NCBI GenBank assembly: GCA_937900945.1
Contig: CALCGG010000137.1
Span: 1 to 50,610, forward strand
Reading direction: 5' to 3'
Length of the DNA stretch: 50,610 nucleotides
DNA from: an uncultured Sulfurimonas sp.
GTDB taxonomy: Bacteria; Campylobacterota; Campylobacteria; Campylobacterales; Sulfurimonadaceae
Positions 1 to 50,610 of the stretch are shown piece after piece. The stretch's first letter is position 1. The number at the start of each line of letters is the position of its first letter. The notes under the pieces were generated by a model. The model was given only the letters and a program-made list of their open reading frames with translations. It did no database searches and was not told the origin of the DNA. Position numbers and translations under genes: made by a program.

Positions 1-149
1 AGAATAAAGTTAAAACATATCTAGCACAGACGACGTAATAGACGCAGAGATAGAAGTTTTACTCTATCTCAGCCTATTTCCATGTGCTAACACATATCAT
101 GCGTTGTTCTTTGCAATGAGAAGGATGCATGTAGAAAATTATAAATCTT
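1..149. other. Gene-free window edge with nested inverted repeats
   Basis: No gene is visible here. An 8-bp perfect hairpin (GAGATAGA at 47-54, TCTATCTC at 63-70) sits inside a wider 7-bp inverted pair (TAGCACA at 22-28, TGTGCTA at 83-89). On the minus strand this lies just downstream of the globin/PsiE gene, so it could be its 3' end, or the tail of something outside the window. There is no clear U-run. Confidence 0.4.
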
Positions 150-1055
150 TTAATTAAACCCGATTCTCTTTTTTGCGCCAACAAGCCAATAGGAGATAGC
201 TAAGCCCACTATTACAGCACCAATAATTAAAAGGTCTTCAGCTTTTTCAGAAGACAATGAATAAATCAATACTTTTCTTATAAGCGCCGCCATAGCCAAC
301 ATAATAAAGGCGCCTATAGCAAAACCTTTACCTTGAAGGTGTTCTATTTCCTCATGAATCAATTCGATAGCTGCCCATAAAACGAGTAAACTACCCAAAA
401 CAGTAAGGATACCTTTTTCTATTCCTATATCTGAAAAAAACAATAAATAAATATCATAAGCGAAAAGCCCAATTGCGAAAAATGCAACAAGAGCCAAAGC
501 CCCGGCAAGAAAGAAATTCACATAAGAGTTAAATTTTTTTAAACCAGCTAAAATTGTTTTCTCAAATTTTGATAAAGACAAAAACTTACTCAACTCTTCT
601 TCTCTATAAGAACTGGTAAGCACATCAAGATTCATATCTATTATTTTTTCGACAGCTCTGATTTCTTTAATATGTTGCTCTTTATTATCAAAATTTGTTT
701 CAATATTTTGCAAAATAAAAGTTCTTACAAAAGTAAAAGCAGAGTTTACATAGTGTGTCGGTAAACCGATTTTTACATGAATTTCACCTATTTTATACAG
801 GTGTGTAAAATACGATATGTCATATTTTCCACAAAAGAGATTAATAAACCACTCTTTTATTTTTTTGCGATGATTGGCAATGATATCTTTATTTTTTAAA
901 AATTGAGCAGTTTTACCAAACCCCCAAATATAATCGTAAAAGCCATCTATAAACTCATCTGCAAGTATTTCAATTCTCGGCTGCAAATTTTGTAAAATCT
1001 GGGACTCTTCATCTGTAAATTTGTAGTCTCTTTTTAAATTGTTATATTCTTGCAT
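150..1055 (-). CDS. Globin-domain sensor fused to PsiE-like membrane domain
   Basis: A 301-residue protein with two parts. Residues 1-160 look like a protoglobin/globin-coupled sensor domain; His93 in the context KIGEIHVKIGLP is the expected proximal haem ligand. Residues about 178-298 form four hydrophobic segments resembling the PsiE (phosphate-starvation-inducible E) membrane family. The likely role is a haem-based gas or redox sensor tethered to the inner membrane, but no output domain such as GGDEF or a methyl-accepting module is present, so the signalling route is unknown. It is the last gene before the window edge and is not in an obvious operon (65 bp from the nosL-like gene upstream). 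The domain reading is by pattern, not by search. Confidence 0.8.
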   Translation of the reverse strand: MQEYNNLKRDYKFTDEESQILQNLQPRIEILADEFIDGFYDYIWGFGKTAQFLKNKDIIANHRKKIKEWFINLFCGKYDISYFTHLYKIGEIHVKIGLPTHYVNSAFTFVRTFILQNIETNFDNKEQHIKEIRAVEKIIDMNLDVLTSSYREEELSKFLSLSKFEKTILAGLKKFNSYVNFFLAGALALVAFFAIGLFAYDIYLLFFSDIGIEKGILTVLGSLLVLWAAIELIHEEIEHLQGKGFAIGAFIMLAMAALIRKVLIYSLSSEKAEDLLIIGAVIVGLAISYWLVGAKKRIGFN

Positions 1056-1119
1056 GACTCTTCCTATTATCGATAGATATCCATTTGGGAATATTATAAC
1101 ATAAGCATAAAATTATCTT

Positions 1120-1620
1120 TTAATTATTGTATTTAAAATCCTCTTTTGCCTTATCCAAAGCACCGTTAAAGTCCATTATCTCTCCGTCAAATTCAGCTTG
1201 AAAAGCTTTAGCATCATTCTTATTTAAAAAAGCGTATTTGCTGCTTTTGCTCATTGTCCCTCTTTTTTTACTGCCGACAACATAAAAAGCTTTTGATGCA
1301 TCTACAAATTTTAACGAAGTCACATCCACAACTTTTGGATTCTTAAGAATTATGCCCTGTTCAAAATGCTCTTCAAGGCAATGCAAAGAACAGTATTGGT
1401 AATTTTTTCCATTTTCCTCTGCACTGTGGCTGGTTTTGTAATATTTAACCAAATCCATTCCACACATATGGCAATACCTTTTTTCTTTTCCATCTTGGAT
1501 TAAAACAGCTTGACTTTCATTTACAGATTGAAACATTGTTGATGGAATTTGCATACTTTTTTGAGAACTACAGCCTACTAAAATGAAAAAAACTATAGCG
1601 CCAATAAATACTTTTAACAT
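1120..1620 (-). CDS. NosL-like lipoprotein
   Basis: A 166-residue predicted lipoprotein: the signal peptide ends in a lipobox LVGC with Cys17. The core holds CHMCGMDL (Cys50, Cys53) and a second cysteine pair, CSLHC, as in NosL-family copper(I)-binding proteins. NosL normally helps deliver copper to nitrous oxide reductase, but no nos genes are in this window. A stand-alone NosL-like protein here may handle copper for another periplasmic enzyme. It is divergent from the thioredoxin-Bat operon, with a 70-bp shared intergenic region. Confidence 0.8.
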   Translation of the reverse strand: MLKVFIGAIVFFILVGCSSQKSMQIPSTMFQSVNESQAVLIQDGKEKRYCHMCGMDLVKYYKTSHSAEENGKNYQYCSLHCLEEHFEQGIILKNPKVVDVTSLKFVDASKAFYVVGSKKRGTMSKSSKYAFLNKNDAKAFQAEFDGEIMDFNGALDKAKEDFKYNN

Positions 1621-1690
1621 GAGAACCCTTCTATAACTAAATATTAAAAATTTATCATCTTATTATTACATAAGTGTTAAACTTGCGTCT

Positions 1691-2188
1691 ATGAAAGAAA
1701 AATTAAAAAAATATGCAAAAGAAATACTCACTTTACTTGTTGTTATTGTTGTATCTTCTAATGTAATCAGTTTATATAAAAGTAAAAGCTTAACTGCCGA
1801 AGCGCTTCAGATGGACTCTGTGAAGCTCATAAACAACCTAGTATATGAAGTAAAAAATGATGAGCCGGTTTTAGTCCATGTATGGGCTACATGGTGTCCA
1901 ATATGCAAAGTTGAAGCTCCAAATATCCAGATGCTCTCAGAACATTTTCAAGTTGTTACCATCGCAGTCAAATCTGGAACAAGCAGTGAAATTAAAGCTT
2001 TCTTGGATAAAAACGACTATACCTATAATGTTGTGAATGATACTTATGGTGAGCTCTCATCAAAGTTTAATATATCAGCATTTCCAACAACGCTGATATA
2101 TGATAAAAATAAGAATTTAGTTTTCAGTGAAGTTGGGTATACAAGTACACTGGGACTATGGCTAAGAATGGTATGGGCAGGCTACTAA
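1691..2188 (+). CDS. Membrane-anchored thioredoxin-like protein (TlpA/ScsD type)
   Basis: A 165-residue protein with one N-terminal membrane anchor (about residues 11-29) and a periplasmic thioredoxin fold. The active site is WATWCPICK with Cys69 and Cys72; the cis-proline loop is FPTTLIYD. It most resembles TlpA/ScsD-type membrane thioredoxins, which reduce disulfides in periplasmic proteins or help cytochrome c maturation. The next gene, batA, begins on the base after its stop codon, so it is the first gene of the Bat operon. Its pairing with a cytochrome c at the operon end suggests a thiol/haem redox role (inference). Confidence 0.85.
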   Translation: MKEKLKKYAKEILTLLVVIVVSSNVISLYKSKSLTAEALQMDSVKLINNLVYEVKNDEPVLVHVWATWCPICKVEAPNIQMLSEHFQVVTIAVKSGTSSEIKAFLDKNDYTYNVVNDTYGELSSKFNISAFPTTLIYDKNKNLVFSEVGYTSTLGLWLRMVWAGY

Positions 2189-3100
2189 TTGAGTAATTTT
2201 GAGTTTGAATATCTTTTTGCATTTGCACTATTGCTTTTAATAGTATGTATTTACAAGTGCCCGCTCAGTGTTAAAAAAATAATATTTCCACATGTAAACC
2301 TTTTTTCAGCTTCAACCAACTGGATAAATAAGGACAGGCTTTTTTATTCACTCATTATAACTCTTTTAGTAACTGCCCTCGCCTCACCTATAGCTTACGA
2401 TCAAAAATCATCAAACAAAAAAAAAGGGCGTGACCTTGTTTTTGCATTAGATACAAGCGGTTCCATGGATGAGAGCGGTTTTGACAAAGAGTATCCAGAG
2501 AAAAAAAAATTTGATATTTTAAGAGATATTTTAAAAAAATTCATAAACCAAAGATACGATGACAATGTTGGAGTCACCATCTTTGGAAGCTACGCTTTTT
2601 CCGCTGTTCCGCTCACCTACGACATGAAAAGTATCTCTTTTTTACTTGACTTTTTTGATGTAGGGATAGCCGGAGACAGCACAGCCATCGGAGAGGGAAT
2701 CGCCAATGCAACGAGAGTATTAGAAAAAGGGGAAGCAAAGAAAAAAGTGATTATCCTTATTACTGATGGCTTTCAGAACAGTGGTGAGATCTCTATAAAA
2801 GATGCTGTAGAGACTGCCAAGAAAAAGGGAATTATAATCTATTCCATTGGGATTGGGGACAAAAACAGTTACGACGCGAAACTTTTGGAAACCATAGCCA
2901 AAGACTCACAAGGCAAATCATTCAGCGCACAAAATGCTGAGATGTTAAGCGGTGTTTATACGCAAATAGATTCACTCGAGCCAAGCGATATCCGTTCACA
3001 GCACTATCTGAATAAGCAGTCATTGTATATTTACCCACTAAGCTTTGCTGGCTTTTTACTCCTTTACATGTTACTAGTCAGTCGAAAAGAGCTCTTATGA
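2189..3100 (+). CDS. batA: BatA-like VWA-domain membrane protein
   Basis: A 303-residue protein with N-terminal membrane segments (about 8-22 and 52-70), a von Willebrand factor A domain and a C-terminal membrane helix. The metal-binding MIDAS motif is intact: ALDTSGSMDE (Asp88, Ser90, Ser92), a threonine in GDSTAIGEG, and aspartate in ITDGF. This is the BatA layout of the Bacteroides aerotolerance (Bat) family, which is linked to envelope stress and oxygen tolerance. The start is TTG directly after the stop of the thioredoxin gene; no ATG lies near the N-terminus. It overlaps batB by 4 bases (ATGA), implying coupled translation. Confidence 0.88.
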   Translation: MSNFEFEYLFAFALLLLIVCIYKCPLSVKKIIFPHVNLFSASTNWINKDRLFYSLIITLLVTALASPIAYDQKSSNKKKGRDLVFALDTSGSMDESGFDKEYPEKKKFDILRDILKKFINQRYDDNVGVTIFGSYAFSAVPLTYDMKSISFLLDFFDVGIAGDSTAIGEGIANATRVLEKGEAKKKVIILITDGFQNSGEISIKDAVETAKKKGIIIYSIGIGDKNSYDAKLLETIAKDSQGKSFSAQNAEMLSGVYTQIDSLEPSDIRSQHYLNKQSLYIYPLSFAGFLLLYMLLVSRKELL

Positions 3101-4671
3101 CTTTTATATATCCTTGGCTTTTTTTTCTTTTTATACCTTTATATATTTTTTATAAAACGGAACCACAATCTATTGATACCTCAAAAATAAGACAGCGAAA
3201 ACTTTTATATTTGTCTCTTAGTTTTATACTCATAGCATTGACCCGTCCGGTCATTTCAAATACTATAAATAACCAAAAATTTGATGCGCAGGATTATATA
3301 ATCGCCATCGATGCTTCCTACTCCATGCAGGCAGATGATTTAAAACCAACCCGATATGAAGTCGCCAAACAAAACATACAGGAGCTTTTGCACAAGCTTC
3401 CCAAAGACAGATTCAGCATCTTTGCTTTTACATCAAATGCCATGCTGATATCGCCGCCTACTACAGATACTGAGATAAGCATGATGGCTCTTGATGTTTT
3501 AAATCCAAAGTTTATCTTGACGAAAGGTACCTCTATTTATGAGCTTTTAAAAACTATCTCTAAAACCTTTTATGATAAAAAAAATCTGATTATTTTCAGT
3601 GACGGAGGGGAGGACCACAACTTGGCTCGTCTTCTATCTATGGCTAAGAAGAGCAATATCATTCCTTATATTGTAGCGACAGGCTCACAGGATGGTGCTA
3701 TTTTGAAAAATGATGATTTCAATATAAAAGATGAAAACAACAACTTGGTTATCTCAAGGATTAACCCGATATTAAAAGATTTTGCACTTGGCAGTGGCGG
3801 AAAATATTACGAACTGGATTCTGACTCAAACGCTGTCGTTACAGATCTTATTTCAGATTTAGGGTCAAGCTCGCAAAAAAATGAGCAGACAAATATACAG
3901 GTTCTCAGTTTTACAGAGCTTTTTTACGCCCCTTTGCTTTTAGCAATTTTTTTCTTTTTTATAGCTGTTACAAAGATTCATCAGCTTTATTTACTCTTTT
4001 TGCCTTTTCTCTTTTTACCAAACTCTTCACATGCAGTTCTACTTGACTTTTATCACTTAGACAAGGCGAATAAACACTATCATGAGAAGCAATATTTAAA
4101 CTCTGCTCAAGAGTTTGAAAAAATAACTCCAAGCGTAGAGAGTTATTACAATCTAGGAGTAAGCTACTACAAAGCAAAGCATTATAAAAAGGCGATTGAA
4201 GTGTTTTCAAAGATAAAATCAACCGATAGTACTTTAAAACAAAAACTTTTTTACAACATGGGAAACTGTGCGGTAGAGTTAAAAAAATATGACAGAGCAA
4301 AAATTTACTACAGCCAAGCTTTGGCGCTTGGATTTGATGAAGACAGCTTTTACAATCTTTCACTTTTATATAAACTAAGTTTAAAAGAAAAAATAGATGT
4401 GTCAGCCATGATGCCTAAAAAAGACTCTCACAAATCAATAAAAGACTCTCAACAAAGCAATACTAAAAAAGATGAAAGTAAAAGCAGTTCATCAAAATCA
4501 AACCAAAAAGCGGGTGAAAGTAGTGCTGGTTCATCATCAGCAGAGAATAAAAAAGAATATCAAGAAAAACTAGAAAAAAGCGATAAAATAAATAAGTCTC
4601 AATATAAAATAGGATATAAAGCATACGAGCTTATCAACAAAGGATATACAAATGAAAAACACCCTTGGTAA
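3097..4671 (+). CDS. batB: BatB-BatC fusion: VWA domain plus TPR repeats
   Basis: A 524-residue protein. Two membrane helices at the N-terminus are followed by a VWA domain with the MIDAS motif AIDASYSMQADD, Thr in TKGTSIYE, and Asp in SDGGEDH. Then come membrane helices near residues 270-310, tetratricopeptide-like helices (about 330-440, with repeats such as SYYNLGVSYYKAKHY) and a Ser/Lys-rich low-complexity tail. In many genomes the VWA part (BatB) and the TPR part (BatC) are separate genes; here they are one reading frame. It overlaps batA by 4 and batD by 20 bases. Confidence 0.87.
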   Translation: MTFIYPWLFFLFIPLYIFYKTEPQSIDTSKIRQRKLLYLSLSFILIALTRPVISNTINNQKFDAQDYIIAIDASYSMQADDLKPTRYEVAKQNIQELLHKLPKDRFSIFAFTSNAMLISPPTTDTEISMMALDVLNPKFILTKGTSIYELLKTISKTFYDKKNLIIFSDGGEDHNLARLLSMAKKSNIIPYIVATGSQDGAILKNDDFNIKDENNNLVISRINPILKDFALGSGGKYYELDSDSNAVVTDLISDLGSSSQKNEQTNIQVLSFTELFYAPLLLAIFFFFIAVTKIHQLYLLFLPFLFLPNSSHAVLLDFYHLDKANKHYHEKQYLNSAQEFEKITPSVESYYNLGVSYYKAKHYKKAIEVFSKIKSTDSTLKQKLFYNMGNCAVELKKYDRAKIYYSQALALGFDEDSFYNLSLLYKLSLKEKIDVSAMMPKKDSHKSIKDSQQSNTKKDESKSSSSKSNQKAGESSAGSSSAENKKEYQEKLEKSDKINKSQYKIGYKAYELINKGYTNEKHPW

Positions 4672-5794
4672 GATACTGTTATTAATAATTTTTGAAATTT
4701 TTGCTCTTGCAAATACAAATCTTGCCACTTACTCCCTTAGTACAAATAAAAAAGATGTTTCTTTCAAAGAAGCGGTTGAGATCACATTTCAAGCACAGCA
4801 AAAAAACCATTCTGATGTAATGTATTTCTTTTTAGAGGTTCAAAGTTCAAAAGACTATAAGGTTGAACTCTTACAAAAGCATGAAGAAGAAATCTCTTAT
4901 CATAATAAAAAAACAACCTTTACCTATCTTCTTTTCCCATTAAAAAGCGGTGAAATAAAAATAAATTTTGACTTCACTATAAAACAAGCCAGTGATGAGG
5001 CTGTTGCACAGGTTTACCGTGGCGGCAGAAATAATGTAAGATGGATAGATACCATAAACACAAAAATAGAACTAGAACCTGTAGTTTTACATGTTCAAGA
5101 ACTAGATATTAACACAGATTTAGTTGGCGATTTTAAAATAGTGTCAAAAATAAAAGAGGAAAAAATTAAGGCTTATGAAAGTGTGAATATAACATATTAT
5201 TTACAAGGCACCGGATACGACGAAGTAACCATTAAACCAATAGATGAGATAGATGGCGTAAAAATATTTTCGGCTGAAACAAAACATTTCAACAAAGCAA
5301 CAAAAGACGGATATCAAATACAAAGAGAATTTGACTACGCCTTGATAGCTAATAAAGATTTTTCAATTGAAGAAAAAGAAATAAAATGCTACTCGACAAA
5401 ATCTCATAGTTACTACACTCTAAAAACGAAACCCTACAATATAAAAGTTGACAAACTAGACAAGTCTACACTTATAGATAATGAGAATTATCCTGATGAA
5501 ACCTATAATTTTGAAAATGTGAAACAGTTTTTTATTTACATGCTGATTTTTATAACTGGTTTTATGAGTGCGAAATTATTACCAACTAGCTTCAAAAGAA
5601 TCTCTAAAAAAGAAAAATTCAGCGATATCAAAGAGACTAAAACTCCAAAAGAGTTACTTCTTTTGCTAATGAACGATTACAGAAGCTATAAACTGGATTC
5701 AACCTACGCTGATTTGGAGACACTTTTATATAAAGACAAAAGTGAAAAAAGTTTTAAAACTATAAAAAAAGAGTTATTCGAAGCACTAAAATGA
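4652..5794 (+). CDS. batD: BatD-like (oxygen tolerance) protein
   Basis: A 380-residue protein with an N-terminal signal peptide (to about residue 20), a long beta-rich periplasmic part and one membrane helix (about 290-308) before a cytoplasmic tail of about 70 residues. This matches the BatD family in domain order and operon position after BatA and BatB, although BatD sequences vary greatly and the call rests partly on context. Its start lies 20 bases inside batB, and it overlaps the cytochrome gene by 4 bases. It probably forms an inner-membrane complex with the VWA proteins through its periplasmic beta domains (inference). Confidence 0.75.
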   Translation: MKNTLGKILLLIIFEIFALANTNLATYSLSTNKKDVSFKEAVEITFQAQQKNHSDVMYFFLEVQSSKDYKVELLQKHEEEISYHNKKTTFTYLLFPLKSGEIKINFDFTIKQASDEAVAQVYRGGRNNVRWIDTINTKIELEPVVLHVQELDINTDLVGDFKIVSKIKEEKIKAYESVNITYYLQGTGYDEVTIKPIDEIDGVKIFSAETKHFNKATKDGYQIQREFDYALIANKDFSIEEKEIKCYSTKSHSYYTLKTKPYNIKVDKLDKSTLIDNENYPDETYNFENVKQFFIYMLIFITGFMSAKLLPTSFKRISKKEKFSDIKETKTPKELLLLLMNDYRSYKLDSTYADLETLLYKDKSEKSFKTIKKELFEALK

Positions 5795-6150
5795 AAAAAA
5801 ACATCTTATTGTTAATAATTTCCACTGCAATATTCGGTTCAGAAAATAGCTATGAGACAGGTCGCGCACTCTACAATGACAAAGCATGCAGCAATTGCCA
5901 TGGAACAAATGCAGAGGGAAGCGGAAGCTATCCAAAACTTGCAAATCGTTCTAAAAACTACCTCATAAAAAAACTGAAACAATTTCAAAAGGGTAAATCT
6001 ACCAGTCAGGCGCAAGAGGTAATGTTTGGATTTGCAAGAAGTCTGAACGAAACAGAAATGGATTACATGACTACTTATTTATCAGACTATAAAAAAGAAT
6101 CTGCCGATAAATATAAACTCGATTATGACATCATGGGCAGCGTTGATTAA
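5791..6150 (+). CDS. Small periplasmic c-type cytochrome
   Basis: A 119-residue protein with a signal peptide (cleavage near GSENS, residue 17) and one haem-binding CSNCH motif. The likely axial methionine is in the segment AQEVMFGFARSL. The size and pattern fit class I cytochrome c (cytochrome c553 type). It overlaps batD by 4 bases and is the last gene of the operon, an unusual partner for Bat proteins. Its stop codon overlaps the convergent ruvX end by 4 bases, so there is no room for a separate terminator. Confidence 0.85.
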   Translation: MKKNILLLIISTAIFGSENSYETGRALYNDKACSNCHGTNAEGSGSYPKLANRSKNYLIKKLKQFQKGKSTSQAQEVMFGFARSLNETEMDYMTTYLSDYKKESADKYKLDYDIMGSVD

Positions 6151-6545
6151 GCAAACTTTTTAGTAGCTAAATACCTTTGCAAAATTATCATCGCAGAGAT
6201 AGAATCAACTCTTCCGTCACGAATGTATTTTATCTCCCCTTTCATCATGTTTTCCGCTTCAAGCGAAGAGTGACTTTCATCTTGATAAAAGATTTCACCT
6301 TTAAAATCGACTAAATTCATAAAATGGGCAATGCGTCTTCTCATCTCATCTTCACTGCTTCCGCCAAGCGGAATACCGATTACAACCGCTTCAACTTCCC
6401 ATTCATCAAGAACTTTTTTCACATCACGAGAGGCCTGATCTCTGTTTTTTCTCATAACTGCAGGTAAAGGAGTTGCTATATCTTTATGAGCTGAGTATGC
6501 CAGACCGATTCGTTTTAAACCCAAATCTATTGCGATATATTTCAA
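6147..6545 (-). CDS. ruvX: RuvX/YqgF family, putative pre-16S rRNA nuclease
   Basis: A 132-residue protein of the YqgF (RuvX) RNase H-like fold. The first acidic motif is YIAIDLGLKRIGLA (Asp7), a central motif is AVVIGIPLGG, and DESHSS follows in the position of the conserved DE(R/S) motif. The family was first called a Holliday junction resolvase and is now tied to 16S rRNA 5'-end maturation. It begins 1 base after the mnmE stop, so the two genes are co-transcribed. Confidence 0.92.
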   Translation of the reverse strand: MKYIAIDLGLKRIGLAYSAHKDIATPLPAVMRKNRDQASRDVKKVLDEWEVEAVVIGIPLGGSSEDEMRRRIAHFMNLVDFKGEIFYQDESHSSLEAENMMKGEIKYIRDGRVDSISAMIILQRYLATKKFA

Positions 6546-6546
6546 A

Positions 6547-7890
6547 CTATTTCCCCAAACAAAAAGAGCCGAACATCTTGTCTAGCATCTCATCATTTTC
6601 AAACGGTCTTGTTATGGAAGCCATCTCTTTTACTGCCTCATTTAAATGAAAAGAAAATATTTCAAGCTCTTGGTCAGCCAAAGGATAAAATGCTTCCTCA
6701 ATGTTTTTGAGCGTATTTTCTACTGCCGAGATTTGTCTTTGAGAGATTAACATGTGTTCATCTGAAGAGTTCGTTACATCCATGATATTTTTTAAAACCT
6801 CTATAAGAGAAGTCACACTATCTTTAGAATTTAATTCCAAATCAAAGTTTATCCCTACATGTTCAAATTTCTGTTCTAAATCTATCTTGTTTTTTACATA
6901 AATTATTTTCTTTTTCTTAGCATGGTATTCTATCAACGAAATTATTTGTTCATCTTCACTGTCTATTTTTCTGCTGCCATCAAAAAGAGCCACTACAATA
7001 TCACTCTGTTGTATGGCTTCTAGAGAGCGTTCAATCCCTATGCGCTCTATCTCATCGTTAGCTTCTCTAATCCCTGCAGTATCAACTATGCGGATTAAGT
7101 GTGTGCCAATTTTAACCTGCTCTTCTATGGTATCTCTAGTAGTTCCGGCAATATCGCTTACAATCGCACGGTTATAATTCAGCAATGAATTCAGCAATGA
7201 GCTTTTTCCAACGTTCGGTTTTCCGATAATCGCTACTTTAAAACCCTGCATGAGCCCTTCTCTTGCTTTACTCGCGACTAAAGTATCATCAAGTGACTTT
7301 TTCAACTCATTTAATTTATCTTGTATCTGCATCACTAAATCTTCTGGCAAATCCTCTTCGGCATAGTCAATACTTACTTCGGAATATGCAAGAATATGAA
7401 TAATATCATCACGAATTTCTTCTATATACCCTTTGAGAGAACCTTTCATTTGAGCAGCTAATATTTTTGCAGCATCTTCACTTTTTGCTTCAATCAGCTG
7501 TGCTATCGCTTCTGCTTCACTTAAATCTATACGTCCATTAAAAAATGCTCTTTTACTGAATTCACCAGGAGTTGCAAGTCTGGCACCATGGAAAATAGTA
7601 GCCTTTAAAATACTCTGAGCAACTATAAAACCGCCATGACACTGAATCTCTACTACATGTTCAGCAGTAAAAGAAAAAGGTGCTTTGAAGTAGATAACGA
7701 TAGCTTCGTCAATCAGTTCATTCTCAGGATTATAAATATTTGTGAGGGTTGCATGTCTTGGAGAAAAATCTTGACGATTTGTAAGTTTTTTAGCAATTTG
7801 GAGTGCTTTATCGCCACTTATTCTTATAATGGCGATTGAGCCTATGCCGTTTGCTGTTGCAATGGCAGATATAGTATCGGTATCACTCAT
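6547..7890 (-). CDS. mnmE: tRNA modification GTPase MnmE
   Basis: A 447-residue protein with the full MnmE layout: N-terminal folate-binding domain, helical domain, and inserted G domain. The G domain shows the P-loop GKPNVGKSS (about residue 223), IAGTTRDT, DTAGIRE and the NKID specificity motif. The C-terminal FCLGK carries the conserved cysteine. With MnmG it installs 5-carboxymethylaminomethyl on wobble uridines of tRNA. The GTG/ATG question does not arise: the start MSDTDTISAIAT is the family's usual N-terminus. It sits 2 bases after jag. Confidence 0.97.
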   Translation of the reverse strand: MSDTDTISAIATANGIGSIAIIRISGDKALQIAKKLTNRQDFSPRHATLTNIYNPENELIDEAIVIYFKAPFSFTAEHVVEIQCHGGFIVAQSILKATIFHGARLATPGEFSKRAFFNGRIDLSEAEAIAQLIEAKSEDAAKILAAQMKGSLKGYIEEIRDDIIHILAYSEVSIDYAEEDLPEDLVMQIQDKLNELKKSLDDTLVASKAREGLMQGFKVAIIGKPNVGKSSLLNSLLNYNRAIVSDIAGTTRDTIEEQVKIGTHLIRIVDTAGIREANDEIERIGIERSLEAIQQSDIVVALFDGSRKIDSEDEQIISLIEYHAKKKKIIYVKNKIDLEQKFEHVGINFDLELNSKDSVTSLIEVLKNIMDVTNSSDEHMLISQRQISAVENTLKNIEEAFYPLADQELEIFSFHLNEAVKEMASITRPFENDEMLDKMFGSFCLGK

Positions 7891-7892
7891 AG

Positions 7893-8864
7893 TTAATTTG
7901 AATGATAATCATTTATGATGATATATTTCAATCCATCGCGAGTTGAACGGATAGCTACATATTTATCAGGATAAGTATCTCTCAGTTCTTTAAGAGCTAT
8001 TTGGACTAATACACCATCAAGTATCTTTGTTTGTGCTCTTCCGTCTTTATCAACGCTTTCACAAACACTTACAAGATACCTGGAAATAGACTCTTCCTGA
8101 TTTTTCAAAAATTCTGCAATTTCTAAACGAAGTTGTAGTTGATATTTTGAATTAATCCAATTAAACAACATGTAAGAAAGTGCTTTATATCTATACCCTT
8201 CTTTGCCTATCAATAAGGCTGAATCTTCACCTTTAAACTCAATAAATAAAGTATTTTCATCATAAATGCTTACGTTAATCTCATCTATATCAAAGCAGGA
8301 CAATTTAAAAAGAGTATTTATCTCCTCTTTTATTGTTTTTGCCACATCCGTTAAATCATTGTCCAACTCTTCTTTATAAGAAGATTCTTTTTTGCTAACA
8401 ATTTCTTCATGCTCTTTATTGATAATTTCTTCTTCATCTTGAGTACTAACAAAAGAGGCAGGCATAATTGTATCGTTTAACATAGTAAAGAATTTATTCT
8501 TTTTTGAAGGTTCTTTCTCTTGTTTTGGTTCAGGAGATTCTTTCTTCTCTTTTTTTATAGATGCCACTTTTTTTATAATATTTTCAACTCTTTGAGTAAT
8601 CTCTTTTTTTTCTTTCACAGGAATTGATGTGGCAGCAGGTTTAGACTGAACTTCTTTCAACTCTTGGTTGATATACTCTTTGATTGTGTTATCTTCATCT
8701 GTTTTCTTAGTAGCTACAATGATAGCATTTTTTTTAAATACTCCTAAGATTCCCTTACTAGGATACTGAATAACCTCAGTTTGTAATTTTGTAACGGAGC
8801 ATTTAAGTTCAAAAGATGCTTGTAAATAAGCTTCTTCCAGGCTAACTGCTTCAATCTTAATCAT
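7893..8864 (-). CDS. jag: Jag/KhpB-like RNA-binding protein
   Basis: The product starts MIKIEAVSLEEA, giving a Jag-N domain (about 1-50), a long acidic/lysine-rich linker (about 65-175), then a KH domain (LLIGKEGYRYKAL) and a degenerate R3H-like C-terminus (about 323 residues in total). An upstream ATG at 8894 would add ten residues, but the ATG at 8864 has AGGA 9 bases before it and gives the conserved N-terminus. It overlaps the yidC end by 8 bases. KhpB/Jag proteins bind RNA and affect cell division and envelope growth in other bacteria; the role here is by family only. Confidence 0.88.
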   Translation of the reverse strand: MIKIEAVSLEEAYLQASFELKCSVTKLQTEVIQYPSKGILGVFKKNAIIVATKKTDEDNTIKEYINQELKEVQSKPAATSIPVKEKKEITQRVENIIKKVASIKKEKKESPEPKQEKEPSKKNKFFTMLNDTIMPASFVSTQDEEEIINKEHEEIVSKKESSYKEELDNDLTDVAKTIKEEINTLFKLSCFDIDEINVSIYDENTLFIEFKGEDSALLIGKEGYRYKALSYMLFNWINSKYQLQLRLEIAEFLKNQEESISRYLVSVCESVDKDGRAQTKILDGVLVQIALKELRDTYPDKYVAIRSTRDGLKYIIINDYHSN

Positions 8865-10473
8865 CTTTTTTTCCTGCATCCTCTTTAATAGCAATTTTTA
8901 CATCTTTAGCATTCGCAAATTGTTGATTTACAATAAACTGTTGTAAAATTGAGAATAAATTATTTACAAACCAGTAAAGAACCAATCCTGATGGGAATGT
9001 TAAAAAGAAAAATGTAAAAATTATTGGTAAAAATTTCATTACTTTTTCTTGCATTGGGTCTGTAAAACTTGTAGGAGTCAACTTTTGCTGAAAAAACATA
9101 GATGCACCCATTAAAATTGGAAGGATGTATGTTGGGTCCATTCGAGAGAGGTCATCTATCCATAGCATCCACGATGCACCTTGAAGTTCAACAGCATTTA
9201 AAAGTACGCGGTATATTGCAAAGAACACTGGAATTTGTAAAATCATCGGCAAACATCCACCTAGTGGGTTTGCTCCATGCTTTTTATACATTTCCATTGT
9301 TGCTGCATTAAGGCGTTGCGGTTCGCTTTTATACTTTTCTTTAAGCTCTTTCATTTTCGGAGCAAGCTCTTTCATTTTCTGCATTGAAACCATACCTTTG
9401 TATGTCAATGGATACAAAATAGCTCTCACGATAAGAGTAAGCGCTATGATAGCCCAACCCCAGTTTCCAAAAATTCCATGCAACCATGACAAAAGAGAAA
9501 AAAGCGGTTTTGCAGCGAATGTGAACCAGCCATACTCTATAGCATTGACAAGTGCAGGATTTATAGCTTTTAAAACCTTATGCTCTTTTGGTCCTAAGTA
9601 GCCGTTAAAAGTACTATTTGGAGTGGCTTCAAAATATATTACAGGATTATCACTTCTATCTCTGTCCACTATAATATTGGTATCTTTCTTAAATCCATAC
9701 ATGATGCTTGCAGTATACTGATCAAACGCAGAGGCTAAAGTGACTGCACTAAATACCTTTCTACCCTCAGCGTCACCGTCTTCAATAATCGTGGCAATTT
9801 CATCATCAGTATATACCATGCCTCCTGCAACTGCCATAAGTTGTTTGGATACCTCAGGTCTTTGACCGATGTATACAAAATATCTAGCATCTCTTGATAA
9901 AACAATATTTACATCATAATGTCCATCAGCATAAAAAGTTAAATTTTTTGTTACAATCAAGTCTTGAAGTTTTTGAGTCAAGACAACCTGAACAGGCTTA
10001 TCTTTAATAATTGCTTCAGAAACAGATGCGGTATAAGCTGTGCTGATTGCTTCATTATTTAAAACATCATCTGCGAATCTGACATAAAGCGGTTTTGCCC
10101 CTGTTGGAGAAACTACTTCAGCATGAAGATCATCTGAATTGTTAAATTTATCTTCAAGTAATATCTTTGAAGATATACGACCTAAAGTATCTAATTTTAG
10201 TACAAAATTATCACTTTTAATTGTAACAATACTATTTGAATTTGCTGAGCCAACTTTTTCATCAACCGAAATAGCATGACCTAACTCTTTTTCAATAACT
10301 TGAGTATTTGTACTGCTTACGTTTTCTTTTACTGAAATATTTTTATTCTTGTTTTCGTCTAAGGCTAATTCTTGAGCTTTAGGTGGAAAAATTGCTGTAT
10401 AACCCAGGAAAAACACTACTGATAATGCTACTGCTAGCATTAATCTTTGATTTGATGTCATTTTATCTAACAC
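8857..10473 (-). CDS. yidC: Membrane protein insertase YidC
   Basis: A 538-residue protein with an N-terminal membrane helix (about 8-27), a large periplasmic beta domain (about 60-320) and a C-terminal five-helix insertase core. The core includes the positively charged cytoplasmic loop MKELAPKMKELKEKY and the GGCLPMILQIPVFFAIY segment. Length and layout are those of Gram-negative YidC. It inserts and folds inner-membrane proteins, alone or with SecYEG. It overlaps yidD by 7 bases and jag by 8, so the cluster is translationally packed. Confidence 0.97.
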   Translation of the reverse strand: MLDKMTSNQRLMLAVALSVVFFLGYTAIFPPKAQELALDENKNKNISVKENVSSTNTQVIEKELGHAISVDEKVGSANSNSIVTIKSDNFVLKLDTLGRISSKILLEDKFNNSDDLHAEVVSPTGAKPLYVRFADDVLNNEAISTAYTASVSEAIIKDKPVQVVLTQKLQDLIVTKNLTFYADGHYDVNIVLSRDARYFVYIGQRPEVSKQLMAVAGGMVYTDDEIATIIEDGDAEGRKVFSAVTLASAFDQYTASIMYGFKKDTNIIVDRDRSDNPVIYFEATPNSTFNGYLGPKEHKVLKAINPALVNAIEYGWFTFAAKPLFSLLSWLHGIFGNWGWAIIALTLIVRAILYPLTYKGMVSMQKMKELAPKMKELKEKYKSEPQRLNAATMEMYKKHGANPLGGCLPMILQIPVFFAIYRVLLNAVELQGASWMLWIDDLSRMDPTYILPILMGASMFFQQKLTPTSFTDPMQEKVMKFLPIIFTFFFLTFPSGLVLYWFVNNLFSILQQFIVNQQFANAKDVKIAIKEDAGKKDD

Positions 10474-10802
10474 GACGACCCTTTATAGGAAAAATTTTTT
10501 ATGATATGAAAACGGTTTTTTTTGTTTGGAACCAACCAATATTTTATTGAGCTAATCCCTAGTTTAGTGGGCTTACAAGAGAGTTTATCTAGTAATGGAT
10601 ATTCTATACCACCATCAAACAATTGATTACATCGTAGTATTCTAGTAAAAGAGTGGTAAAAAGCACTTGAAATGGAGTTGTTTTCGAAGTTAATTCTTGC
10701 AAATTCGCTACATGTTGGGTAATATCTGCAACTTCCATAACCAATCAGTGTAAAGAACTTCTGATAAAGCCATAATAATTTTAATAAAAACTTTTTTATC
10801 AT
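10467..10802 (-). CDS. yidD: Membrane insertion efficiency factor YidD
   Basis: A 111-residue protein with the signature CRYYPTCSEFA (cysteines near 25 and 31) and the RILRCNQLFDGG segment of the YidD family, which helps YidC-dependent insertion. The C-terminal extension of about 35 residues beyond the core is usual for campylobacterotal members. It starts 1 base after the rnpA stop and runs into yidC. Confidence 0.93.
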   Translation of the reverse strand: MIKKFLLKLLWLYQKFFTLIGYGSCRYYPTCSEFARINFENNSISSAFYHSFTRILRCNQLFDGGIEYPLLDKLSCKPTKLGISSIKYWLVPNKKNRFHIIKNFSYKGSSC

Positions 10803-10803
10803 A

Positions 10804-11151
10804 TTAAAAATTAGCCTTTAAAGCTTTAGCGCGATGTATTATTTTCTTGAAATCATTTGTTAAATTCTCATGTGAAGATTCTACAAGTGACTGCTTTGCA
10901 ACAAATATGTAAGTTCCGTCTATGAAGGTTTTGGAGTATTCACAAAAAAGAGCTCTTAGCCTTCTTTTAGCACGATTTCGTTTTACCGCATTGCCAATTT
11001 TTTTGGTTGCCGTAAATCCTACTTTGTGAATTCCATTTTGGGGGAGAAAAAAAAGTACAACATTCTCTGAATGTTGGTTTATCCCTTTTTTATAAATATA
11101 CTGAAACTCACGATGCTGTTTCAGCGTATTAAATCCGCCTAAACTGTCAAT
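10804..11151 (-). CDS. rnpA: RNase P protein component, probable ATT start
   Basis: This is an open frame of about 115 codons whose product contains [14 protein letters not shown] near the N-terminus and the RNase P signature [16 protein letters not shown]. It is the protein subunit of RNase P, which trims tRNA 5' ends. No ATG, GTG or TTG lies in frame between the preceding stop and the conserved region. The best candidate is ATT at 11149-11151, inside the last codons of rpmH, with an AAAGG Shine-Dalgarno-like run 9 bases before it. CTG codon 10 is an alternative. The overlap with rpmH is 13 bases, and yidD follows after 1 base. Confidence 0.9.
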
Positions 11152-11273
11152 CTTTTACGACCTTTAGCACGACGACGATTAATCACATTACGACCATTTG
11201 CAGTTGCCATACGAGCTCTGAAACCATGAGTTCTTTTTCTTGGTGTATTATGTGGTTGGTATGTTCTTTTCAT
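11139..11273 (-). CDS. rpmH: 50S ribosomal protein L34
   Basis: A 44-residue highly basic protein starting [18 protein letters not shown] and ending GRKRLTV, the complete L34 sequence. An AAGGA ribosome-binding site lies about 6 bases before the ATG. It heads the rpmH-rnpA-yidD-yidC-jag-mnmE-ruvX cluster and overlaps rnpA. A candidate -10 box (TATGAT, minus strand) lies at 11305-11310. Confidence 0.97.
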
Positions 11274-11304
11274 TGACATATCCTTATATTATTTTAAGAG
11301 CGCA

Positions 11305-11310
11305 ATCATA
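11305..11310 (-). promoter_or_regulatory. Candidate -10 box for rpmH cluster
   Basis: TATGAT on the minus strand, about 30 bases before the rpmH start in the 73-bp gap after the permease gene. No good -35 hexamer is seen, which is common for campylobacterotal promoters. Confidence 0.4.
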
Positions 11311-11346
11311 CAAAAATATTACTTAAAGTGCGGTTAATACAGCCGT

Positions 11347-12192
11347 TTAGCTCTGTATCTGCTTTTGATTTGTTAATTGCTGAAGATAATTGGATATATT
11401 TATAAGAGAAAATGTAACTAAAAATATCATAAGCCCTGGAAAAAAGCTTACCCACCATGCTATCTCAACGACATCTTTTCCACCGCTGAGTATTGTTCCC
11501 CAACTCATTTGCGGGGCTACTATGCCAAGTCCTAAAAAACTAAGTCCTGATTCTGCGAGGATTGCTCCGCCAACACCAAATGTAAAACTTACAAAGTATA
11601 TTGGAGCTAATATTGGGGCATAGTATTTAAAGAGTATTTTCATTTTACTGACATTTGCTATGTTTAAAATCTTTATGTAAGGCTGTGTTGTGATTTTAAA
11701 GCTTTCAGAACGGATGAGTCTTGCTGTAGTCATCCATCCTGTAATAGAGATAATAACTATCAAAACCCATGCTGAAGCATTCACATAACTTACTAGTGCC
11801 AAGAGCAGAAAAAAAGTGGGGAAAGTTAAAAAAAGGTCCACTAAAATTACAAAAGACTTATCAATTTTCCCTCTAAAGTAACCAGCCATAGAACCGAATA
11901 AAAGCCCTATGAATGAAGCTATAAAGGCACTGCCTACGCCGATTGTCAGAGAAACTTTTCCGCCCTCCATCAACCTTGCCAAGATATCTCTTCCGAGTCT
12001 ATCTGTTCCGAGAAAATGGCTCAAAGAAGGTTGTAGTAAAATGGAGTCACTATCTAATGAGTAAGCGTCTACAGAGTATACCAATGAACCAAAATAAGAA
12101 AATAAGAACACAAAAATTAGTACAAATAAACTGAATTTAGGTAAATTCATTAAAAGACTTTTAACATGACGAGGATTATTGTTTAATTCCAA
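11347..12192 (-). CDS. OppC/DppC-type ABC transporter permease (orphan)
   Basis: A 281-residue integral membrane protein of the peptide/nickel ABC permease family. It has the N-terminal helix, the conserved LGTDRLGRDILARL motif after the first periplasmic loop, five further hydrophobic segments, and an EAA-like loop with GLSFLGLG and SWGTILSGG. Such permeases need an OppB partner, ATPases and a binding protein; none is encoded nearby, so partners must be elsewhere. Its start lies 17 bases inside the flgK end, so it is read as the last gene of the flagellar transcript. Confidence 0.88.
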   Translation of the reverse strand: MELNNNPRHVKSLLMNLPKFSLFVLIFVFLFSYFGSLVYSVDAYSLDSDSILLQPSLSHFLGTDRLGRDILARLMEGGKVSLTIGVGSAFIASFIGLLFGSMAGYFRGKIDKSFVILVDLFLTFPTFFLLLALVSYVNASAWVLIVIISITGWMTTARLIRSESFKITTQPYIKILNIANVSKMKILFKYYAPILAPIYFVSFTFGVGGAILAESGLSFLGLGIVAPQMSWGTILSGGKDVVEIAWWVSFFPGLMIFLVTFSLINISNYLQQLTNQKQIQS

Positions 12193-14053
12193 GCAGAGTC
12201 TGCATCATCTGATCAATAGTAGTTATAACTTTTGCAGCCGCGCCATAAGATGTTTGATACTTGATAAGATTTGTCATCTCTTCATCAAGATTTACTTTTG
12301 ACACTGAAGAGTATTCCATTTCTACCGAATTGAACTGAGTATTTACTGTGTCATTTTTTCCTTTTGCTATATTTGTAGCCATACCGACATCAGTTGCTAT
12401 CATATCAAACATGCCATATGATGTTGTGTTGTATATATTTCTATCTACTTTAAACTCATAATTTTCAAACTGATGCTGCATCATGCTTAGAGCAACTCTA
12501 TTATCGCCTGATGTTGAAGATTTTCCGGCAGATATCAATGTGGGATTTACTTTTAACTCATGTTTTAAGGAGATGTTTCTTGCACTGTCTCCATCAAAAA
12601 ATCTACTCATCCCGAGCGCACCGGCAAAATTTGTCCCAGATGAAAAATTAGCATCTTTTAAATTATCTTGAATTGCGAACGTATACCCTTTTGCTTGCAG
12701 AGTTGGATCCATGGTAAATTCAACGGAATTATTTCCACTTGCCGTTGCCCAGTTGTATCTAAGATAATTATCTATATCATTATTTGCATTTCCATCGGCA
12801 TTATCATCGACTTGCGCCGTCATTTGAGCTTCTATAGAGTTTGACCCTGCTATACCGCCCATTGAAGTTGAAACATCTATATTTATTTGTCTTGAAGCGG
12901 CAATATTTCCATCTATATCATACACTATAAGATTAAAAGAGCCTTCTTTAACATTTAATCCTGAACTCATTAGCGATGCTGTTTCACTAGTATCTAGAAT
13001 ATTGGAGTTCATTCTTGTAGTAGAAGACTGAGCATATAAGTTGTTAGTAGATTCTATTATACCTTTTGCAAAAGCGTCTAATTCTGAGACAACATTTTGT
13101 ATGACACCATCTGTAGGCATTCCGCTTGTTGTATCGATAGTACCGCCTCTAAGATTTAAAATAGAACCTATTTTACCGCCTGTTATTGCTTCATTCATAG
13201 GAATCAAAACTCCGTCCTGTCTTTCGTATGAAATATCATAAAAACCGGTGGGATTATTAGAATTAGACAAGACTAATGGATGGTATGAAGCACCATCTAC
13301 TATGTTAAAGCCATTTACACTAAGGGTATAGCTTCCTGTTCTTGTATTGGAAGAACTGTCAATCTGCATATTTGACTCTATCTGCCCCACATTAACATCA
13401 CTGCCAATAAGTTGTGATAAAGTTTTTTCAATAAGATTTCTTTTATCTCTTAAATCATTAGCTGAGTATTGCCCATCCATCTCTGCGTTATCAATACTTA
13501 GATTTAGTTCAGACAACTGCTGCGCTAATCTATTAACTTCATTTATATTTGTACCTAATTCATTATTTATTTGTGATTGAAGAGATATAACCTGTTCTTG
13601 TGTTTGAGTTATATGGGCTGCAAGAGTTTCTGCTTGTTTAGCTAAAGCTAATTTTATAGCATCATTGTCAGGATTATCAGAAAAAGTTTGCCACATGTTG
13701 TAGTACTCTTGTAAATCTGCTTTTATCCCTACTCCATCAATCTCCGGAAAATATGTTGAGAGTGTGCTTAAAGTTTTCGTTTCAAAATCACTATACTCTT
13801 TACTGGCAGAGATAGCAGTATATTTATCAAATACAAAGTTATCAAAAATTCTTTTAATTGTTGTGACTTCCGCACCATTTCCAACCTGTCCAGGCATACT
13901 ACTTACCGGTGTTGCAGCAGCTGAAACCACTCTCTGTCTGGTATAGCCTTCCGACTCAGCATTTGAAATATTATGTGCAGTCGTATCAATTGCCCGTTGG
14001 GCAACATCAAGACCAGAATATCCAATATGGAGTGAATTAAATATAGATGCCAT
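12176..14053 (-). CDS. flgK: Flagellar hook-associated protein 1 FlgK
   Basis: A 625-residue protein. The N-terminus SIFNSLHIGYSGLDVAQ and TAHNISNAESEGYTRQR form the flagellar rod/hook N-terminal signature. The C-terminus, with SKVNLDEEMTNLIKYQTSY, is the matching D0 helix. The length fits FlgK, the first hook-filament junction protein. It starts 1 base after the flgN-like stop, supporting chaperone-client coupling, and its end overlaps the permease gene. Confidence 0.95.
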   Translation of the reverse strand: MASIFNSLHIGYSGLDVAQRAIDTTAHNISNAESEGYTRQRVVSAAATPVSSMPGQVGNGAEVTTIKRIFDNFVFDKYTAISASKEYSDFETKTLSTLSTYFPEIDGVGIKADLQEYYNMWQTFSDNPDNDAIKLALAKQAETLAAHITQTQEQVISLQSQINNELGTNINEVNRLAQQLSELNLSIDNAEMDGQYSANDLRDKRNLIEKTLSQLIGSDVNVGQIESNMQIDSSSNTRTGSYTLSVNGFNIVDGASYHPLVLSNSNNPTGFYDISYERQDGVLIPMNEAITGGKIGSILNLRGGTIDTTSGMPTDGVIQNVVSELDAFAKGIIESTNNLYAQSSTTRMNSNILDTSETASLMSSGLNVKEGSFNLIVYDIDGNIAASRQINIDVSTSMGGIAGSNSIEAQMTAQVDDNADGNANNDIDNYLRYNWATASGNNSVEFTMDPTLQAKGYTFAIQDNLKDANFSSGTNFAGALGMSRFFDGDSARNISLKHELKVNPTLISAGKSSTSGDNRVALSMMQHQFENYEFKVDRNIYNTTSYGMFDMIATDVGMATNIAKGKNDTVNTQFNSVEMEYSSVSKVNLDEEMTNLIKYQTSYGAAAKVITTIDQMMQTLLGIKQ

Positions 14054-14054
14054 C

Positions 14055-14489
14055 TTAAACTCTCACTTCCAAAATAGAAGGATTTTTTGATGCAACTTTA
14101 TTGTAGCCCTGCATTTCCGTTGGAACAATTCTTTCTAAAAATGTATTGTATAAATTACTGACTGCTAAAACTAATTTTGCATATTTTTTATTTATTTCTC
14201 TTAAATTAGAAAGTTCTATTTTCAACTGTTCTAACTCTTTATGCTGCTCTTCATTTAATAGTTCGGGAAGATCTTTATCAGGGTTTACAGTCATCAAAGA
14301 TGAAATCTCATGGTCAATCATCGCTTTTTTAGATTCAAAAGCTCTTATTTTTTCCTCTTTTAAAGACAATCTGTCAAATTGTGGATCATGCTTGGCTACT
14401 CTAATATCTTCCATATCTGATTCAGTGATTTTTATCAAATCCCTTAAATCTGTTAGAGCACCTCTTAAATGATGAGACAACATAATCAA
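14055..14489 (-). CDS. flgN: FlgN-like flagellar export chaperone
   Basis: A 144-residue, almost wholly alpha-helical coiled-coil protein rich in Glu, Lys and Leu. The sequence is not distinctive, but its position between flgM and flgK, length and helical character fit FlgN, the cytoplasmic chaperone for FlgK and FlgL. It is 21 bases after flgM and 1 base before flgK. The symbol is assigned mainly from context. Confidence 0.7.
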   Translation of the reverse strand: MIMLSHHLRGALTDLRDLIKITESDMEDIRVAKHDPQFDRLSLKEEKIRAFESKKAMIDHEISSLMTVNPDKDLPELLNEEQHKELEQLKIELSNLREINKKYAKLVLAVSNLYNTFLERIVPTEMQGYNKVASKNPSILEVRV

Positions 14490-14510
14490 CCCCTGTTTTA
14501 CTTAAAATAT

Positions 14511-14720
14511 TTACAATAACTCTTCAGCAATTTTTTCTGATAGAGCTTGCAAATTAATTTCATATGTGCCGGCTTCGATAGACTCTTTAATCTTCTCAAT
14601 CTTGCTCATATCACCTTGTTTTGAAATACTTGTTACTGACTTTTGTGCAGTATTCTTAGCGTCACTGAGACTGCCAGAATTAGTAATAGCAATTGCTGCA
14701 CTATTTACTTGCGAAATCAT
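14511..14720 (-). CDS. flgM: Anti-sigma-28 factor FlgM
   Basis: A 69-residue protein whose C-terminal half (KIEKIKESIEAGTYEIN, then ALSEKIAEELL) matches the sigma-28-binding helices of FlgM. The N-terminal half is short and Ser/Asn-rich. FlgM holds FliA (sigma-28) inactive until it is exported through the hook-basal body. It lies downstream of flgJ after a 90-bp gap with a palindrome that may carry its own promoter. Confidence 0.87.
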   Translation of the reverse strand: MISQVNSAAIAITNSGSLSDAKNTAQKSVTSISKQGDMSKIEKIKESIEAGTYEINLQALSEKIAEELL

Positions 14721-14736
14721 TGTTTATCCTTTTTAC

Positions 14737-14774
14737 TTGTCGATATAATTTTATTCATACTACTATATCGACAA
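14737..14774. promoter_or_regulatory. Perfect 11-bp inverted repeat in flgM leader
   Basis: TTGTCGATATA at 14737-14747 and its exact complement TATATCGACAA at 14764-14774, separated by 16 bases, lie in the 90-bp gap before flgM. Each arm carries CGATAT read toward flgM, which resembles the -10 element of campylobacterotal sigma-28 promoters. It may combine a sigma-28 promoter with an RNA hairpin in the flgM leader (inference). Confidence 0.5.
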
Positions 14775-14810
14775 AAAGCAAAAAAAATATACATGATTTT
14801 CACTATAATC

Positions 14811-15119
14811 TTATTTCTTTTGACTCAAATAATCATAAAGCATTTGAGAAAATCCAAAGCTTCCTGCACTCGCCTTTGAAAGTTCATCCCTATACATAGA
14901 CTTGTATATTTTATCTCCCGGATCATTTTGCTCAGAAAAAAGATTTTTCTCATCTTGCATCGCGTTATCCATCATCATCTTGACAATGACAGCTTCAAAT
15001 GCATCTGTTTGTTTCCTGAGCTCTGCATCCTCTGCCTTTGGATCTATTTTTGGAATAGTATGCTGCTGCGCGACTGAAGCTGTTTGCATGTTCAAAGAAT
15101 TAAGACCGTAAAAGCTCAT
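14811..15119 (-). CDS. flgJ: FlgJ-like rod-binding protein (rod domain only)
   Basis: A 102-residue protein matching only the N-terminal rod-binding half of enterobacterial FlgJ: KQTDAFEAVIVKMMMDNAM and GDKIYKSMYRDELSKAS. The C-terminal muramidase domain is absent, as is usual in Campylobacterota, where a separate hydrolase clears the wall for the rod. It overlaps the flgI stop by one base (TAATG), so the pair is translationally coupled. Confidence 0.88.
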   Translation of the reverse strand: MSFYGLNSLNMQTASVAQQHTIPKIDPKAEDAELRKQTDAFEAVIVKMMMDNAMQDEKNLFSEQNDPGDKIYKSMYRDELSKASAGSFGFSQMLYDYLSQKK

Positions 15120-16159
15120 TATATAACCTTTAATTCAGCAGATATACTGCCTGCACTTTTCATAGTTTCCAAAATAGATATTATATCTTTTGGAGTAGCC
15201 CCCAGCTTTTGTAAGGCCCTAACCAAGTTCGCAACCGTTGTCGTTCCATTTTTTGTATATATCTCATTTTGATTGAGTCCGATAACCAAATCATCATCAA
15301 CAGCCATAGAGCCAGCCGGTTTTGATGGAGTTTCCTGCTCTTTTATTTTGATTGTTATCCCGCCATGCGTCATGATAATAGGCTTCACTTCTATTCCTAT
15401 TCCAGCAATAATGGTTCCGGTTCTCTCGTTTATTATAATTTTGTTTTTTGTTTTATAATCCATATCAATATTTTGCACTTCTGCTAAAAATTCCACCATA
15501 GATTTATTTTCCGGTTTTTGCAGTTTTATTGTTCTAGGATCCATCGCAACGGCCACTTGAGTGTTATAAAATTCATTTATTGATTGCTGTATGGATACGC
15601 TGTTTTGAAAATTAGATTCTTTTAATGAAAGCGTTGCATATTTTTGATGGTATAAATCAATGTTAATTTCTCTCTCAACATTGCCACCTTCATATACTAA
15701 TCCTGTTGTAGGATGAGATTCTGCAGCGCCGTCATTTCTTCCACCAATACTAACCGGTCCTTGTGCTAAGGCATAAATCTTGCCATCTACCCCTTTTAAC
15801 GGAGTCATCAACAATGTTCCACCCTCAAGCGATTTAGCATCACCTATAGAAGATACAGTAATGTCAAACTTGTCACCTTGTCTGGCAAATGATCCAAGAT
15901 TGGCAGTAACAACAACAGCGGCCACATTTTTAGATTTTATATCTACAGGGTTCATGTCTATGTTCATAGCTTTTAACATGTTTGCGATAGACTGAAGAGT
16001 AAATTTAGAAGTTGTTCCGTCACCGGTTTTTTTAAGACCGACTACCAACGAATAACCTATAATTTGATTATCACGAACACCCACAATATTAGCAACATCA
16101 TTGATTTTAGTAGCGTAAATACTAGTACAGATAAATAAAAATAGTATAATTTTTTTCAT
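15119..16159 (-). CDS. flgI: Flagellar P-ring protein FlgI
   Basis: A 346-residue protein with a short signal peptide (cleavage near SIYA). It then shows the FlgI sequence: IVGVRDNQIIGYSLVVGL, GTGDGTTSK-like GLKKTGDGTT, and a C-terminal TVANLVRALQKLGATPKDI. It forms the periplasmic P ring around the flagellar rod. A strong AAGGAG ribosome-binding site precedes the ATG, and a sigma-54 promoter fits in the 45-bp gap upstream, making flgI the likely first gene of this flagellar transcript. Confidence 0.96.
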   Translation of the reverse strand: MKKIILFLFICTSIYATKINDVANIVGVRDNQIIGYSLVVGLKKTGDGTTSKFTLQSIANMLKAMNIDMNPVDIKSKNVAAVVVTANLGSFARQGDKFDITVSSIGDAKSLEGGTLLMTPLKGVDGKIYALAQGPVSIGGRNDGAAESHPTTGLVYEGGNVEREINIDLYHQKYATLSLKESNFQNSVSIQQSINEFYNTQVAVAMDPRTIKLQKPENKSMVEFLAEVQNIDMDYKTKNKIIINERTGTIIAGIGIEVKPIIMTHGGITIKIKEQETPSKPAGSMAVDDDLVIGLNQNEIYTKNGTTTVANLVRALQKLGATPKDIISILETMKSAGSISAELKVI

Positions 16160-16185
16160 AGCTACTCCTTGAATTGTTCAAGAAA

Positions 16186-16202
16186 CAGCAATAACTATTC
16201 CA
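16186..16202 (-). promoter_or_regulatory. Sigma-54 promoter of flgI cluster
   Basis: On the minus strand TGGAATAGTTATTGCTG has the invariant GG and GC 10 bases apart and reads GGAA-N6-TTGCT, the form known for Campylobacter and Helicobacter RpoN promoters. The start site would fall near 16175, leaving a leader of about 16 bases that still contains the AAGGAG ribosome-binding site at 16165-16170. Middle flagellar genes in this phylum are typically RpoN/FlgR dependent. Confidence 0.75.
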
Positions 16203-16204
16203 TT

Positions 16205-16795
16205 TTACTCGCTGTCGAAGTATGAGAGTGTTGTATTTCCGAATTTTTTAGATTTTTTCATTTGAAATGAGCCTATGACAGCTGGAAGTTCTAAGCCGCT
16301 CATATGCTCAACCACAATAAGTTTTACATTTTCTTCGGGCAAAGAGGCAATGAGATTTATTGTCTTGTCATAAATATCTTCCATCCCTTCTCTTATGCTA
16401 AATGGAGGGTCTATGTAAAAGTATGCGCTTTCATCATTTCGTTTTAACTGTGCAAGAACAGCTTTTATATTTGCAAAACTGTCACCGCTAAACACCTCAC
16501 ATGCACTTGCATCTGTCACAGAAATATTTTCTTTTAAAACTTTAAGAGCATCTCTGTCTTGTTCCATGAATAGTATTTTTTTTGCACCCCGACTTAGTGC
16601 TTCAAGTCCTATGGAGCCGCTTCCTGAAAAAACTTCAACAAATACAGAATCTATGATTTCAAACTGAACTGTGTTAAAAAAAGATTCCAGAACTATACTT
16701 TTTGAACTTCTGGTAGTTTCTTTTGAAGGAAGCTTGAGAGTTTTACCTTTAAATTTTCCCATAACAATTTTTTTTATTATCGGTTTACTTTTCAT
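16205..16795 (-). CDS. rsmD: 16S rRNA (guanine966-N2)-methyltransferase RsmD-like
   Basis: A 196-residue SAM-dependent methyltransferase. GSGSIGLEALSRGA is the SAM-binding motif I with the RsmD-type spacing, and IDPPFS is a D/NPP(Y/F) catalytic motif with Phe instead of the common Tyr. It methylates G966 of 16S rRNA in E. coli. The upstream gene overlaps it by 11 bases. The annotated start adds a short basic N-terminus, and a later ATG at MGKFKGKTLKLP could be the real start. Confidence 0.9.
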   Translation of the reverse strand: MKSKPIIKKIVMGKFKGKTLKLPSKETTRSSKSIVLESFFNTVQFEIIDSVFVEVFSGSGSIGLEALSRGAKKILFMEQDRDALKVLKENISVTDASACEVFSGDSFANIKAVLAQLKRNDESAYFYIDPPFSIREGMEDIYDKTINLIASLPEENVKLIVVEHMSGLELPAVIGSFQMKKSKKFGNTTLSYFDSE

Positions 16796-17153
16796 AAAAT
16801 GCTCTCACAGCTTTTAAAATATTTTGTTGGTACTCTGTAGTTAAGTATTGTATTCTTTTTTCTAAAATATCAAAATTCAATGGATCATGCAAGACTTCAT
16901 CATCATTTTCTACCACTTCATATTTGAGTATTTTATACCTGTTTTCCAGCGCCAATACAAGTTGCGACTTGGAAAATGGTTTCACTAAATCTGCTTTGGG
17001 GCTGCTTGAGATATAAAAACATCTGTTATCGTTTAAACATTCCACATCTCTCACAACTATGTCACACTTTTTTGTTGAACTTAAATATCTGGATAAAAAA
17101 AGTTCCAGTGATTTTTGCAGCAATGGTGATTTACATTCAACAGCAATTTTCAT
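16785..17153 (-). CDS. Uncharacterised protein, possible degenerate receiver fold
   Basis: A 122-residue protein not recognised as a named family. The first half has alternating beta/alpha character (KIAVECKSPLLQKSLELFLS, CDIVVRD, CFYIS) followed by KADLVKPFSKSQLVLALE. The KPFS(x)nL part resembles the Lys-Pro and final helix of response-regulator receiver domains. The acidic phosphorylation pocket is not evident, so if it is a receiver it is a pseudo-receiver. It overlaps the dnaQ-like gene by 4 bases and rsmD by 11. Confidence 0.6.
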   Translation of the reverse strand: MKIAVECKSPLLQKSLELFLSRYLSSTKKCDIVVRDVECLNDNRCFYISSSPKADLVKPFSKSQLVLALENRYKILKYEVVENDDEVLHDPLNFDILEKRIQYLTTEYQQNILKAVRAFYEK

Positions 17154-17845
17154 AAATTTCCTTGTAAATAATAATTGATACTGTATCGTAAATCTTCATC
17201 TAAATCCAGAATATTTGCCAACATCCATTCTAAATATCCTCTGTCACTCATACTAATTTCCTCGATATATCTTCCCACATACTTTCCAAACTCAAACTTT
17301 TGCATCAACACATTTTTAAAGCTAAGTTTGTACATCTGCTCTATTGTGGCTATATCCAACAGATAATCAAAAAGCAGTTTCACCACAAAAGCATCACCTA
17401 AAGCATGATGCGCACAAAGCTCTTCTTTTTCTTTTTTATACAGCTTTAACTCATATCTCAAGTGTTGCAAAGAAAAGCCGTCGCACTCTGGAATCAGATG
17501 TTTTGTTAGCTTTAAAGTATCAATCATTTTTCCTAGAAAGTGGAATCCGCTTGCTGCAAGTTTTTCTATATCAAACTTGATATTATGCGCTATCAGCGTG
17601 GTCGTTTCAAGGTTATTTTCTTGCAAAAATCTATATGCATCACTCTCTGTGAATTTAGACTTATTTTTTAGCATCTCGTTTGTTATATGGTGAATACTTG
17701 AAGCTTTTGGAGGTATTTTTTTACCTTCATTCACTATGTTATACAAAGTAGTAATTTCATCACCTTCCATTGCAACCAATCCAATGGAGATTATTTTGTC
17801 CTCACTTTCCAAGCCCGTTGTTTCAAGGTCAATAAATATCAGCAT
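17150..17845 (-). CDS. DnaQ-like 3'-5' exonuclease (DEDDh)
   Basis: A 231-residue protein with the three exonuclease motifs: Exo I FIDLETTGLE (Asp5, Glu7), Exo II HNIKFD, and Exo III HHALGDAF with the catalytic His of the DEDDh subclass. It could be the proofreading subunit epsilon of DNA polymerase III or a related repair or RNA-trimming exonuclease. The C-terminal extension (about 175-231) lacks an obvious polymerase-binding motif. It overlaps the neighbouring genes on both sides by 4-7 bases. Confidence 0.85.
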   Translation of the reverse strand: MLIFIDLETTGLESEDKIISIGLVAMEGDEITTLYNIVNEGKKIPPKASSIHHITNEMLKNKSKFTESDAYRFLQENNLETTTLIAHNIKFDIEKLAASGFHFLGKMIDTLKLTKHLIPECDGFSLQHLRYELKLYKKEKEELCAHHALGDAFVVKLLFDYLLDIATIEQMYKLSFKNVLMQKFEFGKYVGRYIEEISMSDRGYLEWMLANILDLDEDLRYSINYYLQGNL

Positions 17846-18402
17846 TTTGCCAGCCTAACCCGTTTGCATCTGGTACTAAGTAAAATAAAAGAGAGGTAAC
17901 CTGCTATAAGCGTAAAAGTAAATAACCAGTAAATGTTAAACCATTCAAACACACCTGTCATCTCGGTAAAAAGCAGAGTATAGGCTAAGGCTAAAATCAT
18001 TTGTGCTCCAACGAGCCATATAATCAGCATAAACCACCTTCTCCAAATTTTTACTAAATCTCCATAACCTATTTCCTGCAAAAACTCTTCATTCTGTGCA
18101 GACTTTGCTAAGGATTGACATGTCAAAAGCTTTAGTTCATACCCTGAATTACAACTGTTAAATATATATTTTATACTTCGAAACATTGCGATTAACAGTG
18201 CGCCGTTCCAACTGATTTGAAACCAAAATTTAAACAACTCGAAGAGTGCCATTAAATTTTGGGCATTTAATGTTGGCATTCCTAACCTAAAATATAAGAT
18301 AAACGTAATTATTAGAGATATTGCAGATGCTAAAAGCAAGCTGCAGAGAGTCAATCTCATGGACCATTTGAGCCATAAAAGGAAATAAAATCTAGTTATC
18401 AT
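17839..18402 (-). CDS. Uncharacterised four-helix membrane protein
   Basis: A 187-residue protein with four hydrophobic segments (about 15-38, 55-75, 122-143 and 150-175) and a short charged loop in the middle (residues 80-118). No family is recognised. It overlaps the 141-residue gene upstream by 4 bases and the exonuclease gene downstream by 7, so it is part of the same transcript. Its function cannot be inferred. Confidence 0.65.
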   Translation of the reverse strand: MITRFYFLLWLKWSMRLTLCSLLLASAISLIITFILYFRLGMPTLNAQNLMALFELFKFWFQISWNGALLIAMFRSIKYIFNSCNSGYELKLLTCQSLAKSAQNEEFLQEIGYGDLVKIWRRWFMLIIWLVGAQMILALAYTLLFTEMTGVFEWFNIYWLFTFTLIAGYLSFILLSTRCKRVRLAKC

Positions 18403-18824
18403 TTTTTATTGAATGGTACTAACATCTCATAGTAATGTTCAAGAGTCATAAAACTCTTTTCAAACCTGTAGCGAATAATAAATTCAACAATTTTATCTTT
18501 TAGTTCGACATCCACACTCTCAGCTCGGCCAAAATAGCCTAAAGATATATTTTTGCTTTTAACAACAGCATCTTTGTCATAGCCTATGGCAAGTATTTGA
18601 AGATATTTTCCCTCTTTGATTTCACCTAGATTTTCATTTAAAAGGGATGCACCGGAGAGGTTTATAGCCTTAAAATCAAAGAGTTCTGAGAAATAGTCTA
18701 CTTTTTTATTTATCCCTATTTCTATATACAGTTTTTCTAAAATTTTTAAATTTTCTTTTCTTGACATCTCATAACTGGAGATTTTACTTGTTATGTTTTT
18801 TAATCTATCTAAGGCTGAACTCAT
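18399..18824 (-). CDS. Uncharacterised cytoplasmic protein
   Basis: A 141-residue soluble protein with an N-terminal helical region (about 1-40) and a mixed alpha/beta remainder. No motif is recognised. It is the first gene of the minus-strand run that continues through the membrane protein, exonuclease and rsmD, and is divergent from murA across 129 bp. Confidence 0.65.
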   Translation of the reverse strand: MSSALDRLKNITSKISSYEMSRKENLKILEKLYIEIGINKKVDYFSELFDFKAINLSGASLLNENLGEIKEGKYLQILAIGYDKDAVVKSKNISLGYFGRAESVDVELKDKIVEFIIRYRFEKSFMTLEHYYEMLVPFNKK

Positions 18825-18921
18825 CCCAATATCCTGTTTCTATAATGTCAAAAGTATACCAAAAAAAGTATAATTTAATTTTATTGGGAAAACTGCTTAA
18901 CTACTTAATACAAATATCTGA

Positions 18922-18927
18922 TATAAT
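18922..18927 (+). promoter_or_regulatory. Candidate -10 box for murA
   Basis: A consensus TATAAT lies 27 bases before the murA ATG in an AT-rich leader. No clear -35 hexamer is seen; TTAACT at about 18897-18902 is the nearest weak candidate. Confidence 0.5.
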
Positions 18928-18953
18928 ACAAATAAAAAGAATAAAAGAGACTA

Positions 18954-20216
18954 ATGGATTACTTAAAAATACAAGGCATTAAATCACTAAGCGGAACTAT
19001 TAAAATTTCCGGTGCAAAGAATGCTTCGCTTCCTCTCATCGCCATGACCATATTGGCAAAAAACAGTGTTAGTATAAAAAATCTACCTGATGTTGCGGAT
19101 ATAAAAACTCTTTTAAAACTTCTGGCAAATCTTGGTACACACTGTGAATTTCAAAAGACAAAAGTGATTGTAGACACGTCCTCCCTCACTGAAACGAAAG
19201 CGACCTATGATATAGTAAAAACCATGCGTGCATCTATCTTGGTTCTTGGTCCTATTTTGGCCAGATTTGGGCACTGTGAAGTTTCGCTTCCCGGTGGTTG
19301 CGCTATAGGTCAAAGACCAATTGACTTGCACTTAAAAGCATTGGAACAGATGGGTGCAAAAATAGATATAAAATCAGGATATGTTCAAGCCACTGCACCC
19401 AATGGACTCAAAGGCTGTGAAATTATTTTTGATAAAATAACTGTAACAGGAACCGCAAATATTGTTATGGCAGCAGCTTTGGCAAAAGGCAACACTACCA
19501 TAACAAATGCAGCGAGAGAGCCTGAAGTTGTTCAGCTTTGCGAGATTTTAAACAAAAGCGGAGTAAAAATAGATGGTATAGGAAGTGCCATTCTGACTAT
19601 TCATGGAACATCCGGCAAACTTATTCATATAGATGAGTTCGCAATTATTCCTGACCGTATAGAAGCCGGTACTTACCTTTGTGCAGGGGCTATAACAAGA
19701 TCAGAACTAAAACTTAAAAATGTAAATGCCAAGCATCTTGGTGCAGTTATAGCTAAGCTTGAAGAGATGGGGAGCACTTTTACTATTACCAAAGACACCA
19801 TTACAATCCATCCATCAGAAATCATCAAACCGGTAAAAATTGTTACTCAAGAATACCCGGCATTTCCAACCGACATGCAGGCACAATTTTTAGCTCTGGC
19901 GACACAGGCTAACGGTGTTTCAATCATAGAAGAGAGACTGTTTGAAAATAGATTTATGCATGTGAGCGAACTTCAAAGAATGGGTGCAAATATTTCACTC
20001 AATGGAAATGTGGCAACTGTAAGCGGTCACAATCAACTTAGCGGAACGGATGTCATGGCAACTGATTTAAGAGCTTCAAGTGCATTAGTTTTAGCAGCAC
20101 TTGTAGCAGATGGCGAAACAAATATACATCGTATCTATCATCTAGATCGCGGTTACGATAATCTAGAAAAAAAACTCGAAGGTGTCGGAGCGAAAATACA
20201 AAGGCTAAAAGAGTAG
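18954..20216 (+). CDS. murA: UDP-GlcNAc 1-carboxyvinyltransferase MurA
   Basis: A 420-residue protein of full MurA length. N-terminal [15 protein letters not shown] carries the substrate-binding Lys and Asn; [15 protein letters not shown] includes the active-site cysteine (PEP adduct, fosfomycin target). [12 protein letters not shown] and [13 protein letters not shown] are the conserved C-terminal segments. It catalyses the first committed step of peptidoglycan synthesis in the cytoplasm. It is transcribed alone and ends at an 11-bp palindromic terminator. Confidence 0.98.
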
Positions 20217-20220
20217 AATT

Positions 20221-20260
20221 CTTGCAGTTTTGTAAAACTGCAAGTAGAGCTACTTTTTTT
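20221..20260 (+). terminator. Terminator between murA and hspR
   Basis: An 11-bp perfect palindrome (CTTGCAGTTTT at 20221-20231, AAAACTGCAAG at 20234-20244) is followed by a short GTAG/CTAC hairpin and a seven-T run. It fits an intrinsic terminator for murA. The first palindrome may also serve the convergent hspR transcript. Confidence 0.75.
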
Positions 20261-20630
20261 GAAATATAATCAGATCGTAGACACTTCTCTTTGTCACAAG
20301 TGCTTTTGCCGGGGAAACAGAGTGAGTATTTTTAGCTTTTAAAACCTCATGTCTAAGCTCTGCAATCTCCTGTTCCATATCATCAACATTATCTTTTAAT
20401 CTTAATATTATGTCAACACCTGCAAGATTTACACCAAGTTCACGGGTAAGCCTTAAAATCATTTTTATCTTATCTATATCTCTTTGTGAATACAGTCTAA
20501 TCCGACCGTTTGAGCGAGATGGGCAGATAAGATTTTCTCTCTCATACTGCCTAAGAGTCTGTGGATGAATATCTAATATCTTTGCAACTATACTTATCAA
20601 GTATACCGGTTCATCATACTGGTGTATCAT
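20250..20630 (-). CDS. hspR: Heat-shock repressor HspR (MerR family)
   Basis: A 126-residue MerR-type regulator. The N-terminal winged helix-turn-helix reads VAKILDIHPQTLRQYERENL with YSQRDIDKIKMI, followed by a coiled-coil dimerisation helix. This is the HspR layout. In Helicobacter and Campylobacter, HspR represses chaperone operons including its own with CbpA. Here it follows cbpA after 15 bases and a HAIR-like site precedes the pair. The recombination helicase that follows hspR in H. pylori is absent. Confidence 0.92.
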   Translation of the reverse strand: MIHQYDEPVYLISIVAKILDIHPQTLRQYERENLICPSRSNGRIRLYSQRDIDKIKMILRLTRELGVNLAGVDIILRLKDNVDDMEQEIAELRHEVLKAKNTHSVSPAKALVTKRSVYDLIIFQKK

Positions 20631-20645
20631 CTTATTATCTCCCTT

Positions 20646-21524
20646 TTATTCTTTTGGTAGTTTTTCTTTCATAAGCTCGACTAATTTTTCATCTAAATCT
20701 TCAACTTTAGGCAAAATAATATTTGCTCTCAAATGTAAATCACCGCGAACTTTAGTTTTACGGTTCATAGCACCCATCTCTTTTACACGAAATCTTTGCC
20801 CATTTTTTGTGTTTTGCGGTATTTTAAGTTTTATCTCTTTTTCTAATGTTTTAATAGCAATTTTTTCACCAAAGAGTGCTGCATAAAGAGGAACCTCAAA
20901 GCTTTTAATCAAATCATCACCATCTCTTACATACTCAGGATTCGATGCAACTGTAATCTTCAGGAACAAATCACCTGCTCGTCCGCCTTGAGCATGCCCT
21001 TTTCCTTTTACCCGCATCTTTTCTCCACTGTTTACACCGGCAGGGATTTTAATATCAAATCTTTCCCCGTTTACTGAAACAGAGTGCGAGCCACCGAGAA
21101 TAGAAACAATAAACGGAATTGTCACACTTGTTTCAATGTCAAGATTTGCCGGTTGTTGATGAGAAAATCCACCGCCGCCGAAACCGCCGCCAAATCCACC
21201 ACTGCCACCAAAGCCGCCGCCGGAGAACATACTTCTCAATATTTCGTCTAAATCTGCATTTCCACCGCCACTATGTGAACGGGAAAAATCATGAAAATTT
21301 TGTCCGCCAAACATGCTGTCACCATGCATATCGTACTTTGACTTCTTCTCTTTATCGCTGAGTATCTCATAAGCCGCATTTATCTCTTTAAATTTATCTT
21401 CAGCTTTTGGATCTTTGTTAACATCCGGATGATACTGACGTGCGAGTTTTCTATATGCTTTTTTTATCTCAGATTCGCTAGCATTATCTGAGATTTCTAG
21501 AGTTTCGTATAATGACTTAGCCAT
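20646..21524 (-). CDS. cbpA: DnaJ-family co-chaperone CbpA
   Basis: A 292-residue J-domain protein. Residues 1-70 hold the J domain with the HPD motif (YHPDVNKDP), then a Gly/Phe-rich linker made of GGFGG-type repeats (about 95-125), then two substrate-binding beta domains. The zinc-finger cysteines of canonical DnaJ are absent, which makes it CbpA type. It stimulates DnaK. It forms an operon with hspR, and the promoter lies about 40 bases upstream with an HspR site overlapping it. Confidence 0.93.
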   Translation of the reverse strand: MAKSLYETLEISDNASESEIKKAYRKLARQYHPDVNKDPKAEDKFKEINAAYEILSDKEKKSKYDMHGDSMFGGQNFHDFSRSHSGGGNADLDEILRSMFSGGGFGGSGGFGGGFGGGGFSHQQPANLDIETSVTIPFIVSILGGSHSVSVNGERFDIKIPAGVNSGEKMRVKGKGHAQGGRAGDLFLKITVASNPEYVRDGDDLIKSFEVPLYAALFGEKIAIKTLEKEIKLKIPQNTKNGQRFRVKEMGAMNRKTKVRGDLHLRANIILPKVEDLDEKLVELMKEKLPKE

Positions 21525-21559
21525 TTATTTGTCCTGAAATTTATAATTTATTAAGTGAG

Positions 21560-21589
21560 ATTATATCATAAGGGTTGAGTGGATGTCAA
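21560..21589 (-). promoter_or_regulatory. Sigma-70 promoter of cbpA-hspR
   Basis: On the minus strand TTGACA (21584-21589) and TATAAT (21560-21565) are both perfect consensus hexamers 18 bases apart, about 36 bases before the cbpA start. Such a strong promoter in this phylum suggests that control is by repression. Confidence 0.8.
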
Positions 21590-21594
21590 TCAAG
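21574..21594 (-). promoter_or_regulatory. HAIR-like HspR operator
   Basis: On the minus strand CTTGATT-N7-ACTCAAC matches the HAIR consensus CTTGAGT-N7-ACTCAAG at 12 of 14 positions with exactly the 7-base spacer. It covers the -35 hexamer and part of the spacer of the cbpA promoter, a position suited to blocking RNA polymerase. Confidence 0.75.
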
Positions 21595-21638
21595 GATTGT
21601 CGAATATTGTTGACTTCTTTTTTTAATAAAGTAGATTA

Positions 21639-21746
21639 ATTAAAATCAAAAGAGTGACGTAAATTCAAGGCGCATAGAAAGGAAGCGTACTAATGTACGT
21701 GACGAACGTAGCAACGCGGAAGTTACGTTGCTATTTTGATTTTAAT
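21639..21746. repeat. Palindrome-ended intergenic repeat, copy A
   Basis: A 108-bp element bounded by a perfect 13-bp inverted repeat (ATTAAAATCAAAA and TTTTGATTTTAAT). Inside are a second inverted pair (AGTGACGTAA / TTACGTTGCT) and a GCGTAC-TAAT-GTACGT hairpin. The right arm contains the purH stop codon, so on the minus strand the element forms the purH 3' end. It is clearly related to copy B at 30895-31035. Confidence 0.75.
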
Positions 21747-23277
21747 GTAAAAAGTGGCGAACTTCTGAGAAGTAAAGACTCATGCCAAATTCATTCGCAG
21801 CATCTATAATCTCATTATCTCTTATGCTTCCGCCAGGTTCGATTACACTCTTCACACCAGCTGCAGCTGCTGCATCTATGCTGTCACGGAAAGGAAAAAA
21901 TGCTTCAGATGCAAGTGCAGCACCTGTCACGTCAAGTCCCATATCTTTTGCTTTTTTAAGGGCGCACTGAGATGCATCAACACGGGAAGTCATCCCCATG
22001 CCAACCGCTACCATCGCTGAGTTTTTAACATAAACAACACAGTTTGACTTTGTAAGAGATGCTACTTTATAAGCTATCTCCATATCTTTTAACTCTTGTT
22101 CTGTCGCCGATTTTGTAGTCATAAGTTTTGCATTTTTCACTTCGTCGTTTGCCACTTTATCGGCATCCTGGTAGATAAAACCGCCATCAATATGTTTGAA
22201 GTCTTTAGTGTCATTTGCAAGTACCAACTTGTCACTTCCACACTCAAAGAGTTTGATACGCTTCTTTGCTGCAAAAACTTCTTGAGCCTCTTCTGTAATG
22301 CGTCCAGCAATAACAACTTCTATGAATATTTCATTTATTTTTTCTGCCAACTCTTTATTTACTATTCCATTTACAGCTACAACTCCGCCAAATGCAGACA
22401 CAGGGTCACATTTTAAAGCTTCCACATAACTCTCAAGCAGAGTATCTTTTATAGCAAATCCACATGGATTTCCATGCTTCGAGATACAAACAGCATTCTC
22501 ATCACCAAATGCGGCAGCTATTTTAACAGCACCATTCAAGTCATTAAGGTTGTTAAAGCTCGCTTCACCTTTTAATGTTTTAAAGTTGCTTGTGTAGTGT
22601 TTATCAAACTCATACAAAGCACCTTTTTGATGAGGATTTTCACCATAACGAGTGTTCATCACTTTGTTTCCGACTACAAACTGCTTCTCACCAAAACCAT
22701 CATTAAAACGGCTGTTCATGTAGTTAGCAATCATGCTGTCATAAGCTGCAGTATGCTCATATGCTTTTATCATAAAATTACGGCGAAATTCAACCGTATT
22801 TTTTTCGTTTTCTATAGCATCAATGACAGCTGCATAATCACTAACGTCAGTTACGATTATCACACTGTCGAAATTTTTTGCAGCGGAGCGAACCATGGCA
22901 GGTCCGCCGATGTCAATATTTTCTATGATATCTTCAAAATCATCAGTTTTTTCAATAGTCTCTTTAAACGGATAAAGATTTACACAAACCAAGTCTATCG
23001 CTTCAACACCCAGCTCTTTTGCCTGGTCTAAATGCGACTGTTTATCACGACGGTGTAATATACCGCCATGAACAAAAGGGTTTAAAGTTTTAACACGCCC
23101 TTCAAAACACTCAGGAAATTTTGTAACTTCATCAATCTCAATAGCTTTTACGCCATTATCGACCAGAATCTTATAAGTTCCGCCAGTTGAGATAATCTCA
23201 TAACCATTTTTTACTAAAGATTTACAAAAATCAACCACACCGTTTTTATCGCTTACACTTACTAATGCTCTTTTCAT
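21742..23277 (-). CDS. purH: Bifunctional AICAR transformylase/IMP cyclohydrolase PurH
   Basis: A 511-residue protein with full PurH length. The N-terminal MGS-like IMP cyclohydrolase domain contains [11 protein letters not shown] and [13 protein letters not shown]; the AICAR transformylase domain contains [14 protein letters not shown] and [11 protein letters not shown]. It carries out the last two steps of de novo IMP synthesis. It is monocistronic, its stop codon lies in the arm of an intergenic repeat, and it is divergent from the small Nif3-insert-like gene. Confidence 0.98.
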
Positions 23278-23367
23278 TACGAACCTTGATATAAATTATT
23301 TTGAAATTTTATCCAATTTGAGTTTAGATAATGGTAAACTACAAAAAATTCATTTAAAGATTTCAAC

Positions 23368-23679
23368 ATGTACAAGCTAAATTACTTTGTTCCTATAGAG
23401 GCTAAAGAGAGTACAAAACAAGCTCTGTTTGACATAGGTGTCGGAAGATATGAGAACTATGAATGCTGCAGTTTTGAGACACTTGGAACCGGTCAATTCA
23501 AACCCATAAACAATGCAAACCCGCATATTGGCCAATTGGATAAAATAGAAAAAGTTCAGGAGTTTAAAGTTGAGATGATTTGCAATGCTGAGCTTATAAA
23601 AAAAGCTGTAGAAGTTTTAAAAGAAGTTCATCCTTATGAAGAAGTGGCTTATGAGGTTTTTAGGATGGAAGAGTTTTAA
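23368..23679 (+). CDS. Small protein resembling the Nif3/YqfO insert domain
   Basis: A 103-residue protein with KLNYFVPIEAKESTKQALFD near the start and VHPYEEVAYEVFRM at the end. The HPYEE segment and the overall pattern match the PII/CutA-like domain that is inserted in Nif3 (YqfO) proteins and also occurs alone in many bacteria. The biochemical role of the stand-alone form is not known; binding of a metal or small ligand is a guess. It is monocistronic. Confidence 0.8.
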   Translation: MYKLNYFVPIEAKESTKQALFDIGVGRYENYECCSFETLGTGQFKPINNANPHIGQLDKIEKVQEFKVEMICNAELIKKAVEVLKEVHPYEEVAYEVFRMEEF

Positions 23680-23683
23680 TATT

Positions 23684-23900
23684 TCTTCAATGCCGACCAA
23701 ACTTATGCGTCAGTTGCAACACCTGCAGAGCCAAAAAACAGCAAATAAATACCGTTAAGAAAATTCAACTGTTTGAACGAAGTGAGTTTTGAATTTTTAG
23801 GGATTTGTTTGCTGTTTTTTGGGAACCGGACGAATGTCCGGCTCGAAGCCGTTGCAAGAGTTTTTGATACTTTTTGCGAACAAAAAGTATGAGAGAAAGT
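23684..23900. repeat. Multi-hairpin intergenic element
   Basis: A gene-free stretch packed with inverted repeats. A 20-bp arm pair (23731-23750 with 23803-23822, one T-G pair) encloses AAAATTCAA (23760-23768) with TTGAATTTT (23789-23797). Then come CCGGAC/GTCCGG (23826-23841) and ATACTTTTTG/CAAAAAGTAT (23867-23890, loop CGAA). It lies between the ends of convergent genes (the Nif3-like gene and purL); the last hairpin could terminate purL. Confidence 0.65.
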
Positions 23901-23914
23901 ACGAAGAATTTAAA

Positions 23915-26131
23915 CTATATATCTCTCTCAATAACTCTTTTAAATGTATTAAAATAGTTATCCTGTAACTCTATCAAACTCATAGAAATATCGTTAACTT
24001 TGATAGAATCCCCACCAACAGTTCCGATTTTTTCTACAGCCATGCTTTCGTCTAACATAGCTTCAAAAGCTTCACAATTTTCAGGTTTAACTTCGATGAT
24101 AGCTCTACTCATAGATTCAGCGAAAATATCACGCTCATCTTCCACTGTCATCTCAACATCACAACCAATTCCAGAAGTTGCAGACATCTTAGCAAGGGCA
24201 ATGGCAACACCGCCAGAACTTGCATCTTTAGCACATTCTAGTAAATGCTTTTTATTACCTTCAATTACTAAGTCCCAAAGAGCTAACTCATTTTTGTAGT
24301 TTATTTCAGGAAGAGTACCGGCAACGGTATGACAGATCTCTTTCATATAAAGAGAACCGCCAAACTCTGACTTTGACTCACCCACTAGATAAAGGGCATT
24401 GCCCTCACCTTGAAAACTTGACATCAAAACATTGTTTTCATCATCATTTACACCGACTGTAGCAATTGACGGGGTCGGAAACACTGAAACACCGTTTGTT
24501 TCATTATAAAGAGAAACATTTCCGCCGATAACCGGAGTCGTAAGTTCAGAGCATGCTTCTTTAATACCTAAACAACCCTCAGCAAACTGCCACATAACTT
24601 CTGGATTTTCAGGGTTACCATAGTTTAAACAGTCAGTAATTGCAAGTGGTCTTGCACCGCTCATAGCAACATTTCTGCCACTCTCGATTACAGCTGCAGC
24701 AGCCCCGCCTTTAGGGTCTATGTAGCAGTAGCGGACATTACAGTCAGCGGACATGGCAAGAGCTTTTTTGTTCTCTTTTACACGGATAACGGAAGCGTCA
24801 AGCATACCGCCTTTTTTGATAGTGTTTGTTTGTACCATTGAGTCATACTGAGTGTAAATCCAAGATTTATCTACAACTTCCATAGACTTTGTTAGTTTCT
24901 CAAACGCATCCTGATTTGATACTTTTGCAAAATCATCTATGCTTACATGTGCAATATTGTCTAAATATTTAGGGCGGGTTGTTGGACGGTTTAAAACTGG
25001 TGCTTCTTCACTCACAGGGTCAACCGGAACTTCAGCACATTTTTCACCATGCCAGAAAAGTTCCATATTTCCAGTTGCAGTCACTTCACCGACAACAGCA
25101 GCATCTAAGTCCCATTTTTCAAAGATTTTGATAATCTCCGCTTCAGAACCTTTTTTTGCACAAAGAAGCATTCTTTCTTGAGACTCACTCAACATGAAGT
25201 CATATGGAGTCATATTTTCTTCACGGGCAGGAACTTTATCAAGGTGCATAATCATTCCTGAACCGCTTCTTCCAGCCATCTCAAATGAACTAGATGTAAG
25301 ACCGGCAGCCCCCATGTCCTGAATTCCGACAACATAGTCAGTTTTGAAAAGTTCCAAACACGCTTCAAGCAGAAGTTTTTCAGTAAACGGGTCCCCAACC
25401 TGAACAGTCGGACGAAGAGATTTTGATTCCTCTGTAAAACTATCAGATGACATAACAGCCCCGCCAAGACCATCACGACCAGTTTTTGCGCCAACATAGA
25501 TTACAGGATTTCCGATACCCTCAGCCTTGCCGTAAAAAATCTCATCCGATTTTGCGATACCAAGAGTAAAAGCATTTACAAGGATGTTACCGTTATAGCA
25601 CTCATCAAAACTTGTCTCTCCCCCAATAGTCGGAACACCCATACAGTTTCCATAACCGCCGATTCCCTCGGTTACACCGCGAACTAAATAACGTTGATGT
25701 TTTGAGATATCATCATCATTTAAGATATTACCAAATCTTAAAGCATTCAGGTTTGCAACAGGACGAGCGCCCATTGTAAACACATCACGCATAATCCCGC
25801 CAACACCGGTTGCAGCACCTTGGTAAGGTTCTATAAAACTTGGATGATTATGTGATTCCATCTTAAATACAGCCGCATAGCCATCACCGATATCAATAAC
25901 ACCGGCATTTTCACCAGGACCTTGAATAACCCAAGGAGCTTTAGTCGGGAAACCGCTCAAATGCACTTTAGATGATTTATAACTACAGTGTTCACTCCAC
26001 ATAGCAGAAAAAATACCAAGCTCCACCAAATTTGGCTCTCGCTTTAAAATCTCTTTGATATGAACATAATCTATTTGAGAAAGTTTATGGTTTGATAACT
26101 GTTTGTCAATATCTTGTAATTGTTGGCTCAC
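23915..26131 (-). CDS. purL: Phosphoribosylformylglycinamidine synthase II (PurL)
   Basis: A 738-residue protein, the small PurL type that works with separate PurS and PurQ. It shows [38 protein letters not shown], and [17 protein letters not shown], the ATP-binding and structural motifs of the family. It makes formylglycinamidine ribonucleotide in purine synthesis. purS and purQ are not nearby. It is 63 bases downstream of the greB-like gene. Confidence 0.97.
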
Positions 26132-26194
26132 GATGGAATCCTAAAAATTGGTTTTTAAGTGGGGATTATATCTAATTAGAGGTAAAAAAGAATT

Positions 26195-26719
26195 TTAATG
26201 AAAAGAAAAATCAGCTTTTGTGCGAATATTTTTCTTTAAGGAGAAAATATTTTTATATTCTATTTCTAAAATTTCATACTCTTTTTTGGAATTTGGAAGC
26301 TGAATTTTAAACTCATCTTCAGCCTGTTTTCCTATCATAGCTCGAGCAAGAGGAGAATGGATAGAAATCAAACCATTTTCCGGTTCAGACTCTAAAACTC
26401 CACATAAAGTGTAAATCTCTTCTTCATCAGTGTCAAGGTTTAGTATTTTCACAGTGCTTCCAAAACTGACCCTTACATGCGGGAATGTTGAGGGGTCTAT
26501 GATTTGAGATTTTTGTATCATAGAGTTTAGATAGTAAAGCCTTCTGTCTATAAAACGAAGCTTCTCTTTTGCAGCGTGATAGTCGGCATTTTCGCTTCTA
26601 TCGCCCTGCGCTGCAGCTACCAATTTTTCTGAGGCAACTTTAGGTTTTTCAACTTCTAGCAAAAATTTAAACTCCTCAACTAAATAATCATACCCCTCAA
26701 GGCTCATTGGCTCATTCAA
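26195..26719 (-). CDS. greB: Transcript cleavage factor, GreB-like
   Basis: A 174-residue protein with the GreA/GreB coiled coil and FKBP-like C-terminus. The tip motif AAAQGDRSENADYHAAKEKL has the acidic residues (Asp, Glu) that enter the RNA polymerase channel, and DRRLYYLNSM favours GreB over GreA. It rescues backtracked RNA polymerase by stimulating cleavage of the transcript. It is followed by purL and preceded by a small unknown gene 9 bases upstream. Confidence 0.85.
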   Translation of the reverse strand: MNEPMSLEGYDYLVEEFKFLLEVEKPKVASEKLVAAAQGDRSENADYHAAKEKLRFIDRRLYYLNSMIQKSQIIDPSTFPHVRVSFGSTVKILNLDTDEEEIYTLCGVLESEPENGLISIHSPLARAMIGKQAEDEFKIQLPNSKKEYEILEIEYKNIFSLKKNIRTKADFSFH

Positions 26720-26728
26720 TCCTAACCC

Positions 26729-27055
26729 TTACTGATTAAATCCGACAATATAATATGTTTCTTTATTATCCAGTTTTTTTATTGTGACTTTAAATTTATC
26801 ACTAAAATGTTGAATTTTCTCATGTGCTTCCTGAGCAATTTCCGGACTTGGTGCTTCCACTTTTATTTTGAAAGAGTTTACTGAGTTTGACATAGCAACA
26901 AAAGAACCGTATACCTTCAATGCATCATGTAAATCCATAATATGTTTTTGAATTTTTTCATATCCAACTGTATTTGTCTCGATAGTTTTCAATTGGTCTA
27001 TTAGTGCATCGTTCGGTATATAACCAAGTTGTTTTAACATTGCATCTCTTTGCAT
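26729..27055 (-). CDS. Uncharacterised 108-residue protein
   Basis: A soluble alpha/beta protein of no recognised family. Residues 30-60 are helical (HIMDLHDALKVYGSFVAM) and residues 63-108 form beta-alpha-beta-like stretches ending in YYIVGFNQ. It is 9 bases ahead of greB and 115 bp divergent from the HDOD gene. It may be co-transcribed with greB. Confidence 0.65.
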   Translation of the reverse strand: MQRDAMLKQLGYIPNDALIDQLKTIETNTVGYEKIQKHIMDLHDALKVYGSFVAMSNSVNSFKIKVEAPSPEIAQEAHEKIQHFSDKFKVTIKKLDNKETYYIVGFNQ

Positions 27056-27100
27056 TCGTTTTCCTCAATTTGTAATTTGTTCAAAAATAATAACAGTTTT

Positions 27101-27142
27101 TTGTAAATATTCAGTATTATGTTTACAAGATTTCACTATAAT
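27101..27142 (+). promoter_or_regulatory. Candidate promoter with palindrome before HDOD gene
   Basis: A -10 TATAAT lies at 27137-27142. An inverted pair TTGTAAA (27101-27107) and TTTACAA (27122-27128), 14 bases apart, covers the -35 region and could be a regulator site. Confidence 0.4.
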
Positions 27143-27170
27143 AATCAATATTTTAAAAAAAGAGTAGAAA

Positions 27171-27971
27171 ATGACTGAAGAGATACTAAAAAAAATAAAA
27201 CAACTTCCACCGTTACCAGAATCGGCGATGCAGATAGAAGCTGTTTACCAAAATCCGGATAGCAGTTTTAATGATATGGTTAAGATTTTAGAGAAAGACC
27301 CTCTTTTAACAGCCGATATTTTAAAAGCTGCAAATTCTCCGCTATATGGTTTCAGCCGTGAAATAAATGCAATTTCTCAGGCTGTCGGACTTTTTGGTAT
27401 GGGTACGGTTCGTGGTTTTGCACTTGCCAGTATTGTTAAAAAAAGTTTTTCTCTTGATTTATCTCCTTATGGCATAAGTAATGAGATGTTCTCAGAGCTG
27501 TCTAAAAAGCAGCATGGACTCATGATTGCATGGTGCTTAAAAAAAGAGAATCGACTTTTAGGTGTCTTATCGCCTGCTGCATTTTTGGTAGAGATAGGAA
27601 AAGTTCTTATTGCTCAGCAAATTATTGTAGATAAAAAACAAGTGGAATTTCGCGATGCGCTCAAAGAACTTCAAGATGTAGAAGCTGCTGAGATAAAATT
27701 AGTAGGCGTAGATGCTCCGGAAGTGAGTGCTACAATCTTTGCTCAGTGGAGATTTGAAGATAGACTTGTTAACGTTATCAAATACTGTCAAAACCCTGAA
27801 AAAGCTGAAGAGGAAGACAGAAGAGCTGCAAGCATTTTACATGTAATTAGAACTACCGTACCAATAAATGGTCTAATAACTGATGCTAGTGTTGCAGCTG
27901 CAAAAGCGCTAATTGAAAAATATGGTCTCGATATGGAAAGCTTCGATAAAGCTCTAGAAAACGCCAGATAA
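27171..27971 (+). CDS. HDOD-domain protein
   Basis: A 266-residue protein with one HDOD domain (about residues 6-200): LPPLPESAMQIEAVYQNPDS, then LLTADILKAANSPLYGFSRE. HDOD proteins are HD-related but lack phosphohydrolase residues and act in signalling, often with c-di-GMP or chemotaxis pathways; no output domain is fused here. It is 7 bases upstream of rnr and probably co-transcribed. Confidence 0.88.
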   Translation: MTEEILKKIKQLPPLPESAMQIEAVYQNPDSSFNDMVKILEKDPLLTADILKAANSPLYGFSREINAISQAVGLFGMGTVRGFALASIVKKSFSLDLSPYGISNEMFSELSKKQHGLMIAWCLKKENRLLGVLSPAAFLVEIGKVLIAQQIIVDKKQVEFRDALKELQDVEAAEIKLVGVDAPEVSATIFAQWRFEDRLVNVIKYCQNPEKAEEEDRRAASILHVIRTTVPINGLITDASVAAAKALIEKYGLDMESFDKALENAR

Positions 27972-27978
27972 AACTCAT

Positions 27979-29919
27979 TTGAAATCACTCCTTATAAAAC
28001 TCACTCTTGGTTTGAGTGAGTTAGACATCAGCCCCGAAGAAAGACTTCTTGTCAACAACTTCTTAGCAAAAAAATATCTGACATTTAATGACAACATATA
28101 CAAATTTAACTCCAAATACCGTGCCGGAACCTTAGGGCTTGTTCAAAATGGAACTGCCTATTTGAATGTTATCGGTGAAAACGTTCGCGATTTGTTTATC
28201 GGCGAAGGTGATTTGGGAACTGCCAAAGAGGGTGACCTTATTATCGCTCAAAGACTTTTAGGTGTAAGAGGCACTCCAAGTGCAAAGATTGCAGAGATTG
28301 TCGGTCGGGCACAAAGCTACAGTGTCGCATATATCATCCAAAAAGAAAATCACAGATCTCTGGTAGACATCAAAACAGATTATCCGATCGGTGCTGAACT
28401 GAGTACGGATGAGCTGAACTCTTATGAAGTCGGTGATGTATTTAAGGTCAACAACCAAGAAAATACAGTCATGGAAAAACTTGGAAATATCAACGATCCG
28501 CTCGTTGATGAAAAAATAGTTCTTGCCCAGTTCAACAAACATGATGAATTTACTCCGGAAGTTTTAGAACTTGCAAGCTCTTTTAAGCAAGTTGATGCTT
28601 CAAAATATCCAAACAGAAAAGATTTAAGAGATTTGCCGTTTTGTACAATCGACCCTGTCACGGCAAAAGATTTTGATGATGCAATTTGCTGGGATGATAA
28701 GAATACAACACTTTATGTGGCAATAGCAGATGTAAGTGAATATGTCACCCCTTTTGGCCCCATAGACAACGAAGCAATTTATAGAAGTTTTTCTATCTAC
28801 CTTCCTCACCGCTCGATTCCGATGTTACCCCGTCAATTAAGCGAAACTTTGTGTTCATTGCAAGCACATGTAGACAGATTGGCTTATGTTTTTGAGATGA
28901 AACTTGATCTTGAAACCTTAGAAGTGAGCAAGTCTAAAGTTTATGAAGCAATCATCCATTCAGACAGAAGATTTAACTATGAAGAGATTGATGAATTTTT
29001 AGATGGCAAACTAAAAGCCAAGAATGATAAAGAAGGTGAAATATTTGACTATTTAACTAAACTCAAAGTAGTAACAGATGCCCTCAAAATCAAACGACTT
29101 AAAGTAGGTTATGATTTTCGCTCAAATGAGCTGGAAATGTTTATAGATGAAAACTCAAATCTTACACATACAACCTATGCAGAAGAAACTCCATCACATG
29201 CACTCATAGAAGACTGTATGCTATTGGCTAATAAAGAAGCTGCGAAACAGTTTGAGCGAGGTATTTTTAGGATTCATGAGCCTCCAAGCCAAGCAAAAAT
29301 ACAAATACTTTATCAAGAGCTGGCTGGAATAGGTATGCAGATAGATATTAAAGAAACAATCAAAGAAACCATTACAGACATACAAAGACAGGCGCGTGAG
29401 ATGGGTCTTGAATCAGAGGTTGATACGCTCATTATCCGTTCTCAGATGCAAGCAAGGTATTCCCCTTTGAACTCTGGACACTTCGGACTCGGATTTGATG
29501 CATACACACATTTTACGTCTCCAATCAGAAGATATTCCGACTTAATAGTTCACCGTCTTCTCAAGGCAATTGGGAGAAATGACACAATAGAAGGTTCTTA
29601 TGTTCTTAGAAATATAGAAGTGCTTAGCATGACTATAAGTGAGAAAGAAAGAGAAGCAGATACTGTAGAAAATGAATTTATGGCAAGAAAATTTGCAAGA
29701 TGGGCAAACGAGCATATAGGTGAGAGTTTTAAAGCCCGCATAAATGCAACAGACCCTGAAGTAAAAGCTGAACTTCATGATGAGATAATGGGAGCAAGAC
29801 TGGGCATCACCTCGCATGAGAATGTAGTTCTTTTTGAGGATGTGATAGCTAAGATAGAAACAGTTGACATTGCCAAAGCTAGAATCTTTGCCAGTGCTGC
29901 TAAAAGAGATGAAGAGTAA
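27979..29919 (+). CDS. rnr: Ribonuclease R (RNB family exoribonuclease)
   Basis: A 646-residue RNase II/R family protein. The catalytic RNB domain starts near PFCTIDPVTAKDFDDAICW, with the Asp cluster that binds Mg2+; SPIRRYSDLIVHRLL is the second signature. N-terminal cold-shock-like OB domains precede it. It is shorter than E. coli RNase R, as usual in this phylum. The start is TTG, 7 bases after the HDOD stop; no better ATG is in frame nearby. It overlaps holA by one base (TAATG). Confidence 0.93.
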   Translation: MKSLLIKLTLGLSELDISPEERLLVNNFLAKKYLTFNDNIYKFNSKYRAGTLGLVQNGTAYLNVIGENVRDLFIGEGDLGTAKEGDLIIAQRLLGVRGTPSAKIAEIVGRAQSYSVAYIIQKENHRSLVDIKTDYPIGAELSTDELNSYEVGDVFKVNNQENTVMEKLGNINDPLVDEKIVLAQFNKHDEFTPEVLELASSFKQVDASKYPNRKDLRDLPFCTIDPVTAKDFDDAICWDDKNTTLYVAIADVSEYVTPFGPIDNEAIYRSFSIYLPHRSIPMLPRQLSETLCSLQAHVDRLAYVFEMKLDLETLEVSKSKVYEAIIHSDRRFNYEEIDEFLDGKLKAKNDKEGEIFDYLTKLKVVTDALKIKRLKVGYDFRSNELEMFIDENSNLTHTTYAEETPSHALIEDCMLLANKEAAKQFERGIFRIHEPPSQAKIQILYQELAGIGMQIDIKETIKETITDIQRQAREMGLESEVDTLIIRSQMQARYSPLNSGHFGLGFDAYTHFTSPIRRYSDLIVHRLLKAIGRNDTIEGSYVLRNIEVLSMTISEKEREADTVENEFMARKFARWANEHIGESFKARINATDPEVKAELHDEIMGARLGITSHENVVLFEDVIAKIETVDIAKARIFASAAKRDEE

Positions 29920-30881
29920 TGTACAAGAGTGAGTTAGACAAACATATAGAAAAAAAAACTGTTTCAAATAATTTTGTCTTTTTTGGAGAGAGTACTTTTT
30001 TAATAGACATGTATACAAAAATGATGACAAATATTGAGGATTCATCCACTCTTTCATTCTACCATGATGAGTATAACTTCAACTCCGCAAAAGCTCATCT
30101 CTCACAAGCTTCACTCTTTGGAGACAGAAATGTTCTCGTCATAAAGAGTGAAAAAAAAATAGATAAAAAACAACTGGATATATTTATAGACTTTTGTGAG
30201 AAAAACCCTGATAATATTTTTGTATATGCTTATTATGGCAGTGACCAAAAAGCATATGCAAAAGCATTTGAAAAAAAAAGTACAATGAGTGTAAGATTTT
30301 TCCATCCCAAAGATTTTGAAGCCCAAAATATCATAGCTCAAATCGCACAAGAAAAAAAGGTAAACATAGATAAATATTCCATCTCTCATCTTTTGCAGAT
30401 ACACAACGGGGATATTGCCTTAGCAAGTAATGAACTAGACAAACTAAGGGTCTACGACAAAGCAATCACAACAAAAGATATAGACAATTTGGTTTTTGGA
30501 TTGGCGGAAGTTAACATAGACGACTTAATAAAAAAGATTTTAAACAAAAAAGATTTCAAACAAGACTTAAATAAACTACTAGAACATGGCGAAGATGAAA
30601 TAAGAGTTGTAACAGCTATAACAGCCTATCTGACGCAACTCTACATGTTTAACATTTACATAAGAGTTAACGGTGTTCCAAATGCCCTAGAAATACTAGG
30701 CTACCCTGCCCCAAAATTTGTAGTAGATGAAAAAGCCGCACTGTCACTAAAATTTAAACCAAACACCTACTATAAACTGCATGAGCTTTTACTCAGCAGT
30801 GAACTTAAGATGAAAAGTTCACATGTAGATAAAGAAGCAATTCTACTCTCCACACTAATAAGAGTTCAAACACTTTTATAA
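29919..30881 (+). CDS. holA: DNA polymerase III subunit delta
   Basis: A 320-residue protein of campylobacterotal HolA size. The first half is AAA+-like (YHDEYNFNSAKAHLSQASLFG, VLVIKSEKK) and the second half is helical with LHELLLSSELKMKSSHVD near the end. It opens the beta sliding clamp as part of the clamp loader. It overlaps the rnr stop by one base and ends 13 bases before intergenic repeat copy B. Confidence 0.87.
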   Translation: MYKSELDKHIEKKTVSNNFVFFGESTFLIDMYTKMMTNIEDSSTLSFYHDEYNFNSAKAHLSQASLFGDRNVLVIKSEKKIDKKQLDIFIDFCEKNPDNIFVYAYYGSDQKAYAKAFEKKSTMSVRFFHPKDFEAQNIIAQIAQEKKVNIDKYSISHLLQIHNGDIALASNELDKLRVYDKAITTKDIDNLVFGLAEVNIDDLIKKILNKKDFKQDLNKLLEHGEDEIRVVTAITAYLTQLYMFNIYIRVNGVPNALEILGYPAPKFVVDEKAALSLKFKPNTYYKLHELLLSSELKMKSSHVDKEAILLSTLIRVQTLL

Positions 30882-30894
30882 TATTAATTTATCG

Positions 30895-32081
<1,187 letters not shown>

Positions 32082-32180
32082 TTAAAAAAATTTGTGCAAT
32101 TATACTTAACTTATGGTAAAACTTTTATTAGTCCAAACTTATACATAAATTAAAAATATTTCGTTTAATATCAGAATATG

Positions 32181-32186
32181 TATAAT
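32181..32186 (+). promoter_or_regulatory. Candidate -10 box before the 216-residue gene
   Basis: TATAAT lies 24 bases before the ATG at 32210, in the AT-rich gap divergent from ilvC. A GGAG ribosome-binding site precedes the ATG. Confidence 0.45.
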
Positions 32187-32209
32187 GTTGAAAAAATTGG
32201 AGCTCTTCT

Positions 32210-32860
32210 ATGAAAAAATTCAATCTCTTTAAAGAAATAGTAATTGTAAACCTGCACTCTCTTCATCAAGCCATCAACTCTTCGAAAGTTTTTGGTATAG
32301 ATATAAAAGGAGAGATCAAGCATGAACCTTTTACTCAAAATGACATTTTGATTTATAAAGGCAAGCATGTTCCTGCACCTACAAATGCGCTTATGCCAAG
32401 TAAAAAACCCTCTCTAGAAGCCATACTTGGAAAAAACTATAAGGTTGTAGAAGATGAAGATAGAGTGTTAATCAAAGCATTTTCAAATTGGCAGGAAATT
32501 ATTGGCTTCAATACACCGCAGGCTTCTTATGATGATACAACAGCTGATGGCGTTGCAGAATTTGCAGATAAAGCACTAGAAAACATAGGGTGGCATGGAA
32601 CTGAGTTTAACATTAACTACAGAACTTTAGTGGAACTTTTAGAAGAAAAATGTGATGGCACTTTAATCTGTATAGAACAAGAAGATCCATATCAGTTTAG
32701 CGGACTTGGATTTTTAAGCGATAATGAACAGGCAAAAAATACACTCTTTGAATATTGCCAAAATGAAATAAAAAAGTTAATGAGTGAAGATGATGACTAT
32801 AAAAAAGAAAATCTAAATGATGACGAATTAGAAGCAGCAGAATTTTTTAAAGTTATTTAG
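32210..32860 (+). CDS. Uncharacterised 216-residue acidic protein
   Basis: A soluble protein of no recognised family. The N-terminal half is mixed alpha/beta and the C-terminus is acidic and helical (MSEDDDYKKENLNDDELEAA). It has no signal peptide or membrane segment. A good GGAG site and a -10 box support expression. The stop codon lies inside a 12-bp palindrome. It converges on the 154-residue gene of the molybdoenzyme cluster. Confidence 0.7.
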   Translation: MKKFNLFKEIVIVNLHSLHQAINSSKVFGIDIKGEIKHEPFTQNDILIYKGKHVPAPTNALMPSKKPSLEAILGKNYKVVEDEDRVLIKAFSNWQEIIGFNTPQASYDDTTADGVAEFADKALENIGWHGTEFNINYRTLVELLEEKCDGTLICIEQEDPYQFSGLGFLSDNEQAKNTLFEYCQNEIKKLMSEDDDYKKENLNDDELEAAEFFKVI

Positions 32861-32881
32861 TTCACAATGTGTGAACTAAAT
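32855..32881. terminator. Perfect 12-bp palindrome at convergent gene ends
   Basis: ATTTAGTTCACA (32855-32866) and its exact complement TGTGAACTAAAT (32870-32881) with a 3-base loop lie between the ends of two convergent genes, and include the stop codon of the 216-residue gene. There is no long U-run, so termination is likely but not typical. Confidence 0.55.
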
Positions 32882-32885
32882 GGGT

Positions 32886-33350
32886 TTAAGTAAAGAACTC
32901 TACAAAAACTTTATCTAAATATTTTTTAGTATTATCAGCTTTTTTAATTTTTTTATCAAATATCTCTTTACTTGATGGATATTTTTCTGAATATTCTCGG
33001 TATAAATCACATTTCATGTCTATATTTTTTTTAAACTGATCCATTACAAGTTGCATGTCATCAGGAGTTGCCACCCACTGCATATAAGTTTTAAACATTC
33101 TCTCACGAATATCAAGAGCAAAATGCTCATCCATTTCAGCAGCCATAGCTTTTAAATCCCATCTGGAAAAATATATGCCAGCTTTTTGCGGAGGCATAAC
33201 CTCTTTATACATGGCAATAAGATAATCCGGATAATCTTCACGATTATCTTCATCAGTTGAGCAGCTGCCATCAGTACATTCTAAATCAAAATTTCTTTTT
33301 TGTAACTCTTCAAATTCACTTCTGAGTTCATTAAAATCTTTGATATCCAT
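32886..33350 (-). CDS. Uncharacterised protein of the molybdoenzyme cluster
   Basis: A 154-residue soluble helical protein with the acidic, cysteine-containing segment ECTDGSCSTDEDN near residues 24-36. No family is recognised. Its ATG overlaps the stop of the TorD-like chaperone gene, so the two are translated together. It may be a second accessory factor for the molybdopterin oxidoreductase (inference from position). A metal-binding role for the cysteines is only a guess. Confidence 0.65.
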   Translation of the reverse strand: MDIKDFNELRSEFEELQKRNFDLECTDGSCSTDEDNREDYPDYLIAMYKEVMPPQKAGIYFSRWDLKAMAAEMDEHFALDIRERMFKTYMQWVATPDDMQLVMDQFKKNIDMKCDLYREYSEKYPSSKEIFDKKIKKADNTKKYLDKVFVEFFT

Positions 33351-34015
33351 TATTCTTCTCCCTTGAGAGCTTCATACTTATAATCTCTATTTTTCAGCTC
33401 TGTTAAATATTCAAAATCACTTAACATAAATTCAAGTGCTAAATCAGCAGCATCAAAATACAGAGCAGTTCCAGCTTCTGATTTCACATTGAGTAGATAC
33501 ATTGGTGCCCATTCCAAAAGATGTTCTTTTAAAAAATGGTATTGGATTTCGGCTATTTCTCCTGCAATTTTTTCTTCGCCATCTTCAAGTGCCTTTAACT
33601 CAGAGCTGCAAAGTTCATGCATAAATTCCAGCTCTACTCCAATATGGTCAGCACTCATAACACGAGCCTTATCGAGTTCAACTGTAAAATCAAAATCATT
33701 ATATAAAGCTTGAACTGGATTGTCCCCGCCTGTTTCCATCTGCTGGTCTTCTCTTGTATAAAATGATTCATATGGAATTAAATGGAGTAAAAAAAGATTA
33801 GTAAAGTCAACATTTAACTCTTTTTCAATTAAATCTTTATTACTCATAGTTTTTCGTTTTTCCCACTTTTCAAATGATGGGAAAAAAGATAATACATTTT
33901 CATCTTCTAAGATTAACTTTAATAATGTTTCATCAACTTCATTCATCAATATTCTAGAAACTAAAGCATAAATATTTATACGAGCCAGTTGCTCTGTTTT
34001 TAAATCATCTTGCAT
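33350..34015 (-). CDS. TorD-family molybdoenzyme chaperone
   Basis: About 221 residues in the TorD/DmsD family, shown by PYESFYTREDQQMETGG and FLKEHLLEWAP with an ADHIGVELEFMHEL helix between. These cytoplasmic chaperones bind the twin-arginine signal of their molybdoenzyme and hold it until cofactor loading. The ATG at 34015 is preferred; a TTG two codons upstream (34021) has closer spacing to AAAGG and is a possible alternative. It lies downstream of the catalytic subunit gene across a hairpin. Confidence 0.87.
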   Translation of the reverse strand: MQDDLKTEQLARINIYALVSRILMNEVDETLLKLILEDENVLSFFPSFEKWEKRKTMSNKDLIEKELNVDFTNLFLLHLIPYESFYTREDQQMETGGDNPVQALYNDFDFTVELDKARVMSADHIGVELEFMHELCSSELKALEDGEEKIAGEIAEIQYHFLKEHLLEWAPMYLLNVKSEAGTALYFDAADLALEFMLSDFEYLTELKNRDYKYEALKGEE

Positions 34016-34055
34016 TAACAATGTACCTTTTTAGAGTGAAAAATTTTGGAAGTAT

Positions 34056-34085
34056 ATTAAAGCCACACTTGATGTGGGCTTTAAT
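34056..34085 (-). terminator. Hairpin between catalytic subunit and chaperone genes
   Basis: ATTAAAGCC (34056-34064) pairs with GGCTTTAAT (34077-34085), with a further CAC/GTG pair in the loop. On the minus strand it lies after the catalytic subunit stop and before the chaperone gene. Weak U-richness suggests partial termination or an RNA processing/stability element that lowers chaperone output. Confidence 0.55.
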
Positions 34086-34095
34086 AAAAATGTTA

Positions 34096-37000
34096 TTACG
34101 CTTTAATTTCTACGGCGTAAGCTTTGTTAGAAAGTGGCACGGCAGGACGTTTAATATGTTGTGGACGACGTAACTTATCCCCTGCTTCAAGAGGGCGAGT
34201 AAGTTGATCTCTCCAAGCTTGATAAACTTTAAAGTTATTTTCGTAGTTAACTACGATATCACCTATTTTATCATCAGCTTTTGCCTTTTCTATAACAACT
34301 TTTTGATGCCAAGCATGATTACCGGCAATTGGATCAGAATGAGTAGGCGCTACGGCATTTTGCCATGCACCACTAAGTCCATCCCACCAAATATTGTCAA
34401 GATCTTTGTTGTACTCTTTAAACTGCCATACATTATGACGAGGCTTTATTCCCCCAGCAGGTTTAAGTGTACCAACCTTACCATCATTTGTCATGTCATA
34501 TTTTGGAGCACCAACACCCATGATACCTAGAGCATGTTCAAATCCTGGAATATTTACAGAATCTTTAAGCTTCCAGCGACCAGCATGATGTGAACAAGCC
34601 AGTACACCTGGGCGAGTAGCCTCAGTAGGAACTGCCATAGCTACAAAATAACCGCTATCTAAGCCGGAAACTGTATCTGTAATATTCACACGAATTGCAT
34701 CACCACGCTTGATACCTAGTTTCTCAGCATCTTTAGTATAAATCCAAACAGGATTATGATTTTGTGAAATCTCCATAAGATGTTTAGAGTTAACTGAACG
34801 TGTATGGATATTGTACGGTAATCTAAATACAGTATTTAGAGCAAATTCATTATCACCTTTCATCATTGAATGGTGAACTTGGGTTACTATATGCTCCATT
34901 TTTTTGTATTCACCCTCGTTTCTAGGATAAATTGGAATCGCATATTCTGGCCATTTCCATTCTGCAAACCACTCAGAAAAGAAGTCTAGCTTTTTACTTA
35001 ATGTATGAAAACCTGTATGAAGCTTACCATTAATTTCAATACCTATAGAGTGTTTACGCTCATCTTCTTCAATCCATAAAGTACCGAATTTATCTTGTTC
35101 AACTTCTGCTTTTGGATATTTTTTACCATGTGCAAAGTAAGTTTCACCATCGAACTCAAGTTCTTCCTCTTGAGGTTTATAAACATTAGTTTTCTCAGTC
35201 CATGCACCATGATCTCTCATATAGCTATAAACTGGGAACTCATCATCTTTATACATACGAGAAGCTGTTTCTTTGAGTCTTGGTAGCAGACTCATTGCTG
35301 CATCAAAATACTCAGGTACAGTTACGGCACGAGATGGGTCTTTTTTAGATGCCCAGAATTTACGAACACCTAAACTTCCATCAGGGTCAACATGATGAAC
35401 CATTAAGTTAGGGAAAAACTCTGATTCTTCCCAAATCTCACCCAGACCATATTTCATGTGAGCTTCAAGTGTTGCACGAGTAGGATCTTTTGCTTTCCAA
35501 CCCATTTTCTCAGCAGCAACTCTTAGAACTGCCTGACGGAATTCGATACGTTGTTCTGGCTTAGATGGAGTTGATTGTTGATCATTTCTCTCACCTGCAA
35601 GACCTACTGGAAGGATATAGTCACAATACCAGTTTGTTTCACTCCATGTTGGAGACAAATTAAAAGATAATTCAATTTTAGTTTCATCTTTAAGTGCTTC
35701 TATCCATCTGAAACCATCCGGATTAATCCAAACAGGGTTGTACATACGAGGATACCATACTGCAAGTTTAGTTGGAACGTTAAGACCTTTTTTAATCCAT
35801 TTTTGTTGCCACTCTGTATCCATAAGAAGGTGAGGCATTAAATGACTCATCTCATAAGATGAAAGTGGGTACTCTGGAGGCCATGCAATTTCATTCCAAA
35901 CGTCAACCTTAGGAGGTCTTTCTCCAGCTACAGTAGATTTGTCACCTTTACCTGCAACAGAAATTTCATGATTGTGGTGAAAACCAACACCCCCGATATC
36001 TCCACGCATTGCTCCAACAAGAGCTAATGGCAAGAAACCGGCACGAGCATTCATCCAACCGCCACGATGACCAATTGGTCCAGCACGCCAAAAATATGTA
36101 GCTATTTTAGAGCCACCCTCTACAAACATTTCCCAAAGCTGGTCAAGTTTATGCTCCATACCTTCAAGTTTACACTCTCTTGCAACCATCTCAGTAGTGT
36201 AAGGTGCATAAAGTTCTTTAAGTAGTTCTATAAACTCTTCGTAAGAATCATTTTTAGGCATTTTAGAAATATAACCATAGCCAATCATCTTTTGGAGGTA
36301 ATCTTTATTGTCCATAAGGCGATCCCAGTTAACCCACTCTTTAACAAAATCATGAGCAACTAAGTCTTCACCATTTTTACTTTTTTCATTTAATAAACGA
36401 TTTGCTAAATAAAGATAAAGCGCAGCTTCAGTTCCTGGCCAAGCCGGAATCCAAAGATCAGCCATACCGGCAGAATTTGACATACGAGGATCGATTACAA
36501 TCATCTTAGCACCACGTTTACGAGCATCTGCAATATTACCAGCTGCTTGTTGGAAGTAATGCCCTGCATCTGCAGCATGTGATGATTGTAAGAAAATCAA
36601 GTCGGCATTAGCCCAGTCTGGAGAATTTCTATCATCATTCGCCCATTGAATAGTACCTTGACGAGCACCTGCTGAACAGATATTAGTATGAGAATCAAAA
36701 CCGTCAACGCCCATTGAGTGTGGAACACGATGACCAAAACCATTTTCGTTTGGACGACCAACATGATAGATCATTAATTTTTTAGACATTTCATCACCAA
36801 CTTTAAGTGTGTCATGCATTTTTTTACCAATTGTAGACATAGCTTCGTCCCAAGAGGTACGAATCCATTTACCTTCGCCACGCTTAGAGCCTGGAGCACG
36901 TTTTAATGGAAATGGAATACGATCCGGATCATACATCTGAGAAGTTACAGCATAACCTTTTGCACAGTTACGACCACGAGAACCTGTGTGAAGAGGATTT

Positions 37001-37371
37001 CCCATATACTTACGAACTGTCATCGTATCTTTGTTAACCCATGCAGTTAAACCACAACCTGCTTCACAGTTTGAACAAACTGTAGGAACTAGCATAAAAT
37101 TGTTCACTTCAATACCATCTGGATTTTCAGCAGATTTTACCCCATGACGACCAATACCACCACGCTTCCAGTCAGTTCCATCAAGCTCAGCAAAATTATC
37201 CCAGTCTTTATGTTCAGGATAAAATGAAAGAGAGCTTGGCGTGTTAGTAAATTTTGACTCTGTAACAGATTCTGCTATAGCATCTGTGCTAAATACACCT
37301 CTAGCTATAGCTACACCAGCAACGCTAAATGCAGCGCCTTTTAAAAATGTTCTTCTACTTTGTAAATACAT
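34096..37371 (-). CDS. Molybdopterin oxidoreductase catalytic subunit (Ttr/Psr/Soe type)
   Basis: A 1091-residue DMSO-reductase-family enzyme. A twin-arginine signal (SRRTFLKGA, then a hydrophobic stretch) targets it to the periplasm. Cys99, Cys102, Cys106 and Cys136 (CSNCEAGC ... RNCAKG) ligate the [4Fe-4S] cluster, and Cys232 in TNICSAGARQG is the likely Mo ligand, so it is not a serine or aspartate type. Size and gene order B-C-A resemble tetrathionate reductase (TtrBCA), but sulfite dehydrogenase (SoeA), polysulfide or thiosulfate reductase are equally possible. The substrate cannot be set from the sequence. It follows the membrane subunit after 13 bases. Confidence 0.85.
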   Translation of the reverse strand: MYLQSRRTFLKGAAFSVAGVAIARGVFSTDAIAESVTESKFTNTPSSLSFYPEHKDWDNFAELDGTDWKRGGIGRHGVKSAENPDGIEVNNFMLVPTVCSNCEAGCGLTAWVNKDTMTVRKYMGNPLHTGSRGRNCAKGYAVTSQMYDPDRIPFPLKRAPGSKRGEGKWIRTSWDEAMSTIGKKMHDTLKVGDEMSKKLMIYHVGRPNENGFGHRVPHSMGVDGFDSHTNICSAGARQGTIQWANDDRNSPDWANADLIFLQSSHAADAGHYFQQAAGNIADARKRGAKMIVIDPRMSNSAGMADLWIPAWPGTEAALYLYLANRLLNEKSKNGEDLVAHDFVKEWVNWDRLMDNKDYLQKMIGYGYISKMPKNDSYEEFIELLKELYAPYTTEMVARECKLEGMEHKLDQLWEMFVEGGSKIATYFWRAGPIGHRGGWMNARAGFLPLALVGAMRGDIGGVGFHHNHEISVAGKGDKSTVAGERPPKVDVWNEIAWPPEYPLSSYEMSHLMPHLLMDTEWQQKWIKKGLNVPTKLAVWYPRMYNPVWINPDGFRWIEALKDETKIELSFNLSPTWSETNWYCDYILPVGLAGERNDQQSTPSKPEQRIEFRQAVLRVAAEKMGWKAKDPTRATLEAHMKYGLGEIWEESEFFPNLMVHHVDPDGSLGVRKFWASKKDPSRAVTVPEYFDAAMSLLPRLKETASRMYKDDEFPVYSYMRDHGAWTEKTNVYKPQEEELEFDGETYFAHGKKYPKAEVEQDKFGTLWIEEDERKHSIGIEINGKLHTGFHTLSKKLDFFSEWFAEWKWPEYAIPIYPRNEGEYKKMEHIVTQVHHSMMKGDNEFALNTVFRLPYNIHTRSVNSKHLMEISQNHNPVWIYTKDAEKLGIKRGDAIRVNITDTVSGLDSGYFVAMAVPTEATRPGVLACSHHAGRWKLKDSVNIPGFEHALGIMGVGAPKYDMTNDGKVGTLKPAGGIKPRHNVWQFKEYNKDLDNIWWDGLSGAWQNAVAPTHSDPIAGNHAWHQKVVIEKAKADDKIGDIVVNYENNFKVYQAWRDQLTRPLEAGDKLRRPQHIKRPAVPLSNKAYAVEIKA

Positions 37372-37384
37372 TTATATTTTCTCC

Positions 37385-38290
37385 TTAACTCATTGGTAAT
37401 AATTGTGGAATCATTAGCCAAACATGCTTAACTAACCACAGACCCACTAACGCTAAAATAGCAGCAAGTTTTAAAATTGATTCAGATTTACTAGCACGAC
37501 TAAGTGCTATAAATAGCATTGGTAGTAAATAAGCTGTCCATTGACCCAACCAGAACATTACAGTATATGGTCCGTCACCTTTAATATATTCTAAAACTGC
37601 TGCAACTTCTTCTGCTTTCATTGGACCAAAAACATACTCTGACATATAAAGAATAAATGACATAAATGCACTTAAAGCTAAAATATTTGATAAACTTTTT
37701 TTAGCTTCCCAATTAAGTTTGTTTCCACTGAGTAGAATCATAAACGCTGATCCTGAAAGAAGAGCTGCAAAAATCATTTGAGCCGCTTCTGTTGGCATTT
37801 GCCACAATTCACGAGCCGTTGCTTGAGACATAAGAGCAGCAGTATATAATGTAACCGGAATTGCAAGAGCAACTACCCATGTTAAAGCTTTATCAAATGC
37901 CGCATCATCTTTCTTAACAAAGCTAAGAAATGCAAGTAAAAACAATAAGCCTACGAAGGCTGTAGCCATCCATGCACCAACTGTAATAGCTGAAGTTAAA
38001 TGAGGGTAAAAGAATATATGCCACATTCTAAATGGTTGATGTAAATCAGCCAATGTAAATAGTAAAAATATATGAATAAATACAATCGATACTACAATTG
38101 TAGGAAATCTAAGTTTTCCTACTTGGTCCGGATATCTTTTAATAAGCATAAACAACATAAAAATTACACCAGTACCGATACTTTTTGCCCACATATTAAC
38201 TGTAACCAACCAAGGCCAAACTATGCCTGGGATACCTACATCTAACGTTACCACAGCATTTGTTGCTGCTAATATTTCATGCGCTGCCAT
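37385..38290 (-). CDS. NrfD/PsrC-type membrane subunit
   Basis: A 301-residue protein with about eight membrane helices and the NrfD-family pattern, including ADLHQPFRMWHIFFYPH near residue 85. It anchors the oxidoreductase and exchanges electrons with the quinone pool. No haem-ligand histidine pairs are obvious, fitting the NrfD class rather than cytochrome b. Its ATG is 1 base from the iron-sulfur gene's stop (overlap of one base), so the subunits are translated together. Confidence 0.88.
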   Translation of the reverse strand: MAAHEILAATNAVVTLDVGIPGIVWPWLVTVNMWAKSIGTGVIFMLFMLIKRYPDQVGKLRFPTIVVSIVFIHIFLLFTLADLHQPFRMWHIFFYPHLTSAITVGAWMATAFVGLLFLLAFLSFVKKDDAAFDKALTWVVALAIPVTLYTAALMSQATARELWQMPTEAAQMIFAALLSGSAFMILLSGNKLNWEAKKSLSNILALSAFMSFILYMSEYVFGPMKAEEVAAVLEYIKGDGPYTVMFWLGQWTAYLLPMLFIALSRASKSESILKLAAILALVGLWLVKHVWLMIPQLLPMS

Positions 38291-38925
38291 TAATGGTGTC
38301 CTCCCACTGGAAGTGTTGTGATTTTATTGAATAAGTTATAACCTTCTTCTCTTCTTGAAGCAAGTGGGTTAAGATGAACATTTCCAGCACCTACGTAATA
38401 GTGATGAGGATTAGTTCCTTTTTCAGGTTTACGAACTTGAACATCTCTGTGCACTTGCATATATGTTGAAATATTTGAAGCTGGATCGTCCAAGTCACCA
38501 AAAATATTTGCCTCAACTGGACATGCAACAACACATGCTGGCATCATGCTTGATGCAATACGGTGTGCACAATAAGTACATTTATCAGCAGTTTGAGTCT
38601 CAGGATCGATATAAATTGCGCCATAAGGACAAGCCATAACACAACCGGCACAACCAATACATCTTTCTTTATCAATATTTACAATACCATTTTCTATATA
38701 ATGTAAAGCACTAACTGGACAGATTCTCTCGCATGGAGCATTTTCACAGTGATTACATCTAAGTGGTGTAAAAGTCCTTCTTGTCTCCGGATAAGTTCCA
38801 ACATCAACATACTTAACACGAAGTCTCCATGTACTTAGCGGAACTTCATTTTCCACTTTACATGCGATCTCGCACCCTTTACATCCCATACATAGATGCA
38901 AATCAACTAGGAAACCTAATTGCAT
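38290..38925 (-). CDS. Four-cluster ferredoxin-type electron transfer subunit
   Basis: A 211-residue protein with four cysteine groups of DmsB/PsrB/TtrB type: CMGCKGCEIACK, CNHCENAPCERICP, CIGCAGCVMACP, and CTYCAHRI followed by CVVACP. Together they bind four [4Fe-4S] clusters that pass electrons between the membrane and catalytic subunits. No signal peptide is present; it would be exported with the catalytic subunit. It is the first gene of the operon, with AGGAG before its start. Confidence 0.93.
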   Translation of the reverse strand: MQLGFLVDLHLCMGCKGCEIACKVENEVPLSTWRLRVKYVDVGTYPETRRTFTPLRCNHCENAPCERICPVSALHYIENGIVNIDKERCIGCAGCVMACPYGAIYIDPETQTADKCTYCAHRIASSMMPACVVACPVEANIFGDLDDPASNISTYMQVHRDVQVRKPEKGTNPHHYYVGAGNVHLNPLASRREEGYNLFNKITTLPVGGHH

Positions 38926-39204
38926 ATATTCTCCTTTAAGCCATATTTAGTGGCAAATTTAAGATTTATAACTATTACTTATTAGTTTTAAAAGAAGGCC
39001 TTATCGTTATAAAACGGGCTTTCTTAACTCCGAAAATACTACCTAATTAATATTAAATAAATAATTAATAAGTGATATATTTTTGATAAACTCTTTTCAC
39101 TGTGTAGATTTGAAGAATTTTTTTTATTTTATTCTTTTTATTTTATTCTTTGACACTTAATTGAGTATAATGTACGATTAACAAAATATAATAAAGAAGA
39201 CTAT
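38926..39204. promoter_or_regulatory. Divergent control region with leader hairpin
   Basis: A gene-free gap between the molybdoenzyme operon and the GGDEF/EAL gene. A hairpin (AAGAAGGCC at 38992-39000, GGCTTTCTT at 39017-39025, inner CGTT/AACG) lies in the minus-strand leader and is followed there by TTTT. It is a possible attenuator. For the plus strand there is TATAAT at 39166-39171. Confidence 0.45.
39121..39148 (+). repeat. 14-bp tandem duplication
   Basis: TTTTTATTTTATTC occurs twice, head to tail (39121-39134 and 39135-39148), just upstream of the -10 box of the GGDEF/EAL gene. It occupies the -35 region. Confidence 0.8.
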
Positions 39205-42045
39205 ATGCGCCTTTTGAACCTTTTCTCTCCTGCCGTTGCAATGATGAGCAGTATGAAATATCCTAAAAAGCTCGCCTTGGCGACAGCGGTATTTTTTCTC
39301 CCTTTTGTGCTGTTTTTATATCTGGGTTACAATTATATTTCAAGTGAATCCCATTCAATAAAGAAACTTCAAGCCGGATTGGACTATCAGCAAAGTATCA
39401 GATATTTTTTTCAGTATATTCCGCTCGAACGTGGGATGATTACAGCCGTCCAAGAAGGGGACAACTCCTATAAAGCAAAAATAGAAGAGAACTTCAAAAA
39501 TATAGAATTGGCGATAGAAGCTGTTGATGCCTTGCCCACACCAGCACTTTCTCTTGTTCCTGAATGGAAAGAGATTAAAACTGAATGGCGGGCACTCCGA
39601 GACGGGCTTTGGGAACGCCCATCAGAGGAAAACTACCGCAGACATACGATACTAATCGATAAGATTCTGTTGCTGGTGCGCTACATCGGTGATGTTTCCT
39701 ATACAATCAATGATTCAGACCTAAGCATTTACCAGCTTGTCCAGATTCTCAGCGATCATATCCCAGCTCTCGCTCAGTATACTGGAATGGGAAGAGCAAT
39801 CGGGACAAGGGTGATTTTGAAACAGTCAATGACCTTTGATGAAAAAAAAGAGGCTACAATCCTCTATGGAAAAATTCGTTCCCATTTGGACAGTATCGTC
39901 CATCAAAGCGCCGTCGTCTGCAAACGCCATCATGAGATATGCTCTACAATTACGCCGTCAATTTCAGCAATACAAACAGATGTAGATAATTTTTCAAATC
40001 TTTTTACAACACAAATTCTCAATACCGATCATTGGACGATTCGTTCCGATAATTATTTTCAAGATACAACCAATACGATTGACACCTATTTTAATGCCTA
40101 CGATACCCTTTCAGCCTCTCTTCAAACCTACATGAATGACAGGCTTGCCAAATTAAATCAGCAAATGATTATCGGAGAGGCCCTCGCTTTAATAGTGCTA
40201 GCGTCTATAATTTATTTCACAATTGGGTTCTATCTAGCATTTATTGGGGTTCTTGATGAATTACTCGGAGCAGCCCGTTTAGTCTCTTCAGGGGAATATG
40301 TAGTCCGTGTTCCCATCACAACTAAAGATGAAATGGCCGATATTTCCCACGCATTTAACGACATGACCAAGAAAATTGAACAATCATTTTCTTTTTTAAA
40401 GAGCTACAAAAAAGCGGTTGATGCCAGCACTATCCTCTCCATTACAGATAAAGAGGGAAATATTACCTATGTAAATGATCAGTTTTGTCTGACCACAGGT
40501 TATACACGGGAAGAGCTCATCGGACAAAATCACCGTATTTTCAAAGATGGCAACACACCTGAAGATGTTTATCGGCTCATGTGGAAAACTATTCTTGATA
40601 AAAAAATATGGTCGGGTAGTTTAAAAAACCTTAAAAAGGACGGCACGCCTTACTATGCTGATTCAACCATTACCCCTATTTTAGACGAAACAGGAGAGAT
40701 TGTTGAGTTTGTTGCAACAAGACATGACATAACCCAACTTACCGTTCAAAAAGAACAGCTCCTCCATCAGCTATACACTGATTCCCTGACACAACTCCCA
40801 AACCGGACAAAACTTTTAGAAAATATGAATTCAATAAAGGAACCTGTCTTGTTTCTTGTTAACATTGATCGTTTCGGCGAAATTAACGATTTTTACGGTA
40901 CGGAAACTGGCGATGATGTCTTAATTGAGATGCGCGCGAGTATCTCCTCTAGTCCTATCCCAAAATGCTTGACTCTGTACCGAATTTATGCGGACGAATT
41001 TGCTTTAATGTGTGAAAAAAGCTGTATTGGTGAGCACTCATACGAAGAGATAGCAAGATCGTTGCATGACCATATTGAAGCACAGCCTTTTTTCGTAAAA
41101 AATAACACGGTGATAATCAAAGTAACTATTGGTGTGGTAGTAAACCCCTCTTCCGCTCAAGATGACACCCTGACAACGCACCTTCTGACCAACGCCGACA
41201 TGGTGCTGCGCTATGCGAAACAACATGAGAAGGATGTTGTTATACTTCACGATACCGGTATGCTCAAAAATGAGATTGCACATAATATTGAATATATTGG
41301 GAAAATAAAAGAGGCGATTGCCTCGGACCGGATTGTTCCTTTCTTTCAGGGAATGATAGAGAATCATACTTTTCAGGCTGAGCCTTATTATCAAAAGATT
41401 ATCGGAAATTCTCTGAGCATTCCAACCAAGTATGAGTGTCTAATCCGTCTGATAGATTCTAATGGCAAAGTCATCTCCCCTTTCTTCTTTTTGGATGTTG
41501 CAAAAAAAGCAAAACTGTATCCTCAGCTGACACGAATCATGATTGATAAAACTTTTTCAATTTTTGAACACAATACATACGAATTCTCCATTAATCTCTC
41601 TGTAGAGGATATTTTAGACAAAAAAACAGTTCAGTTTATACTCGATAAACTCGAGCACTCCGGAGTCGCGAAACAGGTTATCTTTGAAATTCTAGAATCC
41701 GAAGGAATTGAAAACTTTGAAGAAGTACAGCAGTTTATAATGAAAGTCAAGCAGTGGGGAGCACGGATTGCCATTGATGATTTCGGAAGCGGATATTCAA
41801 ATTTCGCTTATATCCTCAACTTACAGGTTGATTTTATAAAAATCGACGCATCCTTGATAAAAAATATCGATAAAGACGACAATGCCCGTATCGTTGTCGA
41901 GACGATTGTCGCCTTTGCCAAAAGACTTGAAATTCAGACTATCGCCGAATTTGTTCACTCAAAAGAAGTATATGAGATTGTCAAAGAAATTGGTGTCGAT
42001 TTTTCGCAGGGCTATTATTTCCATGAACCTGCACAAACTTTATAA
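39205..42045 (+). CDS. Sensor with HAMP, PAS, degenerate GGDEF and intact EAL domains
   Basis: A 946-residue protein. Two membrane helices (about 28-46 and 325-348) flank a periplasmic helical sensor resembling the nitrate/nitrite-sensing (NIT) type. HAMP (about 350-395), PAS (about 402-515), GGDEF-like (about 525-680) and EAL (about 690-940) follow. The GGDEF site reads RIYADEF, so cyclase activity is unlikely. The EAL domain keeps its active-site set: ECLIRL, SINLS, IDDFGSGYS, DFIKID and SQGYYF. A c-di-GMP phosphodiesterase is likely. It is monocistronic and divergent from the molybdoenzyme operon; its composition seems slightly less AT-rich than its neighbours. Confidence 0.88.
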   Translation: MRLLNLFSPAVAMMSSMKYPKKLALATAVFFLPFVLFLYLGYNYISSESHSIKKLQAGLDYQQSIRYFFQYIPLERGMITAVQEGDNSYKAKIEENFKNIELAIEAVDALPTPALSLVPEWKEIKTEWRALRDGLWERPSEENYRRHTILIDKILLLVRYIGDVSYTINDSDLSIYQLVQILSDHIPALAQYTGMGRAIGTRVILKQSMTFDEKKEATILYGKIRSHLDSIVHQSAVVCKRHHEICSTITPSISAIQTDVDNFSNLFTTQILNTDHWTIRSDNYFQDTTNTIDTYFNAYDTLSASLQTYMNDRLAKLNQQMIIGEALALIVLASIIYFTIGFYLAFIGVLDELLGAARLVSSGEYVVRVPITTKDEMADISHAFNDMTKKIEQSFSFLKSYKKAVDASTILSITDKEGNITYVNDQFCLTTGYTREELIGQNHRIFKDGNTPEDVYRLMWKTILDKKIWSGSLKNLKKDGTPYYADSTITPILDETGEIVEFVATRHDITQLTVQKEQLLHQLYTDSLTQLPNRTKLLENMNSIKEPVLFLVNIDRFGEINDFYGTETGDDVLIEMRASISSSPIPKCLTLYRIYADEFALMCEKSCIGEHSYEEIARSLHDHIEAQPFFVKNNTVIIKVTIGVVVNPSSAQDDTLTTHLLTNADMVLRYAKQHEKDVVILHDTGMLKNEIAHNIEYIGKIKEAIASDRIVPFFQGMIENHTFQAEPYYQKIIGNSLSIPTKYECLIRLIDSNGKVISPFFFLDVAKKAKLYPQLTRIMIDKTFSIFEHNTYEFSINLSVEDILDKKTVQFILDKLEHSGVAKQVIFEILESEGIENFEEVQQFIMKVKQWGARIAIDDFGSGYSNFAYILNLQVDFIKIDASLIKNIDKDDNARIVVETIVAFAKRLEIQTIAEFVHSKEVYEIVKEIGVDFSQGYYFHEPAQTL

Positions 42046-42059
42046 ATAAGTAGTGTTAA

Positions 42060-42275
42060 TTATTTTTTATGAATGATAAAAAGATGTAGATACCCATAAT
42101 ATTTTATCAGTTGAATATTTTTAGAAACATTCATATTGTCTTGCAACTTTAAAAGAAATCCGCTCAACTCAGTGTCATCTAAATCACCAAGATAACTGTA
42201 GTCACTGTGCTCTTCACGGTTAAGTCTTACCAAGCGATGGCTTGGGCTTTGTGTATCGGAAATCCATATTTTCAT
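42060..42275 (-). CDS. Small uncharacterised protein
   Basis: A 71-residue protein with an acidic middle (HSDYSYLGDLDDTE) and a hydrophobic/basic C-terminus. No family is recognised and it is short, so it may not be expressed. It converges on the GGDEF/EAL gene and follows the rhodanese gene after 29 bases, possibly in the same transcript. Confidence 0.5.
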   Translation of the reverse strand: MKIWISDTQSPSHRLVRLNREEHSDYSYLGDLDDTELSGFLLKLQDNMNVSKNIQLIKYYGYLHLFIIHKK

Positions 42276-42304
42276 GCTGGCATTATATACTTTTTGTTTG
42301 AATC

Positions 42305-42697
42305 TTATTCAGTTGGCAGTTTATAAAACTTCCAAGCCGGATAGCCGTCTCTATAATAATATATATTTGTATAGCCATATGATGCAGCCTTCACTATTGC
42401 TTCAGCTGACAATGGACAACCTTGACCGTTACAATAGATAACAATATCTTCGTTCACTTTAGCAATCGAATTTAATTTTTGTTTGGAAAACAAATCAACA
42501 TATAAATGATATGCATTTTGTATTTTCCCCTCTTTTACAAATCTATCAGGTCTAACATCAATAAACTTGACACCTTTTTGAAACATCTCATAAGCTTTTT
42601 GTGAGTCTATATACTGTGAACCAGACACCTGCATCGGTGCTATGTAGTTTGCAAATAACGAACTTACTAGCAGTAAAATATAAAATATTTTTTTCAT
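42305..42697 (-). CDS. Periplasmic rhodanese-like protein
   Basis: A 130-residue protein with a signal peptide (cleavage near LFANYI) and one rhodanese domain. FIDVRPDRF is the first signature; the active-site loop is YCNGQGCPLSA, whose second cysteine is the likely persulfide-carrying residue. It may handle sulfane sulfur in the periplasm, fitting sulfur metabolism. It is close to the molybdoenzyme region but not in its operon. Confidence 0.85.
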   Translation of the reverse strand: MKKIFYILLLVSSLFANYIAPMQVSGSQYIDSQKAYEMFQKGVKFIDVRPDRFVKEGKIQNAYHLYVDLFSKQKLNSIAKVNEDIVIYCNGQGCPLSAEAIVKAASYGYTNIYYYRDGYPAWKFYKLPTE

Positions 42698-42815
42698 AAA
42701 AATCCTTTTTTAAAAAAATTATAACATCATTTAAATCAAATGTTTGGATGTGTACAATTATTTTGTTGTCCTTTAATTCCGCTGGTGACATATAGACGTT
42801 TTAACATTTCTTGAA

Positions 42816-43010
42816 ATGCTGGAAATTAAAGATAAGAATAACAAAGAGCTACTTACAACATTAACTGAAGTAAGCAGAAGCGGTGTTTTAACAGATGAAC
42901 TTGATGCTAATACACTAGAGTCTAAAAAAGTAAAAAACTCTATTTTATAGGCGAAGTTGCAGATGTAACAGGAGAACTTAGAGGCTACAACTTCCAGTGG
43001 GCATTTTTTA
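42816..43010 (+). pseudogene. Relic of BaiN/HI0933-family flavoprotein C-terminus
   Basis: The plus strand encodes SGVLTDELDANTLESKKVKN, then after a one-base frame change near 42945 FIGEVADVTGELRGYNFQWAF. Together these match the C-terminal signature of HI0933/BaiN-type FAD-dependent oxidoreductases (TMESK... GEVLD...GGYNFQWA). Only about 65 codons remain, and the glycine-rich end after QWAF is missing. It is a truncated, frameshifted remnant. The match is from recall of the family pattern. Confidence 0.75.
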
Positions 43011-43024
43011 TGTACAAAAGTATT

Positions 43025-43459
43025 TTAGTAATTGTCACGGACTACATTATGGCAACGAAAACACGCATCTTCTATGTAAGTATAGGCTACTTGTGATTTT
43101 TCTCTGCGGATTCTGCCTGATTCCTGATATTTGTTATTTATAGCATCTAATATTATTTGAACATTATGTTCTATAATTTGTGCAGCTATAACTGCCGAAT
43201 TCACTTTATGCTGCTTATCCTTAGGAAGCATAGTTTGAAACTTCTCTTTATTTCCAAGCAAATCTTGTGCATGTTTTGCAAATTCCGTTATTGATTCTTT
43301 TACGCCTTCTTGATCACTTATCAGAAAAGCTTTCTGAACTTTACTAAGTTCTGAATTAAGTTGTAACATATTTGATTTTAAATCATATGCCCCAAGTGAT
43401 GTAATTGATAATAACAGTGCTGTTAAGCCTGTCAGCAGTAGTTTTTTTGTCATATTCAT
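43025..43459 (-). CDS. Cytochrome c'-like single-haem protein
   Basis: A 144-residue protein with a signal peptide (cleavage near LGAYD) and one haem motif CFRCH about ten residues from the C-terminus. The body is helical, with lengths that fit a four-helix bundle. A C-terminal CXXCH on a four-helix bundle is the cytochrome c' (class II) layout, which can bind NO or act in electron transfer. It is a weak match and may instead be a campylobacterotal-specific cytochrome. Confidence 0.75.
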   Translation of the reverse strand: MNMTKKLLLTGLTALLLSITSLGAYDLKSNMLQLNSELSKVQKAFLISDQEGVKESITEFAKHAQDLLGNKEKFQTMLPKDKQHKVNSAVIAAQIIEHNVQIILDAINNKYQESGRIRREKSQVAYTYIEDACFRCHNVVRDNY

Positions 43460-43532
43460 ACCCTTTTTTCATTATATATGCTGAATGGTAGCATAAATTT
43501 TTAAAATAATATCTTATTGTAACCTTTTATTT

Positions 43533-43570
43533 ATAATAACTCAAATTGCCAGTTTCTTTTGAGTTATTAT
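43533..43570. promoter_or_regulatory. Perfect 13-bp AT-rich palindrome
   Basis: ATAATAACTCAAA (43533-43545) and its exact complement TTTGAGTTATTAT (43558-43570) with a 12-base loop lie 74 bases upstream of the cytochrome c'-like gene and downstream of the cysteine-rich protein gene. It could be a regulator site or a second terminator. Confidence 0.5.
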
Positions 43571-43616
43571 ATTTTGATTTTATTAATTCTCGGCACCCTA
43601 TTCACAGCCACCTTCC

Positions 43617-43652
43617 TAAAAAACACTTCTCAAAAATACTGGGAGGTGTTTT
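43617..43652 (-). terminator. Terminator of the cysteine-rich protein gene
   Basis: On the minus strand, 9-43 bases after the 43661 stop codon, AAAACACCTCCC pairs imperfectly with GAGAAGTGTTTT and is followed by further T residues. On the plus strand the same arms pair fully if U-G pairs are allowed. Confidence 0.6.
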
Positions 43653-43660
43653 ATACTCGA

Positions 43661-43921
43661 CTATCTATCTCTTCTTGGTTCTCTTTGGGGCATACAAACA
43701 AAATATTTTTCATCAGGTGTATATTTACATGTACCATTTAATAGGTCACCATGTGGCGTTGTAATCTGACATGTTGAATCTGTCGCTTGTCCTTCACAAA
43801 TTTCTATTGCCTCTTTTGGAGGTTTACACTCATCATTTTTATCATGCCCACGACATGGACCTTCACTTGCAAAACTAACCGTCACTCCAATGATACATAT
43901 AATTGCTATAAACTTTTTCAT
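43661..43921 (-). CDS. Small exported cysteine-rich protein
   Basis: An 86-residue protein with a signal peptide (cleavage near SFASEG) and six cysteines in about 60 mature residues. The segments CKPPKEAIEICEG, STCQITTPHGDLLNGTCK and a final FVCMP form a pattern that I recall from small secreted proteins of several proteobacteria, but no function is known to me. The cysteines probably form three disulfides. Its upstream region shares a 30-bp block and promoter layout with the EF-hand-like/two-component operon, so it is a candidate target of that regulator. Confidence 0.75.
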   Translation of the reverse strand: MKKFIAIICIIGVTVSFASEGPCRGHDKNDECKPPKEAIEICEGQATDSTCQITTPHGDLLNGTCKYTPDEKYFVCMPQREPRRDR

Positions 43922-43950
43922 CTTATTGTCCTTATTTTTAAGTTAATATA

Positions 43951-43956
43951 ATTATA
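43951..43956 (-). promoter_or_regulatory. -10 box of the cysteine-rich protein gene
   Basis: TATAAT on the minus strand, 18 bases downstream of the conserved block at 43975-44004 and about 30 bases before the start codon. Confidence 0.55.
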
Positions 43957-43974
43957 AGATGTACTTTAAAACAT

Positions 43975-44004
43975 GGATTTAATCCAAAGTAAATGAAAGT
44001 AAAT
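43975..44004 (-). promoter_or_regulatory. Conserved operator block, copy 1
   Basis: On the minus strand: ATTTACTTTC then ATTTACTTTG (10-base direct repeat), then the palindrome GATTAAATCC. It is nearly identical to the block at 46434-46464. The direct-repeat form is typical of OmpR-family regulator sites, and the two-component pair encoded at 44011-45752 is the obvious candidate regulator (inference). Confidence 0.7.
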
Positions 44005-44010
44005 TTGTCT

Positions 44011-45093
44011 TTATTTCTCTAAAATGATTTTAAATATATTTCTGTCTTGGTAGTATTCATACTCTAAACTCATGCGATGCATTTGTAATATGGCGTTTAC
44101 TATATAGAGACCAAGTCCCATCCCATGGTTTTTAAGTTTGGTATCATTATGAAAAGGTTTGAAGTACTCATCTAATGGTTTTGGCAGTTTATCTCCAAGA
44201 GATATAAAATGAAGTTGATTTCCTTTTTCGCTAATGATTACTTTGGAATCAGTTGAATACTTTAAACCATTGTCAATTAGATTTTTTAACGCCATTGCAA
44301 ATAGGTCTAAATCAACGTTAATTTTTTTGGTAGAGATATTTTCACAAATGACATTGTCACTATTTTCAAGCATTAACATCCCTATTGATTTTTTTACTGC
44401 ATTTTCTACGGTTGTATTATAAATATTGGGATTATAGTTCTTTGAAACTATCTGTTCAACCTTTGCAAAATCATCAATAAGATAGTTAAGTTTCTCAAAA
44501 ATAATAATCATTCTGTTTTTCTGTTTTTCATCATCAATCAGTTCACTAACAATTCTCCCTTTGGCAATAGGAGTTTTTAGCTCATGCATAATTGTTCGTA
44601 AAAAAAGCTGTCTTGATTTTAATTGATGCTGTGTGTCATTAATATTTTTTAAAATAAGGTAATAGATAAACGTAAAGAGTAGAATAACAAAGAGTAAAAT
44701 ATAAAGATCTAGATAACTGCGTTTAAACTTATTTGTCTCATCTTTAAAAAGAATTTTAAAATGAGGAGTGCGCATATGTAAATAGTAACTATCATCCACA
44801 TTAAAAGCTTCAAAGTCTTCTCTGCCAATTATAGGTTTATGCAAAGAATCTAGTATCTGTTTTGGATTTTGGACTTGAGTAAAATTGAACGTCTCTAAAT
44901 ATTGTATGCTCTCTTCTCTTGAGAGTCTTTGCTCTCTAACATGGTGCATCACTCTTTCATAACTTTGTACTACATTCTCATGTGCATTCATCTCTTGCAT
45001 TTTATGAAAAGGAAGGATTGCTAAAAAAAGAAGGATAAATAAAAAAGCAAAGATGAGTCTGACTTTTGTTTTTAAAGATAGTGTCATTTTCAT
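44011..45093 (-). CDS. Sensor histidine kinase (ArsS-like)
   Basis: A 360-residue histidine kinase with two membrane helices (about 12-27 and 130-150), a periplasmic sensor of about 100 residues, and HisKA and ATPase domains. The H box is TIMHELKTPIAKGR, the N box is LKNLIDNGLKY, and the G box is GMGLGLYIV. It resembles the Helicobacter ArsS and related campylobacterotal kinases; the stimulus is not evident, although ArsS senses acid. It overlaps the response regulator stop by 4 bases. Confidence 0.9.
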   Translation of the reverse strand: MKMTLSLKTKVRLIFAFLFILLFLAILPFHKMQEMNAHENVVQSYERVMHHVREQRLSREESIQYLETFNFTQVQNPKQILDSLHKPIIGREDFEAFNVDDSYYLHMRTPHFKILFKDETNKFKRSYLDLYILLFVILLFTFIYYLILKNINDTQHQLKSRQLFLRTIMHELKTPIAKGRIVSELIDDEKQKNRMIIIFEKLNYLIDDFAKVEQIVSKNYNPNIYNTTVENAVKKSIGMLMLENSDNVICENISTKKINVDLDLFAMALKNLIDNGLKYSTDSKVIISEKGNQLHFISLGDKLPKPLDEYFKPFHNDTKLKNHGMGLGLYIVNAILQMHRMSLEYEYYQDRNIFKIILEK

Positions 45094-45752
45094 TGAGAAA
45101 TTTTATACCCCAAACCTCGAATAGAGTGTAAGTATCGTGGATTTTTTGAATCATCCCCGAGTTTTGTACGAAGCCTGCCAATAATAACATCTAAACTTTT
45201 AGAATAGCTGTCACTTAAGCTCTCAGAGCTCTCTACAATTTGTTCCCTTGATACAACTGCATTTTTATTGCGTAGCAAGCAGAGCATCACTTCATACTCT
45301 GCATGGGTAAGGTCTAAATCTTGTTCTTTGAATGTGATTTGTAAGCTTGATTTGTCATAAGTAAAATCACTCTGAAGAACAGGGTTACTATTTTTTTTGA
45401 TTCGCCTTAAGAGACTTTGAATCACAGCATACATCTCTTTAGGATCATAAGGTTTTGGCAGGTAGTAATCAGCCCCCATTTGTAGGCCCATTACTTTGTC
45501 TGTAGTATCACTTCTTGCACTTGAAATGATAATAGGAATGTCATACTTTCTTACAACTTCACTACATACTTCAAGACCGTCCATACCGGGAAGCGTTAAA
45601 TCTAAAATAAGCAAATCGTACTTATCCACGCCAGAACTTAGACCCAAAAAAGGGTCTTGAAAGTTTGTTATTTTAATATTGTATTTTTCTAAGTATTCAC
45701 CCAAGAAAAGAGAAAACTCCGGATCATCTTCAATCATTAAAATATTAATCAT
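45090..45752 (-). CDS. OmpR-family response regulator (ArsR-like)
   Basis: A 220-residue response regulator. The receiver has the acidic pair EDD near residue 8, phospho-Asp in LILDLTLPGMDG, and Lys in PKPYD. The C-terminal winged helix contains LTHAEYEVMLCLL and RYLHSIRGLGYKI. It is of the Helicobacter ArsR (acid-response) type, not the arsenic repressor. It sits 24 bases after the EF-hand-like gene and 4 bases into the kinase gene, so the three form one operon. Confidence 0.93.
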   Translation of the reverse strand: MINILMIEDDPEFSLFLGEYLEKYNIKITNFQDPFLGLSSGVDKYDLLILDLTLPGMDGLEVCSEVVRKYDIPIIISSARSDTTDKVMGLQMGADYYLPKPYDPKEMYAVIQSLLRRIKKNSNPVLQSDFTYDKSSLQITFKEQDLDLTHAEYEVMLCLLRNKNAVVSREQIVESSESLSDSYSKSLDVIIGRLRTKLGDDSKNPRYLHSIRGLGYKISQ

Positions 45753-45776
45753 AACACTCTTCCTTTTTCATTCTAA

Positions 45777-46385
45777 TTATGCGTAAAATGACATTGTATT
45801 GTAATTATCTGATTCCTTTAAAATTTGGCTCAAAGAATTGACAATAAATTTTTGTGTATCTTCCTTAGAGAGAGTGTTATTCTCAGAATTATATTTATTT
45901 AAAAGGTCCATTACTTCTGTTTTTGCATTGTCTTTAAGACTCACAATTTTACTTGTATAATCTAAGACAGTATCAAATGATGATGAAGTAGTACTCGTTG
46001 TTGTGTCATCTTCTTCTTCATCAGAACTTAGCAAACTCTCTAACAAATCAGACACACTCGACATTTCCTCTTTTTTTGGAGGCGGTGGCCCCATTGGTCT
46101 TCCACCTCCATCACCTTTACCCACACCCGCTAAGTCTCCAATCTCTTTTGCATCAAACCCGGAAGCAGCCATAGTGCTTTCCATCGCCTTAGAAGGCTCT
46201 ATGCCAGCTTCTTGCAATGCTTTTACAATCTCTTGTGCATCACTTGCAGAGAGAGACTCTGAATCATACTGAGAAAGCAAATCTGCTATAAACGCCTGTT
46301 GGTCAGTCGATAAACTGCTTGACTTGCTGGCACTACTCGTCTGTGGCTGATAAACTTGGCTAGAACTTACTGAACTGATACTCAT
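45777..46385 (-). CDS. EF-hand-like repeat protein of the two-component operon
   Basis: A 202-residue protein with a Ser-rich N-terminus and no signal peptide. Two similar segments, DLLSQYDSESLSASDAQEI (residues about 33-51) and DLLNKYNSENNTLSKEDTQK (about 161-180), look like an internal duplication of an EF-hand-like helix-loop-helix. Between them is a Gly/Pro-rich hinge (GGGRPMGPPPPKKEE) and an acidic Ser/Thr run. The loops lack a full calcium-ligand set, so Ca2+ binding is uncertain. It may be secreted without a Sec signal. It heads the operon with the response regulator and kinase. Confidence 0.75.
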   Translation of the reverse strand: MSISSVSSSQVYQPQTSSASKSSSLSTDQQAFIADLLSQYDSESLSASDAQEIVKALQEAGIEPSKAMESTMAASGFDAKEIGDLAGVGKGDGGGRPMGPPPPKKEEMSSVSDLLESLLSSDEEEDDTTTSTTSSSFDTVLDYTSKIVSLKDNAKTEVMDLLNKYNSENNTLSKEDTQKFIVNSLSQILKESDNYNTMSFYA

Positions 46386-46410
46386 AATTAACCCCTTTTT
46401 GTTTTAAATA

Positions 46411-46416
46411 ATCATA
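46411..46416 (-). promoter_or_regulatory. -10 box of the EF-hand-like/two-component operon
   Basis: TATGAT on the minus strand, 17 bases downstream of the conserved block at 46434-46464 and about 26 bases before the start codon. Confidence 0.5.
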
Positions 46417-46433
46417 TATATTTACTTTAAATA

Positions 46434-46464
46434 GGAATTTAATCCAAAGTTAATGAAAGTAAAT
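46434..46464 (-). promoter_or_regulatory. Conserved operator block, copy 2
   Basis: On the minus strand: ATTTACTTTC then ATTAACTTTG, then GATTAAATTCC. It differs from copy 1 (43975-44004) by one substitution and one inserted base. A further TTTAAAGTA run follows in both copies before the -10 box, so the whole promoter is conserved, not just the block. Confidence 0.7.
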
Positions 46465-47123
46465 GTCCCAAAAATTTAAAATGAGTTTTTTAAAAATATT
46501 CACACTTTAAATGAGTTAGCTATCTCACTAAGTAGGAGTGTTGCCACGTCTGTCACAACTATTAACAATGAAATAATTACTATGGCTACTTTGGTGTCTT
46601 TTTTTGATGTCTACTATCCTCTAATAAGAAAAATTTGCGGTAGCTTTATGGCAGCGTTATCTCTCATAGAAAAACAACAATTTTGCATTAATTCCATTAA
46701 TGAAAAAAGAAACACATTTTAAAGCAACTACGCCCTACGAACCAGCTGGTGATCAGCCTACTGCTATAAAAGAGTTGAGTGAATCGATACTAGAAGGAAA
46801 TCGTTACCAAGCACTTGAAGGTGTGACAGGTAGCGGTAAAACATACACTATGGCGCGTTATTGAGAATGTTAAGATGTCTACTATCATCATGACACATAA
46901 CAAAACTTTAGCAGCTCAGTTGTACTCAGAGTTTAGACAATTCTTTCCTAATAATCATGTTGAATACTTTGTATCCTATTATGATTATTATCAGCCGGAG
47001 GCTTACATGCACTCCCAGTTAAGTGCATAGACCGCGTTAGAACTGTTTATTTATAAGGTGTTTTAGGTTTTTGAGTGGGATGGTTTCGGCAGCTATTTGA
47101 CAGCCAAGTTTGATTATTGTAAA
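46465..47123. other. Gene-poor gap with uvrB relic
   Basis: Apart from the uvrB fragment (46700-47009), no intact gene is seen here. A plus-strand open stretch at about 46490-46720 encodes a hydrophobic peptide that I cannot assign. Confidence 0.5.
46700..47009 (+). pseudogene. uvrB: Truncated, frameshifted uvrB N-terminus
   Basis: The plus strand encodes the UvrB start: [20 protein letters not shown], then [14 protein letters not shown] (Walker A). One extra base at about 46853-46856 shifts the frame, after which [20 protein letters not shown] and [13 protein letters not shown] continue. Similarity ends abruptly at about 47009, so only the first 100-odd of about 660 residues remain. It cannot make an active excinuclease subunit; a complete uvrB is presumed elsewhere. 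An ATGCAC/GTGCAT inverted pair marks the break. Confidence 0.9.
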
Positions 47124-47528
47124 CTAATAACTCATTGAACCTGCATTAAGTAATCCTATTGAAATGGATATGAATGCCATTAAGACACCAGCAGAAACAA
47201 TGCCTTCATCTATCAACTTCTCAACTGAATATTTACCTTTAGTTCTTGTCATAATAAAAGCAAAAATTAGTTGCATTAACATTGCAACAGCAGCCCAAAT
47301 TACAAAATCAAAATAGGAAACTGAGTGAGTTAATGCACTATAAAGAGGAATACTAAGCCCAGCGATTGCACCACCAAAACCTATAGCAGCAGCAGTGTTG
47401 TTATCTTTAAATATCAACTTATAATCATCATAGGGAGTTACTAGTGCATAAAGAAAAAGAAAGAGAACAACAGCTGCTAAAGCAGTTATGAAGAAAAGTC
47501 CAAAAGATAGAAATGAGTCTAGTAACAT
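47124..47528 (-). CDS. DUF350 (YjfL-like) membrane protein
   Basis: A 134-residue protein with four hydrophobic helices (about 5-28, 45-65, 72-92 and 108-128) and the DUF350 pattern, including ITGAI-like IGFGGAIAGLSIPLYSAL and DEGIVSAGVLMAFISI. Proteins of this family are often near stress or membrane-domain genes; their molecular function is unknown. It is alone and convergent to the relic of uvrB. Confidence 0.8.
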   Translation of the reverse strand: MLLDSFLSFGLFFITALAAVVLFLFLYALVTPYDDYKLIFKDNNTAAAIGFGGAIAGLSIPLYSALTHSVSYFDFVIWAAVAMLMQLIFAFIMTRTKGKYSVEKLIDEGIVSAGVLMAFISISIGLLNAGSMSY

Positions 47529-47744
47529 AAATAGATCCTTAATTTAAAGTTTCACATAATATCTAAGGAATATTAATGAACTGATTTAGGATATATAAAA
47601 ATCACCACTAAAAAGCATTCATTTTTCAAGATCAGTAAATTAAGAACATAAATAAAAGTTTATAATGTCAAAGATAATTTTTGAAGTTGAAATGAAAGAT
47701 ATAGTTGATAATATGTTAATATTAAAACAAAGGATTATACATAG

Positions 47745-48593
47745 ATGGCATCTGGAATTTTTGCACTCTTAGATGATATAGCGATGCTTGCAGATGATGT
47801 TGCGGTTGCCAGCAAGATTGCCACTCAAAAAACTGCGGCAATACTCGGAGACGATTTAGCAGTAAATGCACAAAAAGCTACTGGGTTTGATCAATCACGT
47901 GAGTTGGCAGTAATTTGGGCTATTACAAAAGGTTCTTTAAAAAACAAGGCTATTATATTGCCATTAGCATTTCTTTTAAGCAGTTTTGCTCCTAGTGTAA
48001 TTATATATATACTTATACTTGGAGGGCTCTATCTTCTATATGAGGGTACTGAAAAAATTGAAGAGTATCTGTTTCATAGAAATAATAAAGAAGTAGATAA
48101 AAAGCTACTCCATTCAACAAAAGAAAACATCTTAGAGATAGAAGAAAAAAAGATAAAATCAGCAATACTTACAGACTTTGTGCTATCTATTGAGATAGTA
48201 GTTATCGCTCTTACAACTGTACTTAACAAACCATTTGAAGTTCAGGTAATTTCAACGGTACTTGTTGCACTTGTAGCAACTTTTGGCGTATATGGCATTG
48301 TTGCATTGATAGTAAGAATGGACAATGTAGGCTTTTGGCTGATAGATAAAAAACATATAAAAAGCGGCAGTTTTTTGATAGGTGCCATGCCAAAACTGAT
48401 TAAATTCTTAGCTCTAGTTGGCACATTTGCTATGATTTTAGTTGGCGGAGGAATACTAGCTCACAATATAGAGTTCTTTCATAACTATTTTATAAGTGCA
48501 ATTCCTGCTATTATAAATGAGTTAATCGTAGGTTTGATTATAGGAGTGGTTACTCTCGTGTTTGTAAAAATATTTAAAAAGGAAAAGTCATGA
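47745..48593 (+). CDS. DUF808 (YedI-like) membrane protein
   Basis: A 282-residue integral membrane protein. The N-terminus GIFALLDDIAMLADDVAV and TQKTAAILGDDLAVNAQ matches the YedI/DUF808 family, as does REL(A/P)VIW; about six membrane segments follow. Function is unknown. The stop codon TGA overlaps an ATG that starts a short relic, as if a following gene had been translationally coupled and then lost. Confidence 0.87.
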   Translation: MASGIFALLDDIAMLADDVAVASKIATQKTAAILGDDLAVNAQKATGFDQSRELAVIWAITKGSLKNKAIILPLAFLLSSFAPSVIIYILILGGLYLLYEGTEKIEEYLFHRNNKEVDKKLLHSTKENILEIEEKKIKSAILTDFVLSIEIVVIALTTVLNKPFEVQVISTVLVALVATFGVYGIVALIVRMDNVGFWLIDKKHIKSGSFLIGAMPKLIKFLALVGTFAMILVGGGILAHNIEFFHNYFISAIPAIINELIVGLIIGVVTLVFVKIFKKEKS

Positions 48594-48649
48594 ACATTAA
48601 ACTAGCCTCTACCTTGACACTACGAAATAATGACTGTCAAGAGATGTGA
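48590..48649 (+). pseudogene. Possible relic of an Old Yellow Enzyme gene start
   Basis: A 19-codon frame starts ATG within the DUF808 stop and reads MNIKLASTLTLRNND. This resembles the N-terminus of OYE-type NADH:flavin oxidoreductases (NIKLASPLTL-type), then stops. The evidence is about 14 residues only, so the identification is tentative. Confidence 0.35.
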
Positions 48650-48793
48650 CAAACTTCCTTGAATTGTCGTAACTACCGAATATAGAGCTAGTTAATTAGG
48701 TGCAAAAGCTAAGTTAATATATTATTATTGAAACTATAATATACTACAAGAAGTTAAACATATGATATTCATAATTAAATGTCAGGAGTGTAC

Positions 48794-49096
48794 ATGAAAT
48801 ATATCTTGCAAGTCGATTTTCCACATGCTGGGCCGTTTAAAGAAGAGTTTACAGAAGCATTTACTGATTTAGCTAAAGATATAGCTACAGAGAAGGGTCT
48901 TGTTTGGAAAATTTGGACAGAAAATGAAGAAACAAAAGAAGCCGGAGGAATTTATCTATTCGATAATCTTGCAGATGCAAACAGATATCTGGATAAGCAT
49001 ACTAAAAGATTAGAGTCTTTCGGTTATTCAAATATAAGAGGTAAAATTTTTAATGTTAATGAAACACTTAGCTTGATTGATAGTGCAATACTTTAG
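48794..49096 (+). CDS. YdhR-type monooxygenase-like protein
   Basis: About 100 residues, starting MKYILQVDFPHAGPF. The fold pattern (ferredoxin-like, with GLVWKIWTENEETKEAGGIY and FDNLADANRYLDKH) matches YdhR, a small dimeric putative monooxygenase of the ABM superfamily. An AGGAG site lies 6 bases before the ATG at 48794, which is preferred over an upstream ATG at 48779. It is monocistronic; the substrate is unknown. Confidence 0.85.
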   Translation: MKYILQVDFPHAGPFKEEFTEAFTDLAKDIATEKGLVWKIWTENEETKEAGGIYLFDNLADANRYLDKHTKRLESFGYSNIRGKIFNVNETLSLIDSAIL

Positions 49097-49386
49097 TATT
49101 AAAAAAAATATTTATAAAAATTTTAACTATGTCCATAGTATCACTTTAGTTTTTGGCAATAGCTTTTCCATAAATAGTAGGTTTTGGAACTTTTCCTTTA
49201 TTTTAAATATAACTCAAAATCAATTCAACCCAAAAGATTGTTAAGCTAGTAGGTGTCTTCCAGCCACAATTATAACAATTCCATAAAACATACATAACAA
49301 TTGTCTCCGATAATGTCTTCTTGAAGGGTCTTCGTACCTATATTAATTGATAATACATATCAACTAAATTCACACAAGGAAATTAA
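49097..49386. other. Gap without recognisable gene
   Basis: Short open stretches on the minus strand (for example one encoding MYVLWNCYNCGWKTPTSLT, about 49150-49340) resemble no family I know. No clear promoter, RNA gene or repeat is seen; it may be further decayed sequence. Confidence 0.4.
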
Positions 49387-49806
49387 ATGTTAGTGGGATA
49401 TGCAAGGGTTAGTTCAACTGGTCAAAATTTAACAAGCCAAATAGAGGCACTTACAAAAGCTGGGTGCGAAAAGATATTTCAAGAGAAGAAATCAAGAACT
49501 AAAATTTTTAATAGACCTGAACTTGATAATGCTCTTGATTTTTGTAGAGAGGGAGATACTTTAATAGTTACAAGATTAGATAGATGCTCTCGTAATGTAA
49601 AAGATTTACACCAAATAATTGAAAACCTTAACAATAAGAGTGTAGGCTTTAAAGCCACTGAGCAAGAAATTGACACAAGCACATCTGCTGGACGTTTAAT
49701 GATTGGACTTTTGAGTATCGTGAGTGCGTTTGAAACAGATTTAAGAGCAGAACGTCAAGCAGATGGAATCGCTTCTGCTAAAAAGAGAGGTGTTAAGTTT
49801 GGGGGA
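49387..49806 (+). pseudogene. Truncated serine recombinase (resolvase/invertase)
   Basis: The frame opens LVGYARVSSTGQNLTSQIEA with the catalytic serine in the RVS motif, then VTRLDRCSRN with the conserved arginines, and FETDLRAERQADGIASAKKRG. The catalytic domain is intact to about residue 138, but where the DNA-binding helix-turn-helix should begin the sequence becomes unrelated; the frame runs on to 49935, antisense to the next gene. It is therefore a recombinase cut at the linker. An AAGGA ribosome-binding site precedes the start. It marks past mobile-element activity. Confidence 0.85.
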
Positions 49807-49823
49807 AATATTCGAACAGCTAA

Positions 49824-50069
49824 TTACTTCTTATTTTTCAACCGCTGTTTATACGCGGCTGGATTTATATATTTTCCACTGCTATCTTTTGTACCGAAAT
49901 CATCGTCTTTCATAATTGTCTTCATTTTTGGCTGATACTGAGTAGGTCTGACTTTACTTATCTTACCATTCGTTTCAATATCGGTAATCAATCCAGTCTT
50001 TAAATTGTTTAAAATAGTAAGTACAGTTTCTAGGTTTTTATCATCTACTGATAGTTTTATCTCATTCAT
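49824..50069 (-). CDS. Small uncharacterised protein next to the recombinase relic
   Basis: About 81 residues, starting MNEIKLSVDDKNLETVLTIL and ending KYINPAAYKQRLKNKK. The first 35 residues have the look of a helix-strand segment and the rest is basic and Asp/Lys-rich. The ATG at 50069 has GGA 7 bases upstream, so it is preferred over ATG 50096. I do not recognise a family. A partner or antitoxin role is only a guess. Confidence 0.6.
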   Translation of the reverse strand: MNEIKLSVDDKNLETVLTILNNLKTGLITDIETNGKISKVRPTQYQPKMKTIMKDDDFGTKDSSGKYINPAAYKQRLKNKK

Positions 50070-50205
50070 GAATTTCCAATAATATTTTTCAAACATTATA
50101 CTAAAAAGTGAATAACTTGTTTGAGGTGGATAAGGTGTCTATGTTAAAACACAATACCCACCTTAAACACAACACCCATTATTTTAAAAAAGATAAAATA
50201 CAAAA

Positions 50206-50610
50206 ATGATAACTTACAATTACCCACTATTTAGACCACCAGCAGAAGCCGATAATATAATAATTCAAGTAACTCTTGGATGCAGTTACAATAACTGTTC
50301 ATTCTGTTCTATGTATAAAACTAAAAAATATCAAGAGAGAAGTTTAGAAGATATCTATAAAGATATAGATGCATTCGCTACAGCTTATCCAACCGCTCAT
50401 AAGATATTTTTAGCAGATGGCGATGCACTTACTTTGCCAACGGCGAATTTAGTACAAATCCTAAAATATTTACAACACTCATTTCAAAAGTTAAAAAGAG
50501 TATCCACCTATGCCTCTGCTCAAAACTTGTTAGAAAAGTCAGAACAAGATTTGGAACTCTTACAGGCAAATAAATTAAATCTTATTTACTACGGTATCGA
50601 AACTGGTAAC
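50206..50610 (+). CDS. Radical SAM protein, N-terminal part
   Basis: The frame starts at ATG 50206 and runs off the window end (135 codons seen). MITYNYPLFRPPAEADNIII is followed by TLGCSYNNCSFCSMYK. The cluster motif is CX4CX2C rather than the usual CX3CX2C, then IFLADGDAL and YYGIETGN as in radical SAM barrels of the Elp3/coproporphyrinogen-like type. It should bind a [4Fe-4S] cluster and SAM. The substrate cannot be told from this fragment. Confidence 0.85.
   Translation, partial: MITYNYPLFRPPAEADNIIIQVTLGCSYNNCSFCSMYKTKKYQERSLEDIYKDIDAFATAYPTAHKIFLADGDALTLPTANLVQILKYLQHSFQKLKRVSTYASAQNLLEKSEQDLELLQANKLNLIYYGIETGN

Follow-up and report, generated by a model that had tools for sequence, protein, structure and literature searches.

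What does a haem globin do when it is joined to a PsiE membrane domain? The question is raised by a gene near the start of contig CALCGG010000137.1 (GenBank assembly GCA_937900945.1) from an uncultured Sulfurimonas sp., of which positions 1 to 50,610 were analysed as a whole and are called the window here. A preliminary description, made from the sequence alone, took the product for an unusual pairing of a haem-globin part containing His93 with a four-helix PsiE-like part, lacking a GGDEF, kinase or chemotaxis output, that may couple oxygen or NO sensing to a membrane function. The PsiE membrane family is common among bacteria and has no activity assigned to it in the literature searched; its fusion to a sensor with measurable ligands (NO, CO, O2) offers a direct handle on it. 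Here, we describe the domains, relatives, haem pocket, membrane domain and genomic setting of this gene.

Domain architecture and family membership

The gene and its parts are as follows:

150..1055, reverse strand: globin-PsiE fusion gene, 301 aa, ATG at 1055, stop at 150 included (open reading frame list, Pfam scan and 36 related loci)
594..1052, reverse strand: Protoglobin / globin-coupled-sensor domain, residues 2-154 (PF11563, phmmer match to 2w31, Foldseek)
522..593, reverse strand: linker helix from the globin to the membrane domain, residues 155-178, lying between the two Pfam matches, helical in the predicted model and net positive
171..521, reverse strand: PsiE-family membrane domain with four predicted transmembrane helices, residues 179-295 (PF06146, genome family scan match at 171-521, conservation, hydropathy)

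A domain search (hmmscan against Pfam), the check suggested with the preliminary description, places both halves above their cutoffs, with PF11563 (Protoglobin) at residues 2-154 (96.4 bits, cutoff 25, E 2.3e-27) and PF06146 (PsiE) at residues 179-295 (78.5 bits, gathering cutoff 23.9, E 6.4e-22), and confirms the 301-aa reading frame as a Protoglobin joined to a four-helix PsiE membrane domain, as had been described. No other Pfam match exceeds its curated cutoff and no NCBIfam match exceeds its own. The missing output was also correctly noted, as GGDEF, EAL, kinase and MCP domains are all absent from the Pfam matches with E up to 1. Relatives 76-87% identical over nearly the full length were found in 34 of 36 fetched loci, the remaining two being cut by contig ends, and the match is thus far beyond chance. 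A family scan detected no other protoglobin-family gene in the window's genome.

Of the solved structures, the closest in sequence is the globin domain of GsGCS, a globin-coupled sensor from Geobacter sulfurreducens (2w31; phmmer E 1.6e-40, ungapped over residues 5-159), which is also the top Foldseek match (2w31_A) of the predicted model. The globin part of the globin-PsiE family has already been crystallised from Geobacter. The C-terminus of GsGCS is said to be a transmembrane domain; the passages of open-access literature that mention this protein concern its globin domain alone, and, since the G. sulfurreducens gene itself was absent from the genome sample, the PsiE tail is documented for its relatives. 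With the 2w31 sequence as query, the genomes around one relative (first 48, later 141) yielded globins of this type in 34 of the 48 (E <= 1e-20) and related globins, up to 67% identical, in 86 of the 141, which belong to one order (E <= 1e-50), with the PsiE tail checked in the fetched loci only. There, relatives 64-67% identical to the 2w31 globin carry the same PsiE tail at the same length; both domains are confirmed by Pfam in L091 (67% identical to 2w31), L062 and L035, and the other fetched relatives align across both. The window's protein shares 39% identity over 297 aa with L075, whose globin is 64% identical to 2w31. The 301-aa protein is a member of the GsGCS-type family of membrane globins, putative globin-coupled sensors, that is widespread in bacteria.

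Other known proteins share one of the two halves. HemAT, DosC, BpeGReg and AfGcHK have the same protoglobin-type sensor fold but act through chemotaxis, GGDEF or kinase outputs (assignments that go partly beyond the molecule names of the structures), whereas the candidate output here is PsiE. Protoglobin-EAL proteins of Campylobacterota (L051-L055) have a related globin, 37-45% identical, and differ in carrying an EAL output, assigned by Pfam in L051 and by length and similarity only in the other four. Stand-alone PsiE proteins (PF06146), such as that of Escherichia coli, one of 6 of 14 control genomes with PsiE, have the same membrane domain but no globin, and the set His234, Glu235 and His239 is a feature of the Campylobacterota-type fusion.

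The pairing is not the unusual one first supposed, being the regular architecture of the GsGCS-type family. Full-length globin-PsiE genes occur in 14 of 298 sampled Campylobacterota genomes (of 18 that matched, four have just a globin followed by a different C-terminus) and in 50 of 395 genomes from the phylum of the Desulfuromonas metagenome-assembled genome that holds L035 (53 matched, three over one domain or part only). Among 148 PsiE matches (E <= 1e-6) in 297 genomes of that phylum, 39 lie inside globin-PsiE genes by hand count; together with the carrier numbers, this marks the pairing as regular. The other 109 lie outside the globin-PsiE genes found there, and in this sample most PsiE domains occur without a globin. 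No relevant report of a protoglobin or globin paired with PsiE was found in the open-access literature searched. Other sensors fused to PsiE were sought in ten long or selected open frames judged by eye, without a family scan; what extended beyond PsiE resembled short tails or read-through of GC-rich sequence, and a second domain was recognised only in L123, which holds a globin-PsiE gene already among those found in the phylum of L035.

Haem pocket

Pocket residues were compared in 91 aligned sequences, left from 102 extracted sequences after removal of 11 (two short extractions, five of globin-EAL type and four same-gene duplicates). They comprise 45 Campylobacterota and 46 others, with L035 placed among the others; at least two pairs are identical proteins, so the counts below are of sequences and not of independent events. 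The F8, E11 and B10 labels follow the HemAT/GsGCS alignment and numbering. Three codons stand out:

777..779, reverse strand: His93, predicted proximal haem ligand at F8 by alignment to GsGCS and HemAT
870..872, reverse strand: His62, E7, predicted distal haem ligand, His in 45/45 Campylobacterota sequences
936..938, reverse strand: Tyr40, B10 of the haem pocket, Tyr in 45/45 Campylobacterota and 44/46 other sequences

The globin part with His93, a putative haem binder, is borne out by the PF11563 match and by the alignment of His93 as proximal histidine, invariant in all 91 sequences (45/45 and 46/46); Tyr40 is kept in 89 of 91. GsGCS, which aligns without gaps over residues 5-159, likewise has its proximal His at F8. 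The distal side differs: according to a passage from PMC4476040, the distal ligand of GsGCS is His66 at E11, whereas the window's protein has Ile66 at E11 and its conserved distal His, His62, at E7. Across the alignment the E7/E11 pairs are His/Ile (47), His/Leu (17), Leu/His (19), His/Val (2), Met/His (1), His/His (1) and neither (4), so that exactly one distal His, at E7 or E11, is found in 86 of 91 sequences. Since a single distal His is so consistently kept, the haem of the window's protein is expected to be six-coordinate, with His62(E7) as the predicted distal ligand. We treat the E7-His protein as a putative sister subgroup within the GsGCS-type family, distinct from GsGCS itself. With one distal His retained almost throughout, this swap between E7 and E11 offers a clean natural experiment on six-coordinate haem.

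The PsiE membrane domain

Hydropathy places four hydrophobic segments near residues 181-199, 215-233, 246-264 and 275-293, in keeping with the four-helix part first described, and the predicted model has four long C-terminal helices at moderate-to-weak confidence (mean pLDDT 68.3, pTM 0.46). Basic residues cluster before the first and after the last segment; these positive flanks suggest that both termini lie inside and hence that the globin is cytoplasmic. On average, the alignment columns of PsiE are better conserved than those of the globin, both among the 45 Campylobacterota sequences (0.912 vs 0.837) and among the 46 others (0.694 vs 0.585), and Asn180, Asp201, Glu213, Lys214, Gly215, Trp227, Glu231 and Arg260 are each kept in at least 90% of the two groups combined.

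These values bear on the possibility, raised with the preliminary description as a ground for rejecting it, that the C-terminus is ordinary helical anchor sequence, here holding the globin at the membrane. No catalytic motif was recognised in the PsiE part, as such an anchor would have it, but because PsiE is conserved above the globin in both groups, the C-terminus appears to be the best conserved part of the protein and not an ordinary anchor. Its conserved charged and polar residues, which conservation and hydropathy place in or beside the transmembrane helices, also speak against an anchor, as does the occurrence of PsiE mostly without a globin, and we regard this explanation as very improbable.

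The same conservation is compatible with a redox- or ligand-gated transporter or channel, in which transport would run through PsiE itself and be gated by the globin: the membrane domain is conserved above the sensor and keeps the charged residues Glu231, Arg260, Asp201 and Glu213. However, no PsiE transport activity was found in the portions of the literature searched, and no solved structure matches the PsiE part at E <= 0.001 (phmmer, Foldseek), all six Foldseek matches at this threshold being globin domains from a model that is too weak for fold matching of the membrane part; we consider a transporter or channel improbable. A metal or di-iron site at Glu231-x-x-His234 was considered and rejected, as His234 and His239 are not retained outside Campylobacterota.

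Starting from the observed domain composition, family membership, pocket residues, membrane-domain conservation and genomic context (below), we favour a sensor, in which the cytoplasmic globin would sense NO, O2 or redox state and drive a membrane output through PsiE, and we give this reading about an even chance of being right. Its inferred steps (haem binding, six-coordination, topology, ligand, signal path and output) would run as follows. The globin, facing the cytoplasm, would bind haem b via His93, and His62 at E7 would probably close the sixth coordination site in the ligand-free state. NO or O2 binding, or an altered redox state of the haem, would displace the distal His and shift the globin helices, and the movement would travel via the linker helix (155-178) into the conserved four-helix PsiE domain as the output. 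The most likely role would be to tune a membrane or respiratory function under NO or O2 stress; the originally suggested coupling of O2 or NO to a membrane function remains plausible.

Gene neighbourhood and inheritance

The gene directly upstream in the window is:

1120..1620, reverse strand: NosL-family lipoprotein-like gene, 166 aa, same strand as globin-PsiE at a gap of 64 bp (PF05573, E 5.4e-14)

It is possibly an operon partner of globin-PsiE in the window's genome only, as no NosL homologue lies within two genes of globin-PsiE in the other 49 loci. This genome has no NorB match at 1e-60. A conserved operon in Campylobacterota was rejected, since gene order varies across most loci.

By names read by eye (Pfam-checked for NosL, two Crp, NorF as COX4_pro, and the L016 globin), oxygen, NO and ROS genes recur near globin-PsiE and include nor genes (L003 and L005, farther off in L024; norE/norF among those within two genes), Crp/Fnr regulators (L022, L024), cydAB (L013), single-domain globins (L016, L031), a truncated haemoglobin (L026), a hemerythrin (L025), an FprA-like flavoprotein (L035), SodB (L029, L046, L047) and a peroxiredoxin (L017). 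With these and the NosL of the window as the 16 query proteins, 15 of 50 loci showed an NO, O2 or ROS gene no more than two genes away, compared with 10 of 948 control positions, which came from 60 stretches (20 kb each) in six carrier genomes; this enrichment is inflated by picking the query list post hoc from the neighbours themselves, and several loci are related. The binomial p for 15 of 50 is 5e-6 against a background of 8%, which is a guess and not a measurement. NorB (query from L003) was found in 13 of 14 carrier vs 34 of 284 non-carrier Campylobacterota genomes (Fisher p 1e-10); within the window's own genus, the link is weak (6 of 7 carriers vs 6 of 11 non-carriers, p 0.32), and the phylum-wide link may therefore reflect lifestyle alone. 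In many genomes outside Campylobacterota (L062-L083), ndk lies upstream and often rlmN downstream, and in the Geobacter-like group globin-PsiE has hemH opposite it on the other strand (names by eye); the ndk and rlmN neighbours say nothing about NO, which counts against an NO reading. Overall, the gene context supports, and does not prove, an NO/O2 stress setting. Regulation of FNR/CRP type was not borne out, as the best upstream sites in 46 loci mostly score no better than mononucleotide shuffles and no such box stands out upstream of globin-PsiE.

These neighbours (nor genes, cydAB, fprA and other globins), and the predicted bis-His haem, would also suit a globin that works as an enzyme tethered to the membrane and not as a sensor, removing NO by dioxygenase or reductase chemistry or handling electrons at the membrane. 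PsiE would then serve either to dock it at the quinone pool or an oxidase or to exchange electrons with one of these. Bis-His haem is common in redox globins. Yet the Pfam scan contains no reductase domain, no quinone site or second haem site could be recognised by eye, and conservation of the membrane-domain residues His234 and His239 does not extend beyond Campylobacterota, so that we think such an enzyme unlikely.

Vertical descent of the gene is doubtful, as its identity barely tracks host kinship. Identity to the window's protein is 78-85% in its own genus and, beyond it, 87% for a second genus of that family and 77-85% across other families. PurL behaves differently, with 88-91% inside the genus dropping to 71-75% across other families; for IlvC the corresponding values are 88-92% and 78-89%. 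The globin-PsiE tree mixes families, with 18 of 46 inner branches well supported and many weak. Horizontal movement within Campylobacterota is likely on these comparisons. The copy in L035 is Campylobacterota-like and 76% identical to that of the window, and the best IlvC and PurL matches in its genome reach only 35% and 31%, respectively; this copy would therefore represent either a cross-phylum transfer or a misplaced contig.

A broader and rather tentative proposal, which we rate as somewhat doubtful, is that PsiE is a genuine, unrecognised membrane effector whose input is a six-coordinate globin, that the output was kept as the distal His shifted between E7 and E11, and that in Campylobacterota the gene would form a self-contained NO/O2-responsive module moving between lineages beside NO and oxygen detoxification genes.

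Two further observations concern the surroundings. An HPP-family membrane protein is encoded close to globin-PsiE in L002, L004, L033 and L047 (PF04982 tested in L004). The window also encodes, at 39205-42045, a 946-aa PAS/GGDEF/EAL-like protein (domains by eye), 38 kb from globin-PsiE, and a near relative of it lies directly downstream of globin-PsiE in L003 and L005.
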